From: Crambe crambe
Taxonomy: Eukaryota > Porifera > Demospongiae > Poecilosclerida > Crambeidae
Assembly (NCBI GenBank): GCA_963924555.1
Contig: OZ004596.1
Location: 4,350,139 to 4,414,138, forward strand
Length of the DNA stretch: 64,000 nt
Reading direction: 5' to 3'
The position numbers and the translations under genes are program-made. Under the pieces are notes generated by a model. That model saw only the letters and a program-made list of their open reading frames with translations. It did not search any database and had not been told where the DNA came from. This document shows, one piece after another, positions 1 to 64,000 of the stretch. Within the stretch, counting starts at the first letter, position 1. Every line of letters starts with the position of its first letter.

Positions 1-304
1 GGATGAAGTATACATCTTAGCTATGTTCTTTATTCTCCAAGTGTTTTAGCAACCTCCAGACAACTCTACTGCCACAAACTGTCATTGTTTTCACTAATCA
101 ATTCATCCATTAAAGTTATTTACAGTTTGGAATGTAGAGAAGCCAGTGGTATTTCCTCGAAAGCGTGGCAATCATCAATACCTTAGGAATTAAGAGTTTT
201 TATAACTCCTGATACATTAACTCCACAAATTACTCACTAATCAATAATCACTAGCTACTCCCTCCCTGTTTTGTCTATGGTCCACTTATTGCTGTTCTTT
301 CTCA
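1..304. other. Intergenic flank, nothing recognised
   Basis: AT-rich sequence downstream of receptor A. No coding exon, RNA gene or clear repeat was seen. From about 240 onward it begins to resemble the flank of receptor B near 36114, so it is the outer part of the duplicated block. Confidence 0.5.
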
Positions 305-535
305 CTGAAGAAAACTGAGCAAGAACTGTCCAGGGTAAATCATTGCAGCTGCACTGAAATGGAAGCATCAGAGGAAAGCCATCGAGTGATGTCTTCAATC
401 AAGTCAGGGACAGTAGCTTCAAGAGTGCCATGGAGTTCTGCTCTGTACATCACAGTGACAGCATCAGGAGAAGAAGGGAAACATTGGAAGCCTTCATTTC
501 TGATATGATCCATTGAGAAGCCACACCCACAACAT
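305..535 (-). pseudogene. Degenerate duplicate of the receptor juxtamembrane exon
   Basis: This stretch closely resembles the minus-strand exon at 1440-1660, which encodes the juxtamembrane module of receptor A, including the region around the conserved [10 protein letters not shown] segment. It lacks the transmembrane part and the frame is not maintained to the end. A similar relic lies downstream of receptor B at 36140-36320, more heavily deleted. It is best read as an old partial duplication of the receptor 3' end, older than the large tandem duplication. No splice sites linking it to the gene were identified. Confidence 0.6.
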
Positions 536-904
536 AGCTACACTTAATTGAAGAAGAATTATCACATTTCTAATACATATCATTTTGTTATTTTTAGGAA
601 GGAAAATATGACCGCCTTGAAGGATGACTTTCTGCAGTGCAATACAGTACTAAGGAGTGACTACATAGATCCTCAAAGCTTTAAAGTACATCATCTGATC
701 ACTATAATTATAATCATAATCATATAAGAATAACTACTAACTATAAGAGTATAAGGTTGACATTTGAAGCTATAATAATATATGTTAACTGTTAAAATTG
801 AGGGAATACAAATATTTATATATAACACAAATTATTGTACTATAATAATTTTATAGCTGTACAATTAAAGTATTGTCATAGCATGTTCCACCACTTCTTC
901 ATAC

Positions 905-1163
905 TTACATGTGTGTTTGTGTCTCTTCTGCTTCTGGATTATCATACACAATTTGCACAAAGGGCACTGAACTTTGACCCTTGTCAGTAACAGGAACAGA
1001 GGTGGGGGAGGTGGTGGATTCATGATCACCACCAGAGGCATCTGGAAAGGAGGACTGTGTTGCTGGTCCTGGTGGGGTCTTTTGTAGGATTTCATGGATT
1101 TCATTGTATCTTCCAAGATCCTCATCTTCATGTGAGTTCACAAAACTCAGCTGAAATTCACCC
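905..1163 (-). CDS. Receptor A cytoplasmic tail
   Basis: Last coding exon. It gives about 85 residues with no enzymatic domain. It contains YNEIHEIL, a Pro-rich TPPGP segment, many Ser/Thr, and VYDNPEAEE near the end, then stop TAA at 907-905. YNEI fits a generic SH2-binding shape, but this is inference. In receptor B the first tyrosine is replaced (LNKIHEI) while YENP remains. A GTAAGT overlaps the stop in this copy but is lost in B, so I take the stop as real. Confidence 0.65.
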
Positions 1164-4100
1164 CTATGAAAATAATATGCACATATGCACACATATTAAT
1201 ATCATCACACATAATAAACTGTATAGAATACAACTTACTCGGCATTTGACATCTTGAGAGAATGATTCTTATAACGCAAGATTAATATGATGATAACAAT
1301 GGCAATTGCTATGGCAACAGCTATGGCAACAATGACTCCAATGGCAATCCCAGCAGTTGTACCAGTCACTTGTCCACTCCTTACTATCTCGGTATCCTTG
1401 CACTCTTTTGCACTGAGGGATCTTGCGACAACTGAACAAGAAGTGTCTATGGTTAATGTTTGCTGCTGCACTGAAATGGAAGCATCAGAGGACAGCCATT
1501 GAGTGATGTCTTCAACCAAGTCTGGGACGGTCGCTTCTAGAGTGCCATGCAATTCTGCTCTGTACGTGACAGCACCAGGAGAAGAAGGGAAACATTGGAA
1601 GCCTCCATTTCTGATACGATCCATCAAGAAGTCACACTCACAGAGCTGCATGACATTCCTTGTTATAGCATCAACTATGTCTTGATTCTTACTTTCAGGA
1701 TTTTCTACCTATTAAATATACAGCATGATATCATAGCCACTGCTTATAAAATAACTTAAATTTACCTTCCAGCTTTTACAATCCGTTATTCCAACCAACC
1801 TCAATTGAATTAGTGAAGCTATAATTTTGTATAATATTCCATGCAATAATTTGCTAAACTTGTTGTATTATAACTAAGAGTCCTTACTTTCCACTGAGAC
1901 TGTGTGTGAAGCCATGACTGTCACTGGAGGAATGCTAGAAATGCCAATGGGATTGACAGTTACTGAGCATGTGTAGTTCCCATCATCTCTGTCTCCATCC
2001 AGGGAGGTGAACATCAGACTACTCTGATAGAGGAATGGCTCCACCTCTATTGCTTCTTCATCTACACTCACTCGACTGCTAGGGGTGAGGGCAGTGCCCG
2101 ACTTACTCCACTGGGGGGAAACACTGATTCTATAGCCCCTGAACATTGAGAGCTGAATGCGACAGGTCAGGTTGAGTTGGAGACCAGAGAAGTAGTTTGA
2201 ATCAATAGGAGAACCAGTAATGGTGATAGAGGGTGGAGGGATAGTGGTAACACTCAATTTGGGTCTTACAACTGGAGCAGAGTCTTTATAAAAAATAAAT
2301 CATGATTGTTATTATGAATAAACAGTTATAGCTAATAGTTACCAACCTGGTCCACTGCTGAGACCATTAGAGGTCAGAGTACTAACACTAACTGTGTAGT
2401 CCACATCAGGATCAATATTATTAAATATGGTACTGTTCTGATCCCCCAATACTGTCCTGGTGAGTGTCCCAGTCTGTGAACCACCTGCTGGTGTCAATGT
2501 CACTGTGTAATTGATGAACCCCTTAGCCTCGACCAGGGTCAAAGGTTCCCAGGTAACAATTAAAGCTCTGAAGTCATTCTCTGACCTTGTTACTGCAACA
2601 TTTCCAGGAGCAACAGCAGGTACTATCAGGATGAAAAACCAATATCAACAGAGCTAATAATAGGGTAGAATTTCTCTAGCTAGTTATAATGGCCAAAGGT
2701 TGATCTGGGCTAGCAAAAGAAAGTGATTAGTACAGTGCAGTCACCTTCACAGACAGTCCATTGTAGAGCATAACAGGAATGGACAGAATAATAATTAGCT
2801 AGCTACATATGGATACAATCACACAATTTATATTTCAGTGGGCATATAGTGTGATATTTTGGGAGGTTGGGAAAACCCCTTACCCAGGTATCCCTAACTA
2901 TAACATCCTGAAGTTTGTAACGTATTTAGCTAGCAAACAAATATTGAAAAAATAGAGGCAATTCCTTCCCCCCCCCCCCCCCCCCCCCCCTTCATTTTTC
3001 TCTACCAAAACTGTACTTACATACCTCCTTCAGCAGTAAAACACACTATATTGGTAACAAGGCCACATCCAGCTGGGTTACGAGGCCTCACTGATACATC
3101 ATATGGAATACCCATTGCTGCAACATTAACAAGATCACAAGAGTACAATTTTAATGGTAGAGTACACTCACCAACCCCTGAGTCTACAACAGCCATCAGA
3201 GATGCAGCGGGAACATCCTCATAGAAAGGAGGAGTGAGAGGTATTGTGATGAGTCGTTTGACAGTAGACTCAGGCTGGACATACTGTGTGACCTCCACTA
3301 CATAATCAACAACATTATCAGCATTGAGGGAGGGAGGTGTCCAGTTGAAGGAGAGAACGCTACTACCAGAAGAAGAACACGTTAACCCTTTCACCTGGCT
3401 GGGTTCTGCAGGAATGCATAAGAAAATAATATGTTAATTAATGGCATGCAACAGCAGGTCTAACCATCAGAGGACAGGGTAAAAGTGGTAGAATTGCAGT
3501 AGTCTACTATGTCAGCCCCAGGGACGTCCAGACAGATCCTGAGACGGAAATTTCCCATGTTATTTTGATCAGTAAGGTTCTGTACACGCAAAGATCCTCC
3601 ATTAATAACATAGCCACCATCAGAGGATGTTATTTGTTGACCAGCAGGGTTAACCCAGGTGTAGCTGAGAGTGTGGTTAGTAGCAGTGTTGGGGAGAAGG
3701 GTGACACTGCCCATCAAGGTGGCTGCTTCATCCAGCATGCACACACCACTTTGCAGTGAGTCAATTATCACCAGGTCAGGATAGGGTTGCACAGTCAGTG
3801 TGTAGCTTTCATCAGCCATGTTACTTATGATGAAGGGAGTGCTTTGTGCCGGAGTGACACTAACAGTGTACACATAGCTTCCTCCATCTGCACTCTCACT
3901 CCTCAGAGGGTCAAAGGTGAGTGTAGTGTTATATATTGGTGCGTCGGTGGTTTGAGTCACAGTGGTGAATGGTGATAGGTCCTGTCTTCTCCATAATCCT
4001 GTAACAGTCACATCAGTATCCACTGATGGATGGAGTCGAGCTGTCCCCTGGAGGGACACCACTGTCCCATTAATGGGACGTGACCCTCTCAAGATGTTTA

Positions 4101-7100
4101 AAGTAGGTGGAGGGACTGAATAAAATAAGATTGTCTTAAGAGCAGGTGAACATACTAGTTACTTACTTCGCACTATTACATCAACAGGTTCCACACTCCA
4201 CACTGGAGAGATCCCAGGGACATTGATAGTGGCAGTGCAGTTGTACTGGTCTCCATGGGAGGTTCGTAGGTTATTGAATCTTAGGGTGCGGTTAAATGCC
4301 ACCCCACTGTTTGTAGTGTCCATAGTGTTGAGGCGGTTGCTATTACTGGAGAGCCACTCCAGGACAGGGTCCACTGCTAAGTACTCAATGACTGAGGCAG
4401 TGCAGGTGAGGGAGAGAGACTGATCAGCCATGGTCACTGGTGCAGGAGACAGTGTGATGACCGGAGGTGGCAGGGCTAGAGAAGGCAAGCAATAATTTGG
4501 AAATCCAAGCATTAATTTTCAATTAGTACCTCGAATAGTGGGGATGTACTGAATAGAAGGTGGGTTAGTGACCCTCATTACAAATTGAGTTTCAGAGGAT
4601 GGCAAGAATGATGACAAACATTGGTATGTAGTTCTGTCATCAGAAGGCAGCAAGAAACTGAACTGAGCAACTCCCCTGAATGTGGAGTCATTCAGCCGTA
4701 AGACTGTGGTGTTCATCCTCATGGAGTCTGAGACATTAGCAAAGCTCAACATGATATTAATGTCAGTATCCACCAGTGATCTGTCCACAGATACTGTGCA
4801 GGTGAGAGTCAAGGTAGTTCCCACATAGAGAGGGTCCCCTCGACTTGGGAGGAGGGTTATATCATAAGATTCAGCTGGAGTAACTGTGTGGAAGGGATGG
4901 TCACATGACACACACTAGAGGTAGAGTCTTCACTTACTCATGACTCTGACACTGATGGTGCTGGATATTGAATGGTCAGTGGCTATTTCACCAGGAATGG
5001 TCATGTTGGAAGAGCATATGTAATTTCCTCCCTGGGAGGTCCTTAAGCGAGAGAAGGTGAGTCGACTGGTAAGGAAGGTGGCTGTGGTGCTGGTAGCTCC
5101 CATGATGGTGAAGTTTGGGTTTGAGGAGATGATTCTATTATTGGAGTCCAACCACATCACCTCTAGCAGGGTGGAGTTGGATAAGGTGGCCGCACGACTG
5201 ACATTGCACTCCAAAGTATGACTGCTACCAGCAATGGGCACACCCGCGTCCACTTCTACAGGAGAGATATTGACCCAGTGAGAAGGAAAACCTGCATACA
5301 ATGGGTAAGTATAATCCACATTCTTTAGAAAAGGTGATATATATCATTATACCTAACACTACAATGTTGCGTGTGAGGGAGACAGTGGTCCCTGTAGTGA
5401 AGGGGAGCGAAGTAATATCCAGTCTGACTATGTAGTCTCCACTGTCTCCTTTATTCACATCCAGTAGATTCACAGTGAGTTTGGTTTCATACACCCTCAT
5501 GGGGCTCTCCTGAACCTGATTAGGACCACTAATGCTAACACGTGAATCGGCTGTGAGGTCTAAGAATGGATTGGTCTTTGTCCACATCCCTTCTACAGTG
5601 ACGGGTGTATCAACAGCAGTGTTGAACTCTGCTCTCCCAGTGAGGGTGAGGAGGAGGCCAGTGTGGAATTCCTCGTCCACAGGTGACCCAGTGATGGTCA
5701 GGGAAGGCATAGGAACTAAAGAAAGAGAGTACACAATATGTAGCTATATAATTAATTATGATGGGGTGTTCTCGCGTACTTTGAACTGTGATGTTGTGTG
5801 AAGCTTGTTCACTGATAAAGACATTAGCCTCAGATATATTCACACTGACCATGCAGGAGTACTGGCCTCTATGACTGGTGTGAAGGGGGGAAAAGGAGAG
5901 GGACAGGTTGTTGGAAGACCTGGATACTGTCACATCCACTAGAGTCTCATTCCCAATGATTCTTCCATTAGGTGCTGTCCACTGAATCAGGAGTGGGGCT
6001 CTTAAGTCTTGTTCCACGGTCACAATACAGGTGAGAATTTGATTGACTCCAGCAGTGGATTCACCAACAGACTCGATCCTCACCATAGGGGCTGAGAATA
6101 TGTACAGTTCAGAAAGAGTTCACTAATAGTAAACACTACTTACTCATAACATCAATGTCAGTTCTCCGCTCTTCGGGATCACTAGGAAACAGTAAGTTTC
6201 GTACATCACTGAGTGTGACTCTACATATGAAGTTGGTATCAGTGGTGCTGAGGGGGGAGAGGGTGAGAGTGGAGGAGGAGCTGGTGGAGGGGGAAGTAGG
6301 AGTGATGATGGTACGACCCCCAGACACTATTTCTGTGCCCTCTCTGTCCAGCCAAGTGTAGGAGTAGCGGATAACAGCAGGATTGTCCACACCAGCACTC
6401 AACATGGCAGAACAAATAAGAGTCACGTTATCCACACCTCCAGCAAAGAGAGGACCAGATAGCACAGGAGTGAGCACAGTAGGAGTTGAGACTGCAAGAT
6501 GAACATATAGTTCAGTCTTACATTAGCAGTAACAGTTGCTATTAAACATACTTTTTATTCTGAAACTACTGTTTCTTGTGACTTGTACAGGATCATTGAG
6601 AGCTGGGGATACAAGACTCCCTATAGCTACATCTGTATTGTTGCTGTAAAGATGTCCTCAGTGGATTGAATTGCAAAATGGCAGTAGAGACATTATCACT
6701 CCTTGAAACAGTTATCGGCAAAGGCATATTATTTGAGTCCAGCCATGTAGCAGTAGGCATGGTAGTCAGGCCAGAGATGACCTCAGATACAGTGCAGGTC
6801 AGGTTGAACTCTGACCCTGCCACTGGTCTCCCAGATTGGCTGATGGAGGCGGAGATAGTATCTTCAGGAACTACATAACAATGAGTAATCAAGTACAGGA
6901 TTCACTCAGTGAGGACATAAACATGAATACACTAACATCATCACTTACCTATCACAGTTAGTGGTAGTGTGCGATTGAAAATAGTTTGATTTCTTGTGAC
7001 CATGCATATGAACTCTGACCCATGGAGGTTGTCCCTTACTGGGTCCACTACTAGCATCAGCTGCTGTACTGATGTCTGAAAGGTCAGCACCTCTCCCTCC

Positions 7101-10100
7101 CTGGACACCCATTCTATTCTGTCAACGACACCAGAGATACTGGAACAGTTGACCACCACACGACTGCCCACAACAAAGGTGTCATTAGATATGTCAATAC
7201 CTGCACAGTAATATCAAGTCATATAGTACATAATCACTACACACACCAATAAACCATACCACTGAAAGTCCGAGTTCTGCTGTTGCTATTGCCAGCTGCA
7301 TCCCTGATAGTACATGTAAAAAACCCCACAAAGTTGGTGGAGTCTGAAGTGGTGAGGGAGTGATTGTAGGTAGACAATATCGTATTAGTGATGGTCTGAG
7401 TCTGAGAGAAGGTTGAACTATCTCCAGCGATGAGTGACCCATCTTTCATCCAAGTGACTGAGTCCACAGGTCCACCACTAGATATACACGTCAAGGTCCC
7501 TGAAGCACTGTCATAATCAACGTCAGTAATGGCAGGAACACCTGAAAAAATAAATAGGAGAAGTGGAGGTCATATCACATGATAAATCTGTTATACTGTA
7601 CCTGAATCTAATCCAATATACAGAGTTCTCTCCATGCCACTCCCATCAGGCACCTGACAGGTTAACAGCCCAGTGGGCCCCATAGCACTAGTCCTACGAT
7701 TGAGGAGGACTGCACCGGGACCTCTACTTCTAACAAAGCTCTCCGTGCCTGCACTAGGAGCACTGATACTGACCACTGGACTAGTCTGCCCAGGAAGGAA
7801 CCACTCTCCTGCTGCAGCACCATCTGCTCCTTTACAGCAGGTGATGAGGTCAGTGAGACAGTGCAGAGCATCATAGCCTTCTCCTATATCAGTCAGGGAC
7901 ACCACACTGTTGTTGGGGTACAACACACTTCTCAGGAAGAAACCAACAGCTGAAGAATATTACGGTAGTCCACACTTACTAAGTAATTTATACCAACAAG
8001 ACAAACCTTGTGGAGCTGCAGTGACTCCCATTATGACAGCTGGTGGTCCAAATAATGGGTTGATATCATCATGGTGGCGAGCAATGACTTCAAATGTGTA
8101 GTTTGTCCTTGGAATGAGGCCATTAGCAGTGAACATTCTAGTACTGTGATTTCTTTCCATTCCTCTAATCACATTATCAGAGGTGGTCCTGTAGACTATT
8201 TGGTATCCAGTGATACCATCCACATTCCTGTGCACACATGGGGTTTCCTCCCATGAGAGGGAGATGCTAGTGGGAGAGGTGGAGGAGACCATCAGATCAT
8301 CCAGAGGAGTAGAGGGAGCTGCACGTACATACGTATGTAACATTTGTGCACTAGCTGTATATCATGATGGATGCATCCTACGTACCTGCTATTGCAGTCC
8401 TTGTAGTGGTGATGGTAGGTGAACTACTCCCTGCTCCATTCATGGCTGTGATGGAAATGGTGAAGTCACTATTCTCCTCCAGTCTTGTCAGAGAGTACTC
8501 TCTGGACGAACCAGCTGCTGATACTACAATGGTCGGCATTGTTGTTCCACAGCCTCTGATAGTGTATGAATATGAGATTTGGTAAGAGTCCACCACATCC
8601 CCTGAAGGCTGGCTCCATGTCAAGGTGATGGAAGTGGACTGGGGAGAAGTGCTCAGTATAGTAGGAGAAGAGGGAGGACCTAAAAAGAAAAAACAAAGAA
8701 AATAAATATCCAGCCTGGAGGCTACAATTATAGAGGTCATAATAGCTTACCATAACAAGTGGTTCCATTTCCAGTGTAGCCTTGGTTACACATACAGGTG
8801 AAACTCCCAGGAATGTTGGTACATGTAGCATTAGAATCACAGTTATTAGTGGTAACACTGGCACACTCGTCAATATCTGCATGACATACTAATGAATATC
8901 CCAGAAGTCTGTTTAATTATACTTCATTACCAATGCAGATAACTCCATTTCCAGTATATCCTTGGTTACACATGCAGTTAAATCCTCCTGGTGTGTTGTC
9001 ACATGTACCATTAGAGCTACAATCATCAACTCCATCAGCACATTCATCAATATCTGTATTCAAGATTACAATCAGCATCATCATGAGTTGAGTGAGAGTT
9101 ACGTACCTGTACAAGTTATTCCATTTCCAGTGTAACCTTGGTTACACATACAGGTGAAGCCCCCAGGATTGTTGATACAGTTAGCATTGTTGTCACAGTT
9201 GTTGGTGGTGGCACTGGCACACTCGTCAATATCTGAATGATATCCATGCAAATCAATGCCTATAGCCTGGTTAGTTGTACATACCTCTACAAGTGATTCC
9301 ATTTCCAGTGTAACCTTGGTTACATCTACAGGTGAAGCTCCCAGGAGTGTTGGTACATGTAGCATTAGAGTCACAGTTGTTAGTGGTAGCACTGGCACAC
9401 TCGTTAATATCTGATATGACATCCACGCAAATAAATACCTAAAAGTCTGTTTAATTATACATATACCTTCACAAATGATTCCATTTCCAGTGTAACCTTG
9501 GTTACATGCACAGGTGAAGCTCCCAGGAGTGTTGGTACATGTACCATTATTGTCACAGTTGTTAGTGGTAGCACTGGCACACTCGTCAATATCTACCATG
9601 ACATCCATGCAAATGAATACGTATTATGGTCTGTATAATATACATACCTTCACAAGCGATGCCATTTCCAGTGTAACCTTGGTTACATATACAGGTGAAG
9701 CCCCCAGGAGTGTTGGTACATGTAGCATTAGAGTCACAGTTGTTAGTGATAGCACTGGCACACTCGTCAATATCTGACATGACATCCATGCAAATGAATA
9801 CCTAAAAGTCTGCTTAACTATACATACCTTCACAAGTGATTCCATTTCCAGTGTAACCTTGGTTACATCTACAGGTGAAGCTCCCAGGAGTGTTGGTACA
9901 TGTAGCATTAGAGTCACAGTTGTTAGTGGTAGCACTGGCACACTCGTCAATATCTGACATGAAATGTATGTAATAGTTAGAACACGGTAGTCTGGTGATT
10001 ATGGCCAATAAACAACCGAATCCGAGGGCGCATCCCGAGGATAAGGCCACACCAAGTCAATTATTAGTTTCTGGTCTTTCCCCTTTTAAATTAACATGCG

Positions 10101-13100
10101 GGCGGGCGGTAATTGCGACTATCATGGCTGCTGCAAGTTTGCAATCTTCCACGGTAGAAGGGTAGAATGTTCAGATATAACAGTTACGTTGATCAAAGGC
10201 ATGGCTGGTGGAGCTAACTAGTACATTTCACAATAATTATTTCACACAACACGCATGAGGTCCTCTGTTCTTCTACTTCTTTTGCTACATATCATTATAG
10301 TCCTCAAATTCCCGCGAGCGCGATTAGCAGGCGGGCGGGGGACCAGAAACTAATAATTGACTTGGTGTGGCCTAAGGTTGTTTATTTGGCCATAATCACC
10401 AGGACTACCGTGTTCTAACTGTTATATATCCCCAGGGCGCACGATTTCATTGGTCGGTCTGTAGCTAGAGCGTAGCTACCCCTTAGCTCCTGCCATGGCT
10501 TGTCCCTGTCCTGTGATGTGCCGTTGTTCAGACGCCAACTCTAGCCTCGTGCTCTCAAGCATGCAAGACTCGACTACGAACTACGAGGCTCCTCCCATGC
10601 CCACCACACCCGGTACCCAGCTATTAACGAGTTCCTCCACCCACGTTTTGTGTTTGCTAGCGACAGCGAAGCTAGCGGAAGGTATGACGCCAAATACCAA
10701 TGGGCCTTAGAAATAATTTCTTCTTGTGGAAAATTGCAAAAAAAAAATGAAGTTTCCTTGTGACCCAGCACCAGATGACTTCTTCATTTTCCAACAATCA
10801 GCTATAAACTACCCAGAGACAGAAATAAATTCTTTAGTAATAGTTAATGACAATGTTATAGACTGATCGTTAACTTCATAATCATCTTCTTCCAACAGTC
10901 AGCTATAGACTACCAACATAATACAGAGACAGAAATAAACTCTTTAGTAATAGCTAGGTAATGACAATGTTATCTGATCATTATCTCATAGATTATCTTC
11001 ATTATCATCTTCTTCCAACAGTCAGCTTCAGAAAACCTAAAACTGTTGTTATTCATAGCCTGGGGAACAGTGCATTTATGAGTCATAACACACTTTACCC
11101 TAAGGGAGGGAATTTATGACAGTAAGAGCACTTTTCTCTATGGGAGTAAATGTATTAGGTGGGATATATGTAAATGATACCTACAGTCTAATATACATAC
11201 CTTCACAAGTTATTCCATTTCCAGTGTAACCTTGGCTACATGTACAGGTGAAGCTCCCAAGAGTGTTGGTACATGTGGCAGTAGAGTCACAGTTGTTAGT
11301 GGTAGCACTGGCACACTCGTCAATATCTGACATGACATGCATGCAAACCAAATTAATATCTATGTCTGTTTAATTATATACATACCTTCACAAGTAATTC
11401 CATTTCCAGTGTAACCTTGATTACACATACAGGTGAAGCCCCCAGGAGTGTTAGTACATGTAGCATTAGAGTCACAGTTATTAGTGGTGGCACTGGCACA
11501 CTCGTCAATATCTGAATGATATCCATGCAAATCAATGCCTATAGCCTGGTTAGTTGTACATACCTTTACAAGTGATTCCATTTCCAGTATAACCTTGGTT
11601 ACATCTACATGTGAAGCTCCCAGGAGTGTTGGTACATGTACCATTATTGTCACAGTTGTTAGTGGTAGCACTGGCACACTCGTCAATATCTGACATGACA
11701 TCCATGCAAATGAATACCTAAAGCTTGTTTAATTCTACGTACCTTCACAAGTGATTCCATTTCCAGTGTAACCTTGGTTACATCTACAGGTGAAGCTCCC
11801 AGGAGTGTTAGTACATGTTGCATTATTGTCACAGTTGTTAGTGGTGGCACTGGCACACTCGTCAATATCTGACATGACATTCATGCAAATAAATACTTAA
11901 GTTGTTTAATTAAGCATACCTTGACAAGTGATCCCATTTCCAATGTAACCTTGGTTACATCTACATGTGAAGCTCCCAGGAATGTTGGTACATGTGGCAG
12001 TAGAGTCACAGTTGTTAGTGGTAGCACTGGCACACTCGTCAATATCTGACATAACAGCCATGCAAATGAATATGTATTATACAGTAGTCTTTATACATAC
12101 GTACCTTCACAAGTTATTCCATTTCCAGTGTAACCTTGGTTACATCTACAGGTGAAGCCCCCAGGAGTGTTGGTACATGTAGCATTATCATCACAGTTGT
12201 TAGTGGTAGCACTGGCACACTCGTCAATATCTGACGTGACATCCATGCAAATGAATACATATAGTCTGTTTAATTGGATGTACCTTCACAAGTGGTTCCA
12301 TTTCCAGCGTAACCTTGGTTACATCTACAGGTGAAGCTCCCAAGAGTGTTGGTACATGTAGCATTAGAGTCACAGTTGTTAGTGGTAGCACTGGCACACT
12401 CATCAATATCTGACATGACATATATGTTATACCTATAGTCTTTTTAATTAATATACATACCTTCACAAGTGATCCCATTTCCAGTGTAACCTTGGTTACA
12501 TCTACAGGTGAAGCTCCCAGGAATATTGTTACATGTAGCATTAGAGTCACAGTTGTTAGTGGTAGCACTGGCACACTCGTCAATATCTGAAATGACATTC
12601 ATACAAATGAATACCTAAAGTATTCAATTATAATACCTTCACAAGTAATTCCATTTCCAGTGTAACCTTGGTTACACATACAGGTGAAGCCTCCAGGAGT
12701 GTTGGTACATGTAGCATTAGAGTCACAGTTGTTAGTGATAGCACTGGCACACTCGTCAATATCTGACATGACATCCATGCAAATGAATAACTATAGTCTG
12801 TTTAATTCTACATACCTTGACAAGTGATGCCGTTTCCAGTGTAACCTTGGTTACACATACAGGTGAAGCTCCCAGGAGTGTTGGTACAGATAGCATTAGA
12901 GTCACAGTTGGTGGTATTAGCACACTCATCAATATCTGTATAATAGTTATATAATCATAGTGGGTGCTGTGATACTTATGCAACATGACTGCTTTTCCAC
13001 ACAATCAACAAGTCCTAAAATCATAACTAACATCAAGGGGGATAGTGTGCTCCCTCCATGCAGAGTGTGATTTATCTGCATGTCTTCACACCAGAATATG

Positions 13101-16100
13101 TATACAACTTATGCTACACTTTGTACTACATTCCATGGGTGATAACCAAGATGCACACCAGATGATGGCTGAGCTTGCATCCATTGATTGCCTTTTGCAT
13201 ACTTCTCGAGCGCAATTTCAAAAATTCAATGTGTAGTAGTTGGTTTACAAGTGACAGTGTAGCCAATAAGTATTACAGTTTTCTCTTGTGATGACCATGG
13301 GTATGTACTGTACAATGTATGTGCATGAAAGTTCTGAGTTGGGTTGATGAAGTTGATGTTTTATCCAAATTTGCTGAAAGTCAACCTCATGTTGCCTGTG
13401 GGCTGACAAGTGCCTCTATACCTATTCAGAACAACTCCGCTATCCAAAACTTACAGGAAGATTTATCTTGCTCTACTATTCCCTTTCCATATTCTAAAAG
13501 TGGTGCACTCAATATTCATTTGGATCACAGCCCTGCTCATAGGTAGCTGGAGTGTTTTAGTGAACTGATTAGCTAGCTATGATACACTTTTAAGTCACTT
13601 TTACCCTGTGAGGTACTATGATTATTCCCTTTTGGAGGCCCTCAATTATTAAAATTAATCTCCAGCATTCAGTGTCATATTTTCCAGATAGGGTGATGGG
13701 GTCATTGTCCACCAGTAGTGATGTTCGTTTTGTAAAAAAACTTTTGCTGCAGGTGCTAGGCCTCCAGTCACGGGGGGAAGAAGAAAAAAAAGAGGTGCAA
13801 ATTATTCAAAATTTGATAGATTGCCATGATGCAGGCATGGTTGGCTGTGATGTCCCTCACTTTGTAATGCATTATGGATAACTCCCCAGGCAGGCCTGGA
13901 GCCTCCACCTATATAGTGATAAGGCCATAGGCTCACCCACTCATTCATGCATGGTTAGATGTGTCAAATATACGAAGTGTATGTTCATGCACTAGAAGAT
14001 GCCTAAAAATAGCAAAATCTGGTAAGGCCAAAACCTTAGCAGCCTTACTGGAGGCTCCGGCCCTGCCAGGGCAAGACAGAGAAAAGGAACTGCCTCAGGC
14101 ACAGTTCACAGTATACACTAGTTTACCAGAGGGCCACTTTAAATTTAAGATATATAGCTAGTGTTAAACCAGTATCTACGGTATTAAAGTTAATTATAAG
14201 TGAGCTACATGATCTATGACATCGGGAGTTACAAATTAATTAAGTGCTTCCCCCTCCGCACTGACTAAAATAGTTACAAGTTACATAACTATTGAGAGCT
14301 GTAACATTGCTCCAAGAATCAGTACAGTGCATGCAATACATAATAAGCATTTACCTGTTGCACAAGTACTTCCAGTCCATCCTGTTCGGCAAGAACATCT
14401 GTTAGGAGCAGTGCAAGTACCTCCATTTCAACAAGCAGAACTACACACAGCTGAAATGTGCATATAATAAGATTACTTTTGATCAGTATATAAGCTTTTT
14501 TACCTGTTGCACAAGTACTTCCAGTCCATCCTGCTCGGCAAGAGCATCTGTTAGGAGCAGTGCAAGTACCTCCATTTGCGCAAGCAGGACTACACACAGC
14601 TGAAGCATTTATCTAAATATCAGTACAGTGCAATATATGAGCTTTTACCTGTTGCACAAGTACTTCCAGTCCATCCTGCTTGGCAAGAGCATCTGTTGGG
14701 AGCAGTGCAAGTACCTCCATTTTGACAAGCAGAACTACACACAGCTGAAGTGTTTATATTATAATATTGCATCTAGATGCTCTAAGAATCGTACAGTGCA
14801 ATAGCTACATGAGCTTTTTTACCTGTTGCACAAGTACTTCCAGTCCATCCTGCTCGGCAAGAGCATCTGTTAGGAGCAGTGCAAGTACCTCCATTTGCGC
14901 AACCAGGACTACAGCGAGCTGAAGAATTATAATTTAATTGTTTTTGTTTTTGTTTTTTTGTTGTTGTTATTATTGTTTGTTGTTGTTGTCATTGTTGTTG
15001 TTGTTGTTGTTTTGCATCTAAATGCTCTAAGAATCAATACATACGTGTTGCACAAGTACTTCCAGTCCATCCTGTTAGGTAAGAACATCTAGCAGTGCAA
15101 GATCCAGGAGCTCTGCAAGCAACAGCACAACCTCCATTTACACAAGCAGGACTACAATTAGCTGAAATATTACAATAGCATTTTATACAGCATCCAAATG
15201 ATCAGTGCAATACATACGTGTTGTGCAAGTACTTCCAGTCCATGCTGTTGGGCAAGAGCATCTGTTGGGAGCAGTGCAAGTACCTCCATTTCGACAAGCA
15301 GAAGTACACACAGCTGAAATGTGTATTAGCATTTAATCAGTACAGTACAATACATGAGCTTTTACCTGTTGCACAAGTACTTCCAGTCCATCCTGTTCGG
15401 CAAGAACATCTAGCAGTGCAAGATCCAGGAGCTCTGCAAGCAACAGCGCAACCTCCATTTACACAAGCAGGACTACAATTAGCTGAAATATTACAATAGT
15501 ATTTTATATAGCATCTAAATGCTCAGTGCAATACATACGTGTTGTGCAAGTACTTCCAGTCCATGCTGTTGGGCAAGAGCATCTGTTAGGAGCAATGCAA
15601 GTACCTCCATTTCGACAAGCAGAACTACACACAGCTGAAACGATATATTGCATTTAATCAGTACAATGCAATACATGAACTTTTACCTGTTGCACAAGTA
15701 CTTCCAGTCCATCCTGCTTGGCAAGAGCATCTGTTGGGAGCAGTGCAAGTACCTCCATTTCGACAAGCAGAACTACACACAGCTGAAAAATGTGTATTAT
15801 AATAATATTGCATTTAATCAGTACAGTGAGCTTTTTAACCTGTTGCACAAGTACTCCCAGTCCATCCTGCTCGGCAAGAGCATCTGTTAGGAGCAGTGCA
15901 AGTACCTCCATTTGCGCAACCAGGACTACAGCGAGCTGAAGAATTATAATTTTGTTTTTGTTTTGTTTTGTTTTTTGTTGTTGCTTTTTTACATCTAAAT
16001 GCTCTAAGAATCAATACATACGTGTTGCACAAGTACTTCCAGTCCATCCTGTTAGGCAAGAACAGCTAGCAGTGCAAGATCCAGGAGCTCTGCAAGCAAC

Positions 16101-17957
16101 ACCGCAACCTCCATTTACACAAGCAGGACTACAATGAGCTGAAATATTACAATAGTATTTTATTTGGCATCTAAATGATCAGTGCAATACATACGTGTTG
16201 TGCAAGTACTTCCAGTCCATGCTGTTGGGCAAGAGCATCTGTTAGGAGCAGTGCAAGTACCTCCATTTCGACAAGCAGAAGTACACACAGCTGAAATGTG
16301 TATTAGCATTTAATCAGTACAGTGCAATACATGAGCTTTTACCTGTTGCACAAGTACTTCCAGTCCATCCTGTTCGGCATGAGCATCTGTTAGGAGCAGT
16401 GCAAGTACCTCCATTTCGACAAGCAGAAGTACACACAGCTGAAATGTGTATTAGCATTTAATCAGTACAGTGCAATAACTTGAGCTTTTACCTGTTGCAC
16501 AAGTACTTCCAGTCCATCCTGTTCCGCAAGAGCATCTGTTAGGAGCAGTGCAAGTACCTCCATTTCGACAAGCAGAAGTACACACAGCTGAAATGTGTAT
16601 TAGCATTTAATCAGTACAGTGCAATACATGAGCTTTTACCTGTTGCACAACAGGGGCGTAAGAAGATGTTTTCTGGTGGGGGGGCTGATGTATATGTGCT
16701 GGTGTGTGCGCGCTTGCGTGCAGAAAATTTTTTAGCTGACCACGCCCACTTTCCTTAACTACGCCCATTTTTGTATACCAGTATACCATCAACTGGCTCA
16801 GTGGCATCAGTGCTTGTGATTGAGGTCTATTGTATGCAACCTTTTTCTTTGGTGAGGTGAGAGAGGAAGCCTGGGAATGAGGCTATGCAATCTTACATCG
16901 ATAGTTAATACCTGTATCAATTTGAGAACTGAACTCTGTGCCATAGTAGAGTCCAGGAAGACTTAATAGCAGATACTTTCTAGCAGAGCCAAGCTAATTG
17001 CTGAGCTAGTACTTAATAACCAATGTCATCTCATAATACTTAGCTAGTAGGTGTTACTAACACTTAGTTAATATGCACCATCAGTGATGTTGAATTTGCT
17101 AATGCCTATGTGCAGGTACTATCCATTTTGAGTGGGGGGGGGGCTGAAGCCCCCCCAGCCCCCCTGCTTCTTACGCCCATGCACAAGTACTTCCAGTCCA
17201 TCCTGCTCGGCAAGAGCATCTGTTAGGAGCAATGCAAGTACCTCCATTTGCGCAACCACGACTACACACAGCTAAGTAAACAAATGTTCACCAACAAATA
17301 AATACTGTGATCATAGTTGATTTATGTTCACTTGATCCTTAGAGCATTTATGGTTAAAAATTCCTGACAAAATTTTGTGTGCTTCAGCCATCTACTTCTA
17401 TGTACATGCCAAATGGAATGCAAATAGCTATATGATTATGATAACATACGATAACATCTTGAGCCAGATTGTCTGTAGCCACTACAACACCCAAATACTC
17501 TGGAATAGGCTGTACTATAGGTTCTCCGTGAAATTCTACGATATAGTGTCCTGCAGTACAAAATTAATTTAATAGCTGTAAACTATAGAGAGTGTTTAGA
17601 GTGACTTTCAATGGTAGCTGTATGCTTTGCATGCACACATTTTACCTTGTGCACCGAGCCCAACCGAATAAACCACAGCTATATTGATCAGCGTATGCTT
17701 GTGGTGAGTAGGCTACTGAAGCTACTTGTCTTGCACTCGTTCTGTAGCAAACTCTGCATGCATGAGGGAGACAAGAAATATAACTACTTCAATTCTGTGG
17801 GGCCGGCCCCTGTGATACTGCCAGTCCCCTGCAGTTCTTGCAAAATTATTATAGAAAAAAAAATGATCATGTTGTTCACTTACCCAGTCTGAGCACTGCA
17901 GTGATACACTGCCACAGTTAAAATAACAGCAACGATTAATTGAACTAATCCACGCAT
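905..17957 (-). CDS. Receptor A: EMI-EGF-cbEGF-FN3-Ig single-pass membrane protein (whole gene span)
   Basis: Predicted cell-surface receptor or adhesion protein; ligand unknown. Minus-strand order: signal peptide exon (17957-17884), EMI domain (17753-17450), about 15 EGF exons (17271-14355), 17 calcium-binding EGF exons (12935-8751), two FN3 (8679-8007), a Cys-rich module (7949-7602), eleven Ig-like domains (7541-3464), two FN3 (about 3405-2339), one Ig-like (about 2280-1883), a juxtamembrane module with transmembrane helix (1704-1239) and a tail (1163-905, stop TAA 907-905). Exons largely match single domains and EGF exons are phase 1-1, so gain or loss keeps frame. EMI plus EGF recalls Draper/MEGF10-type proteins, but the FN3/Ig half does not. 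A 4-bp insertion near 6622-6631 shifts frame in the third Ig exon, and a MITE splits the first EGF exon (16651-17180). This copy may therefore be a pseudogene or encode a truncated product. Tandem paralogue: 36627-49180. Confidence 0.75.
1239..1704 (-). CDS. Receptor A juxtamembrane module and transmembrane helix
   Basis: The exon runs from a TAG acceptor at 1706-1705 to a GTAAGT donor after 1239. It encodes [20 protein letters not shown], then [37 protein letters not shown] and KECK, followed by a long hydrophobic run [20 protein letters not shown] ending in ILRYKNHS. The basic residues after the helix set the outside-in topology. The Cys-containing stretch before the membrane is not a family I can name with confidence. 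It may be a SEA-like module, but no cleavage motif is evident. Confidence 0.8.
1883..3405 (-). CDS. Receptor A membrane-proximal FN3-FN3-Ig
   Basis: FN3 at about 3405-3020 ([36 protein letters not shown]), FN3 at about 2620-2339 ([28 protein letters not shown]) and an Ig-like domain at about 2280-1883 ([26 protein letters not shown]). The intron between about 3016 and 2640 contains a run of 23 C at 2968-2990 that is only about 5 bases in receptor B. Confidence 0.75.
3464..7541 (-). CDS. Receptor A Ig-like block (eleven domains) with a frameshift
   Basis: Ig-like domains are encoded near 7541-7260, 7200-6949, 6870-6550, 6490-6146, 6092-5780, 5715-5350, 5292-4940, 4890-4530, 4475-4165 and 4119-3464, the last exon holding two. 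Typical marks are paired Cys with a core Trp and D-x-G-x-Y-x-C or similar ([23 protein letters not shown]). Two domains lack the canonical first Cys, for example LTLTGRAEF near 5660. Several have NxT/S glycosylation sites. In the exon at 6870-6550 a 4-bp insertion near 6622-6631 shifts the frame and gives TGA at 6595-6593, whereas receptor B is open here. Confidence 0.75.
7602..7949 (-). CDS. Receptor A Cys-rich module of unknown family
   Basis: A single exon between the FN3 pair and the Ig block. It shows [20 protein letters not shown], then [11 protein letters not shown], a Trp in GEWFLPG, a run [24 protein letters not shown] and LYIGLDSG. It has a Cys-Trp-Cys spacing that could be a divergent Ig fold, but the CC pair and the RSRGP segment are not typical. 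The paralogous exon in receptor B is 43257-43604 and is well conserved, which argues for function. Confidence 0.55.
8007..8679 (-). CDS. Receptor A, first FN3 pair (two exons)
   Basis: The exon at about 8679-8385 and the exon at about 8320-8007 each encode one fibronectin type III domain. The first shows [26 protein letters not shown] and [10 protein letters not shown]. The second shows [17 protein letters not shown] and [10 protein letters not shown]. These have the Pro-rich start, core Trp and Tyr/Leu pattern of FN3. They join the stalk of EGF modules to the Ig region. Confidence 0.8.
8751..12935 (-). CDS. Receptor A calcium-binding EGF array (17 exons)
   Basis: Seventeen near-identical exons of about 127 bp. 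A representative module starts [13 protein letters not shown], continues with [13 protein letters not shown] and ends with [12 protein letters not shown]. The D-x-D-E-C start, the middle Asn and the aromatic residue are the calcium-binding EGF (EGF_CA) signature. Exons lie near 8751, 8931, 9108, 9286, 9468, 9651, 9830, 11201, 11386, 11566, 11745, 11923, 12105, 12285, 12463, 12635 and 12815. Tandem calcium-binding EGFs usually form rigid rods, so exon number would set stalk length. Receptor B has only two such exons (44414-44712). Confidence 0.85.
9975..10420. mobile_element. Hairpin MITE in the calcium-binding EGF array
   Basis: A 446-bp element with long inverted ends. The left arm begins AGTTAGAACACGGTAGTC and continues through TGGTGATTATGGCC to GTCAATTATTAGTTTCTGGTC near 10070. 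The right arm is the complement, ending at CTACCGTGTTCTAACT. There is a GC-rich spacer and no coding frame. It lies in an enlarged intron between calcium-binding EGF exons 7 and 8 counted from the low-coordinate end, and receptor B has nothing equivalent. Confidence 0.7.
10425..11190. repeat. Intron DNA with a tandem repeat of about 110 bp
   Basis: From about 10785 to 11030 a unit containing CTTCCAACAGTCAGCTATA, AGAGACAGAAATAAA and TAATGACAATGTTAT recurs about two and a half times. The rest of the intron holds a GC-richer stretch (10430-10720) with a short plus-strand open frame (10495-10710), probably non-coding. No gene is supported. Confidence 0.5.
12960..14340. other. Long intron segment specific to receptor A
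   Basis: This stretch separates the EGF and calcium-binding EGF arrays. The matching interval in receptor B is only about 335 bp (44713-45051) and looks unrelated. Several open frames of 60-90 codons are present on the plus strand (13319-13546, 13618-13881), without recognised domains. An imperfect inverted repeat links about 13890-13910 and 14050-14075 (GGAGCCTCC against GGAGGCTCC). It is probably old inserted repeat DNA; no gene could be supported. Confidence 0.4.
14355..17271 (-). CDS. Receptor A EGF exon array (15 exons, one broken)
   Basis: Repeated exons of about 90-100 bp separated by introns of about 50-100 bp. A typical module has the Cys pattern of [16 protein letters not shown] and TGSTC. 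One variant near 15046-15160, 15366-15475 and 16021-16140 has an insertion rich in Cys (CRAPG type). Exons lie near 14355, 14504, 14648, 14822, 15046, 15220, 15366, 15537, 15685, 15838, 16021, 16196, 16341, 16490, and a last one split between 16640 and 17181 by a MITE. All are phase 1-1. Introns contain GTT-rich microsatellites (14940-15012, 15950-15975). Confidence 0.8.
16651..17180. mobile_element. MITE inserted in an EGF exon, with 6-bp target duplication
   Basis: A 530-bp insertion with no coding capacity. It is bordered by GCACAA at 16645-16650 and again at 17181-17186, and its ends carry an inverted repeat (AGGGGCGTAAGAAG at the left, matching the complement of CTTCTTACGCCCAT at the right with one mismatch). 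The end sequence resembles hAT-type MITEs, but the apparent duplication is 6 rather than 8 bp, so the superfamily is uncertain. It splits an EGF exon whose two halves read across the gap exactly as the uninterrupted exons of receptor B do. Confidence 0.75.
17450..17753 (-). CDS. Receptor A EMI domain (two exons)
   Basis: Exon 17753-17646 and exon 17550-17450 join in frame. The first carries VCYRTS and CGLFGWARC, the second LYRR and FGCCSGYR. The spacing of cysteines and the pattern C..., CG-W-C, YR-Y, CCxGY and C match the EMI domain found at the N terminus of EMILIN, MEGF10-type and related proteins, where it usually mediates protein-protein contact. It sits directly before the EGF array as in MEGF10/Draper-like receptors. 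Confidence 0.75.
17884..17957 (-). CDS. Receptor A signal-peptide exon
   Basis: The exon starts with ATG at 17957-17955 and encodes [20 protein letters not shown] followed by SAQTG, a typical secretory signal: short basic start, long hydrophobic core, small residues before the likely cleavage site. A GGGTAAG donor follows. Joining to the exon at 17753 in phase 2 gives an open EMI domain. The alternative reading of that exon alone contains stops in this copy. The homologous exon of receptor B is at 49180-49107. Confidence 0.8.
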
Positions 17958-19290
17958 CTTTAGCTACACACACCGAATGATGGCTGTTAGACCATGCAGT
18001 TCAGTGCAGCCAACTAGTAATGTAGATCATTATATATCCACAGAGGGTTTATTCAATGAATGCATGTGTTCAAATTCACTAATTTCACTGGTGTATAGTT
18101 ACCAGCAATAATAGTAGTTCATTAAGCATTCCTTTAAATAATGATGCATGATCACTTAAGTTGCACTGTTGATTCTTGTGCATGATAATATACCCCATGC
18201 TGGGTGACAATAGTCGACAGTACCCCATGCTAGGTTGTGTGGTCTTTGCTATGTATGTAGGCAGCATGCACTGAATGGGGATTAGCTAATATTGTTACAT
18301 GATGTATTGAAACATCATACATGGTAGTTTGAGTTAAGGGTGCACATTTTCATACAGTTTCCTATGCATAGCAAATTTTTATGGTGTAATCATCACCAAG
18401 AGTGTGTGGCAATTTGCTTCCAAAGGGTCTAAGGGGGGATGAGTTTTGTACTTTCATGCATTGACAATGCATGCAAATGCCACTCATTATGAGAGAAACA
18501 GTGACACAGACACTCAAGGAAGTGAGTGTGATGATTTCAGTGGCACCACTATATATATTGCTACTGTTGAGATAGGGTTGCCGATCACAGCAGCTGCAGC
18601 AAACTCAGGGTTTCCAAAGTTAAAATTTGAAAACTCTGAATGGTCCTTGAGAAAATCCAAACTTTTAATAGCAAAAAAATCCAAAGAAAATCTGAATACA
18701 AAAATTAATAGACCACACCTACAACATAGCTAGCTCAAAAAACAATAGTCAGTCTGTGAAAAAAATCATGGGTGCATATGGTTAATGAGAATCTTCTAAT
18801 GAAGATATTACATTCATAGCTACAACTTTTACTTCGTTCAAACCTCATTGACATTGTATAAACAGAGATGTCAGAGTATCCACACCAACTCTGACTCAAC
18901 ATTATTATTTCCATTTATTGTACACTTGTTTTATATAGCTAGCTAATTAGAATAAAAATTGAATTTTCTCTTGAATTAAAAAAAAATCTGAGTATTAGGC
19001 CAGTGCAGGAGAAATCCTGTCCAAATACTGAACAGAGTGTATAAAAATCTGAGTCTTTGGATAAAATATGAAACTTTGGAGACCCTGCAAACTGCAGAAC
19101 TTGGAAGTGGCTGGTGCCAAAAAGTCATATGCTCCAATGACTATACATGTAGCTATAGCTGATTGACTTGCAGAATCTCGAGAGAATAACAAAACTGGAA
19201 CAGAATCAATGACTAGTCTAAATAAGTCAGCATTTGGTATAGTATTCCCAGCCCAGGAAGGCACTCAATAATGTCAATTGGCTGCTTGGA
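17958..19290. other. Intergenic DNA upstream of receptor A
   Basis: AT-rich. The segment 18080-18280 contains a short motif repeated imperfectly (ACCCCATGCTGGGT at 18190, ACCCCATGCTAGGT at 18225). The short open frame at 18446-18733 is not conserved as coding in the paralogous region. No gene supported. Confidence 0.5.
18029..18040 (-). promoter_or_regulatory. Possible TATA box of receptor A
   Basis: The minus strand reads GGATATATAATGATC about 75 bp upstream of the ATG at 17957. Receptor B has TATATAAATG at a matching distance. Placement and conservation make it a reasonable core promoter, but transcription start evidence is lacking. Confidence 0.4.
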
Positions 19291-19399
19291 TGCATGACAT
19301 TCTTCCTATGGAGCCAAATGTTTGAGTACCCCCTTGAGAGTTCCTGCTATGTCATGATTATTCTACATAGTGTTGTACAGTTTCAAAAACAAAATACCA

Positions 19400-20290
19400 G
19401 AAATCATTTTGTCACCTTTACCAGTGACATCATGTCAAAAGGTCAAATGGATACCATTTACTTGGCCTTTGACACCATACCTCATCCAGAGCTGCTTTCT
19501 AAACTAAGCAACTATGGTATAACTGGTAAACTGTGGCAGTGGCTAAAGGAATACTTAACCAATAGATGGGACAGCAGTAGCTAGATCATCTTTTTTAACC
19601 AATTACATTGGGTGTTCCTCAAGGGAGTATCCTTGGACCATTCCTATATCTAAACGACTTAGCTACCCATCTCCAAAATCCTGATGATCAGAGGAGTCTC
19701 TGATGTAGATCATCTTCAGGAGGACCAATACAATATAGGTACCTGGTCAAAATATCCTTCAATATCAATAATTCTGCAACATACATTTCAATTCCATCAT
19801 GCCCAGCAGCTCAAGCAGCATCATGAGCAGCAACAGGTGAAGAGATTTCAGTTTAGATTTGTAATTGGAAGTATAAAATGAACTTTGTGACCCCTGCATT
19901 ATGACTATATCTTTGATGAACATAGGCCTCCACTACTGGGGCCTGTACAAAAACTGGGATTGAATCAGAGATCTGTACAACTTTTTCCTTGTTATATGAT
20001 TGAAGTGTAGGGACCAAAAGTACGATGTACCATAGTAGGCTTTGGCAAGAATATGTTGGTGGTGTTTGCAAGTCGGGTTCCCACCCACTCAAGATCCATC
20101 TCCAATTCCCAAAGGCACTTCTATTTCAACAGGCTATGGAACTCTCTGCCACCAATCGATTTATCCTTAAGTGCTCCTACCATCGAATCCAAACTCAAAG
20201 ATTATTTTGGTGAGAAGTTTTTGAAGCCAATAGCTAACACTTGTACATTCCATCTTGTCTGCCCTTGCTGAAACTGTATGTTGAACCCCA
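19400..20290 (+). pseudogene. LINE reverse-transcriptase remnant (copy A)
   Basis: Fragments of a non-LTR reverse transcriptase. TIYLAFDTIPHPELLSKLSN then YGITGKLWQWLKEYLTNRW are near 19455-19560. VPQGSILGPF and NDLATHLQNP follow near 19610-19680. A C-terminal piece with FYFNRLWNSLPPIDLS and ESKLKDYF is near 20110-20215. These match the finger/palm and C-terminal regions of LINE RTs. An in-frame stop follows TNRWDSSS, and the YxDD core segment is missing, so it is dead. The same remnant lies at 50175-50640 in the second block, so it predates the duplication. Confidence 0.75.
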
Positions 20291-21079
20291 AGCTGCCCAA
20301 TTATAATTCTATGCTCACGAAACATGTAACCATTAATCTATCTTCTTTCAGTTGTTTTTTGTTTGTTTGTTTGTTTGTTTGTTTGTTTATTTTGTTCTTG
20401 TTTTTCTCCTGGTCACCAGGCCAGTCCTGGTGGACTCTCAGCCTGCTCTCATAACCTATTTGTTGCAACTTAGCTCATTTCTTAAATGTCATCTTGTGCT
20501 GTAAATCACGAAATACAGTGAACTCCCTCTAATCAGGACCCCTGAAATGAGGCCACTACCATCCCCCCCCAAATTTTTCACACTATTGACCTCTCCAGAT
20601 CTCCACATTTTATAACACACTAACAGCAGTATGGTAGTATAATACTTGAATTCTTGGCATGTAGCTAGTTCTATTACAATGTACATGCAGTCACTACAGT
20701 TAGCAGTTAACTCAATGAAGTTGTAACTATGTGGTATCAACTTAATCTTATTATTACCTTTGACACTCAGACCTTTGAAGACTACATGTGAAGGGTACAA
20801 GTTAAAATCAATCAAACCATTCCTACAAAATTAAACTTCGCTACTGAATATAATATTATACATGTTTAAAGTTCATGCACTTACACGTCAAGGTTTACAC
20901 CTGGCTATTTCTGCAAAAAATGCAGCTGGCATTACCATGTCAGATTCAGTTGTTCTACCGATTATAATGTGCGAACTTTAAGCAAAATTTATTGTGCGAA
21001 CATTTTGATTTTAATGGTCTTTGCAAAAAGCATCAGCATGATTATAGCTACAAGTTTGTCTTGACTGATTGCAAGTCAG
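20291..21079. other. Intergenic DNA 3' of P450 A
   Basis: It contains a short (GTTT)n tract at about 20352-20390 next to the LINE 3' end, and at 20515-20565 a repeat motif with CTCCCTCTAATCAGGACCCC, a common scattered sponge repeat type that also resembles 61310-61355. No coding feature seen. Confidence 0.45.
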
Positions 21080-23729
21080 TTAATTGGCAGATTTTGCAGG
21101 AAGGAGAGTACAAGGGAGATCTTTGGGCTGAAGTGTTGTCCTTTGTACTTCTACTAACTTGAAGTCCTCAGGAAGAGAGATCCTGTAAGTTTGAACGAAC
21201 CTTGCCAGAGCAATTTTGGCTTCCATCTACATGTGTTTAGGAGGAAGAACTAACCACTGAAATGCACACTGACCAGAGTAAACTAGCTATATAGTAATAA
21301 TATCATTGCAAATTACCATTGCAAAGTGTCGTCCAATACAAGATCGATGACCCAGTCCAAATGGAAAGAACACGAATGAATTAGGTCTATATTACAATTC
21401 ATCATTATCTCTGAAGAGTATATAGCTATTGCTAGGCTTTGATACATGGTCATCAACTCACTTCTTGTTTTCTGGGTCAAAGCGACTGGGGTCAAAAGTA
21501 TCAGGATCACTGAAATGCTCTGGCATCCGACACATGGTAGCTGTTATCATCTGAATTAAAGTATATTGAATAACTTTAACCACAATACCATCACATCATA
21601 CCAAAACTATAGTTCCAGCAGGGACAGAGTGGCCTCCTAAAGTGGATGTTGAGTGCAGACACTTGCTAATGCCAAAAACTGGTGGATAAAGACGGAGAGT
21701 TTCATTTAGAACCTGAAAGATAATGTAGTAATAACTTATTGGACTGCATGCTACTACTGCCAGAGCTGGTGATCCCATTGAGAGGTTCATAGGAGTTAGT
21801 TACTCACTGTACCTGTTCAGTATACTGTAATTTTTCCAAGTCTTCTACAGTCACTGATCTCCTATCTCCAAGTACTTCATCAACTTCAGAGATTAACCTG
21901 TCAGGATGAATGATCATTATTTTAAAGTACAATAATAGCTATGATTATCACACCTTTCCATAATACCAGGATTTTCGTGAAGAAGATAGATGACAAAAGA
22001 TAGGAGATTAGAAGTTGTCTCACTCCCTGTACACAGTTGTGGGATGAATGATTTGATTAACTATGGTAGCTAGAGATAATGGATTCACTCACCAGCAACG
22101 AAATAAGTGCAAAAGTCATCGATAAGGACTTCAATATCTGATTCTCCTTTAGTGGCTGTACAGAGAAGAAGAAACATTTGCTACTTTTATGCAGATAACT
22201 GATGAGTCACACTTACAAGCCACCTCTAGGATGTGTGTCAGGATATCATTAGGAGGCTGCTCTCCACTTTCGATGGTCTTGATTCTCTTCATGATACAGT
22301 CCCTCCCTATCTTCCTCATAGCTCTCACTGACGCTTGGTAACCTCTAGCCTCAAACGGATGCAGGTACTACCACACAGTGACACACAAAATCAATAACGA
22401 TTATTGCTAATCGAGAATAGCATGAATTTCTAATTCATATGCAATACCTGATTCAGGGAAGGGTAGAAACTACGAAATGACACATCGACACCCTTGAGAG
22501 CTTTATTGGTGATATACGAGAAGATGGTTTCACTCTCATCAACTGGTGATGTTATACCCAATGACTTTGCATTCCACTGCTCAGAGAAATCAGTCCCAAA
22601 TGCAGTCTGAGGGAAAATAAAAATACCCACAGAATCTCTAGGCCATGTAATGGATTTTATAATGCATATAGCTAGGACGTGATTTATTGCAATGCACAAC
22701 ATTCTAGTTAGCTATGAGCCTATATACAATATGGTGGCTATTATATCTACACCTTTGTAGCTATTCAAGAGCCTTGGTACGAGGCTAGAACGCACCTTGC
22801 TGATAACATCCAAGGTTAAGCCAAACATCTTTTTTTCCATGGACACAATGGTTTTTCCATCAGCTGAGGATTCCAGTTTCTTGAGAAAGTGGTCAATGCA
22901 AGCATTGAAAGTTGCAACCAAGGTCTTCAAGTAACTGGGGGGGGGGGGGGGGGGGGGGGGAGATGGAAGTGACATGTAGTGAATGCATAAACTAAGAGAT
23001 CAGTTGCTGATGGCCAACCTCTTAGTGAAGGCAGGATCATACAGCTTTCTCCTTGGCTTCCATGAATCATAGTCTTTCAGAGAAACCAACCCTTTACCTA
23101 AAAACCTACAATAACAATAAATGATAGCTATTTAGTATGAATTACAATGGATACCTTTCTCCAAATATTGTGTGAAATATGGAAACAAATCTTGTAGATT
23201 TATCATTTTTTATATTCATCACAACCTCCTGTACAAAATAAACCATCGCATGACATGCACTCAGTATTATGTTAGTTACCTTGATAACTTCAGGATCTAC
23301 AGTCAAGATTTCAGGAGTATGGAAGAAAAAAACAACAAAGGTAGTCGTTTTCACATCATCCATCCTAAAAAATTGAAATGGTTAGCACTGTAGCTATTCT
23401 AGTTATTCTATGGTTAAACACTGGCAACTTTGTGATTCACTCACCAGTACTTCATTGCTGTAGCCATAGGAACATCATCGTTTCCTGTCACTTTGGATAT
23501 ATATATCAGGTCTGCTACATGACCCATGTAAAAGCTGTATCAAATCAAAAGGCAGTCAGCTATTAATTTAATGCAACAAAAAAAAAATCAACCTGGATTG
23601 TCGAGGAGAGGGGATGTGGGAGTACTTGTAGTGAATGTAGCTAATATAGATGGTGTAGAGTACAAAGAGAGTTGCCAACAGGACAAGGACACCTCCTCCC
23701 AGATAACCAGTCCACATCAAGAAAGACGT
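21080..23729 (-). CDS. Cytochrome P450 A, CYP46-like
   Basis: Predicted microsomal haem mono-oxygenase; CYP46 enzymes hydroxylate sterols, but the substrate here is unknown. About fourteen short exons. The N-terminal exon encodes a membrane anchor (WTGYLGGGVLVLLATLFVLY). Marks in order: RRKLYDPAFTKR, FGLTLDVISK, TAFGTDFSEQW, the I-helix oxygen-binding AGSETTS near 22090, the K-helix ETLR near 21695, DPSRFDPENKK near 21480-21510, the haem loop FPFGLGHRSCIGRHFA near 21310-21360 with the Cys ligand, and a C terminus with LPKDLPCTLLPAKS-type sequence (stop at 21082-21080). The original start codon is ACG (23729-23727) where copies B and C have ATG. The next in-frame ATG is at 23717-23715 and still keeps the anchor. 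Otherwise the gene looks intact. It lies between receptor A and a mobile-element block. Confidence 0.8.
22937..22960 (-). repeat. Poly-C tract forming the 3' splice site of a P450 A intron
   Basis: Twenty-four G on the plus strand, read as C on the sense strand and followed at once by AG and the exon starting YLKTLVATFN (with its ACTT start). The homopolymer therefore is the polypyrimidine tract of this acceptor. In P450 B the run is 36 (54294-54329) and in P450 C it is a mixed pyrimidine tract (TTTTTCTTCCCC). Confidence 0.8.
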
Positions 23730-23785
23730 TCTTTTTTATATAGTAACTCTTGGTTTCTGAACTGAAATCTTCAGGAGAAAAGATG

Positions 23786-23793
23786 CATTTTAT
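23786..23793 (-). promoter_or_regulatory. Possible TATA box of P450 A
   Basis: The sense strand reads ACTATAAAATGC about 60 bp upstream of the start region. The same motif lies upstream of P450 B at 55161-55168. Confidence 0.4.
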
Positions 23794-23862
23794 AGTCTGC
23801 ACTTGCTAGCTGCAAGCCAAAACAAATATTTTAATGGCTTCTGTGGGTAGTACATGTAATAA

Positions 23863-24406
23863 CAAGTAAGGGAAAAAGCATTTCGTGAAATGAAAAAAGA
23901 TGTAGGGATGACCACTGCTCAAAAAAGTAAGGAAACAAGAAGGATGGAATCTTTGTTCTGTATATCCAGCCAACAATCCCTACATATACGTCGGGTAGCT
24001 TCAGATTATAGTGTAGTAATGTACGTATATGTAGGGATTGTTGGCTGGATATACAGAACAAAGATTCCATCCTTCTTGTTTCCTTACTTTTTTGAGCAGT
24101 GGTCATCCCTACATCTTTTTTCATTTCACGAAATGCTTTTTCCCTTACTTGTTCCTGGTCTTTTTTCCTCTCTTTTATGGTTTTAGCTATGTATAGAGTT
24201 CATTCTTCTATGTGTATGCAGGGACAGATGAAAGAAGAATAGTTCTCCAATAGCATACCAGCCCAATCATTATCAACGAGTCAAGGTGGAGGTAGAAGAT
24301 GCTGAAATAGAGTCTACCTTGTTGAATCTAAATCCCCGAGTCGATACAGTAGTCTATCATCATCATCATTATTCTAGCTACATATACCTATACCTATACC
24401 TAGGAC
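23863..24406. repeat. Hairpin repeat unit, left part, interrupted by the 6.9-kb transposon
   Basis: Two arms of about 125 bp (23865-23990 and 24022-24147) are near-perfect inverted copies around a spacer of about 31 bp. The arm starts AAGTAAGGGAAAAAGCATTT. Unique repeat DNA follows (TTGTTCCTGGTC to TATACCTAGGAC). The same unit recurs at 31316-34080. Long open frames seen on both strands of the hairpin are by-products of the palindrome and do not encode a recognised protein. Confidence 0.8.
24398..24406. repeat. Target-site duplication, left
   Basis: ACCTAGGAC, repeated exactly at 31307-31315 directly outside the other terminal repeat. Confidence 0.85.
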
Positions 24407-24524
24407 TAGTCTGGCGTCGCCAGCCCAGCTTTTCTTCTTTTTTTTTTTTTTTGTTTTTTTTTTGGGACGGGGAAGAAAAGTGGTCTGGGAGCGCTAGCAT
24501 CAACTACTTGTGTCGCCCGCGCGC
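24407..24524 (+). repeat. Left terminal inverted repeat
   Basis: Starts TAGTCTGGCGTCGCCAGCCC, then a T-rich run, GGGACGGGGAAGAAAAGTGG and CATCAACTACTTGTGTCGCC. Pairs with 31201-31306. Confidence 0.85.
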
Positions 24525-24654
24525 TCTATCGAAATAATTAAAAATTGCAATAAACATGCGTGTTGAATAATTTCACGCACACGTGGGTATTTCGAAATCT
24601 TTTCTGTAACTCGGCGCCAGCGGGAAAAAGTCGCAGTTGTTTCTTTGGAGTTGT

Positions 24655-27600
24655 ATGGAGTCAGATTTTTGTGTAGCTTGTGGTGGTCCTGCTCTACCTA
24701 AAAGCAGGAGGGTGGTAAAAGGTGAAATAGGAATGATATGGGCCAAGATTTTCCACAAAGAACTTGAAAGAAGGCAACTACAGCTTAATTTCACCACTAC
24801 CAGAGAGAATTACATGTGTAGGAGATGTCATGGTGGTTATCTCAAGATAGTGGACACTGAGCAGGTAAGATAAGGAGTACTTAAGCATGATTCATGAGCA
24901 ATAATATTCTTGGTTAGGAACTGTCACAAAGAGTTGAAAATGCTGAGTCTGTGATAATCCACAGAAGTAGTTCTGGCATTGTAAGTGCAGCCCATGTAGA
25001 GTACTCCAGCACTTGAAAAAAATTTTCTCATATAAACAGCCAGGTTGCCCTAGTCAGTCCACTAACCAACCCTCTGTCAGTCACTTCAAGGAGACCCCTT
25101 CTCAGACGATCATTTCTCGGCAGCTCCTATCTCAGGAGCCTGCATTGGAGCTCTCATCTCGGGAGCTATCCTCTCAGCAGCTCCCATCTCAGGAGATATT
25201 CTCTCCCCAGCTCTCATCTCAGCAGCAAAGAGAGCGTAAAAGAAGTGCTAGACAAACTCCTCTTTCACCACCTCCTGCAAGACGACTATCACTTCCAACT
25301 ACACCAAGTAATTTGTAGTGAAAATAATTAGGGTCAGCTTATTTCATAGTTCTTGCATTGTGTTACAGGTACTGGCCCACGTAGTGCTGGATTTTTATTT
25401 CCAACTGTCAGGCCCACTAGCATTCCTACTACCACTTCTCCAAGTGTTTCTGTATGTTTCAGCCTGACTTTACTCTGTAGCTAGTCCATATTAATTGTTT
25501 CTATTACAGGTAAACATTGATTATGCATGTGGCACACGGAAATATTCACTAACTCCTAGCAGGCGACACATAGGAAAAGCTGTGGCGAGGAGCAGCAATA
25601 GTGCTCTTGCTACTGAAGCATTGAAGAACCCGACTACAAAGAGATACATTGTCAAGAAGGTGGGTATTCTGTTGCGGAAGGAGTTAGTGAGTATGTGCTC
25701 AGACAAAACCAAGTCTGTGCTGAAAACTTTGAGTCTGGAGGAATTCACTTGGAAGCACTTGATTTCAGAACTATCGACTACTGCCCCCACCCTGTATTCC
25801 TTGCTTTTGTCATGCACACACACTCGGAAACCAAGACAAAACCGTGATGCAGTAATTGGAGTATGCTGTGCAGTCTTACTGAAGTTTCGGTATTCCAAGA
25901 TGAACCTGTGGCAAAAAATCGTGTCTCTTATTCTCTATGCTGGACGAAGTGGAAAAATGGTGAGATTTTTATAGCTAGCTATTATTTATCTATTTTGATT
26001 ACATATTGTTTTGTAGGTTTATGAGCGACTACAAAAGGCAGGGATATGCTTATCACACAGTACTGCATGTAAACTTGTTACAATGCTTGGTGAAGGGCAT
26101 GATACTTTGGTGAAGGAATGGAGGGACCAATTTTCACTGTCTCTGAAAGCTAATCATGAGGTATGAACTGATTGTAATTTTGATGGTAGCTAGCTATAAT
26201 TATGCTTGTTGTTTTTTTTCTAGACCATCAATCAAAGTTCTTCACACCATCAGTCAGCATGGCAGCCATTGTTGCAAGCCAGTGATGAAGAATGGGTTGC
26301 TATTGCTGACTCCATGAGTGATTACAGTTCTGAGTCTTCTAGTGACGATAATACTTCTGAACTTTCAGATAATGATTTTTCTGGCAGTGAAGTTGAAAAT
26401 CTTGATGAAAGTGAGTAATGACGTATTTTTGGTTGTGATAATATTAGCATAACAACTACTTCTATAGTGGATACCTCTGATCTGACTACTTCACCAGATT
26501 GTACCATGGATCAAGATATAGCTATCAGGTGAATACACAAAACCACCGAATATTATTGATTCTGTCTGATTAATTTTCAGGTGCAGCTAGCTTGGAGGGA
26601 GAGTTAGCAGCTGCAAATGAGTCTGGTATGCAGAAGATCTTAACAATTACTTACCTATCAGAGAGTGCGGTAGCACTCTCTATGTAGGGATGACTCGGAC
26701 GGCCGCGCGCGCCACCTATAGACTAATACTAAAGTGAAATTCTAGTTCTCCCACTTAGACCTAACAAAAGCTACTGTAAATTATTATCCAGCCTACTAGA
26801 GCCTACTACAATGTGCAGACCAAGTTTCAGGACCAGGGAGCTTACCGTTTCAGAAATACGGCAAGCAGGTAAATCGCTATATTCTTCTTCTTCTCTATTA
26901 TTATTATTATTAGCCTCTCGAACCACTCAAGCTACAGCCATGATTTCTGGACAAATCCACTCCAAATTCTACCAACTACGATCTTTTCTACTCGTTGATC
27001 CTCGAAAGAATCGATGAAAAAGGAGACACTATGGAGCACAGCACTCGACTAATTCAATTAGGAAGCCATCTTTTCTATAATACGCATGCGCATGTACTTG
27101 AATATCCAATTATTCGAAATCATAATATTACTCAGCTGTCTCTAGATAGCTAGCTAGCTAGCTCTAGCTGATGATAGACTACTGTATCGATTCGGGGATT
27201 TAGATTCATCACGGTAGACTCTATTTCAGCATCTTCGACCTCCAAGTATGGCTCAACAACACAACACCTTGACTCGATAAATGATTGGGCTGGTATGCTA
27301 TTGGAGAACTTCTTTCATCTGTCCCTGCATACACATAGAAGAATGAACTCTAATCATAGCTAAAACCATAAAAGAGAGGAAAAAAGACCAGGAACAAGTA
27401 AGGGAAAAAGCATTTCGTGAAATGAAAAAAAGATGTAGGGATGACCACTGCTCAAAAAAGTAAGGAAACAAGAAGGATGGAAATGGGATCAATCTTTGTT
27501 CTGTATATCCAGCCAACAATCCCTACATATACGTCAGGTAACTTCAGATTATAGTGTAGTAATGTGTGTATATGTAGGGATTGTTGGCTGGATATACAGA

Positions 27601-29575
27601 ACAAAGATTGATCCCATCTCCATCCTTCTTGTTTCCTTACTTTTTTGAGCAGTGGTCATCCCTACATCTTTTTTTTTCATTTCACGAAATGCTTTTTCCC
27701 TTATTGTAATTATTGGTGATACATGCCTAATATGCAGCTCAGCTACCCTCTACCCCCAAGTTTCTAGGATACAAACTTGTAGGTGATAATATTGATAAGG
27801 AGGTGAAGGCAAGATTTATGAGAGTGGATGAGCATCGTGGGCAGTCCCTCCATTATTTCCACTATTGCGCGATCCAGAATCGGGTTGACTTCACAGGCTA
27901 TCCTGATGTCCACCCTGATACATGTCTTGACAGCCCACAAAGAAGAGCACAATTTCTGTTGTCATCTGATGAAGATGACAAGGCTCTTGCCAACAACTTC
28001 ACTATCCTGGTATCAAGAATTTTATATGATAACATGCCATTCTTCAAAGTCACCTTTGATGGGATTGTCACATGGCACATCCAGCATGAGAATACTGTCG
28101 AAATGTCTGTTGTGGTAAGCAATAAATGTGGCTATATGATAATGAATATTAAATTTTAGCTATGGCACTACAAGGTACCTCTTGGAGTTATATTGAAAAA
28201 TGAAAATAAAGGGGATGAGATGGTGGACATCCTCTCAGAACTCCACCAGTATGTCCCCAGTTTTGATTATGGAGAGAAGGTGTATGAAGTGCCATCAGGA
28301 CGAACTTTGACAGTGCCCCAGAGCTGTGTGCGGAGGATATTGGTTGCTGGAGATCAGTTGACTGCTGCCAGAGTGAGGGCAGCTAAGAGAGCTAGGGCAA
28401 ATAGTTTATCAGTAGGAAGTCGCTTAGAAGGGTTAGAACCGACAGCTGCTGACTTTCATGTTCTGCTTAACCTACTTGATGTGAGTTTTCAGAGTAGTGG
28501 TGTGCATTTTTAAGAGTCCTTTTATTGTCTTGCAGGTAGCATGGAAGTATTTTTACTCCACTGATTCTAGTAAAGAACTTGGTACACTTTACCAGTTACG
28601 TAATGTTATTGGGCGTACAAATGTAAATGGTGACCCTGTACACAAGTTCAATGAGTGTGATGATTTTTTTAAGTTGGTGGTGACCTGCCATGTTTTAGTG
28701 GCAGCAATGAAGGTACTGTCTATGGAGTCTCTTGATGATGTACCATTAATCCCTGGCACTGAAATTCCTGCTGGCGATTCATGGATGGAGTCCAATGAAA
28801 AGCGCCGAGAGGTTTTTCAATCTATTTGTGACAGAATAGTCAGTAAATTTGGCCAGTTCAGATTCCAAACAGCTTTGTCGCGTTCATCTGATAAGGTTTG
28901 TCATTTCAGTATTAGTTAAAGTGAGTGATATTTCTGTACATACCGGTAATTATGTAGGTTCATGAGTATGCCACAAAGTTACTAGGCTTTGGGCTATTTT
29001 ATCTTGAACTTCGTGATGCCATCAGGGAAGGTGACGGGCAGCGGGTTCTTAGATGTTGGAAATACTTACTTCTGATATTCAAGAGTTCCAACCGCCACAA
29101 CTACTCTGTAGAAGTTCTTAACATGTTAGCACAATTTTATTATAAGCTCACTCCTCGTGAAGCTCAAGAATTGATTTGGTCCCGATTTGTGAACACCCAT
29201 TCCACTCCCGGGTACAATATTCCAGAGGACCTACATCAGGAGCACCTCAACCGAGTTATAAAAGACTGTATTAAGGGCTTGGCAGCAAACAAGACAGCAG
29301 CTGCAGTGACCAAAGTGGGGAAGGCATTGGGAGCCCTGTATCCCATGCTTGGAAACTATGATGAAGATAATTCTGTGACCAATCCATCAGGACGACATAA
29401 AGTTCCAAACTGGGATAAGGATCACAACTTGGTGATTGACCGGCTCCTGATTGGCGATGTTTTTACACAGAAAAAAGAAAAACGTTATCACCTGAGTTTC
29501 CAGAAACCCAGAGATTTTCTACGTTCAATGAAGCAAGAAGTACTTGTTAACTGGATGGCATCACATTTAAAGTAA
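24655..29575 (+). CDS. DUF6589-type protein, candidate transposase of the element
   Basis: Spliced gene; exons read as 24655-24864, 24918-24980, 25040-25307, 25369-25451, 25510-25959, 26017-26160, 26224-26410, 26468-(26500 or 26528), 26581-26625, 27738-28114, 28160-28480, 28536-28895 and 28958-29575. With the 26500 border all frames join and give about 1,050 residues. The start is ATG 24655 (MESDFCVACG). N-terminal Cys pairs (CVAC, CRRC) look like a zinc knuckle, followed by a short helix and a Ser/Gln/Pro-rich linker. The C-terminal half has landmarks I associate with DUF6589 proteins: GYKLVGDNIDK, FDGIVTW, LVAGDQLTAARVR, LYQLRNVIGRTN, IPEDLHQEHLNR. FDG, AGDQ and the EH of DLHQEHLN could be a DDE-like set, which is inference. 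The weak donor GTACCA at 26501 is needed because the stronger donor at 26529 breaks frame, so a lesion here is possible. It faces the helicase gene tail to tail. Confidence 0.7.
26659..27712 (-). mobile_element. Composite hairpin repeat nested in an intron of the DUF6589-type gene
   Basis: About 1.05 kb, the inverse of 33243-34321. It starts with the self-complementary AGAGAGTGCGGTAGCACTCTCT, passes through a CG-rich stretch (GGCCGCGCGCGCC) and a TTATTA-type microsatellite, and ends in a foldback hairpin (27392-27706). It lies between coding exons 26581-26625 and 27738-28114, so splicing could remove it. The short open frame at 26811-27017 lies inside the repeat and recurs in all copies, so I do not take it as a gene. 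Confidence 0.75.
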
Positions 29576-29628
29576 CTAACAACTCTATATCTCTCTTTAT
29601 ATATAGTAAATGTTTAATCACCAAAAAA

Positions 29629-31082
29629 TTATGTAAGTGGCACAAAAGAGGTATAATTTTTGTCACAATTGGAACATTTACATTGAGTGCGACACAAATC
29701 ACAACACAAACATAGAGGTCCCTCATAAGATCTAACATAATTATCAAAATTACCAAATAAAATGTCTCGCCTGCAAGATGTTCTGTTTGCAAGGTAAGCA
29801 GACATGTTCTCATCTGGAGTTTTGTTCCCTTTGATGCTCTTCTGGATGAGAATAGCCAGACTTTGTGAACCATCACACCCAGCTCTTCCTGTTTCTTGTA
29901 CGTAAGACTCGATGTCACCTGGAGGCCCATAGTGGACTATTTGCCGAACATCAGGGCAGTCAATGCCCATACCGAATGCAATGGTAGCCAAAACTAATCT
30001 TAGTGAGGATTGGCCTCGAAAAATGTGTACTATCTCGTTCTGCACCGCCTCCTCTGTACTACTCTGTACATGTCCACAAGACGAAAACCAGGTAAGTCAG
30101 GTGAACCACTTGGGTAAGTGAAGTCTACACTGAGAAAATCACGAAAGTACAGATACAAGCTTGAAGAGTCATCACATGTTCTGCAATAAATTATTGTTCG
30201 GGTACAGTTGGGCCCATGTTTACGCAATTTCTCAGCCAAAGGTTGAAATGTTTCTTCAATGGACAAGAATATACCATGGAGTAGGTGATGTTTGCCTTGG
30301 AAGGCAGTCGTGCCACTACTACCTCATTATGCATTCCAACAAGCCTTGCAACCTCTTTCCGAAGCAGCTTGCTCGCAGTAGCTGTCAGGGCCATTATATT
30401 AACACTAGGGGGCAACAGACTCCTCACTTCCCCAATCCTTAATAAAATACTTCGAAAAGAATGGCCCCTATACAAAGTAAAAATATATTGGTAAAAGTTT
30501 TACCTACGAAATGGGGTTTATGCTTACCACTTTGCTACTGCATGTGCTTCATCAACAATAAATGCACGAAGGCAAGAAGAATAGACACTGCTAAGAAGCA
30601 CCTTTCGCCACTTCTTGCTTCCAAGGAGCATCTCAGGCGTAAAATATACCAACTGGTAAAGTCCTTGAACAACACCTTTCACAATCTCATCATGCTGTTC
30701 AGCTGTAATGTAACAGGCCTTGACTCCTCGTTCAGAAAGAGAAGATACCTGGAATTCATAGTGCAGGATGGCTCTAAAAAGCACTGTCTTACTGAATACC
30801 TAGCTAGCTAACTTGCTAGAGCTTTTCTTTGATATAGCTACTGACCTGATCTTTAATAATAGCAGTAAGTGGAGTCACCACTACGACAATCGAAGGACCT
30901 TTACAAGGAGCTACTTTATCAAACAGTGATGGCAGACACTGAAAACAGGCGCTTTTTCCGAAACCAGTCGGTAAAACTGCGAACACATCGCCCTTAAAAA
31001 TCGCTTTTACCACTTCCAGCTGTTATGGCTTCACGCCAGGTATTCCTAAGTCTAAAAACACTGCTCTCAATGACTTCTCCAT
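29629..31082 (-). pseudogene. RecQ-type DNA helicase, decayed
   Basis: Superfamily 2 3'-5' helicase of RecQ type. Exons 31082-30846, 30748-30528 and 30467-29629. Visible motifs: I (LPTGFGKSACFQ), Ia (VTPLTAIIKDQ), II (VDEAHAVAKW), III (MALTATASK), IV region (TIIYCRTCDD), V ([20 protein letters not shown]), VI ([10 protein letters not shown]), then a Cys-rich end ([16 protein letters not shown]) like the RecQ zinc-binding region. Lesions: in-frame TAA at 31025-31023 in the motif 0 region (before QLEVV), apparent 1-base losses near 30272 and 30057, and Arg to Cys at the last arginine of motif VI (29877-29875). With two bases added back the exons total a whole number of codons (about 432 residues), supporting two single-base deletions. 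This gene type occurs in many cnidarian and sponge genomes. Here it lies tail to tail with the DUF6589-type gene inside the same TIRs. Confidence 0.8.
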
Positions 31083-31200
31083 TATAGCTCTAAATTGACA
31101 CGTGTCATTATTATGAATAAATCGTGGGTGTGTCTCGCCAACATTGATACTACTTCACGTGACTGAATAGAGCAATCTGATTGGGACGCAGCTATAGCTG

Positions 31201-31306
31201 CGCGCGCGGGCGACACAAGTAGTTGATGCTAGAGCCACCAGACCACTTTTCTTCCCCGTCCCAAAAAAAAAAAAAGAAGAAAAGCTGGGCTGGCGACGCC
31301 AGACTA
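31201..31306 (-). repeat. Right terminal inverted repeat
   Basis: Complement of the left terminal repeat. It differs mainly in the length of the homopolymer run and by a few substitutions around TGGTGGCTCTAGC. Confidence 0.85.
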
Positions 31307-31315
31307 ACCTAGGAC
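31307..31315. repeat. Target-site duplication, right
   Basis: ACCTAGGAC, an exact copy of 24398-24406. It is followed by CTAGCTAGCTAGC as in the uninterrupted hairpin units. Confidence 0.85.
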
Positions 31316-34047
31316 CTAGCTAGCTAGCTAGCTAGAGGCAGCTGAGTAATATTATAATTTCGAATAATTGGATATCAAATACATGCGCATGCGTATTATA
31401 GAAAAGATGGCTTCCTAATTGAATTAGTCGAGTGCTGTGCTCCTTAGTGTCTCCTTTTTCATCGACTCTTTCGAGGATCAACGAGTAGAAAAGATCGTAG
31501 TTCGTAGAATTTGGAGTGGATTTGTCCAGAAATCATAGCTGTAGCTTGAGTGGTTCGAGAGATATGGTTGTCTAAGAAGAATAATAATAAGAAGAAGAAT
31601 AATAACAAGTTGAAAAAAGATGTAGGGATGACCACTGCACAAAAAAGTAAGGAAACAAGAAGGATGGAATCTTTGTTCTGTATATCCAGCCAACAATCCC
31701 TACATATACGTCGGGTAGCTTCAGATTATAGTGTAGTAATGTACGTACATGTAGGGATTGTTGGCTGGATATACAGAACAAAGATTCCATCCTTCTTGTT
31801 TCCTTACTTTTTTGTGCAGTGGTCATCCCTACATCTTTTTTCATTTCACGAAATGCTTTTTCCCTTACTTGTTCCTGGTCTTTTTTTCCTCTCTTTTATG
31901 GTTTTAGCTATGTATAGAGTTCATTCTTCTATGTGTATGCAGGGACAGATGAAAGAAGAATAGTTCTCCAATAGCATACCAGCCCAATCACTATCAACGA
32001 GTCAAGGTGGAGGTAGAAGATGGTGAAATAGAGTCTACCTTGTTGAATCTAAATCCCCGAGTCGATACAGTAGTCTATCATCATCATCACTATTCTAGCT
32101 ACATATACCTATACCTAGCTAGCTAGCTAGAGGCAGCTGAATAATATTATAATTTCGAATAATTGGATATCAAATACATGCGCATGCGTATTATAGAAAA
32201 GATGGCTTCCTAATTGAATTAGTCGAGTGACTTGAGTGCTGTGCTCCTTAGTGTCTCCTTTTTCATCGACTCTTTCGAGGATCAACGAGTAGAAAAGATC
32301 GTAGTTCGTAGAATTTGGAGTGGATTTGTCCAGAAATCATAGCTGTAGCTTGAGTGGTTCGAGAGATATGGTTGTCTAAGAAGAATAATAATAATAAGAA
32401 GAATAATAATAATAATAATAAGGGAAAAAGCATTTCGTGAAATGAAAAAAGATGTAAGGATGACCACTGCACAAAAAAGTAAGGAAACAAGAAGGATGGA
32501 ATCTTTGTTCTGTATATCCAGCCAACAATCCCTACATATACGTCGGGTAGCTTCAGATTATAGTGTAGTAATGTACGTACATGTAGGGATTGTTGGCTGG
32601 ATATACAGAACAAAGATTCCATCCTTCTTGTTTCCTTACTTTTTTGTGCAGTGGTCATCCTTACATCTTTTTTCATTTCACGAAATGCTTTTTCCCTTAC
32701 TTGTTCCTGGTCTTTTTTTCCTCTCTTTTATGGTTTTAGCTATGTATAGAGTTCATTCTTCTATGTGTATGCAGGGACAGATGAAAGAAGAATAGTTCTC
32801 CAATAGCATACCAGCCCAATCACTATCAACGAGTCAAGGTGGAGGTAGAAGATGCTGAAATAGAGTCTACCTTGTTGAATCTAAATCCCCGAGTCGATAC
32901 AGTAGTCTATCATCATCATCACTATTCTAGCTACATATACCTATACCTAGCTAGCTAGCTAGCTAGCTAGAGGCAGCTGAATAATATTATAATTTCGAAT
33001 AATTCGATATCAAATACATGCGCATGCGTATTATAGAAAAGATGGCTTCCTAATTGAATTAGTCGAGTGCTGTGCTCCTTAGTGTCTCCTTTTTCATCGA
33101 CTCTTTCGAGGATCAACGAGTAGAAAAGATCGTAGTTCGTAGAATTTGGAGTGGATTTGTCCAGAAATCATAGCTGTAGCTTGAGTGGTTCGAGAGATAT
33201 GGTTGTCTAAGAAGAATAATAAGAAGAAGAATAATAACAAGTAAGGGAAAAAGCATTTCGTGAAATGAAAAAAAGATGTAGGGATGACCACTGCTCAAAA
33301 AAGTAAGGAAACAAGAAGGATGGAAATGGGATCAATCTTTGTTCTGTATATCCAGCCAACAATCCATACATATACACACATTACTACACTATAATCTGAA
33401 GTTACCTGACGTATATGTAGGGATTGTTGGCTGGATATACAGAACAAAGATTGATCCCATTTCCATCCTTCTTGTTTCCTTACTTTTTTGAGCAGTGGTC
33501 ATCCCTACATCTTTTTTTCATTTCACGAAATGCTTTTTCCCTTACTTGTTCCTGGTCTTTTTTCCTCTCTTTTATGGTTTTAGCTATGATTAGAGTTCAT
33601 TCTTCTATGTGTATGCAGGGACAGATGAAAGAAGTTCTCCAATAGCATACCAGCCCAATCATTTATCGAGTCAAGGTGTTGTGTTGTTGAGCCATACTTG
33701 GAGGTCGAAGATGCTGAAATAGAGTCTACCGCGGTGAATCTAAATCCCCGAATCGATACAGTAGTCTATCATCATCATTATCCAGAGCTAGCTAGCTAGC
33801 TAGAGACAGCTGAGTAATATTATGATTTCGAATAATTGGATATTCAAATACATGCGCATGCGTATTATAGAAAAGATGGCTTCCTAATTGAATTAGTCGA
33901 GTGCTGTGCTCCATAGTGTCTCCTTTTTCATCGACTCTTTCGAGGATCAACGAGTAGAAAAGATCGTAGTTGGTAGAATTTGGAGTGGATTTGTCCAGAA
34001 ATCATGGCTGTAGCTTGAGTGGTTCGAGAGATATGGTTGTCTAAGAA

Positions 34048-34080
<33 letters not shown>
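31316..34080. repeat. Tandem array of hairpin-containing units (period about 800-832 bp)
   Basis: Three units plus a partial. The anchor GATCAACGAGTAGAAAAGATCG recurs near 31481, 32282, 33113 and 33945. Each unit has a GCTA-rich spacer, an AATTGGATAT to CATGCGCATGCG segment, a TAATAA/GAAGAA microsatellite and a foldback hairpin (31608-31880, 32420-32701, 33239-33546). The array was the landing site of the 6.9-kb element. No protein gene is supported. Confidence 0.8.
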
Positions 34081-34085
<5 letters not shown>

Positions 34086-35076
34086 GAGAAGAAGAAGAAT
34101 ATAGCGATTTACCTGCTTGCCGTATTTCTGAAACGGTAAGCTCCCCGGTCCTGAAACTTGGTCTGCACATTGTAGTAGGCTCTAGTAGGCTGGATAATCA
34201 TTCACAGTAGCTTTTGTTAGGTCTAAGTGGGAGAACTAGAATTTCACTTTAGTATTAGTCTATAGGCGGCGCGCGCGGCCGTCCGAGTCATCCCTACATA
34301 GAGAGTGCTACCGCACTCTCTGATAATAATAATAGAGAAGAAGAAGAATATAGCGATTTACCTGCTTGCCGTATTTCTGAAACGGTAAGCTCCCTGGTCC
34401 TGAAACTTGGTCTGCACATTGTAGTAGGCTCTAGTAGGCTGGATAATCATTCACAGTAGCTTTTGTTAGGTCTAAGTGGGGGAACTGGAATTTCACTTTT
34501 GTATTAGTCTATAGGCGGCGCGCGCGGCCGTCCGAGTCATCCCTACATAGAGAGTGCTACCGCACTCTCTGATAATAATAATAATAGAGAAGAAGAAGAA
34601 TCCAGCGATTTACCTGCTTGCCGTATTTCTGAAACGGTAAGCTCCCTGGTCCTGAAACTTGGTCTGCACATTGTAGTAGGCTCTAGTAGGCTGGATAATC
34701 ATTCACAGTAGCTTTTGTTAGGTCTAAGTGGGGGAACTAGAATTTCACTTTAGTATTAGTCTATAGGCGGCGCGCGCGGCCGTCCGAGTCATCCCTACAT
34801 AGAGAGTGCTACCGCACTCTCTGATAATAATAATAATAATAGAGAAGAAGAATAATATAGCGATTTACCTGCTTGCCGTATTTCTGAAACGGTAAGCTCC
34901 CTGGTCCTGAAACTTGGTCTGCACATTGTAGTAGGCTCTAGTAGGCTGGATAATCATTCACAGTAGCTTTTGTTAGGTCTAAGTGGGGAAACTGGAATTT
35001 CACTTTTGAATTAGTCTATAGGCGGCGCGCGCGGCCGTCCGAGTCATCCCTACATAGAGTGCTACCGCACTCTCTG
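34081..35076. repeat. Tandem repeat of about 250 bp, four units
   Basis: The anchor CCTGCTTGCCGTATTTCTGA recurs near 34112, 34363, 34615 and 34870. Each unit begins with TAATAATAGAGAAGAAG and ends with CATAGAGAGTGCTACCGCAC followed by TCTCTGAT. The CG-rich core GGCGGCGCGCGCGGCCGTCC is strongly conserved. These are the end segment of the hairpin composite amplified in tandem. Right border of the 11.2-kb insertion. Confidence 0.8.
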
Positions 35077-35618
35077 ATTATTCAACATTTCATCATGCTG
35101 TGCAGCTACACAGGAAATATTGTGGTTTCTAGCTTATGTGTGATGTAACTTTAATCAGTCCTATTTATAGAAGAATGGCATGAAAAAGTCGCTAAAAATA
35201 TAATCCCAGCAACTGAGCACTAACTGATGCACTTTGCTTGTAGGAGATGATATCACAGCAATAGCTAAACTGGGTGAGAAAGTCGATACCTTGCCTTTCA
35301 TAACTCTGATTGCTTACAGCCCTTGGGCTCAGCCATTCAGATACTGAACCTCTGAATAGAGGACACTTGGAGGAAAAAGACCTTCGTCCTTATCTCGGAG
35401 GTTGTCCTTATCTTAGAGGTTTCACTGTATATCAGATTGCTCTGGCTCAATATCAACTTGTAAGTTTGACTCAGTCAAGGATGGCCAAAGAATAATTATC
35501 AAATATTAGACTCACTAAAAGATAGAAGTCTTCAACAAGACCAAGTAAGTGTGTGTAACTACGTAGGTGACTCCTAATATGTAACTGGAATCTAGTGTTA
35601 CTAGCAACTTGATTTCAG
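35077..35618. other. Duplicated intergenic DNA
   Basis: Near-identical to 55237-55778. It contains a scattered repeat with TGAACCTCTGAATAGAGGAC (near 35345) ending in GTTTCACTGTATATCAG, and a 61-codon plus-strand open frame within that repeat which I do not regard as a gene. Confidence 0.55.
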
Positions 35619-36088
35619 TTAATTGGCAGGAAGGAGAGTACAGGGGAGATCTTTGGGTTGAAGTGTTGTCCTTTGTACTTCTACTAACTTGAAGTCCTCA
35701 GGAAGACAGATCCTGTAAGTTTGAACGAACCTTGCCAGAGCAATTTTGGCTTCCATCTAATAATTAAAATCATTTTGTAATTAACAGGAGAACAACACCA
35801 ATGGAGTAGCCAGCTATGCTTATGTAATATTGTACATTACCATTGCAAAATGTCGTCCAATACAAGATCGATGACCCAATCCAAATGGAAAGAACACAAA
35901 TAAATTGGGTCTATATTATTCAGTACACAATTCATCATTTATCTCTGACTCGGTGAGGAGTATATAGCTATTGTTAGGCTTATCCAACTCACTTCTTATT
36001 TTCTGGGTCAAAGTGACTGGGGTGGAAAGTATCAGGATCGCTGAAATGCTTTGGCATCCAACACATGGTACCTGTTATCGACTGAAAA
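35619..36088 (-). pseudogene. Truncated P450: last three exons only
   Basis: Encodes the C-terminal exon (near 35760-35619, MEAKIALARFVQTYRI type), the haem-loop exon (near 35910-35838, FPFGLGHRSCIGRHFA intact) and the preceding exon (near 36080-35989) with TMCWMPKHFSDPDTF and HPSHFDPENKK, where the usual Arg of PSRF is His. Upstream exons are absent: similarity to P450 C (56242) stops near 36090 and receptor-B flank begins by 36114. It is the remainder of a P450 C-type gene at the duplication junction. Confidence 0.8.
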
Positions 36089-36139
36089 TACAAATTTATT
36101 CCCCAAGAGAATAACTCCCTGTTTCCACTTATATTGCTG

Positions 36140-36320
36140 TCCCTCTTTCTCACTGAAGACAACTGAGCAAGAACTGTCTCTGAAATGAAAGCATCAGAGG
36201 AGAGCCATTGAGACTTCAATCAAGTCAGGAACAGCAGCTTCTTGAGTGCCATGGAGTTCTGCTCTGTATGTGACAGCAAGAAGGGAAATGTTGGAAGCCT
36301 TCTGATACGATCCAGCTATA
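36140..36320 (-). pseudogene. Relic of the receptor juxtamembrane exon
   Basis: Degraded counterpart of 305-535, recognisable by GTGCCATGGAGTTCTGCTCT and GAAAGCATCAGAGGAGAGCC, with internal deletions. Not expected to be coding. Confidence 0.55.
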
Positions 36321-36626
36321 TAGCTAGCTACACTTGACTGCAGAAGAATTATCACATTTCTAATATATATCTGCTAATGTTTCGTTGTCTTAATGGAGGA
36401 GAATATGACCGCTTTGAAAAATGACTTTCTGCAGTGCAATACAGTACTAAGGAGTGACTACATAGATCCTCAAAGCTTTAAAGTACACCACTATAATTAT
36501 AATCATAATCATTATAAGAATAACTACTAACTACACAAGTATAAGGTCGACATTTATAACTATAATATATAACTGCATATATATAGCTGTATTGTCATAG
36601 TAGTATGTTCCACCACTTCTTCATAC

Positions 36627-39020
36627 TTATGTCTGTGTCTCTTCTGCTTTTGGATTTTCATACACAAAGGGACCCTTGTCAGTAACAGGAATAGAGGTGG
36701 GGGGGGTTGTGAATTCATGATTACCACCAGAGGCATATGGAAGGGAGGACTGTGCAGCTGGTCCTGATGGGCTCTTTGGTGGGATTTCATGGATTTTATT
36801 AAGGTCCTCGTGTGAGTAAATATTCAGCTGATGCAATTCAGTCCTATGAAATTAATATGCACACACACACAGCATCACACATGATAGCTAGTTATTAACT
36901 GTATAGTATACAACTTACTCGGCATTTGACGTCTTGAGAGAATGAGTTTTATAACGTAATAATATGATGACAACGATGGCAATCGCTATGGCAATAGCTA
37001 TGGCAGCAATGACTCCAATGGTGATCCCAGCCGTTATACCAGTCAATGATCCACTTGTTGCTGTCTCATAGGCCTTGCACTCTTTCTCACTCAAGGATCT
37101 TATGACAACTGAGCAAGAAGTGTCTATGGTGAGTTTTTGCAGCTGCACTGAAATGGAAGCATCAGAGGAGAGCCATTGAGTGATATCTTCAATCAAGTCA
37201 GGGACAGTAGCTTCTAGAGTGCCATGGAGTTCTGCTCTGTACGTGACAGCACCAGGAGAAGAAGGGAAACATTGGAAGCCTCCATTTCTGATACGGTCCA
37301 TCGAGAAGTCACACTCACAAAGTTGCATGACATTTCTTGTTATAGCATCAACTATGTCTCGATTCTTACTTTCAGGATTTTCTGCCTGTTATGTAGCATG
37401 ATATTATAGCCACTGCTCATAAAAAACTATAATTCTTAAATTTACCTCCCAGCTTTTACAATCCGTTATTCCAATCAACCTCAATTGAATTAGTGAAGCT
37501 ATACATGATACATAGACCATACAATAATTCTTCTTCTACTATGCAAGGCTTGTTAAACTTGCTAGCTGTATATAACTAAGAGTCCTTACTTTCCACTGAG
37601 ACTGTGTGTGAAGCCATGACTGTCACTGGAGGAATGCTAGAAATGCCAATGGGATTGACAGTTACTAAACAAGCGTAGTTTCCATCATCTAAGTTTTCAT
37701 CCAGGGAGGTAAACATCAGACGACTCTGATAGAGAAGTGGCTCCACCTCTATTGCTTCCTCGTCTACACTAACTCGACTGCTAGGGGTGAGGGCAGTGCC
37801 TGACTTACTCCACTGGGGGGAAACACTGACTCTATAGCCCCTGAACATTGAGAGCTGAACGCGACAGGTCAGGTTGAGTTGGAGACCAGAGAAGTAGTTT
37901 GAATCAATAGGAGAACCAGTGATGGTGATAGAGGGTGGAGCGATAGTGGTAACACTCAGTTTGGATCTTACAACTGGAGCAGAGTCTTAATAACAAGAAA
38001 ACATCATAATTGTGCTTGCTTGCTTATTATTATGAACCAACCTGGTCCACTGCTGAGACCATTAGAAGTCAGAGTACTAACACTAACTATGTAGTCCACA
38101 TCAGGATCAATATCATTAAATATGGTACTGTTCTGACCCCCCAGTACTGTCCTGGTGAGTGCCTCAGTCTGCGAACCACTTGGTATCAATGTCACTGTAT
38201 AATTGATGAACCCCTTAGCCTCAACCAGGGTCAAAGGTTCCCAGGTAACAATTAAAGCCCTGAAGTCATTCTCTGACCTTGTTACTGCAACATTTCCAGG
38301 AGCAACAGCAGGTACTATCAGGATGAAAAACCAATATGAACAGAGCTAATAATAGGGTAGAATTTCTCTAGCTAGTTATAATGGCCAAAGGTTGATCTGG
38401 GCTAGCAAAAGGAAGTGATTAGTACAGTGCAGTGACCTTCACAGACAGGTCCATTGTAGAGCATAACAGGAATGGACAGAATGATATTATTAATTAGCTA
38501 GCTACATATGGATACAATCACTCACTATGATATCCTGAAGTTTGTAACTATGTGTATTTAGCTAGCAAACAGATATTGAAAAAATAGAGGCGATTCCTTT
38601 TTCCCCCTTCATTTCTCCCCACCAAAACTGTACTTACATACCTCCTTCAGCAGTAAAACACACTATATTGGTAACAAGGCCACATCCAGCTGAGTTACGA
38701 GGCCTCACTGATACATTGTATGGAATACCCATTGCTGCAACATTAAAAAGATCACAAGAGTACATTTTTAATTGTATAGTACACTCACCAACCCCTGAGT
38801 CTACAACAGCCATCAGAGATGCAGCGGGAACATCCTCATAGAAAGGTGAAGTGAGAGGTATTGTGATGACTTGTTTGACAGCAGGCTCAGGCTGGACATA
38901 CTGTGTGACCTCCACTATGTAACCAACAACATTATCAGCATTGAGGGAAGGAGGTGTCCAGTTGAAGGAGAGAACACTGCTCCCAGAGGAAGAACACTTC
39001 AACCCTTTCACCTGGCTGGG
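36627..39020 (-). CDS. Receptor B membrane-proximal domains, transmembrane helix and tail
   Basis: FN3 (39020-38640), FN3 (38312-38040), Ig-like (37990-37590). The juxtamembrane exon has [29 protein letters not shown] and [10 protein letters not shown], then helix [20 protein letters not shown] and LLRYKTHS. The tail has [10 protein letters not shown], a Pro-rich PPKSPSGP run and VYENPKAEE. Confidence 0.75.
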
Positions 39021-42000
39021 TTCTGCAGGAATGCATAAGAAAATAATATGTTAATTAATGGCAACAGCAGGTCTAACCATCAGAGGACAGGGTAAAAGTG
39101 GTGGAGTTGCAGTAGTCCACTATATCAGCCCCGGGGATGTCCAGACAGATCCTGAGATGGAAATTTCCCATGTTATTTTGATCAGTAAGGTTCTGTACAC
39201 GCAAAGATCCTCCATTAATAACATAGCCACCATCAGAGGATGTTATTTGTTGACCAGCAATGTTAACCCAGGTGTAGCTGAGAGTGTGGTTAGTAGCAGT
39301 GTTGGGGAGAAGGGTGACACTGCCCATCAAGGTGGCTGCTTCATCCAGCATGCACACACCACTTTGCAGTGAGTCAATTATCACCAGGTCAGGATAGGGT
39401 TGCACAGTCAGTGTGTAGCTTTCATCAGCCATGTTACTCATGATGAAGGGAGTGCTTTGTGCTGGAGTGACACTAACAGTGTACACATAGTTTCCTCCAT
39501 CTGCACTCTCGCTCCTCAGAGGGTCAAAGGTGAGTGTAGTGTTATATATTGGTGCGTCGGTGGTTTGAGTCACAGTGGTGAATGGTGATAGGTCCTGTCT
39601 TCTCCATAATCCTGTAACAGTCACATCAGTATCCACTGATGGATGGAGTCGAGCTGTCCCCTGGAGGGACACCACTGTCCCATTAATGGGACGTGACCCT
39701 CTCAAGATGTTTAAAGTAGGTGGAGGGACTGAATGGAAAAATATATATCATAAGATTATTTTTAAGAGCAGGTGAACATCCTAGTTACTTACTTTGCACT
39801 ATGAAATTAACAGATTCCATGCTCCACACTGGAGAGATCCCAGGGACATTGATAGTGGCAGTGCAGTTGTACTGGTCTCCGTGGGAGGTTTGTAAGTTAT
39901 TGAATCTTAGGGTGCGGTTAAATGCCACCCCACTGTTGGTAGTGTCCATAGTGTTGAGGGGGTTACTATTACTGGAGAACCACTCCAGAACGGGGTCCAC
40001 TGCTATGTACTCAATGACTGAGGCAGTGCAGATGAGGGAGAGAGACTGACCAGCAATGGTCACTGGTACAGGAGACAATGTGATGACCGGAGGTGGCAGG
40101 GCTAGAGAAGGCAAGCAATAATTTTGGAAATCCAAACATTAATTTTTAATAAGTACCTCGAATAGTGGGGATGTACTGATTAGAAGGTGGATTAGCGACC
40201 CTCATTACAAATTGAGTTTCAGAGGATGGCAAGAATGATGATAAACATTGGTATGTAGTTCTGTCATCAGAAGGCAGCAAGAAACTGAACTGAGCAACTC
40301 CCCTGAATGTGGAGTCATTCAGTCGTGAGACTGTGGTGTTCATCCTCATGGAGTCTGTGATATTAGCAAAGCTCAACAGGATGTTAATGTCAGTATCCAC
40401 CAGTGATCTGTCCACAGATACTGTGCAGGTGAGAGTCAAGGTAGTTCCCACATAGAGAGGGTCCCCTCGACTTGGGAGGAGGGTGACATCATAAGGTGAA
40501 GCTGGGGTAACTGTGTGGAAGGGATGGTCACATGACACACACTAGAGGTAGAGTTTTCACTTACTCATGACTCTGACACTGATGGTGCTGGATATTGAAT
40601 GGTCAGTGGCTATTTCACCAGGAATGGTCATGTTGGAAGAGCATATGTAATTTCCTCCCTGGGAGGTCCTTAAGCGAGAGAAGGTGAGTTGACTGGTAAG
40701 GAAGGTGGCCGTGGTGCTGGTAGCTCCCACGATGGTGAAGTTTGGGTTTGAGGAGATGATTCTATTATTGGGGTCCAACCACATCACCTCCAGCAGGGTG
40801 GAGTTGGATAAGGTGGCCGCACGACTGACATTGCACTCCAAAGTATGACTGTTACCAGCAATGGGCACACCCGCGTCCACCTCTACAGGAGAGACACTGA
40901 CCCAGTGAGAAGGAAAGCCTGCATACAATGGGATATTACAGTAAGTAATCCACATTCTTTAGAAAAGGTGGTATCATTATACCTAACACCACTATGCTGC
41001 GTGTGAGGGAGACAGTGGTCCCTGTAGTGAATGGGAGCGAAGTAATATCCAGTCTGATCATGTAGTCTCCACTATCTCCTCTGTTCACATCCAGTAGATT
41101 CACAGTGAGTTTGGTTTCATACACCTTCATGGGGCTCTCCTGAACCTGATCAGGACCACTAATGCTAACACGTGAATCGGTTGTGAGGTCTGAGAATGGA
41201 TTGGTCTTTGTCCACATCCCTTCTACAGTAAGGGGTGTGTCCACAGCAGGGTTGAATTCTGCTCTCCCAGTGAGGGTGAGGAGGAGGCCAGTGTGGAATT
41301 CCTCGTCCACAGGTGACCCAGTGATGGTCAGGGAAGGCATAGGAACTAAAGAAGAAAGCGAGTACACATTCAATAGCTATAAATTCTATTTAACTATAAT
41401 GGGGCTGTTCTCACATACTTTGAACTGTGATGTTGTGTGAGGCTTGTCCACTGATAATGACACTAGCCTCAGGTATATTCATACTGACCATGCAGGAGTA
41501 CTGGCCTCTATGACTGGTGTGAAGGGGGGAAAAGGAGAGGGACAAGTTGTTGGAAGACCTAGACACTGTCACATCCACTAGAGTCTCATTCCCAATGATA
41601 CTTCCATTAGGTGCTGTCCATTGAATCAGGAGTGGGGCCCTGAGATCTTGTCCCACAGTCACAATACAGGTGAGGATTTGGTTCACTCCAGCAGTGGATT
41701 CACCAACAGACTCAATCCTAACCACAGGGGCTGAGAATATGTACAGAACAGACCAAGATTCACTATTAGTGACAGTATGCACTGAACCAGTACTACTTAC
41801 TCATAACATCAATGTCAGTTCTTCGCTCTTCAGGATCACTAGGATGCAATAAGTTTCGTGCATCACTGAGTGTGACTCTACATATGAAGTTGGTGTCAGT
41901 GGTGCTGAGGGGGGAGAGGGTGAGAGTGGAAAAGGAGATGATAGAGGGGGAAGTAGGAGTGATGATGGTACGACCCCCAGACACTATTTCTGTGCCCTCT

Positions 42001-45000
42001 CTGTCAAGCCAAGTGTAGGAGTAACGGATAACTGCAGGATTGTCCACACCAGCACCCAACATGGCGGAACAAGTAAGGGTCACGTTATCCACACCTCCAG
42101 CAAAGAGAGGACCAGATAGCACAGGAGTGAGCACAGTTGGAGTTGAGACTGCAAGATGAACATATTATAAATAGTTCACTCCTGCACTAGCAGTAACAGT
42201 TGCTATTAAACATACTTTTTATTGTGAAACTACTGTTTCTTGTGACTTGCACAGGATCATTGAGAGCTGGGGATGCGATACTCCCTATGCATCTGTATTG
42301 TTGCTGTAAAGATGTCCTCAGTGGATTAAATCGCAAAACGGCAGTAGAGACATTATCACTCCTTGAAACAGTTATCGGTAAGGGCATATTATTTGAGTCC
42401 AGCCATGTAGCAGTAGGCATGGTAGTCAGGCCAGAGATGACTTCAGATACAGTGCAGGTCAGGTTGAACTCTGACCCTGCTACTGGTCTCCCTGATCGGC
42501 TGATGGTGACAGAGATAGTATTTTCAGGAACTACATAACAATGAGTAATCAATAAGTTCTAGATATCACTCACTCATAAGTAAGAATACACTAACATCAT
42601 CACTTACCTATCACAGTTAGTGGTAGTGTCTGATTGAAAATAGTTTGATTTCTTGTGACAATGCATATGAACTCTGACCCATGGAGGTCATCCCTTACTG
42701 GGTCCACTACTAGCATCAGCTGTTGTACTGATGTTTGAAAGATCAGCACCTCTCCCTCCCTGGACACCCATTCTATTCTGTCAGTGATACCAGAGATACT
42801 GGAACAGTTGACCACCACACGACTGCCCACAACAAAGGGATCATTAGATATGTCAATACCTGGACAACATCATTATAAAAATATTAATCACTACACACAC
42901 AAACAAAATCATACCACTGAAAGTCCAAGTTCTGCTGTTGCTATTGCCAGCTGCATCCCTGATAGTACATATAAAAAGCCCCACAAAGTTGGAGGAATCT
43001 GAAGTAGTGAGGGAGTGATTGTACGTAGATAATATCGTATTAGTGATGGTCTGAGTCTGAGAGAAGGTTGAACTATTTCCAGTGATGAGTGACCCATCCT
43101 TCATCCAAGTGACTGAGTCCACAGGTCCACCACTAGATATACACGTCAAGGTCCCTGAAGCACTGTCATGATCAACGTCAGTAATGGCAGGAACACCTGA
43201 AAAAATAAATAGAAGTGGAGAAGTCATATCACATGATAAATCTGTTATACTGTACCTGAATCTAATCCAATATACAGAGTTCTCTCCATGCCACTCCCAT
43301 CAGGCACTTGACAGGTTAACAGTCCAGTGGGCCCCACAGCACTAGTCCTACGATTGAGGAGGACTCCACTGGGACCTCTACTTCTAACAAATCTCTCCGC
43401 GCCTGCACTAGCATAGATACCGATCACTGGACTAGTCTGCCCAGGAAGGAACCACTCTCCTGCTGAACCACCATCTGCTCCTCTACAGCAGGTGATGAGG
43501 TCAGTGAGACAGTACAGAGCATCATAGCCTTCTCCTATATCAGTCAGGGACACCACACTGTTATTGGGGTACAACACACCTCTCAGGAAGAAACCAACAG
43601 CTGAAGAATATTACAGTAGTACACACTTAGTAAGCAATTTAGCTATACCAACAAGACAAACCTTGTGGTGCTGCAGTGACTCCTGTTATGACAGCTGGTG
43701 GTCCAAATAATGGGTTGATATCATCATGGTGGCGAGCAATGGCTTCAAATGTGTAGTTTGTCCTTGGAATGAGGCCATTAGCAGTGAACGTTCTAGTACT
43801 GTGATTTCTTTCCATTCCTCTAATCACATTATCAGAGGTGGTCCTGTAGACTATTTGGTATCCAGTGATACCATCCACATTCCTGTGCATACATGGGGTT
43901 TCCTCCCATGAGAGGGAGATGCTAGTGGGAGAGGTGGAGGAGACCATCAGATCATCCAGAGGAGTAGAGGGAGCTGCACGTACATACGTATGTAACACTT
44001 GTGCACTAGCTGTATATCATGATGGATGCATCCTACGTACCTGCTATTGCAGTCCTTGTAGTGGTGATGGTAGGTGAACTACTCCCTGCTCCATTCATGG
44101 CTGTGATGGAAATGGTGAAGTCACTATTCTCCTCCAGTCTTGTCAGAAAGTACTCTCTGGACGAACCAGCTGCTGATACTACAATGGTTGGCATTGTTGT
44201 TCCACAGCCTCTGATAGTGAATGAATATGAGATTTGGTAAGAGTCCACCACATCCATTGAAGGCTGGCTCCATGTCAAGGTGATGGAAGTGGACTGGGGA
44301 GAAGTGCTCAGTATAGTAGGAGAAGAGGGAGGACCTAAAAAGAAAAACAAAGAAAATAAATATCCAGCCTGGAGGCTACAATTATAGAGGTATGGAATTT
44401 CACGATAGCTTACCATAGCAAGTGGTTCCATTTCCAGTGTAACCTTGGTTACACATACAGGTGAAGCTCCCAGGAATGTTGGTACATGTAGCATTAGAGT
44501 CACAGTTATTAGTGGTAGCACTTACACACTCATCAATATCTGACATGACATCCATGCAAATGAATACCTATAGTCTGTTTAATTATACATACCTTCACAA
44601 GTGATGCCATTTCCAGTGTAACCTTGGTTACACATACAGGTGAAGCTCCCAGGAGTGTTGGTACAGATAGCATCAGAGTCACAGTTGGCGGCATTAGCAC
44701 ACTCATCAATATCTGTATAATATTTATGTAACGATAGGAATATAACAGATCTCTCTAATAGGAAAAGGTGAATTTAAAAATAAAAAAAATTTTATACCAG
44801 CAAATTATTCTAATAAAATTTATTCTAAATAAAAAAGGCAAGTAGGAATGGCTAATGTGTATTGTTCAAAAATTCAGCAACAAGAGAGTGAACTTCAGTC
44901 AAGTAACCTCTTACCCATCACCAACTATGAGCTAACTATTCCTACTTCACTCCCATGAAAGGCCAAGATGAGATATAAAAATAAGGCCTGGGTACGATGC

Positions 45001-45337
45001 TAGACATGTAGTAGCTAACCAATGGTTGTGCAAGTAAGAATCAATATTTACCTGTTGCACAAGTACTTCCAGTCCATCCTGCTCGGCAAGAGCATCTGTT
45101 AGGAGCAGTGCAAGTACCTCCATTTCGACAAGCAGATCTACACACAGCTGAAATGTGTATTATAAGCATTTAATCAGTACAATGCAATACATGAGCTTTT
45201 TAACCTGTTGCACAAGTACTCCCAGTCCATCCTGCTCGGCAAGAGCATCTGTTAGGAGCAGTGCAAGTACCTCCATTTGTGCAACCAGGACTACAGCGAG
45301 CTGAAGAATTATAATTTATAATGTTTTTTTTGTTGTT

Positions 45338-45373
<36 letters not shown>

Positions 45374-48300
45374 TGCATCTAAATGCTCTAAGAATCAATA
45401 CATACGTGTTGCACAAGTATTTCCAGTCCATCCTGTTAGGCAAGAGCATCTGTTAGGAGCAGTGCAAGTACCTCCATTTCGACAAGCAGAAGTACACACA
45501 GCTGAAATGTGTATTAGCATCTAATCAGTACAGTGCAATACATGAGCTTTTTACCTGTTGCACAAGTACTTCCAGTCCATCCTGTTCGGCAAGAGCATCT
45601 GTTGGGAGCAGTGCAAGTACCTCCATTTCGACAAGCAGAACTACACACAGCTGAAATGTATATATTCAGTATAATGCAATACATGATGAGCTTTTTACCT
45701 GTTGCACAAGTACTTCCAGTCCATCCTGTTCGGCAAGAGCATCTGTTAGGAGCAGTGCAAGTACCTCCATTTGCACAACCAGGACTACACACAGCTGAAG
45801 TATTATATATATTTTTTACATCTAAATGCTCTTAAGAATTGATCAGTACAGTGCAATACATACGTGTTGCACAAGTATTTCCACTCCATCCTGTTAGGCA
45901 AGAACATCTAGCAATGCAAGCTCCAGGAGCTCTGCAAGCAACACTGCAAGCTCCATTTACACAAGCAGGACTACAATGAGCTGAAATATTACAATAGTAT
46001 TTTATAGCATCCAAATGCTCAGTGCATTGCATACGTGTTGTGCAAGTACTTCCAGTCCATGCTGTTGGGCAAGAGCATCTATTAGGGGCAGTACAAGTAC
46101 CTCCATTTCGACAAGCAGAAGTACACACAGCTGAAACATATATATTACATTTAATCAGTACAGTGCAATACATGAGATTTACCTGTTGCACAAGTACTTC
46201 CAGTCCATCCTGATTGGCAAGAGCATCTGTTAGGAGCAGTGCAAGTACCTCCATTTGCACAACCAGGACTACACACAGCTGAAGTATTATAATTTTTTTT
46301 ACATCTAAATGCTCTAAGAATTGATCAGTACAGTGCAATACATACGTGTTGCACAAGTATTTCCAGTCCATCCTGTTAGGCAAGAGCATCTGTTAGGAGC
46401 AGTGCAAGTACCTCCATTTCGACAAGCAGAAGTACACACAGCTGAAATGTGTATTAGCATCTAATCAGTACAGTGCAATACATGAGCTTTTTACCTGTTG
46501 CACAAGTACTTCCAGTCCATCCTGTTCGGCAAGAGCATCTGTTGGGAGCAGTGCAAGTACCTCCATTTCGACAAGCAGAACTACACACAGCTGAAATGTA
46601 TATATTCAGTACAATGCAATACATGATGAGCTTTTTACCTGTTGCACAAGTACTTCCAGTCCATCCTGTTCGGCAAGAGCATCTGTTAGGAGCAGTGCAA
46701 GTACCTCCATTTGCACAACCAGGACTACACACAGCTGAAGTATTATATATATTTTTTACATCTAAATGCTCTAAGAATTGATCAGTACAGTGCAATACAT
46801 ACGTGTTGCACAAGTATTTCCACTCCATCCTGTTAGGCAAGAACATCTAGCAATGCAAGCTCCAGGAGCTCTGCAAGCAACACTGCAAGCTCCATTTACA
46901 CAAGCAGGACTACAATGAGCTGAAATATTACAATAGTATTTTATAGCATCCAAATGCTCAGTGCATTGCATACGTGTTGTGCAAGTACTTCCAGTCCATG
47001 CTGTTGGGCAAGAGCATCTGTTAGGGGCAGTACAAGTACCTCCATTTCGACAAGCAGAAGTACACACAGCTGAAACATATATATTACATTTAATCAGTAC
47101 AGTGCAATACATGAGATTTACCTGTTGCACAAGTACTTCCAGTCCATCCTGATTGGCAAGAGCATCTGTTAGGAGCAGTGCAAGTACCTCCATTTGCACA
47201 ACCAGGACTACACACAGCTGAAGTATTATAATTTTTTTTACATCTAAATGCTCTAAGAATTGATCAGTACAGTGCAATACATACGTGTTGCACAAGTATT
47301 TCCAGTCCATCCTGTTAGGCAAGAGCATCTGTTAGGAGCAGTGCAAGTACCTCCATTTCGACAAGCAGAAGTACACACAGCTGAAATGTGTATTAGCATC
47401 TAATCAGTACAGTGCAATACATGAGCTTTTTACCTGTTGCACAAGTACTTCCAGTCCATCCTGTTCGGCAAGAGCATCTGTTAGGAGCAGTGCAAGTACC
47501 TCCATTTCGACAAGCAGAACTACACACAGCTGAAATGTATATATTCAGTACAATGCAATACATGATGAGCTTTTTACCTGTTGCACAAGTACTTCCAGTC
47601 CATCCTGTTCGGCAAGAGCATCTGTTAGGAGCAGTGCAAGTACCTCCATTTGCACAACCAGGACTACACACAGCTGAAGTATTATAATTTTTTTTTACAT
47701 CTAAATGCTCTAAGAATTGATCAGTACAGTGCAATACATACGTGTTGCACAAGTATTTCCACTCCATCCTGTTAGGCAAGAACATCTAGCAATGCAAGCT
47801 CCAGGAGCTCTGCAAGCAACACTGCAAGCTCCATTTACACAAGCAGGACTACAATGAGCTGAAATATTACAATAGTATTTTATAGCATCCAAATGCTCAG
47901 TGCATTACATACGTGTTGTGCAAGTACTTCCAGTCCATGCTGTTGGGCAAGAGCATCTGTTAGGGGCAGTGCAAGTACCTCCATTTCGACAAGCAGAAGT
48001 ACACACAGCTGAAACATATATATTACATTTAATCAGTACAGTGTAATACATGAGATTTACCTGTTGCACAAGTACTTCCAGTCCATCCTGATTGGCAAGA
48101 GCATCTGTTAGGAGCGGTGCAAGTACCTCCATTTGCACAACCAGGTCTACACACAGCTGAAGTGTGTGTATAATAGTATATAACATCTATATTGATGCTC
48201 TAAGAATCAGTGTGTGCATTAACCTATTATACAAGTATTTCCAGTCCATCCTGTTCGGCAAGAGCATCTGTTGGGAGCAGTGCAGGTACCTCCATTTTGG

Positions 48301-49180
48301 CAAGCAGAAATACACACAGCTGTGTAAACGAATGTGTACCAACAAATAAATACTGTGATCATAGTTGATTTATGTTCACTTGATTCTTAGAGCATTTATG
48401 GTTACAAATTCCTGATAAAATTCTGTGCACTGCAGGTGGTTTTAGTTATTAAGGCTCTATTTCATATCAGTCAAAACACAGTCATCTACTTCTATGTGCA
48501 TGCCTAGCTATATAATTATGATAACATACGAAGACATCTTGAGCCAGATTGTCTGTAGCCAATACAGCAAGCAAATTGTCTGGAATAGGCTGTACTATAG
48601 GTTATCTGTACAATTCTACGATATAGTGTCCTGCAGTACGAAATTAATTTCATAGCTGTAAACTGTTTAGAGTGACTTTCAATTGTAGCTATATGCTTTG
48701 CAAGCACACGTTTTACCTTCTGCACACTTCCCAACCAAATAGACCACAGTTATATTTGTTATTGTATCCTTGTCGTGAGTAGGTTGTTGAAGGTACTTGT
48801 CTTGAACTTGTCCTGTAACAAACTCTGCATGTATGAGGGAGACAAGAAATAGAATTGTTATTTTGATAAACATACATACCTGTTAGGTAAGACTAATCAT
48901 CGTTGAAATAACCCAACATTAAAAATATAGTTGACAAATTTCAAATGATTAGTCTCACATAACTAAGCAAGTTTGTTAAACATGCATGATAACAATTTCA
49001 TTTTTGCACTGCTTCAATTCTGTGGGGCTGGCCTAGAATTAGCCCTGTGCTACTGCCAGTCCCTTGCAGTTCTTGCAAAATTATCATAGAAAAAATTTTC
49101 ACTTACCCAGTCTGAGCACTGCAGTGATACACTGCCACAGTTGAAATAACAGCAACGATTAATTGAATGATTCCACGCAT
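36627..49180 (-). CDS. Receptor B: EMI-EGF-cbEGF-FN3-Ig single-pass membrane protein (whole gene span)
   Basis: Tandem paralogue of receptor A with the same domain order. Signal peptide exon at 49180-49107 (ATG 49180), EMI exons 48824-48717 and 48630-48530, 21 EGF exons (48319-45052), two calcium-binding EGF exons (44712-44414), two FN3 (about 44334-43660), the Cys-rich module (43604-43257), eleven Ig-like domains (about 43196-39076), two FN3 (about 39020-38640 and 38312-38040), one Ig-like (about 37990-37590), juxtamembrane plus transmembrane exon (about 37380-36916) and tail (36855-36627, stop TAA 36629-36627). No frameshift or stop was noticed, and the Ig exon that is broken in A is open here. 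It is therefore the better candidate for a functional gene. Likely an adhesion or recognition receptor without its own enzyme domain; ligand and signalling partners unknown. Confidence 0.8.
39076..44334 (-). CDS. Receptor B FN3 pair, Cys-rich module and Ig block
   Basis: Order and exon borders match receptor A with an offset of about 35.65 kb. FN3 (about 44334-44040, 43975-43660), Cys-rich module (43604-43257), Ig-like domains near 43196, 42860, 42530, 42150, 41729, 41342, 40920, 40510, 40103 and a double-domain exon 39732-39076. The third Ig exon reads on through [16 protein letters not shown] and [12 protein letters not shown] without a shift. Confidence 0.75.
44414..44712 (-). CDS. Receptor B calcium-binding EGF exons (two)
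   Basis: Two EGF_CA exons (44540-44414 and 44712-44592) with the DIDEC start, CTNIPGSF or similar and CNQGYTGNG. Receptor A has 17 in the same position. Confidence 0.8.
45052..48319 (-). CDS. Receptor B EGF array (21 exons) with 939-bp higher-order repeat
   Basis: EGF exons lie near 45052, 45205, 45406, 45554, 45697, 45866, 46035, 46182, 46347, 46495, 46638, 46806, 46974, 47121, 47286, 47434, 47577, 47744, 47913, 48060 and 48230. From 45406 to about 48220 they form three nearly identical blocks of six exons with a 939-bp period, introns included. Each block has one long Cys-rich variant ([12 protein letters not shown] type). Modules read [17 protein letters not shown] plus [10 protein letters not shown]. 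All exons are phase 1-1. Confidence 0.85.
48530..49180 (-). CDS. Receptor B signal peptide and EMI exons
   Basis: The signal exon encodes [20 protein letters not shown] and SAQTG. EMI exon 1 (48824-48717) gives [10 protein letters not shown] and [11 protein letters not shown], and EMI exon 2 (48630-48530) gives [10 protein letters not shown] and [15 protein letters not shown] competing open frame from ATG 48873 has a signal-like start, but it reads the EMI exon in a frame that is closed in copy A, and its hydrophobic part is the polypyrimidine tract of the EMI acceptor. Confidence 0.75.
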
Positions 49181-50169
49181 CTTTAGCTACACACACCGAA
49201 TGATGGCATGCAGTTCAGTGCAGTCAACTAGTAATGCAGACCATTTATATATGCATGGACTGGGCGTTCCAATTCACTGATTCATGTATTCATGAAATTA
49301 AACTCTCACCTGTGTATAGCATGATCACTTAAGTTGCATTGTTAATTTTTATGTAACAATAATTAGCCATGGTATGTCAATAACATACCCCATGCTGGGT
49401 GACAATAGTTAGCCATAGTATGTCCATGCTGGGTTGTGTGGTCTGGAGAGTGCATGTTGCTATGTATGTAGTCAACACTGGGAGATTAGATAATATTGTT
49501 ACATGTATTGAAACAGTTATTTGAGCTAGGGTGCACTGGTGTCATTTTCATACAGTTTCCTATATATAGCTACATATCAAATTCTTATGGTGTAATCATT
49601 ATCAAGAGTGTGTGGCTTCCAAAGGTCTGAGGGGGATGAGTTTTGTAATCAATGTATGAAAATGCCACTCATTATGAGATAAACAGTGACACAGACACTC
49701 AAGGAAGTGAGTGTGATGATTTCAGTGGCACCACTATTGCTACCGTCACTATATTGCCAGATGTCGTTGAGATAGGGTTGCTGATCACTGCAGCTGCAGC
49801 AAACTACAGAACTTGGAAGTGGCCGGTGCTAAAAAGTCATATGCTCCAATGACTATACATGCAGCTATAGCTGATTGACTTGCAGAATCTCAAGAGAATA
49901 ACAAAATTGGAACAGAATCAATGGCTAGTCTAAACAAATCATAAAACGATTTCTGGTATTTTATTTTTGAAACTCTACAACACCTATGTAGATTAATCAT
50001 AACATAGCAGGAACTCTCAAGAGGTACTCAAACATTTGGCTCCATAGCATGAAATCGAAGAATGTCAGCCAATTGATATTATTGAGTGCCTTCCTGGGCT
50101 GGGAATATCACAGATTTTTTATCTAGCATCATCATCAACCCTACCCAATTTGGGGAAAGTCTACTATTC
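49181..50169. other. Intergenic DNA upstream of receptor B
   Basis: Paralogous to 17958-19400 with several indels. It repeats the ACCCCATGCTGGGT motif near 49387 and a short open frame at 49652 that is not conserved as protein. No gene supported. Confidence 0.5.
49242..49252 (-). promoter_or_regulatory. Possible TATA box of receptor B
   Basis: The sense strand has GCATATATAAATGG about 65 bp upstream of the ATG at 49180, aligned with the motif upstream of receptor A. Confidence 0.4.
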
Positions 50170-50640
50170 AGCAAATGCTCACCTTTACCAGTGACATCAT
50201 GTCAACTATAACTTCAAAAGGTCAAGTGGATACCATTTACTTGGCCTTCGACACCATACCTCATCCAGAGCTGCTTTCTAAACTAAGCAACTATGGTATA
50301 ACTGGTAAACTGTGGCAGTGGCTAAGGGAATACTTAACCAATAGATGGAACGGCAGTAGCTAGATCATCTTTTTTTATCAATTACATTAGGTGTTCCTCA
50401 AGGGAGTATCCTTGGGCCATTCCTACGTATATCTAAACGACTTAGCTACCCATCTCCAAAATCCTGATGACACTGACTAAATGCTACCAAGTGATCAGAG
50501 GAGTACCTGGTCAAAATATCCTTAATTCTGCAACATACATTTCAATTCCATGCAGCAGTCAGCAGCTCAAGCAGCATCATGAGCAGCAACAGGTGAAGAG
50601 AGCAACAGGTGAAGAGAGTTCAGTTTAGATTGTAATTGGA
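50170..50640 (+). pseudogene. LINE reverse-transcriptase remnant (copy B)
   Basis: Same fragment as 19400-20290: TIYLAFDTIPHPELLSKLSN, then GITGKLWQWLREYLTNRW, a stop after NGSS, and a VPQGSILGP trace. The C-terminal LWNSLPP segment of copy A is missing. Non-functional. Confidence 0.75.
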
Positions 50641-52292
50641 AGTAGCTATAGTCTTGTAAAAAATGAACTTTGTGGCCCCTGCATTATGACTATATCTTTG
50701 ATGAACATAGGCCTCCACAATTGGGGCCTGTACAGAAACTGGGATTGAATCAGAGATCTGTACTGATTGAAGTGTAGGGGCCAAAAGTACGATGTACCAT
50801 ACCGAGTTTTGGTGCATACTCCATGTAATGCGCACTTTGCTGCCGATCATTAGCTACCTGCTCTCTCTGAGACTACAATATGAATATATGAATTTAAAAA
50901 AACTATAGCTAACTGGAGTGTTTCAGTGACGAGTCAGTCTATGACAGTGTTGCTCTGCTAGATACTGTCTTAGCTAGCTACCATGCTTAATTGTATCTAA
51001 TACATGCAGGCACTGAGAATGTCACTATGTGGACTCTGTAGTACAGACACTGCTAGCTAGCTCAGCAATATGGAATGCACATGCCATGAGATGATTCAAA
51101 TAAAATACTTTAATACCTGCTCATCAGTGATCTGCCTCATACACAATTATAATAAGCACTCTTAGCTAGTGTGCGCTGATGGTTAGCACTTCATTTCTAC
51201 CTAAGTGCCTTGTGGTAAACATTAAAGCTTCCTATGTACAATGTCATTCAAGAGTTATTTTTGCCCACAAGGGATAAAAAAATTTACAAAGTGCAAAAGA
51301 AAAGAAACCAGGATTGTGGTGATTAATGGTTTGTGACAAAGTTGTGGAGGGTGGAGGGCAGATGCTAGGTCAAAAGTTTCGATGAGATTGTCAGTGAAAT
51401 GGTTCAAAGTGCACGTATATGGTTACCCTGTGCGTGCATGTACATGTACAAAAGTAAAATCTGAATGGTAGATTCACATTGTGAAGCACAGAAGAGGCTT
51501 CTGTATTTACTTTATAAACTCTATTGACAGCTTTAGGATCACAGTGGCAATTTCTGCACTTGAAAGTTTTGCAGTTTCTTTTAAGCAAACAAGGCACACT
51601 GCATACAAGGCTACACCCACCCATCATAGTATCTAAAAATCTCCGAACAGCTAGCTAAAGGGTTATAAAACAAGTTGGAATCTATTATGTGGAGCAACTT
51701 CTGGGCTAGTCTCGTGGCCCAGACTCAACCCCCAAGAAAAGAATCGAGTCTGGCCCGTGAGACTACTTCTGGGCCAGAGGGGTCATGCCCCCCTCCCCAA
51801 ATTTCACACTATTGACCTCTCCAGATTGTCACAATTTTATAATGCACTAACAGTAGTATAATACTTGGTTACTTGGCATGTAGTTCTATTACAACGCACA
51901 TGTAGTCACTACAGTTAGCAGTCAACTGAATGAAGTTGTAGCTATGTGATTTGTAAAGCTATCTTATTATTTCCTTTGACACTCAGACCTTTGAAGACTA
52001 CCGTTGCTACATGTGAAGGGTACAAGTTAAAATCAATCAAACTGTTCGTACAAAATTAAATTTCGCTAAATATAATATTATAATGTTTAAAGTTCGTGCA
52101 CTTACACGTCAAGTAACTAAGGTTTACAGCTGGCTATTTCTGCAAAAAATGCAGCCGGCATTACCATGTCAGATTCAGTTGTTCTACCGATTGTAATGTG
52201 CAAACTTTAAGCAAACTTTATTGTGCGAACATTTTGATTGTCTTCATAAAAAGCATTAGCATGATTATAGCTACAAGTTTATCTTGACTGAT
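50641..52292. other. Intergenic DNA between LINE remnant and P450 B
   Basis: No supported gene. A minus-strand open frame at 51391-51627 starts MMGGCSLVCSVPCLLKRNC and has several Cys (CKTFKCRNCHCDP), but it has no known domain, no neighbour support and no counterpart in the first block. 51700-51765 holds a short inverted repeat (CTAGTCTCGTGGCCCAGACT against AGTCTGGCCCGTGAGACTAC). 51780-52290 is paralogous to 20560-21079. Confidence 0.4.
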
Positions 52293-54293
52293 TTAATTGG
52301 CAGATTTTGCAGGAAGGAGAGTACAAGGGAGATCTTTGGGCTGAAGTGTTGTCCTTTGTACTTCTACTAACTTGAAGTCCTCAGAAAAAGAGATCCTGTA
52401 AGTTTGAACGAACCTTGCCAGAGCGATTTTGGCTTCCATCTGTGTTTAGGAGGAAGAACTAACCACTGAAATGCACACTGACCAGAGTAAACTAGCTATA
52501 TAGTTGCAAATTACCATTGCAAAGTGTCGTCCAATACAAGATCGATGACCCAGTCCAAATGGAAAGAACACAAATGAATTGGGTCTATATTATTCAGTAA
52601 ACAATCATTTATCTCTGGCTCAGTGCTAGGCTTAGATGCATGGTCCTCAACTCACTTCTTGTTTTCTGGGTCAAAGCGACTGGGGTCAAAAGTATCAGGA
52701 TCACTGAAATGCTCTGGCATTCGACACATGGTAGCTGTTATCATCTGAATTAAAGTATATTGAATACCTATAACCATAACACTATCATATCATACCAAAA
52801 CTATAGTTCCAGCAGGGATTGAGTGGCCACCTAAAGTGGATGTTGAGTGCAGACACTTGCTAATGCCAAAAACTGGTGGATAAAGACGGAGAGTTTCATT
52901 TAGAACCTGAAAGATAATGTAGTAATAATTTATTGGACTGCATGCTACTACTGCCAGAGCTGGTGATTAGGAACAGTGGAATGGAATACTGGACTAGAAT
53001 ACTACCAAAACTATTGATCTAGCTAGTAGCTAGCTAGCTATTAGGCCCAGTTAACCTCTTCAATGCTAACAAACAAGTTCTATATTAGGTTTCAGTAATA
53101 ACAGTCACTTAGCTATCATACATGATTTGAGGGTCCCATTGAGAGGTTCATAGGAGTTAGTTACTCACTGTACCTGTTCAGTATACTGTAATTTTTCCAA
53201 GTCTTCTACAGTCACTGATCTCCTATCTCCAAGTACTTCATCAACTTCAGAGATTAACCTGTCAGGATGAATGATCATTATTTTAAAGTACAATAATAGC
53301 TATGATTATCACACCTTTCCATAATACCAGGATTTTCGTGAAGAAGATAAATGACAAAAGATAGGAGATTAGAAGTTGTTTCACTCCCTGTAGTTGTGGG
53401 ATGAATGATTTGATTAACTATGGTAGCTAGAGATAATGGATTCACTCACCAGCAACAAAATAAGTGCAAAAGTCGTCAATAAGGACTTCAATATCTGATT
53501 CTCCTTTAGTGGCTGTACAGAGAAGAAAAAACATTTGCTGCTTTTATGCAGACAACTGATGAGTCACACTTACAAGCCACCTCTAGGATGTGTGTCAGGA
53601 TATCGTTAGGAGGCTGCTCTCCACATTCGATGGTCTTGATTCTCTTCATGATACAGTCCCTCCCTATCTTCCTCATGGCTCTCACTGACTCTTGGTAACC
53701 TCTAGCCTCAAACGGATGCAGGTACTACCACACAGTGACACACAAAATAAATAACGATTCTTGCTAATCGAGAATAGCATGAATTTCTAATTCATATACA
53801 ATACCTGATTCAGGGAAGGGTAGAAACTACGAAATGACACATCAACACCCTTGAGAGCTTTATTGGTGATATACGAGAAGATGGTTTCACTCTCATCAAC
53901 TGGTGATGTTATACCCAATGACTTTGCATTCCACTGCTCAGAGAAATCAGTCCCAAATGCAGTCTGAGGGAAAATAAAAATACCCACAGGATCTCTAGGC
54001 CATGTAATGGATTTTATAATGCATATAGCTAGGACGTGATTTATTGCAATGCACAACATTCTAGTTAGCTATGAGCCTATATACAATATGGTGGCTATTA
54101 TATCTACACCTTTGTAGCTATTCAAGAGCCTTGGTACGAGGCTAGAACGCACCTTGCTGATAACATCCAAGGTTAAGCCAAACATCTTTTTTTCCATGGA
54201 CACAATGGTTTTTCCATCAGCTGAGGATTCCAGTTTCTTGAGAAAGTGGTCAATGCAAGCATTGAAAGTTGCAACCAAAGTCTTCAAGTAACT

Positions 54294-54330
<37 letters not shown>

Positions 54331-55102
54331 TGGAAGTGACATGTAGTGAATGCATAAACTAAGAGATCAGTTGCTGATGGCCAACCTCTTAGTGAAGGCA
54401 GGATCATACAGCTTTCTCCTTGGCTTCCATGAATCATAGTCTTTCAGAGAAACCAACCCTTTACCTAAGAACCTACAATAACAATAAATGGGTATGTTAT
54501 AGCTATCTTAGTATGAATTACAATGGATACCTTTCTCCAAATATTGTGTGAAATATGGAAACAAATCTTGTAGATTTATCATTTTTTATATTCATCACAA
54601 CCTCCTGTACAAAATAAACCATCGCATGACATGCACTCAGTATCATGTTAGTTACCTTGATAACTTCAGGATCTACAGTCAAGATTTCAGGAGTATGGAA
54701 GAAAAAAACAACAAAGGTAGTCGTTTTCACATCATCCATCCTAAAAAATTGAAATGGTTAGCACTGTAGCTATTCTAGTTATTCTATGGTTAAACACTGG
54801 CAACTTTGTGATTCACTCACCAGTACTTCATTGCTGTAGCCATAGGAACATCATCGTTTCCTGTCACTTTGGATATATATATCAGGTCTGCTACATGACC
54901 CATGTAAAAGCTGTATCAAATCAAAAGGCAGTCAGATATTAATTTAATGCAACAAAAAAATCAACCTGGATCGTCGAGGAGAAGGGATGTGGGAGTACTT
55001 GTAGTGAATGTAACTGATATAGATGGTGTAGAGTACAAAGAGAGTTGCCAACAGGACAAGGACACCTCCTCCCAGATAGCCAGTCCACATCAAGAAAGAC
55101 AT
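52293..55102 (-). CDS. Cytochrome P450 B, CYP46-like
   Basis: Paralogue of P450 A, nearly identical in most exons. ATG at 55102-55100 (MSFLMWTGYLGGGVLVLLAT), membrane anchor, SHIPSPRRS hinge, RRKLYDPAFTKR, FGLTLDVISK, TAFGTDFSEQW, I-helix AGSETTS-type exon near 53455, EVDEVLGDRRSVTVEDLEKL, K-helix ETLR near 52895, SRFDPENKK, haem loop FPFGLGHRSCIGRHFA near 52510-52560 and stop at 52295-52293. The exon count matches copy A. One intron ends in a 36-C run (54294-54329). No lesion noticed. Likely ER membrane, sense-strand co-oriented with receptor B and P450 C. Substrate unknown; CYP46 similarity suggests a lipid or sterol. Confidence 0.82.
54294..54329 (-). repeat. 36-C tract at a P450 B 3' splice site
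   Basis: Plus-strand G run read as C on the sense strand immediately before AG and the YLKTLVATFN exon. Longer than the 24-base run at the same place in P450 A. Confidence 0.8.
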
Positions 55103-55160
55103 TCTTTTTTTATATAGTAACTCTTGGTTTCTGAACTGAAATCTTCAGGAGAAAAGGTGC

Positions 55161-55168
55161 ATTTTATA
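55161..55168 (-). promoter_or_regulatory. Possible TATA box of P450 B
   Basis: ACTATAAAATGC on the sense strand about 60 bp upstream of the ATG. A second TATATAAAA lies just before the ATG and is less likely to be the core element. Confidence 0.4.
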
Positions 55169-55231
55169 GTCTGCACTTGCTAGCTGCAAGCCAAAACAAA
55201 TACTTTAATGGCTTCTGTAGGTAGTACTTGT

Positions 55232-55240
55232 AATAATTAT
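55232..55240. other. Paralogous empty site of the 11.2-kb insertion
   Basis: The sequence TTGTAATAATTATTCAACAT is continuous here. In the first block the left part (TGTAATAA) ends at 23862 and the right part (ATTATTCAAC) resumes at 35077. The 23863-35076 block is therefore an addition to copy A or, less likely, a clean loss from copy B. Confidence 0.8.
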
Positions 55241-55778
55241 TCAACATTTCATCATGCTGTGCAGCTACACAGGAAATATTGTGGTTTCTAGCTTATGCGT
55301 GATGTAACTTTAATCAGTCCTATTTATAGAAGAATGGCATGAAAAAGTCGCTAAAAAATATAATCCCAGCAACTGAGCACTAACTGATGCACTTTGCTTG
55401 TAGGAGATGATATCACAGCAATAGCTAAACTGGGTGAGAAAGTCGATACCTTGCCTTTCATAACTCTGATTGCTTACAGCCGGGCTCAGCCATTCAGATA
55501 CAGTTGAACCTCTGAATAGAGGACACTTGGAGGAAAAAGACCTTCGTCCTTATCTCGGAGGTTGTCCTTATCTTGGAGGTTTCACTGTATATCAGATTGC
55601 TCTGGCTCAATATCAACTTGTAAGTTTGACTCAGTCAAGGATGGCCAAAGAATAATTATCAAATATTAAACTCACTAAAAGATAGAAGTCTTCAACAAGA
55701 CCAAGTAAGTGTGTGTAACTACGTAGGTGACTCCTAATATGTAACTGGAATCTAGTGTTACTAGCAACTTGATTTCAG
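55241..55778. other. Intergenic DNA between P450 B and P450 C
   Basis: Same sequence as 35077-35618, including the repeat motif with ACCTCTGAATAGAGGACACT. No gene seen. Confidence 0.55.
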
Positions 55779-58700
55779 TTAATTGGCAGGAAGGAGAGTA
55801 CAGGGGAGATCTTTGGGCTGAAGTGTTGTCCTTTGTACTTCTACTAACTTGAAGTCCTCAGGAAGACAGATCCTATAAGTTTGAACGAACCTTGCCAGAG
55901 CAATTTTGGCTTCCATCTAATAATTAAAATCATTTTGTAATTAACAGGAGAACAACACCAATGGAGTAGCCAGCTATGCTTATGTAATATTGTACATTAC
56001 CATTGCAAAATGTCGTCCAATACAAGATCGATGACCCAGTCCAAATGGAAAGAACACAAATGAATTGGGTCTATATTATTCAGTAAACAATCATTTACTG
56101 TAGCTCTGACTCGGTGAGGAGTACAATTGCTAGGCTTAGATGCATGGTCATCAACTCACTTCTTATTTTCTGGGTCAAAGCGACTGGGGTCAAAAGTATC
56201 AGGATCACTGAAATGCTCTGGCATCCGACACATGGTACCTGTTATCAACTGAAAATAATAGTGAGTGATAATATTATGATAGTATTTCTATCAGTACACA
56301 CCATACCAAAACTGTAGTTCCAGCAGGGACAGAGTTGCCACCTAAAGTGGATGTTGAGTGCAGACACTTGCTAATGCCAAAAACTGGTGGATAAAGACGG
56401 AGAGTTTCATTTAGAACCTGAAAGATAATGTAGTAATAACTTATTGGACTGCATGCTACTACTGTCAGAGCTGGTGGTCCTATTGAGAGGTTCATAGGAG
56501 TTATAGCTATACTCACTGTACCTGTTCAGTATATTGTAATTTTTCCAAGTCTTCTACAGTCACTGATCTCCTATCTCCAAGTACTTCATCAACTTCAGAG
56601 ATTAACCTGTCAAATAATAGGATGAATTATCATTCTTTTAATAGCTATGATTATCATACCTTTCCATAATACCAGGATTTTCATGAAGAAGATAAATGGC
56701 AAATGATAGAAGATTAGAACTTGTTTCAGTCCCTGCAGTTGTGGAATGATAATCTGATAGCTAACAGGATTAGCTTGCTAGCATTTTAGTCACTCACCAG
56801 CAACAAAATAAGTACAAAAGTCATCAATAAGGATTTCAATATCTGACTCTCCTTTAGTGGCTGTGCAGAGAAGAAGTGTGTAACTATTATATTCTTCCCA
56901 AAATGCTTGATACTTCTCCATGCAGATAGCATGAGTCACTTACAAGCCACCTCTAGGATGTGTGTCAGGATATCGTTAGGAGGCTGCTCTCCACTTTCGA
57001 TGGTCTTGATTCTCTTCATGATACAGTCCCTCCCTATCTTTCTCATGGCTCTCACTGACTCTTGGTAACCTCTAGCCTCAAACGGATGCAGGTACTATAC
57101 CACATACAAACATCAATACATGTACTGAAGTGCAAACCCCCTGTACTGCAGTACACCACATGCAGAGAACAAATCTCTGATGTAATGATATGCATTTGCT
57201 ACAAAGTTCTAACTATTTAAGATTGTCACGCACCTACCAGTGCTAGTGTCCATCTCAAGGGTTGGTCAGAGATCACACAAACTAGACTACTGCTGCCTAT
57301 ACTATTATTATAGTTGCCATGGTTATAGCTTATTAGATTCTTACAACATACCTGATTGAAGGGCGGGTAGAAACTACGAAATGACACATTAACACCCTTG
57401 AGAGCTTTATTGGTGATATACGAGAAGATGGTTTCTCCCTCATCAACTGGTGATGTTATACCCAATGACTTTGCATTCCACTGCTCAGAGAAATCAGTCC
57501 CAAATGCAGTCTGAGGGAATAAAAGTAACTGAGGTTCTCTCAATCATGATGCATAATAATAGATACATGAGATGATATTGTGATGGAAAAGATTCTACGA
57601 TTCCATATGGTACAGTGGTTATCTAGCTAGAACACACCTAGCCTCGTATGAAAGAGCCTGGGTACACTAGAACGCACCTTACTGATAACATCCAAGGTTA
57701 GGCCAAACATCTTCTTCTTCATGGGCACTGTGGTTTTACCATCAGCTGAGGACTCCAGTTTCTTGAGAAAGTGGTCAACACAAGCATTGAAAGTTGCAAC
57801 CAAAGTCTGCAAGTAGCTGGGGAAGAAAAATGGAAGTGACATGCAGTGAATGCATATCAAGTTGCTGATTTCTATAGTGCCAACCTTTTAGTGAAGGCAG
57901 GATCATACAGCTTTCTCCTTGGCTTCCATGAATCGTAGTCTTTCAAAGAAACTAACCCTTTACCTAAGAACCTACAATAACAGTAAATGGGTATTTATCA
58001 GTTAGAACCAGTAAGTATAATAGACACCTTTCTCCAAATACTGTGTGAACTACAGCAACAAATCTTGGCGATTTATTATTCTTTGTATTCATCACTACCT
58101 CCTGTATAAAATGAATAGAAATACTCACAGAAAATGCAATGTGTACTAATTTACTAGCTAGTTACCTTGACAACCTCAGGATCTAAAGCAATGATTTGAG
58201 GAACATGAAAGGAGAAAATCACAAAGGTAGTTGTCTTCACATCATCCATCCTATGAAGTAACAGTGCTAATGATCATTAAAGTGATGTTAATAATTATGA
58301 TTTACTCACCAGTACTTCATTACTACAGACCCAGGAAGCTCTGCATTTCCACTTGTTTTGATTATATGTATCAGATCTGCTACGTGACCCATGTAAAAGC
58401 TGCAATAGAGTGTTTGCAATGCATCCTTTTACTGTGAACAGTGGCCATTTTGGTGCACTAACTTGATTGTGCTCAAACTTTGCCCAAATTTTTGTTCCTA
58501 GGTCCCCCAAAGGGGTACTGATTTATCTAAAGATTTACCAGTTTAAGGTGCTTCAAACTAATACCATAGTCTTAAAACTTGACTTCATTTCAGCAAAGGA
58601 CACACATCAACTTCTATTATAGCTGACCCTTTACCAACCATGAGGGAAGGAACGGGTCTGGAGCTGGACGTGTACAATCTGCTAGATGATTAAATTGCGT

Positions 58701-59154
58701 ATTCATTGCTTGAAGTAGCTCTGTATTTTAATGACTGCAAAAATGCATGTATGTGGGGTTAATGACTGCTACCATTTAACAACATAATAAGATGCACAAG
58801 TCCAACGTCTCCAGCTCCAGACCCTTTCTTCAGTAAAGGGTCAGCTATGCAAGAGTACTTCTATTCGGTGCTGGTGGTTAATGCAAGAAAGCTGTCAAAC
58901 ATACTAATGGGTGTGGTTAGTGGGTGTGGTTTTGGGTATGGCTTTTGAGTCTGTGTGTACTGAAATGGTCAATGTTGGCATGGTTTCACATAGCCTCATA
59001 CAAAGGCTTCACAATACCTGGATCGTCGAGGAGAAGGGATGTGGGAGTACTTGTAGTGAATGTAGCTGATATAGATGGTGTAGAGTACAAAGAGAGTTGC
59101 CAACAGGACAAGGACACCTCCTCCCAGATAGCCAGTCCACATCAAGAAGGACAT
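55779..59154 (-). CDS. Cytochrome P450 C, CYP46-like
   Basis: Third P450, more diverged from A and B than they are from each other. ATG at 59154-59152 and membrane anchor exon (59154-59020). Marks: ETLR near 56405, SRFDPENKK near 56165-56185, haem loop FPFGLGHRSCIGRHFA near 56000-56050, last exon ending LLPAN-type with stop at 55781-55779. Middle exons include TAFGTDFSEQW near 57510 and FGLTLDVISK near 57690. Intron 1 is long (about 58390-59020) and holds a hairpin MITE. The gene body is intact by eye. The truncated copy at 35619-36088 derives from this gene type. Confidence 0.8.
58620..58853. mobile_element. Hairpin MITE in P450 C intron 1
   Basis: The left end AGCTGACCCTTTACCAACC with GGGTCTGGAGCTGGACGT and the right end complementary to it (ACGTCTCCAGCTCCAGACCC and AGTAAAGGGTCAGCTA) form arms of about 55 bp around about 110 bp. 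No coding content. Confidence 0.65.
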
Positions 59155-59307
59155 TATGATAGAATAGCTTGCTATTGTTTTTCCTATAGCTAATGTCGTA
59201 GCTCTTCTTCCTTAGCTCCGCCCCCGGGCCCGGCCCCCGGCCGGATCGATGACATGTCGTCATTTGTAACGCATGCGCACGCGACACAATTACGATTAAT
59301 TAAATAA

Positions 59308-60332
59308 TTAATTTGTATGCTTACTTTCATAGCATTCAATAGGAATTGTAAATATGGAATCAGGCGGGATAACTTCTTCATATACAGTGAATATCTTCCT
59401 CTCAACATCCCCAACATTGTCAATTCTGATGAGAAGATACGGCCTTTGTGCTTCAGCATCCTTGACAACTAGTTGAAGAGAACCATAGGGAGTGTGAAGC
59501 TTCCATGACTGGTATGTGTTGTTGCCTTCTGTGTACACCACAAACTGTGATTCTTCCAGCCAGTTCCAAGCACTGGGCATTTTTTGTCCTTCGGGTATTT
59601 GGGTTTCAGAACAGTTAGCAACTGAAAGATTCTCATTACTGCACACGATGATAGATGATAAGGTGAATTATAAATTTATGTATAATGAAACCTGCAGGGT
59701 CCACATTCAAGTCTTACCTAGCTATATATGTGGATTACAAACTTAACCTCACTAGTTGTATCTTCTGAAGAAGGGCAAGCTTAAGTTCTGGCAAAGATGA
59801 CTGCTAGAGGACAACCTCTTTATAACTAAACATAAAATTGCTGGAATGGTCTCAATAGTGTCCTTTATTCCGAAGGTAAGAAGCAGGTTTCATTTTACTG
59901 AACTGATAATACCCAAGTAACCCAACATACTAGTTGATATGATATTCCACATGCTGGTTAAAGAATTGAATCTCTTCTCTGTTCACACTGTGTGTTTGAT
60001 AATACAGTGATATGGTATGCAGAACAGATCCTTTCTCCATGTCTTGTGCCCATTGTCCTGCAATGCCATGTTGCATATATGAAAGCACTGATGTTACTGC
60101 AGCTATAGCTAGCTCACCACTGCCAGTAATGAACTGCCTCTGCCCTCTACGCTCAATTTTATACTGCATGAAAAAGAATTTGAAGAACTAGCTATCACGT
60201 TAGGTACCTATATAATCTTACACTGGATTCAAAAGTTTCAGCAAGCTGAGGTGGGGGAGGAGGTACCGGTGGAGGTTGTGCATGGCTTATAGCCATGACA
60301 ACTGACATGAGAATGACAAGCTGCTTCGGCAT
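59308..60332 (-). CDS. Small secreted protein 1 (ependymin-related/LolA-like fold possible)
   Basis: Four exons: 60332-60222, about 60165-60115, about 60062-59935 and about 59646-59308. The signal peptide is MPKQLVILMSVVMAISHAQ, followed by a Pro run (PPPVPPPPPQ) and LAETFES. The mature part has RQFITGSG, GQWAQDMEKG, ISLYYQTHSVNREEIQFF, NxT sites, WNWLEES, YQSWKLHTPYG, LQLVVKDAEA and the final IPPDSIFTIPIEC. Length near 200 residues, the late PPD-F-P-C motif and the secretion signal recall ependymin-related proteins, but similarity is weak by eye, so the family is tentative. First of three tandem paralogues. Confidence 0.7.
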
Positions 60333-60724
60333 CTTAATGTCTTGTTTTGTAGCTATTAGCTATACCTATGCCCTATGCAGACTCTTGCTCGTAGTCACTA
60401 GCTGACCAACCACTATTAGCTAATACTGAAGGTTGCAGTTAGATTATACATACACTTTAAGTGGGAGGTGTACACATGCATGACATGATCTATAATGAAT
60501 AGCTATTATGGCTCTATATATGAATACACTCATGGAAGATGATACTTTTGATTATTATGTAATTGTATTATTATACGTAGGGAAACTTTGATACCAATTT
60601 TGAATGCCATGCACCTTCTCAGCGGATTTAGCTAATATGCCAAAAAATTAATATCTGACAACTAGCTATGTATAGTGGTTATCTAGCTCTCTAAATCATA
60701 ATTCTCATTGTTCCAAGTCAATTT

Positions 60725-62233
60725 TTAAACGATGCACTTAAGAGGAATTCCGAATACAGGATCAGGAGGGGTGACTTCCTCATAGTCAATGAACTCCATC
60801 CTCTCCACATCCCCAGCATTATCAACTTTAATGAGGAGATGTGGCTTGGCATCTACAGCAATATCCTTGACAGCAAGCTGAAGAGATCCGAAGGAAGTAT
60901 AATGCTTCCACGAAGGATATGAGCTGTTGCCTTTGGTATAAACTGTGTAATGCGATTCCTTCAGCCAGTCCCAAGTGCTGGGAATTTCTTGTCCTACAGG
61001 TATCTCAGTCTTGGTGCAATTAGCGACTGTACCATTTGGAGCACTGCATGTTATGTTAAATTGTTAGTGAAATGACTGAAATGTGTCTCCAGCTATAATT
61101 ATCATGACATTGTATCTATAGCTATAGTTAGAAATATTTTCAGATGCATTCAGTAAGAATGCGACAATAGATTTTCACTGTACAATGATGAAACTGACTT
61201 GCTGACTGCAACCACCTATAGCTATGACTGTATGAGCCAGAAATAGGGAGTGGCCTCTTTAAGGAGGTTGAAATAGCTATAATTATGGCAGAGAGGTGTG
61301 GTCTGATTAGAAATAGGGAGTGCGGTTATCTGATTAGACAGGTTTCACTGTATTAACACTAACCTAACTGTATACAATGCATGGACCTATCAACATACTA
61401 GAATGCATGATATTCCTCGTGCTGTTTAAATACTTGGATCTCCAATCTATTCACACTGTGTGTTCTGTAATACAGTGATATGCCATTTAGAAAAAATCCC
61501 TTGTCCATATTCTTTGCCCATTGTCCTGCACATCATAATGAAAGCAATATACATACGTATACAGTGATCATAACTTCAGCCCAGTTGGTCAGAATAATTA
61601 TACAGGACTGGTAGGTACACACATTTAGGTGCCACACATTATTTTTTCATCTCCCGTGGGTATTTTAATATCACTGATAGCTCCAAATGCAGTATAAATT
61701 CTGAATTTAAAAAAGGTATTGACTATCTTTAGTCTCAGTAGTGTACAGTGACCCAATATGGAATTGCCACGAAATGACACAATAATAACGAATAAATGGC
61801 ATCATTTTTAAATGATGCAATAGAATATGGAATTGTCATGGAATATGATCCAACATACGTAGCTTGACGATGAGTAGCAGTGTGACCTACCATATAATAT
61901 ATGACCAGGCTGCCATACATTGAGTCATTAACTACCAAGTTATGGAGCCTGCCATGATATAGCTTGTTTTTAAACTCACTGCAGAACACACAATTATAGC
62001 TCACCACTGCCAGTAATGAACTGTTCTTGTCCTTGGCGTTGTATTGTGAACTGAAAATCAACAATTTTAGCTTTAAATTTAAATCATGTAGCTACAGCTG
62101 TAAAGCAAATCATAGCTAACTGATGTAGCCATACCTTGGTTTGAAAGGACTCAGCAAGCACAGGTGGAGGAACATACATTTGTGCATGGCTTATGACCAT
62201 CACGACAGAAATGAAAATAAGAAGTTTCAGCAT
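60725..62233 (-). CDS. Small secreted protein 2
   Basis: Paralogue of protein 1 with the same four-exon plan. ATG at 62233-62231, signal MLKLLIFISVVMVISHAQ, then PPPVLAESFQTK, RQGQEQFITGSG (near 62000-62045), GQWAKNMDKG and ISLYYRTHSVNRLEIQVF (near 61525-61395), and the last exon (about 61045-60725) with GTVANCTKTEIPVGQ, TWDWLKES, LQLAVKDIAV, VDNAGDVERMEF and TPPDPVFGIPLKC, ending in stop TAA (60727-60725). No lesion seen. Confidence 0.72.
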
Positions 62234-62875
62234 CTTTATAATCACACTAACTAACTGGTTTGCTTGCTGCGCTCTTTGTCAGTGAGAGGTGACCAGTATG
62301 AATTAAATATATAAGGCATGCATGTGTGGGTTATACTTGTTGATTGAATTGTTGCATCAGAATGATGCACATGTCCTGCATGTGCATCCTTTCCTCCATT
62401 GAGCATGCTCAGTTAGAGCAATTCATCCTATTAAGCAAACCAGTTTCTCAGGAAAATTAGCTAATGCATGCATGCCCTCAATAAGGTTATGACATGATTA
62501 TGCATTGCAGCAACTGAAGTAGACATTGTCAGAACTATTATGAAGTCTGCTTATTATTCTCAGCTAACATGATAAAAATTCAATAACTATCTTAACTAAA
62601 TAGTTATTTAATATATAATATAGTTAATTAACTATTTTATCACCCTGATGAAGGCTAGAGTATTCTGGTCGAAACGTTGGTGGTTTGTTTCATAAGCTAA
62701 TTTTATGAGAACTAATTCTATTGAATTATTATGAAGTCATAATGATTTTGTAGTCAACTTTCAAACCAAGCAATAGGAGTGAAATTCACAAAAGAAATGT
62801 AATAACTAGCCACACTAGTTCTAACACACTAGCTATCTATTTCAGTTATAGCTATATTTAGAGCAATTCTTTCTA
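62234..62875. repeat. Intergenic DNA with an old retroelement-type motif
   Basis: 62641-62690 contains CCTGATGAAGGCTAGAGTAT and GGTCGAAACGTTGGT, a short motif scattered in many animal repeats. The rest is AT-rich. No gene. Confidence 0.35.
62303..62314 (-). promoter_or_regulatory. Possible TATA box of secreted protein 2
   Basis: The sense strand reads CCTTATATATTTAATTC about 75 bp upstream of the ATG at 62233. Confidence 0.4.
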
Positions 62876-63515
62876 TCAGCATTTAGTAGGAACTTCAAAG
62901 ACAGCATCAGGAGGGTTGCCTCCCTCAAAGTCAATAAACTTCATTCTCTCTGTGTCCCCAGCATTATCAACTTTAATGAGGAGATATGGCTTTTTTGCTT
63001 CAGTATCCTTGACAACAAGTTGAAGAGATCCGAAGAAAGTATAGAGCTTCCACGAATCATAAGTACTGTTGCCTTCAGTGTAAATCACATAATGCGATTC
63101 TTCCAGCCAGTCCCAAGCTTCGGGAGGTTCTTGTCCTTTAGGTATGTCAGTCTTGGTGCAGCTTGTGACTGTACCATTTTCAGCACTGTGTGTTAAAAAA
63201 CTACTGTTAAACTGTAACTGAGTATTATACCAGTACTCTACAATAGATGAAAATACTTTAAGGGAGCTGGAGCTGGAGGCTAGGGGCTAGGGGGTAAGTG
63301 GGGCTAGGGCTAGGGGGTAAGTGGGGCTAGGGCTAGGACAGGAAGAATAGATTTTACCACTAGTTCTATATAATGCCAACATACTAGAGTGCATTATATT
63401 CTACTTGTTGATTGAATATCTGGATTTCCCTTCTATGCATACTGTGTGTTTGGTAATGCAGTGATATGGCATGAAGAGCTATCCATTTATCCATGTTGGT
63501 TGCCCATTCTCCTAT
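62876..63515 (-). CDS. Small secreted protein 3, partial (exons 3 and 4 seen)
   Basis: The last exon (about 63190-62876) shows GTVTSCTKTDIPKGQ, WDWLEESHYVIYTEGN, YDSWKLYTFFG, LQLVVKDTEAKKPYLLIKVD, AGDTERMKF and PPDAVFEVPTKC, with stop at 62878-62876. Exon 3 (about 63515-63385) shows GEWATNMDKWIALH, ISLHYQTHSMHRREIQIF. The exons for the signal peptide and FITGSG are not present before the right edge, so the gene either continues beyond 64000 or has lost them. EE of the PPD motif region is GGN here. Confidence 0.65.
63255..63345. repeat. G-rich minisatellite
   Basis: GCTAGGGGGTAAGTGGGGCT recurs with a period of about 26 bases (GGGGTAAGTGGGGCTAGGGC twice). It lies in the intron of secreted protein 3. 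Runs of 3-5 G could form a quadruplex. Confidence 0.7.
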
Positions 63516-63523
63516 ATAATTAA

Positions 63524-63593
63524 TGAAAAGAAGAAGAAGAAGAAGAAGAAGAAGAAGAAGAAGAAGAAGAAGAAGAAGAAGAAGAAGAAGAGA
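63524..63593. repeat. GAA microsatellite
   Basis: More than 20 GAA units on the plus strand, ending in GAGAAAAAG. It lies just upstream (sense orientation) of exon 3 of secreted protein 3. Confidence 0.9.
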
Positions 63594-63599
63594 AAAAGA

Positions 63600-64000
63600 A
63601 AACAAAGAAAAAGAATCATTGATGATACTATTATAACAAACAAGAGAGTTGGTGAAATGGACTTCACAGAGAAGAGATATATAATAAGTTGCGTAAAAAT
63701 GTAGACATTATAGCAATGTATTTAGCTAGCCATATCAATCAGATCATCTAAATACTAAGGATATTCTTCTCCCTTCTCCCTCAAAAACATGCAGTAGCTA
63801 TGCACATTATACAGGCTATATTGGCCATCTTGCATCACGCCATAATGATCTTATGTGCATTATCTAATATCTATAATATTGTCTATAGTATTGTCTATAC
63901 TATTCATTCCATTATGGACTTGTACAATTATTATAGTATTATCACAGAATAATATGATGCAATAATTCAATGCATTGATATATGCAATGATGATCACTAA
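63600..64000. other. Right edge, nothing recognised
   Basis: AT-rich DNA, partly (ATA/TCT)-like near 63855-63900. No exon of secreted protein 3 was found here. Confidence 0.4.

Follow-up and report, generated by a model that had tools for sequence, protein, structure and literature searches.

The window analysed here, a stretch of 64,000 nucleotides from the sponge Crambe crambe, contains a bordered DNA transposon of 6,900 bp (positions 24407-31306), which lies between two perfect copies of the 9-bp target-site duplication (TSD) ACCTAGGAC and comprises two convergent genes, a multi-exon gene of the DUF6589 family and a helicase gene (Table 1). The terminal inverted repeats (TIRs) feature a perfect outer arm of 44 bp and an overlapping arm of 82 bp that is 93% complementary, and local alignment pairs 118 nt of the left end with 105 nt of the right end. 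A preliminary description of this DNA had proposed TIRs of more than 100 bp, a perfect 9-bp duplication defining exact borders, and a convergent pair of DUF6589-type and RecQ-type genes. All of this is borne out, with TIRs of about 105-118 bp by local alignment and genes recognized through matches to PF20231, Helicase_C and recQ_fam.

Table 1. Coordinates of the element and its parts in the window.
Feature	Position	Strand	Basis or remark
Left TSD, ACCTAGGAC	24398..24406	.	sequence
Left TIR, starts TAGTCTGGCG	24407..24524	+	alignment of ends
Multi-exon DUF6589 gene, probable transposase	24655..29575	+	sequence, Pfam PF20231, alignment with three relatives, splice-site strings
Nested repeat insertion in intron, 1,046 bp	26656..27701	.	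absent from sister copy L042
DUF6589 core exons	27738-28114, 28175-28480, 28536-28895, 28958-29575	+	splice sites inferred
RecQ-family helicase gene, convergent with DUF6589 gene	29629..31080 (upstream limit approximate)	-	sequence, Pfam, NCBIfam
Right TIR, ends CCAGACTA	31202..31306	-	alignment of ends
Right TSD, ACCTAGGAC	31307..31315	.	sequence

The two genes and their integrity

When spliced, the DUF6589 gene matches the Pfam family PF20231 with an E value of 2.7e-53; three of its exons also match individually, one of which scores below the curated threshold. The first exon displays a CxxC...CxxC pattern by eye and reaches no Pfam family above its cut-off. In comparison with the sister copy L042, which likewise harbors both genes, the window gene is devoid of 9 bp of a motif that is kept in relatives. 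The nested insertion combines an inverted copy of the element's own high-copy target repeat with a hairpin repeat that has arms of 108 bp, and possibly bears a TAT duplication on its flanks.

The gene on the opposite strand matches Helicase_C above and DEAD below the respective Pfam cut-off. TIGR00614 recQ_fam is the top NCBIfam model for a helicase exon of 155 aa (E 6.5e-24), and the score of 84.5 bits stays below its full-length cut-off of 219.8, as is expected because the query is a single exon. The same model also ranks first for the exons of two relatives, each again below the full-length cut-off, and the best solved structures for the helicase of a relative (L023) are WRN, RecQ and BLM. 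Judged by these matches, the gene is that of a RecQ-family helicase. Alignment with L042 reveals two 1-bp gaps that disrupt its frame in the window copy, which is therefore probably not autonomous. The helicase of L042, in turn, lacks 88 bp that are present in the window copy. Hence, given the gaps and the missing 9 bp on the one side and the missing 88 bp on the other, it is likely that neither copy is fully autonomous.

Copies of the element and their target sites

A search of the genome, which comprises 143 Mb in 119 contigs, with the leftmost 118 bases of the element yielded at least 41 matches, its own two ends included. The TIR is accordingly not unique, and it recurs in combination with 9-bp TSDs: among 14 two-ended copies, the window element and L042 included, whose ends were examined in the fetched loci, 12 are flanked by an exact 9-bp TSD. 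Another of these copies (L052) has flanks that agree at eight of the nine TSD bases, and the last one (L049) is without a TSD (agreement at 3/9) and counts against the AcademH-type reading proposed below. In a control that combined the left flank of one copy with the right flank of another (182 pairings), the best agreement amounted to 7/9. Seven loci with one end in the fetched stretch (L004, L006, L007, L045, L048, L051 and L053) were left out of this count.

Besides the window element and L042, the two-ended copies measure 457-1,518 bp, with 10 of these 12 in the range of 457-519 bp, and lack the genes because they are too short to contain them. L042, which is located on contig C3, has a length of 5,730 bp and its own 9-bp TSD, AAGATATCG; in alignment with the window element, 5,663 of 5,731 bases are identical (98.8%), with 13 gaps besides. 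Additional internal ends with the same TIR were noticed in L043 (676-1361), where one copy seemingly lies within or beside another, and the flank of L053 resembles by eye the inverse of the flank of L008, perhaps as part of a duplicated stretch.

The window element sits inside a high-copy repeat, parts of which form its flanks at approximately 24257-24406 and 31316-31465. When these flanks are joined across one TSD, they match 40 uninterrupted copies of the repeat with 95-99% identity, the 40 being all those scored out of 1,397 candidates, and the target that had previously been called reconstructable is thus recovered. One of the 40 scored copies is found elsewhere in the window, at about 32810-33100. 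For L042, joining of the flanks with removal of one TSD results in an open frame of 649 aa, the right part of which matches DDE_3, a different transposase. Since 9 bp keep the frame, it is open without this removal as well (652 aa), and the proof of the empty site therefore lies in three uninterrupted relatives with identities of 98, 95 and 86%. Uninterrupted target sites thus exist for both gene-bearing copies.

Recurrence of the gene pair and a second lineage

In the genome, PF20231 gives at least 110 exon-level matches, which merge into 81 clusters, and the window helicase exon gives at least 76 matches in 72 clusters. Among the matches listed, 41 of the 81 DUF6589 clusters are accompanied within 1.2 kb by a helicase in tail-to-tail orientation, that is, on the opposite strand and at the 3' side, and none has a helicase in any other arrangement within this distance. 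The pair of DUF6589 and RecQ genes consequently recurs in the orientation seen in the window. Three same-strand helicase matches beyond 3 kb (one on contig C5, two on contig C9) belong to neighbouring elements. On the opposing side, 31 of the 72 helicase clusters among the matches listed lie more than 6 kb away from any DUF6589 match and may represent host RecQ genes or fragments, and 21 of the 81 DUF6589 clusters among the matches listed have neither this partner nor the one described below; both figures are counted against the AcademH-type reading. PF20231 matched in none of 14 control genomes, and no relatives of DUF6589 were confirmed in the viral contigs and genome contigs searched.

A border scan of 20 fetched regions around pairs of DUF6589 and helicase, L042 among them, revealed 9-bp TSDs in seven (L025, L026, L027, L033, L039, L040 and L042) and 10-bp TSDs in three (L023, L024 and L035), each of which would equally fit an 8-bp reading if the ends are moved by a single base. 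In the other ten regions the strict scan delimited no element, which again counts against the AcademH-type reading. The delimited ends start with TAGTCT, the exceptions being L035 (TAGCCT) and one end of L027 (TAGTCA). When left and right flanks were mixed across loci and an AGACTA end was required, 0 of 380 combinations qualified. The gene-bearing element at L035 (1764-7366), with its TAGCCT ends and 10-bp TSD, is seemingly nested in a TAGTCT-ended repeat that has a 9-bp duplication of its own, CCCCGGGCC.

A different partner is encountered in 19 of the 81 DUF6589 clusters (matches listed), which are without a helicase and in which a region related to L041:2-1969 is found in the same orientation at a distance of 138-716 bp downstream; none of the DUF6589 clusters among the matches listed has both partners. 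In 12 of these 19 clusters, both listings give an open frame of equal length (e.g., 1,861 aa on C5), which fits one continuous frame. An example of this lineage spans 6046-6052 kb of C5, with its end in L041:1-2393, and one right end was located near L041:2393. Another is situated around 1942-1948 kb of C18. The motifs EEAD, TPDTD, GCDY and GIG, noticed by eye, may be akin to the XPG/FEN nuclease pattern, and the region is accordingly referred to as nuclease-like. In L041 it was recognized neither by Pfam, PHROGs and NCBIfam nor by a phmmer search of the PDB, and no relatives of it were confirmed in viral contigs. Moreover, the XPG_I profile has three matches in the genome, none of them near a DUF6589 cluster; that all 19 loci are missed by this profile speaks against an XPG reading, or at least lends it no support.

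The probable transposase and the affiliation of the element

In an alignment of four divergent DUF6589 cores, from the window and three relatives, the acids of the GDN and GDQLT motifs are conserved. The E of 'NYALEAL' is a Q in L037, so that no firm third catalytic acid emerges, and this is counted against a DDD/E reading. A profile of the four cores found none among the solved structures at E values up to 10, and the four Pfam families matched by the cores at E values up to 10 include no transposase family, in a search in which HMMER filters drop weak matches. DUF6589 is nonetheless very probably the transposase of the element, and the earlier proposal that DUF6589 proteins are transposases working with a helicase is probably right in outline; the catalytic activity of DUF6589 and the part played by the helicase are what we infer. 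Homology to the Academ transposase and an RNase-H fold are putative further properties of DUF6589.

According to the proposed cut-and-paste mechanism, the DUF6589 protein would act as a DDD/E-type transposase that binds the TIRs, cuts the element out and attaches the two ends to target strands with a stagger of 9 bp, in some cases 10 bp, and this staggered joining would give rise to the 9-bp duplication. The RecQ helicase would be accessory and would probably unwind the ends or an intermediate of excision or repair. The short copies, which share the TIRs and are too small for the genes, would move in trans.

AcademH, which belongs to the Academ superfamily, was reportedly described by Kojima in 2020 (Mob DNA 11:15) and is known here through citing papers. 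With a probability of about 0.9, the window element represents a DNA transposon of the AcademH type, its place within Academ being deduced from the helicase and the TSD lengths. In the accessible part of one citing paper, AcademH is stated to encode a helicase and to generate TSDs of 9 or 10 bp, AcademX is stated to generate TSDs of 3 or 4 bp, and this difference is linked to the presence of a helicase or a nuclease (PMC10045372). Excerpts of other sources cite a RecQ helicase in Academ (PMC3627910), report that Academ copies of fungi contain DEAD/DEAH and recQ_fam domains (PMC6416283) and put the average length of Academ in bivalves at 5,565 bp (PMC10294476). The earlier view that no described superfamily combines the DUF6589/RecQ pair with a 9-bp TSD is hence not supported, as helicase and TSDs of 9-10 bp match AcademH and RecQ in Academ has been published. 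The element type is thus already described, and the annotation link from PF20231/DUF6589 to Academ was not found in the literature searched. PF20231, to which Pfam assigns an 'unknown function', probably represents the core of the Academ transposase, and many genes annotated as DUF6589 would consequently be transposon genes.

The lineage with the nuclease-like region is possibly an AcademX-type sister lineage. The chances appear evenly divided that one genome harbors two sister lineages whose DUF6589 transposase is the same and whose partner is either a convergent RecQ helicase or a fused nuclease-like region, never both, such that the Academ catalyst common to them would be DUF6589 and the size of the stagger (9-10 versus 3-4 bp) would be determined by the exchanged accessory enzyme. 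If this is true, PF20231 ceases to be a family of unknown function, and the occurrence of both partners in one genome would render the accessory effect on the target stagger testable.

An alternative that we regard as improbable is an undescribed superfamily of DNA transposons that came to have 9-bp TSDs and a RecQ helicase merely by convergence. It would accord with the lack of a detectable match of the DUF6589 cores to a known transposase profile and with the literature searched, in which the word DUF6589 was not found and papers containing the string PF20231 are, by title, not about transposons. However, the type of helicase and the TSD lengths of 9 and 10 agree with the accessible accounts of AcademH and Academ (PMC10045372, PMC3627910, PMC6416283), the length of the element is near the bivalve mean given in the excerpt of PMC10294476, and the second DUF6589 lineage with its other partner would resemble the split into AcademH and AcademX, provided that this partner is a nuclease.

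It is less probable still, and indeed very unlikely, that DUF6589 is passenger cargo of an element moved in trans by another transposase: its catalytic triad is a candidate one, as such a scenario would allow, but DUF6589 is the part common to the helicase-paired clusters and those with the other partner, and the frames of at least 180 aa that lie wholly inside L042 are exclusively DUF6589 and helicase exons.

Kolobok elements duplicate TTAA at their target, from which the window family and its relatives differ by TSDs of 9-10 bp with varied sequence, and neither MULE nor Kolobok is among the four Pfam families matched at E values up to 10, with HMMER filters dropping weak matches; on the grounds of the TSDs and of the missing transposase match, a helicase-bearing element of the Kolobok or MuDR kind was set aside as barely conceivable. 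Resemblances exist in that a combination of a DDD/E transposon with RecQ is found in KolobokH, that the rhodophyte Kolobok-1_CCri bears RecQ on the complementary strand as in the window element (accessible part of PMC9587614 for both), and that maize Mu has 9-bp TSDs (excerpt of PMC2774946).

AcademX finds a likeness in the DUF6589 clusters of the same genome that are followed on the same strand by the nuclease-like region, a candidate nuclease, and differs from the window element in that a TSD of 3-4 bp and a nuclease stand against 9 bp and a helicase. In contrast, no difference in TSD or helicase was found between the window element and AcademH as known from citing papers, and both features of the latter, a helicase and TSDs of 9 or 10 bp, are shared by the window family and its relatives.
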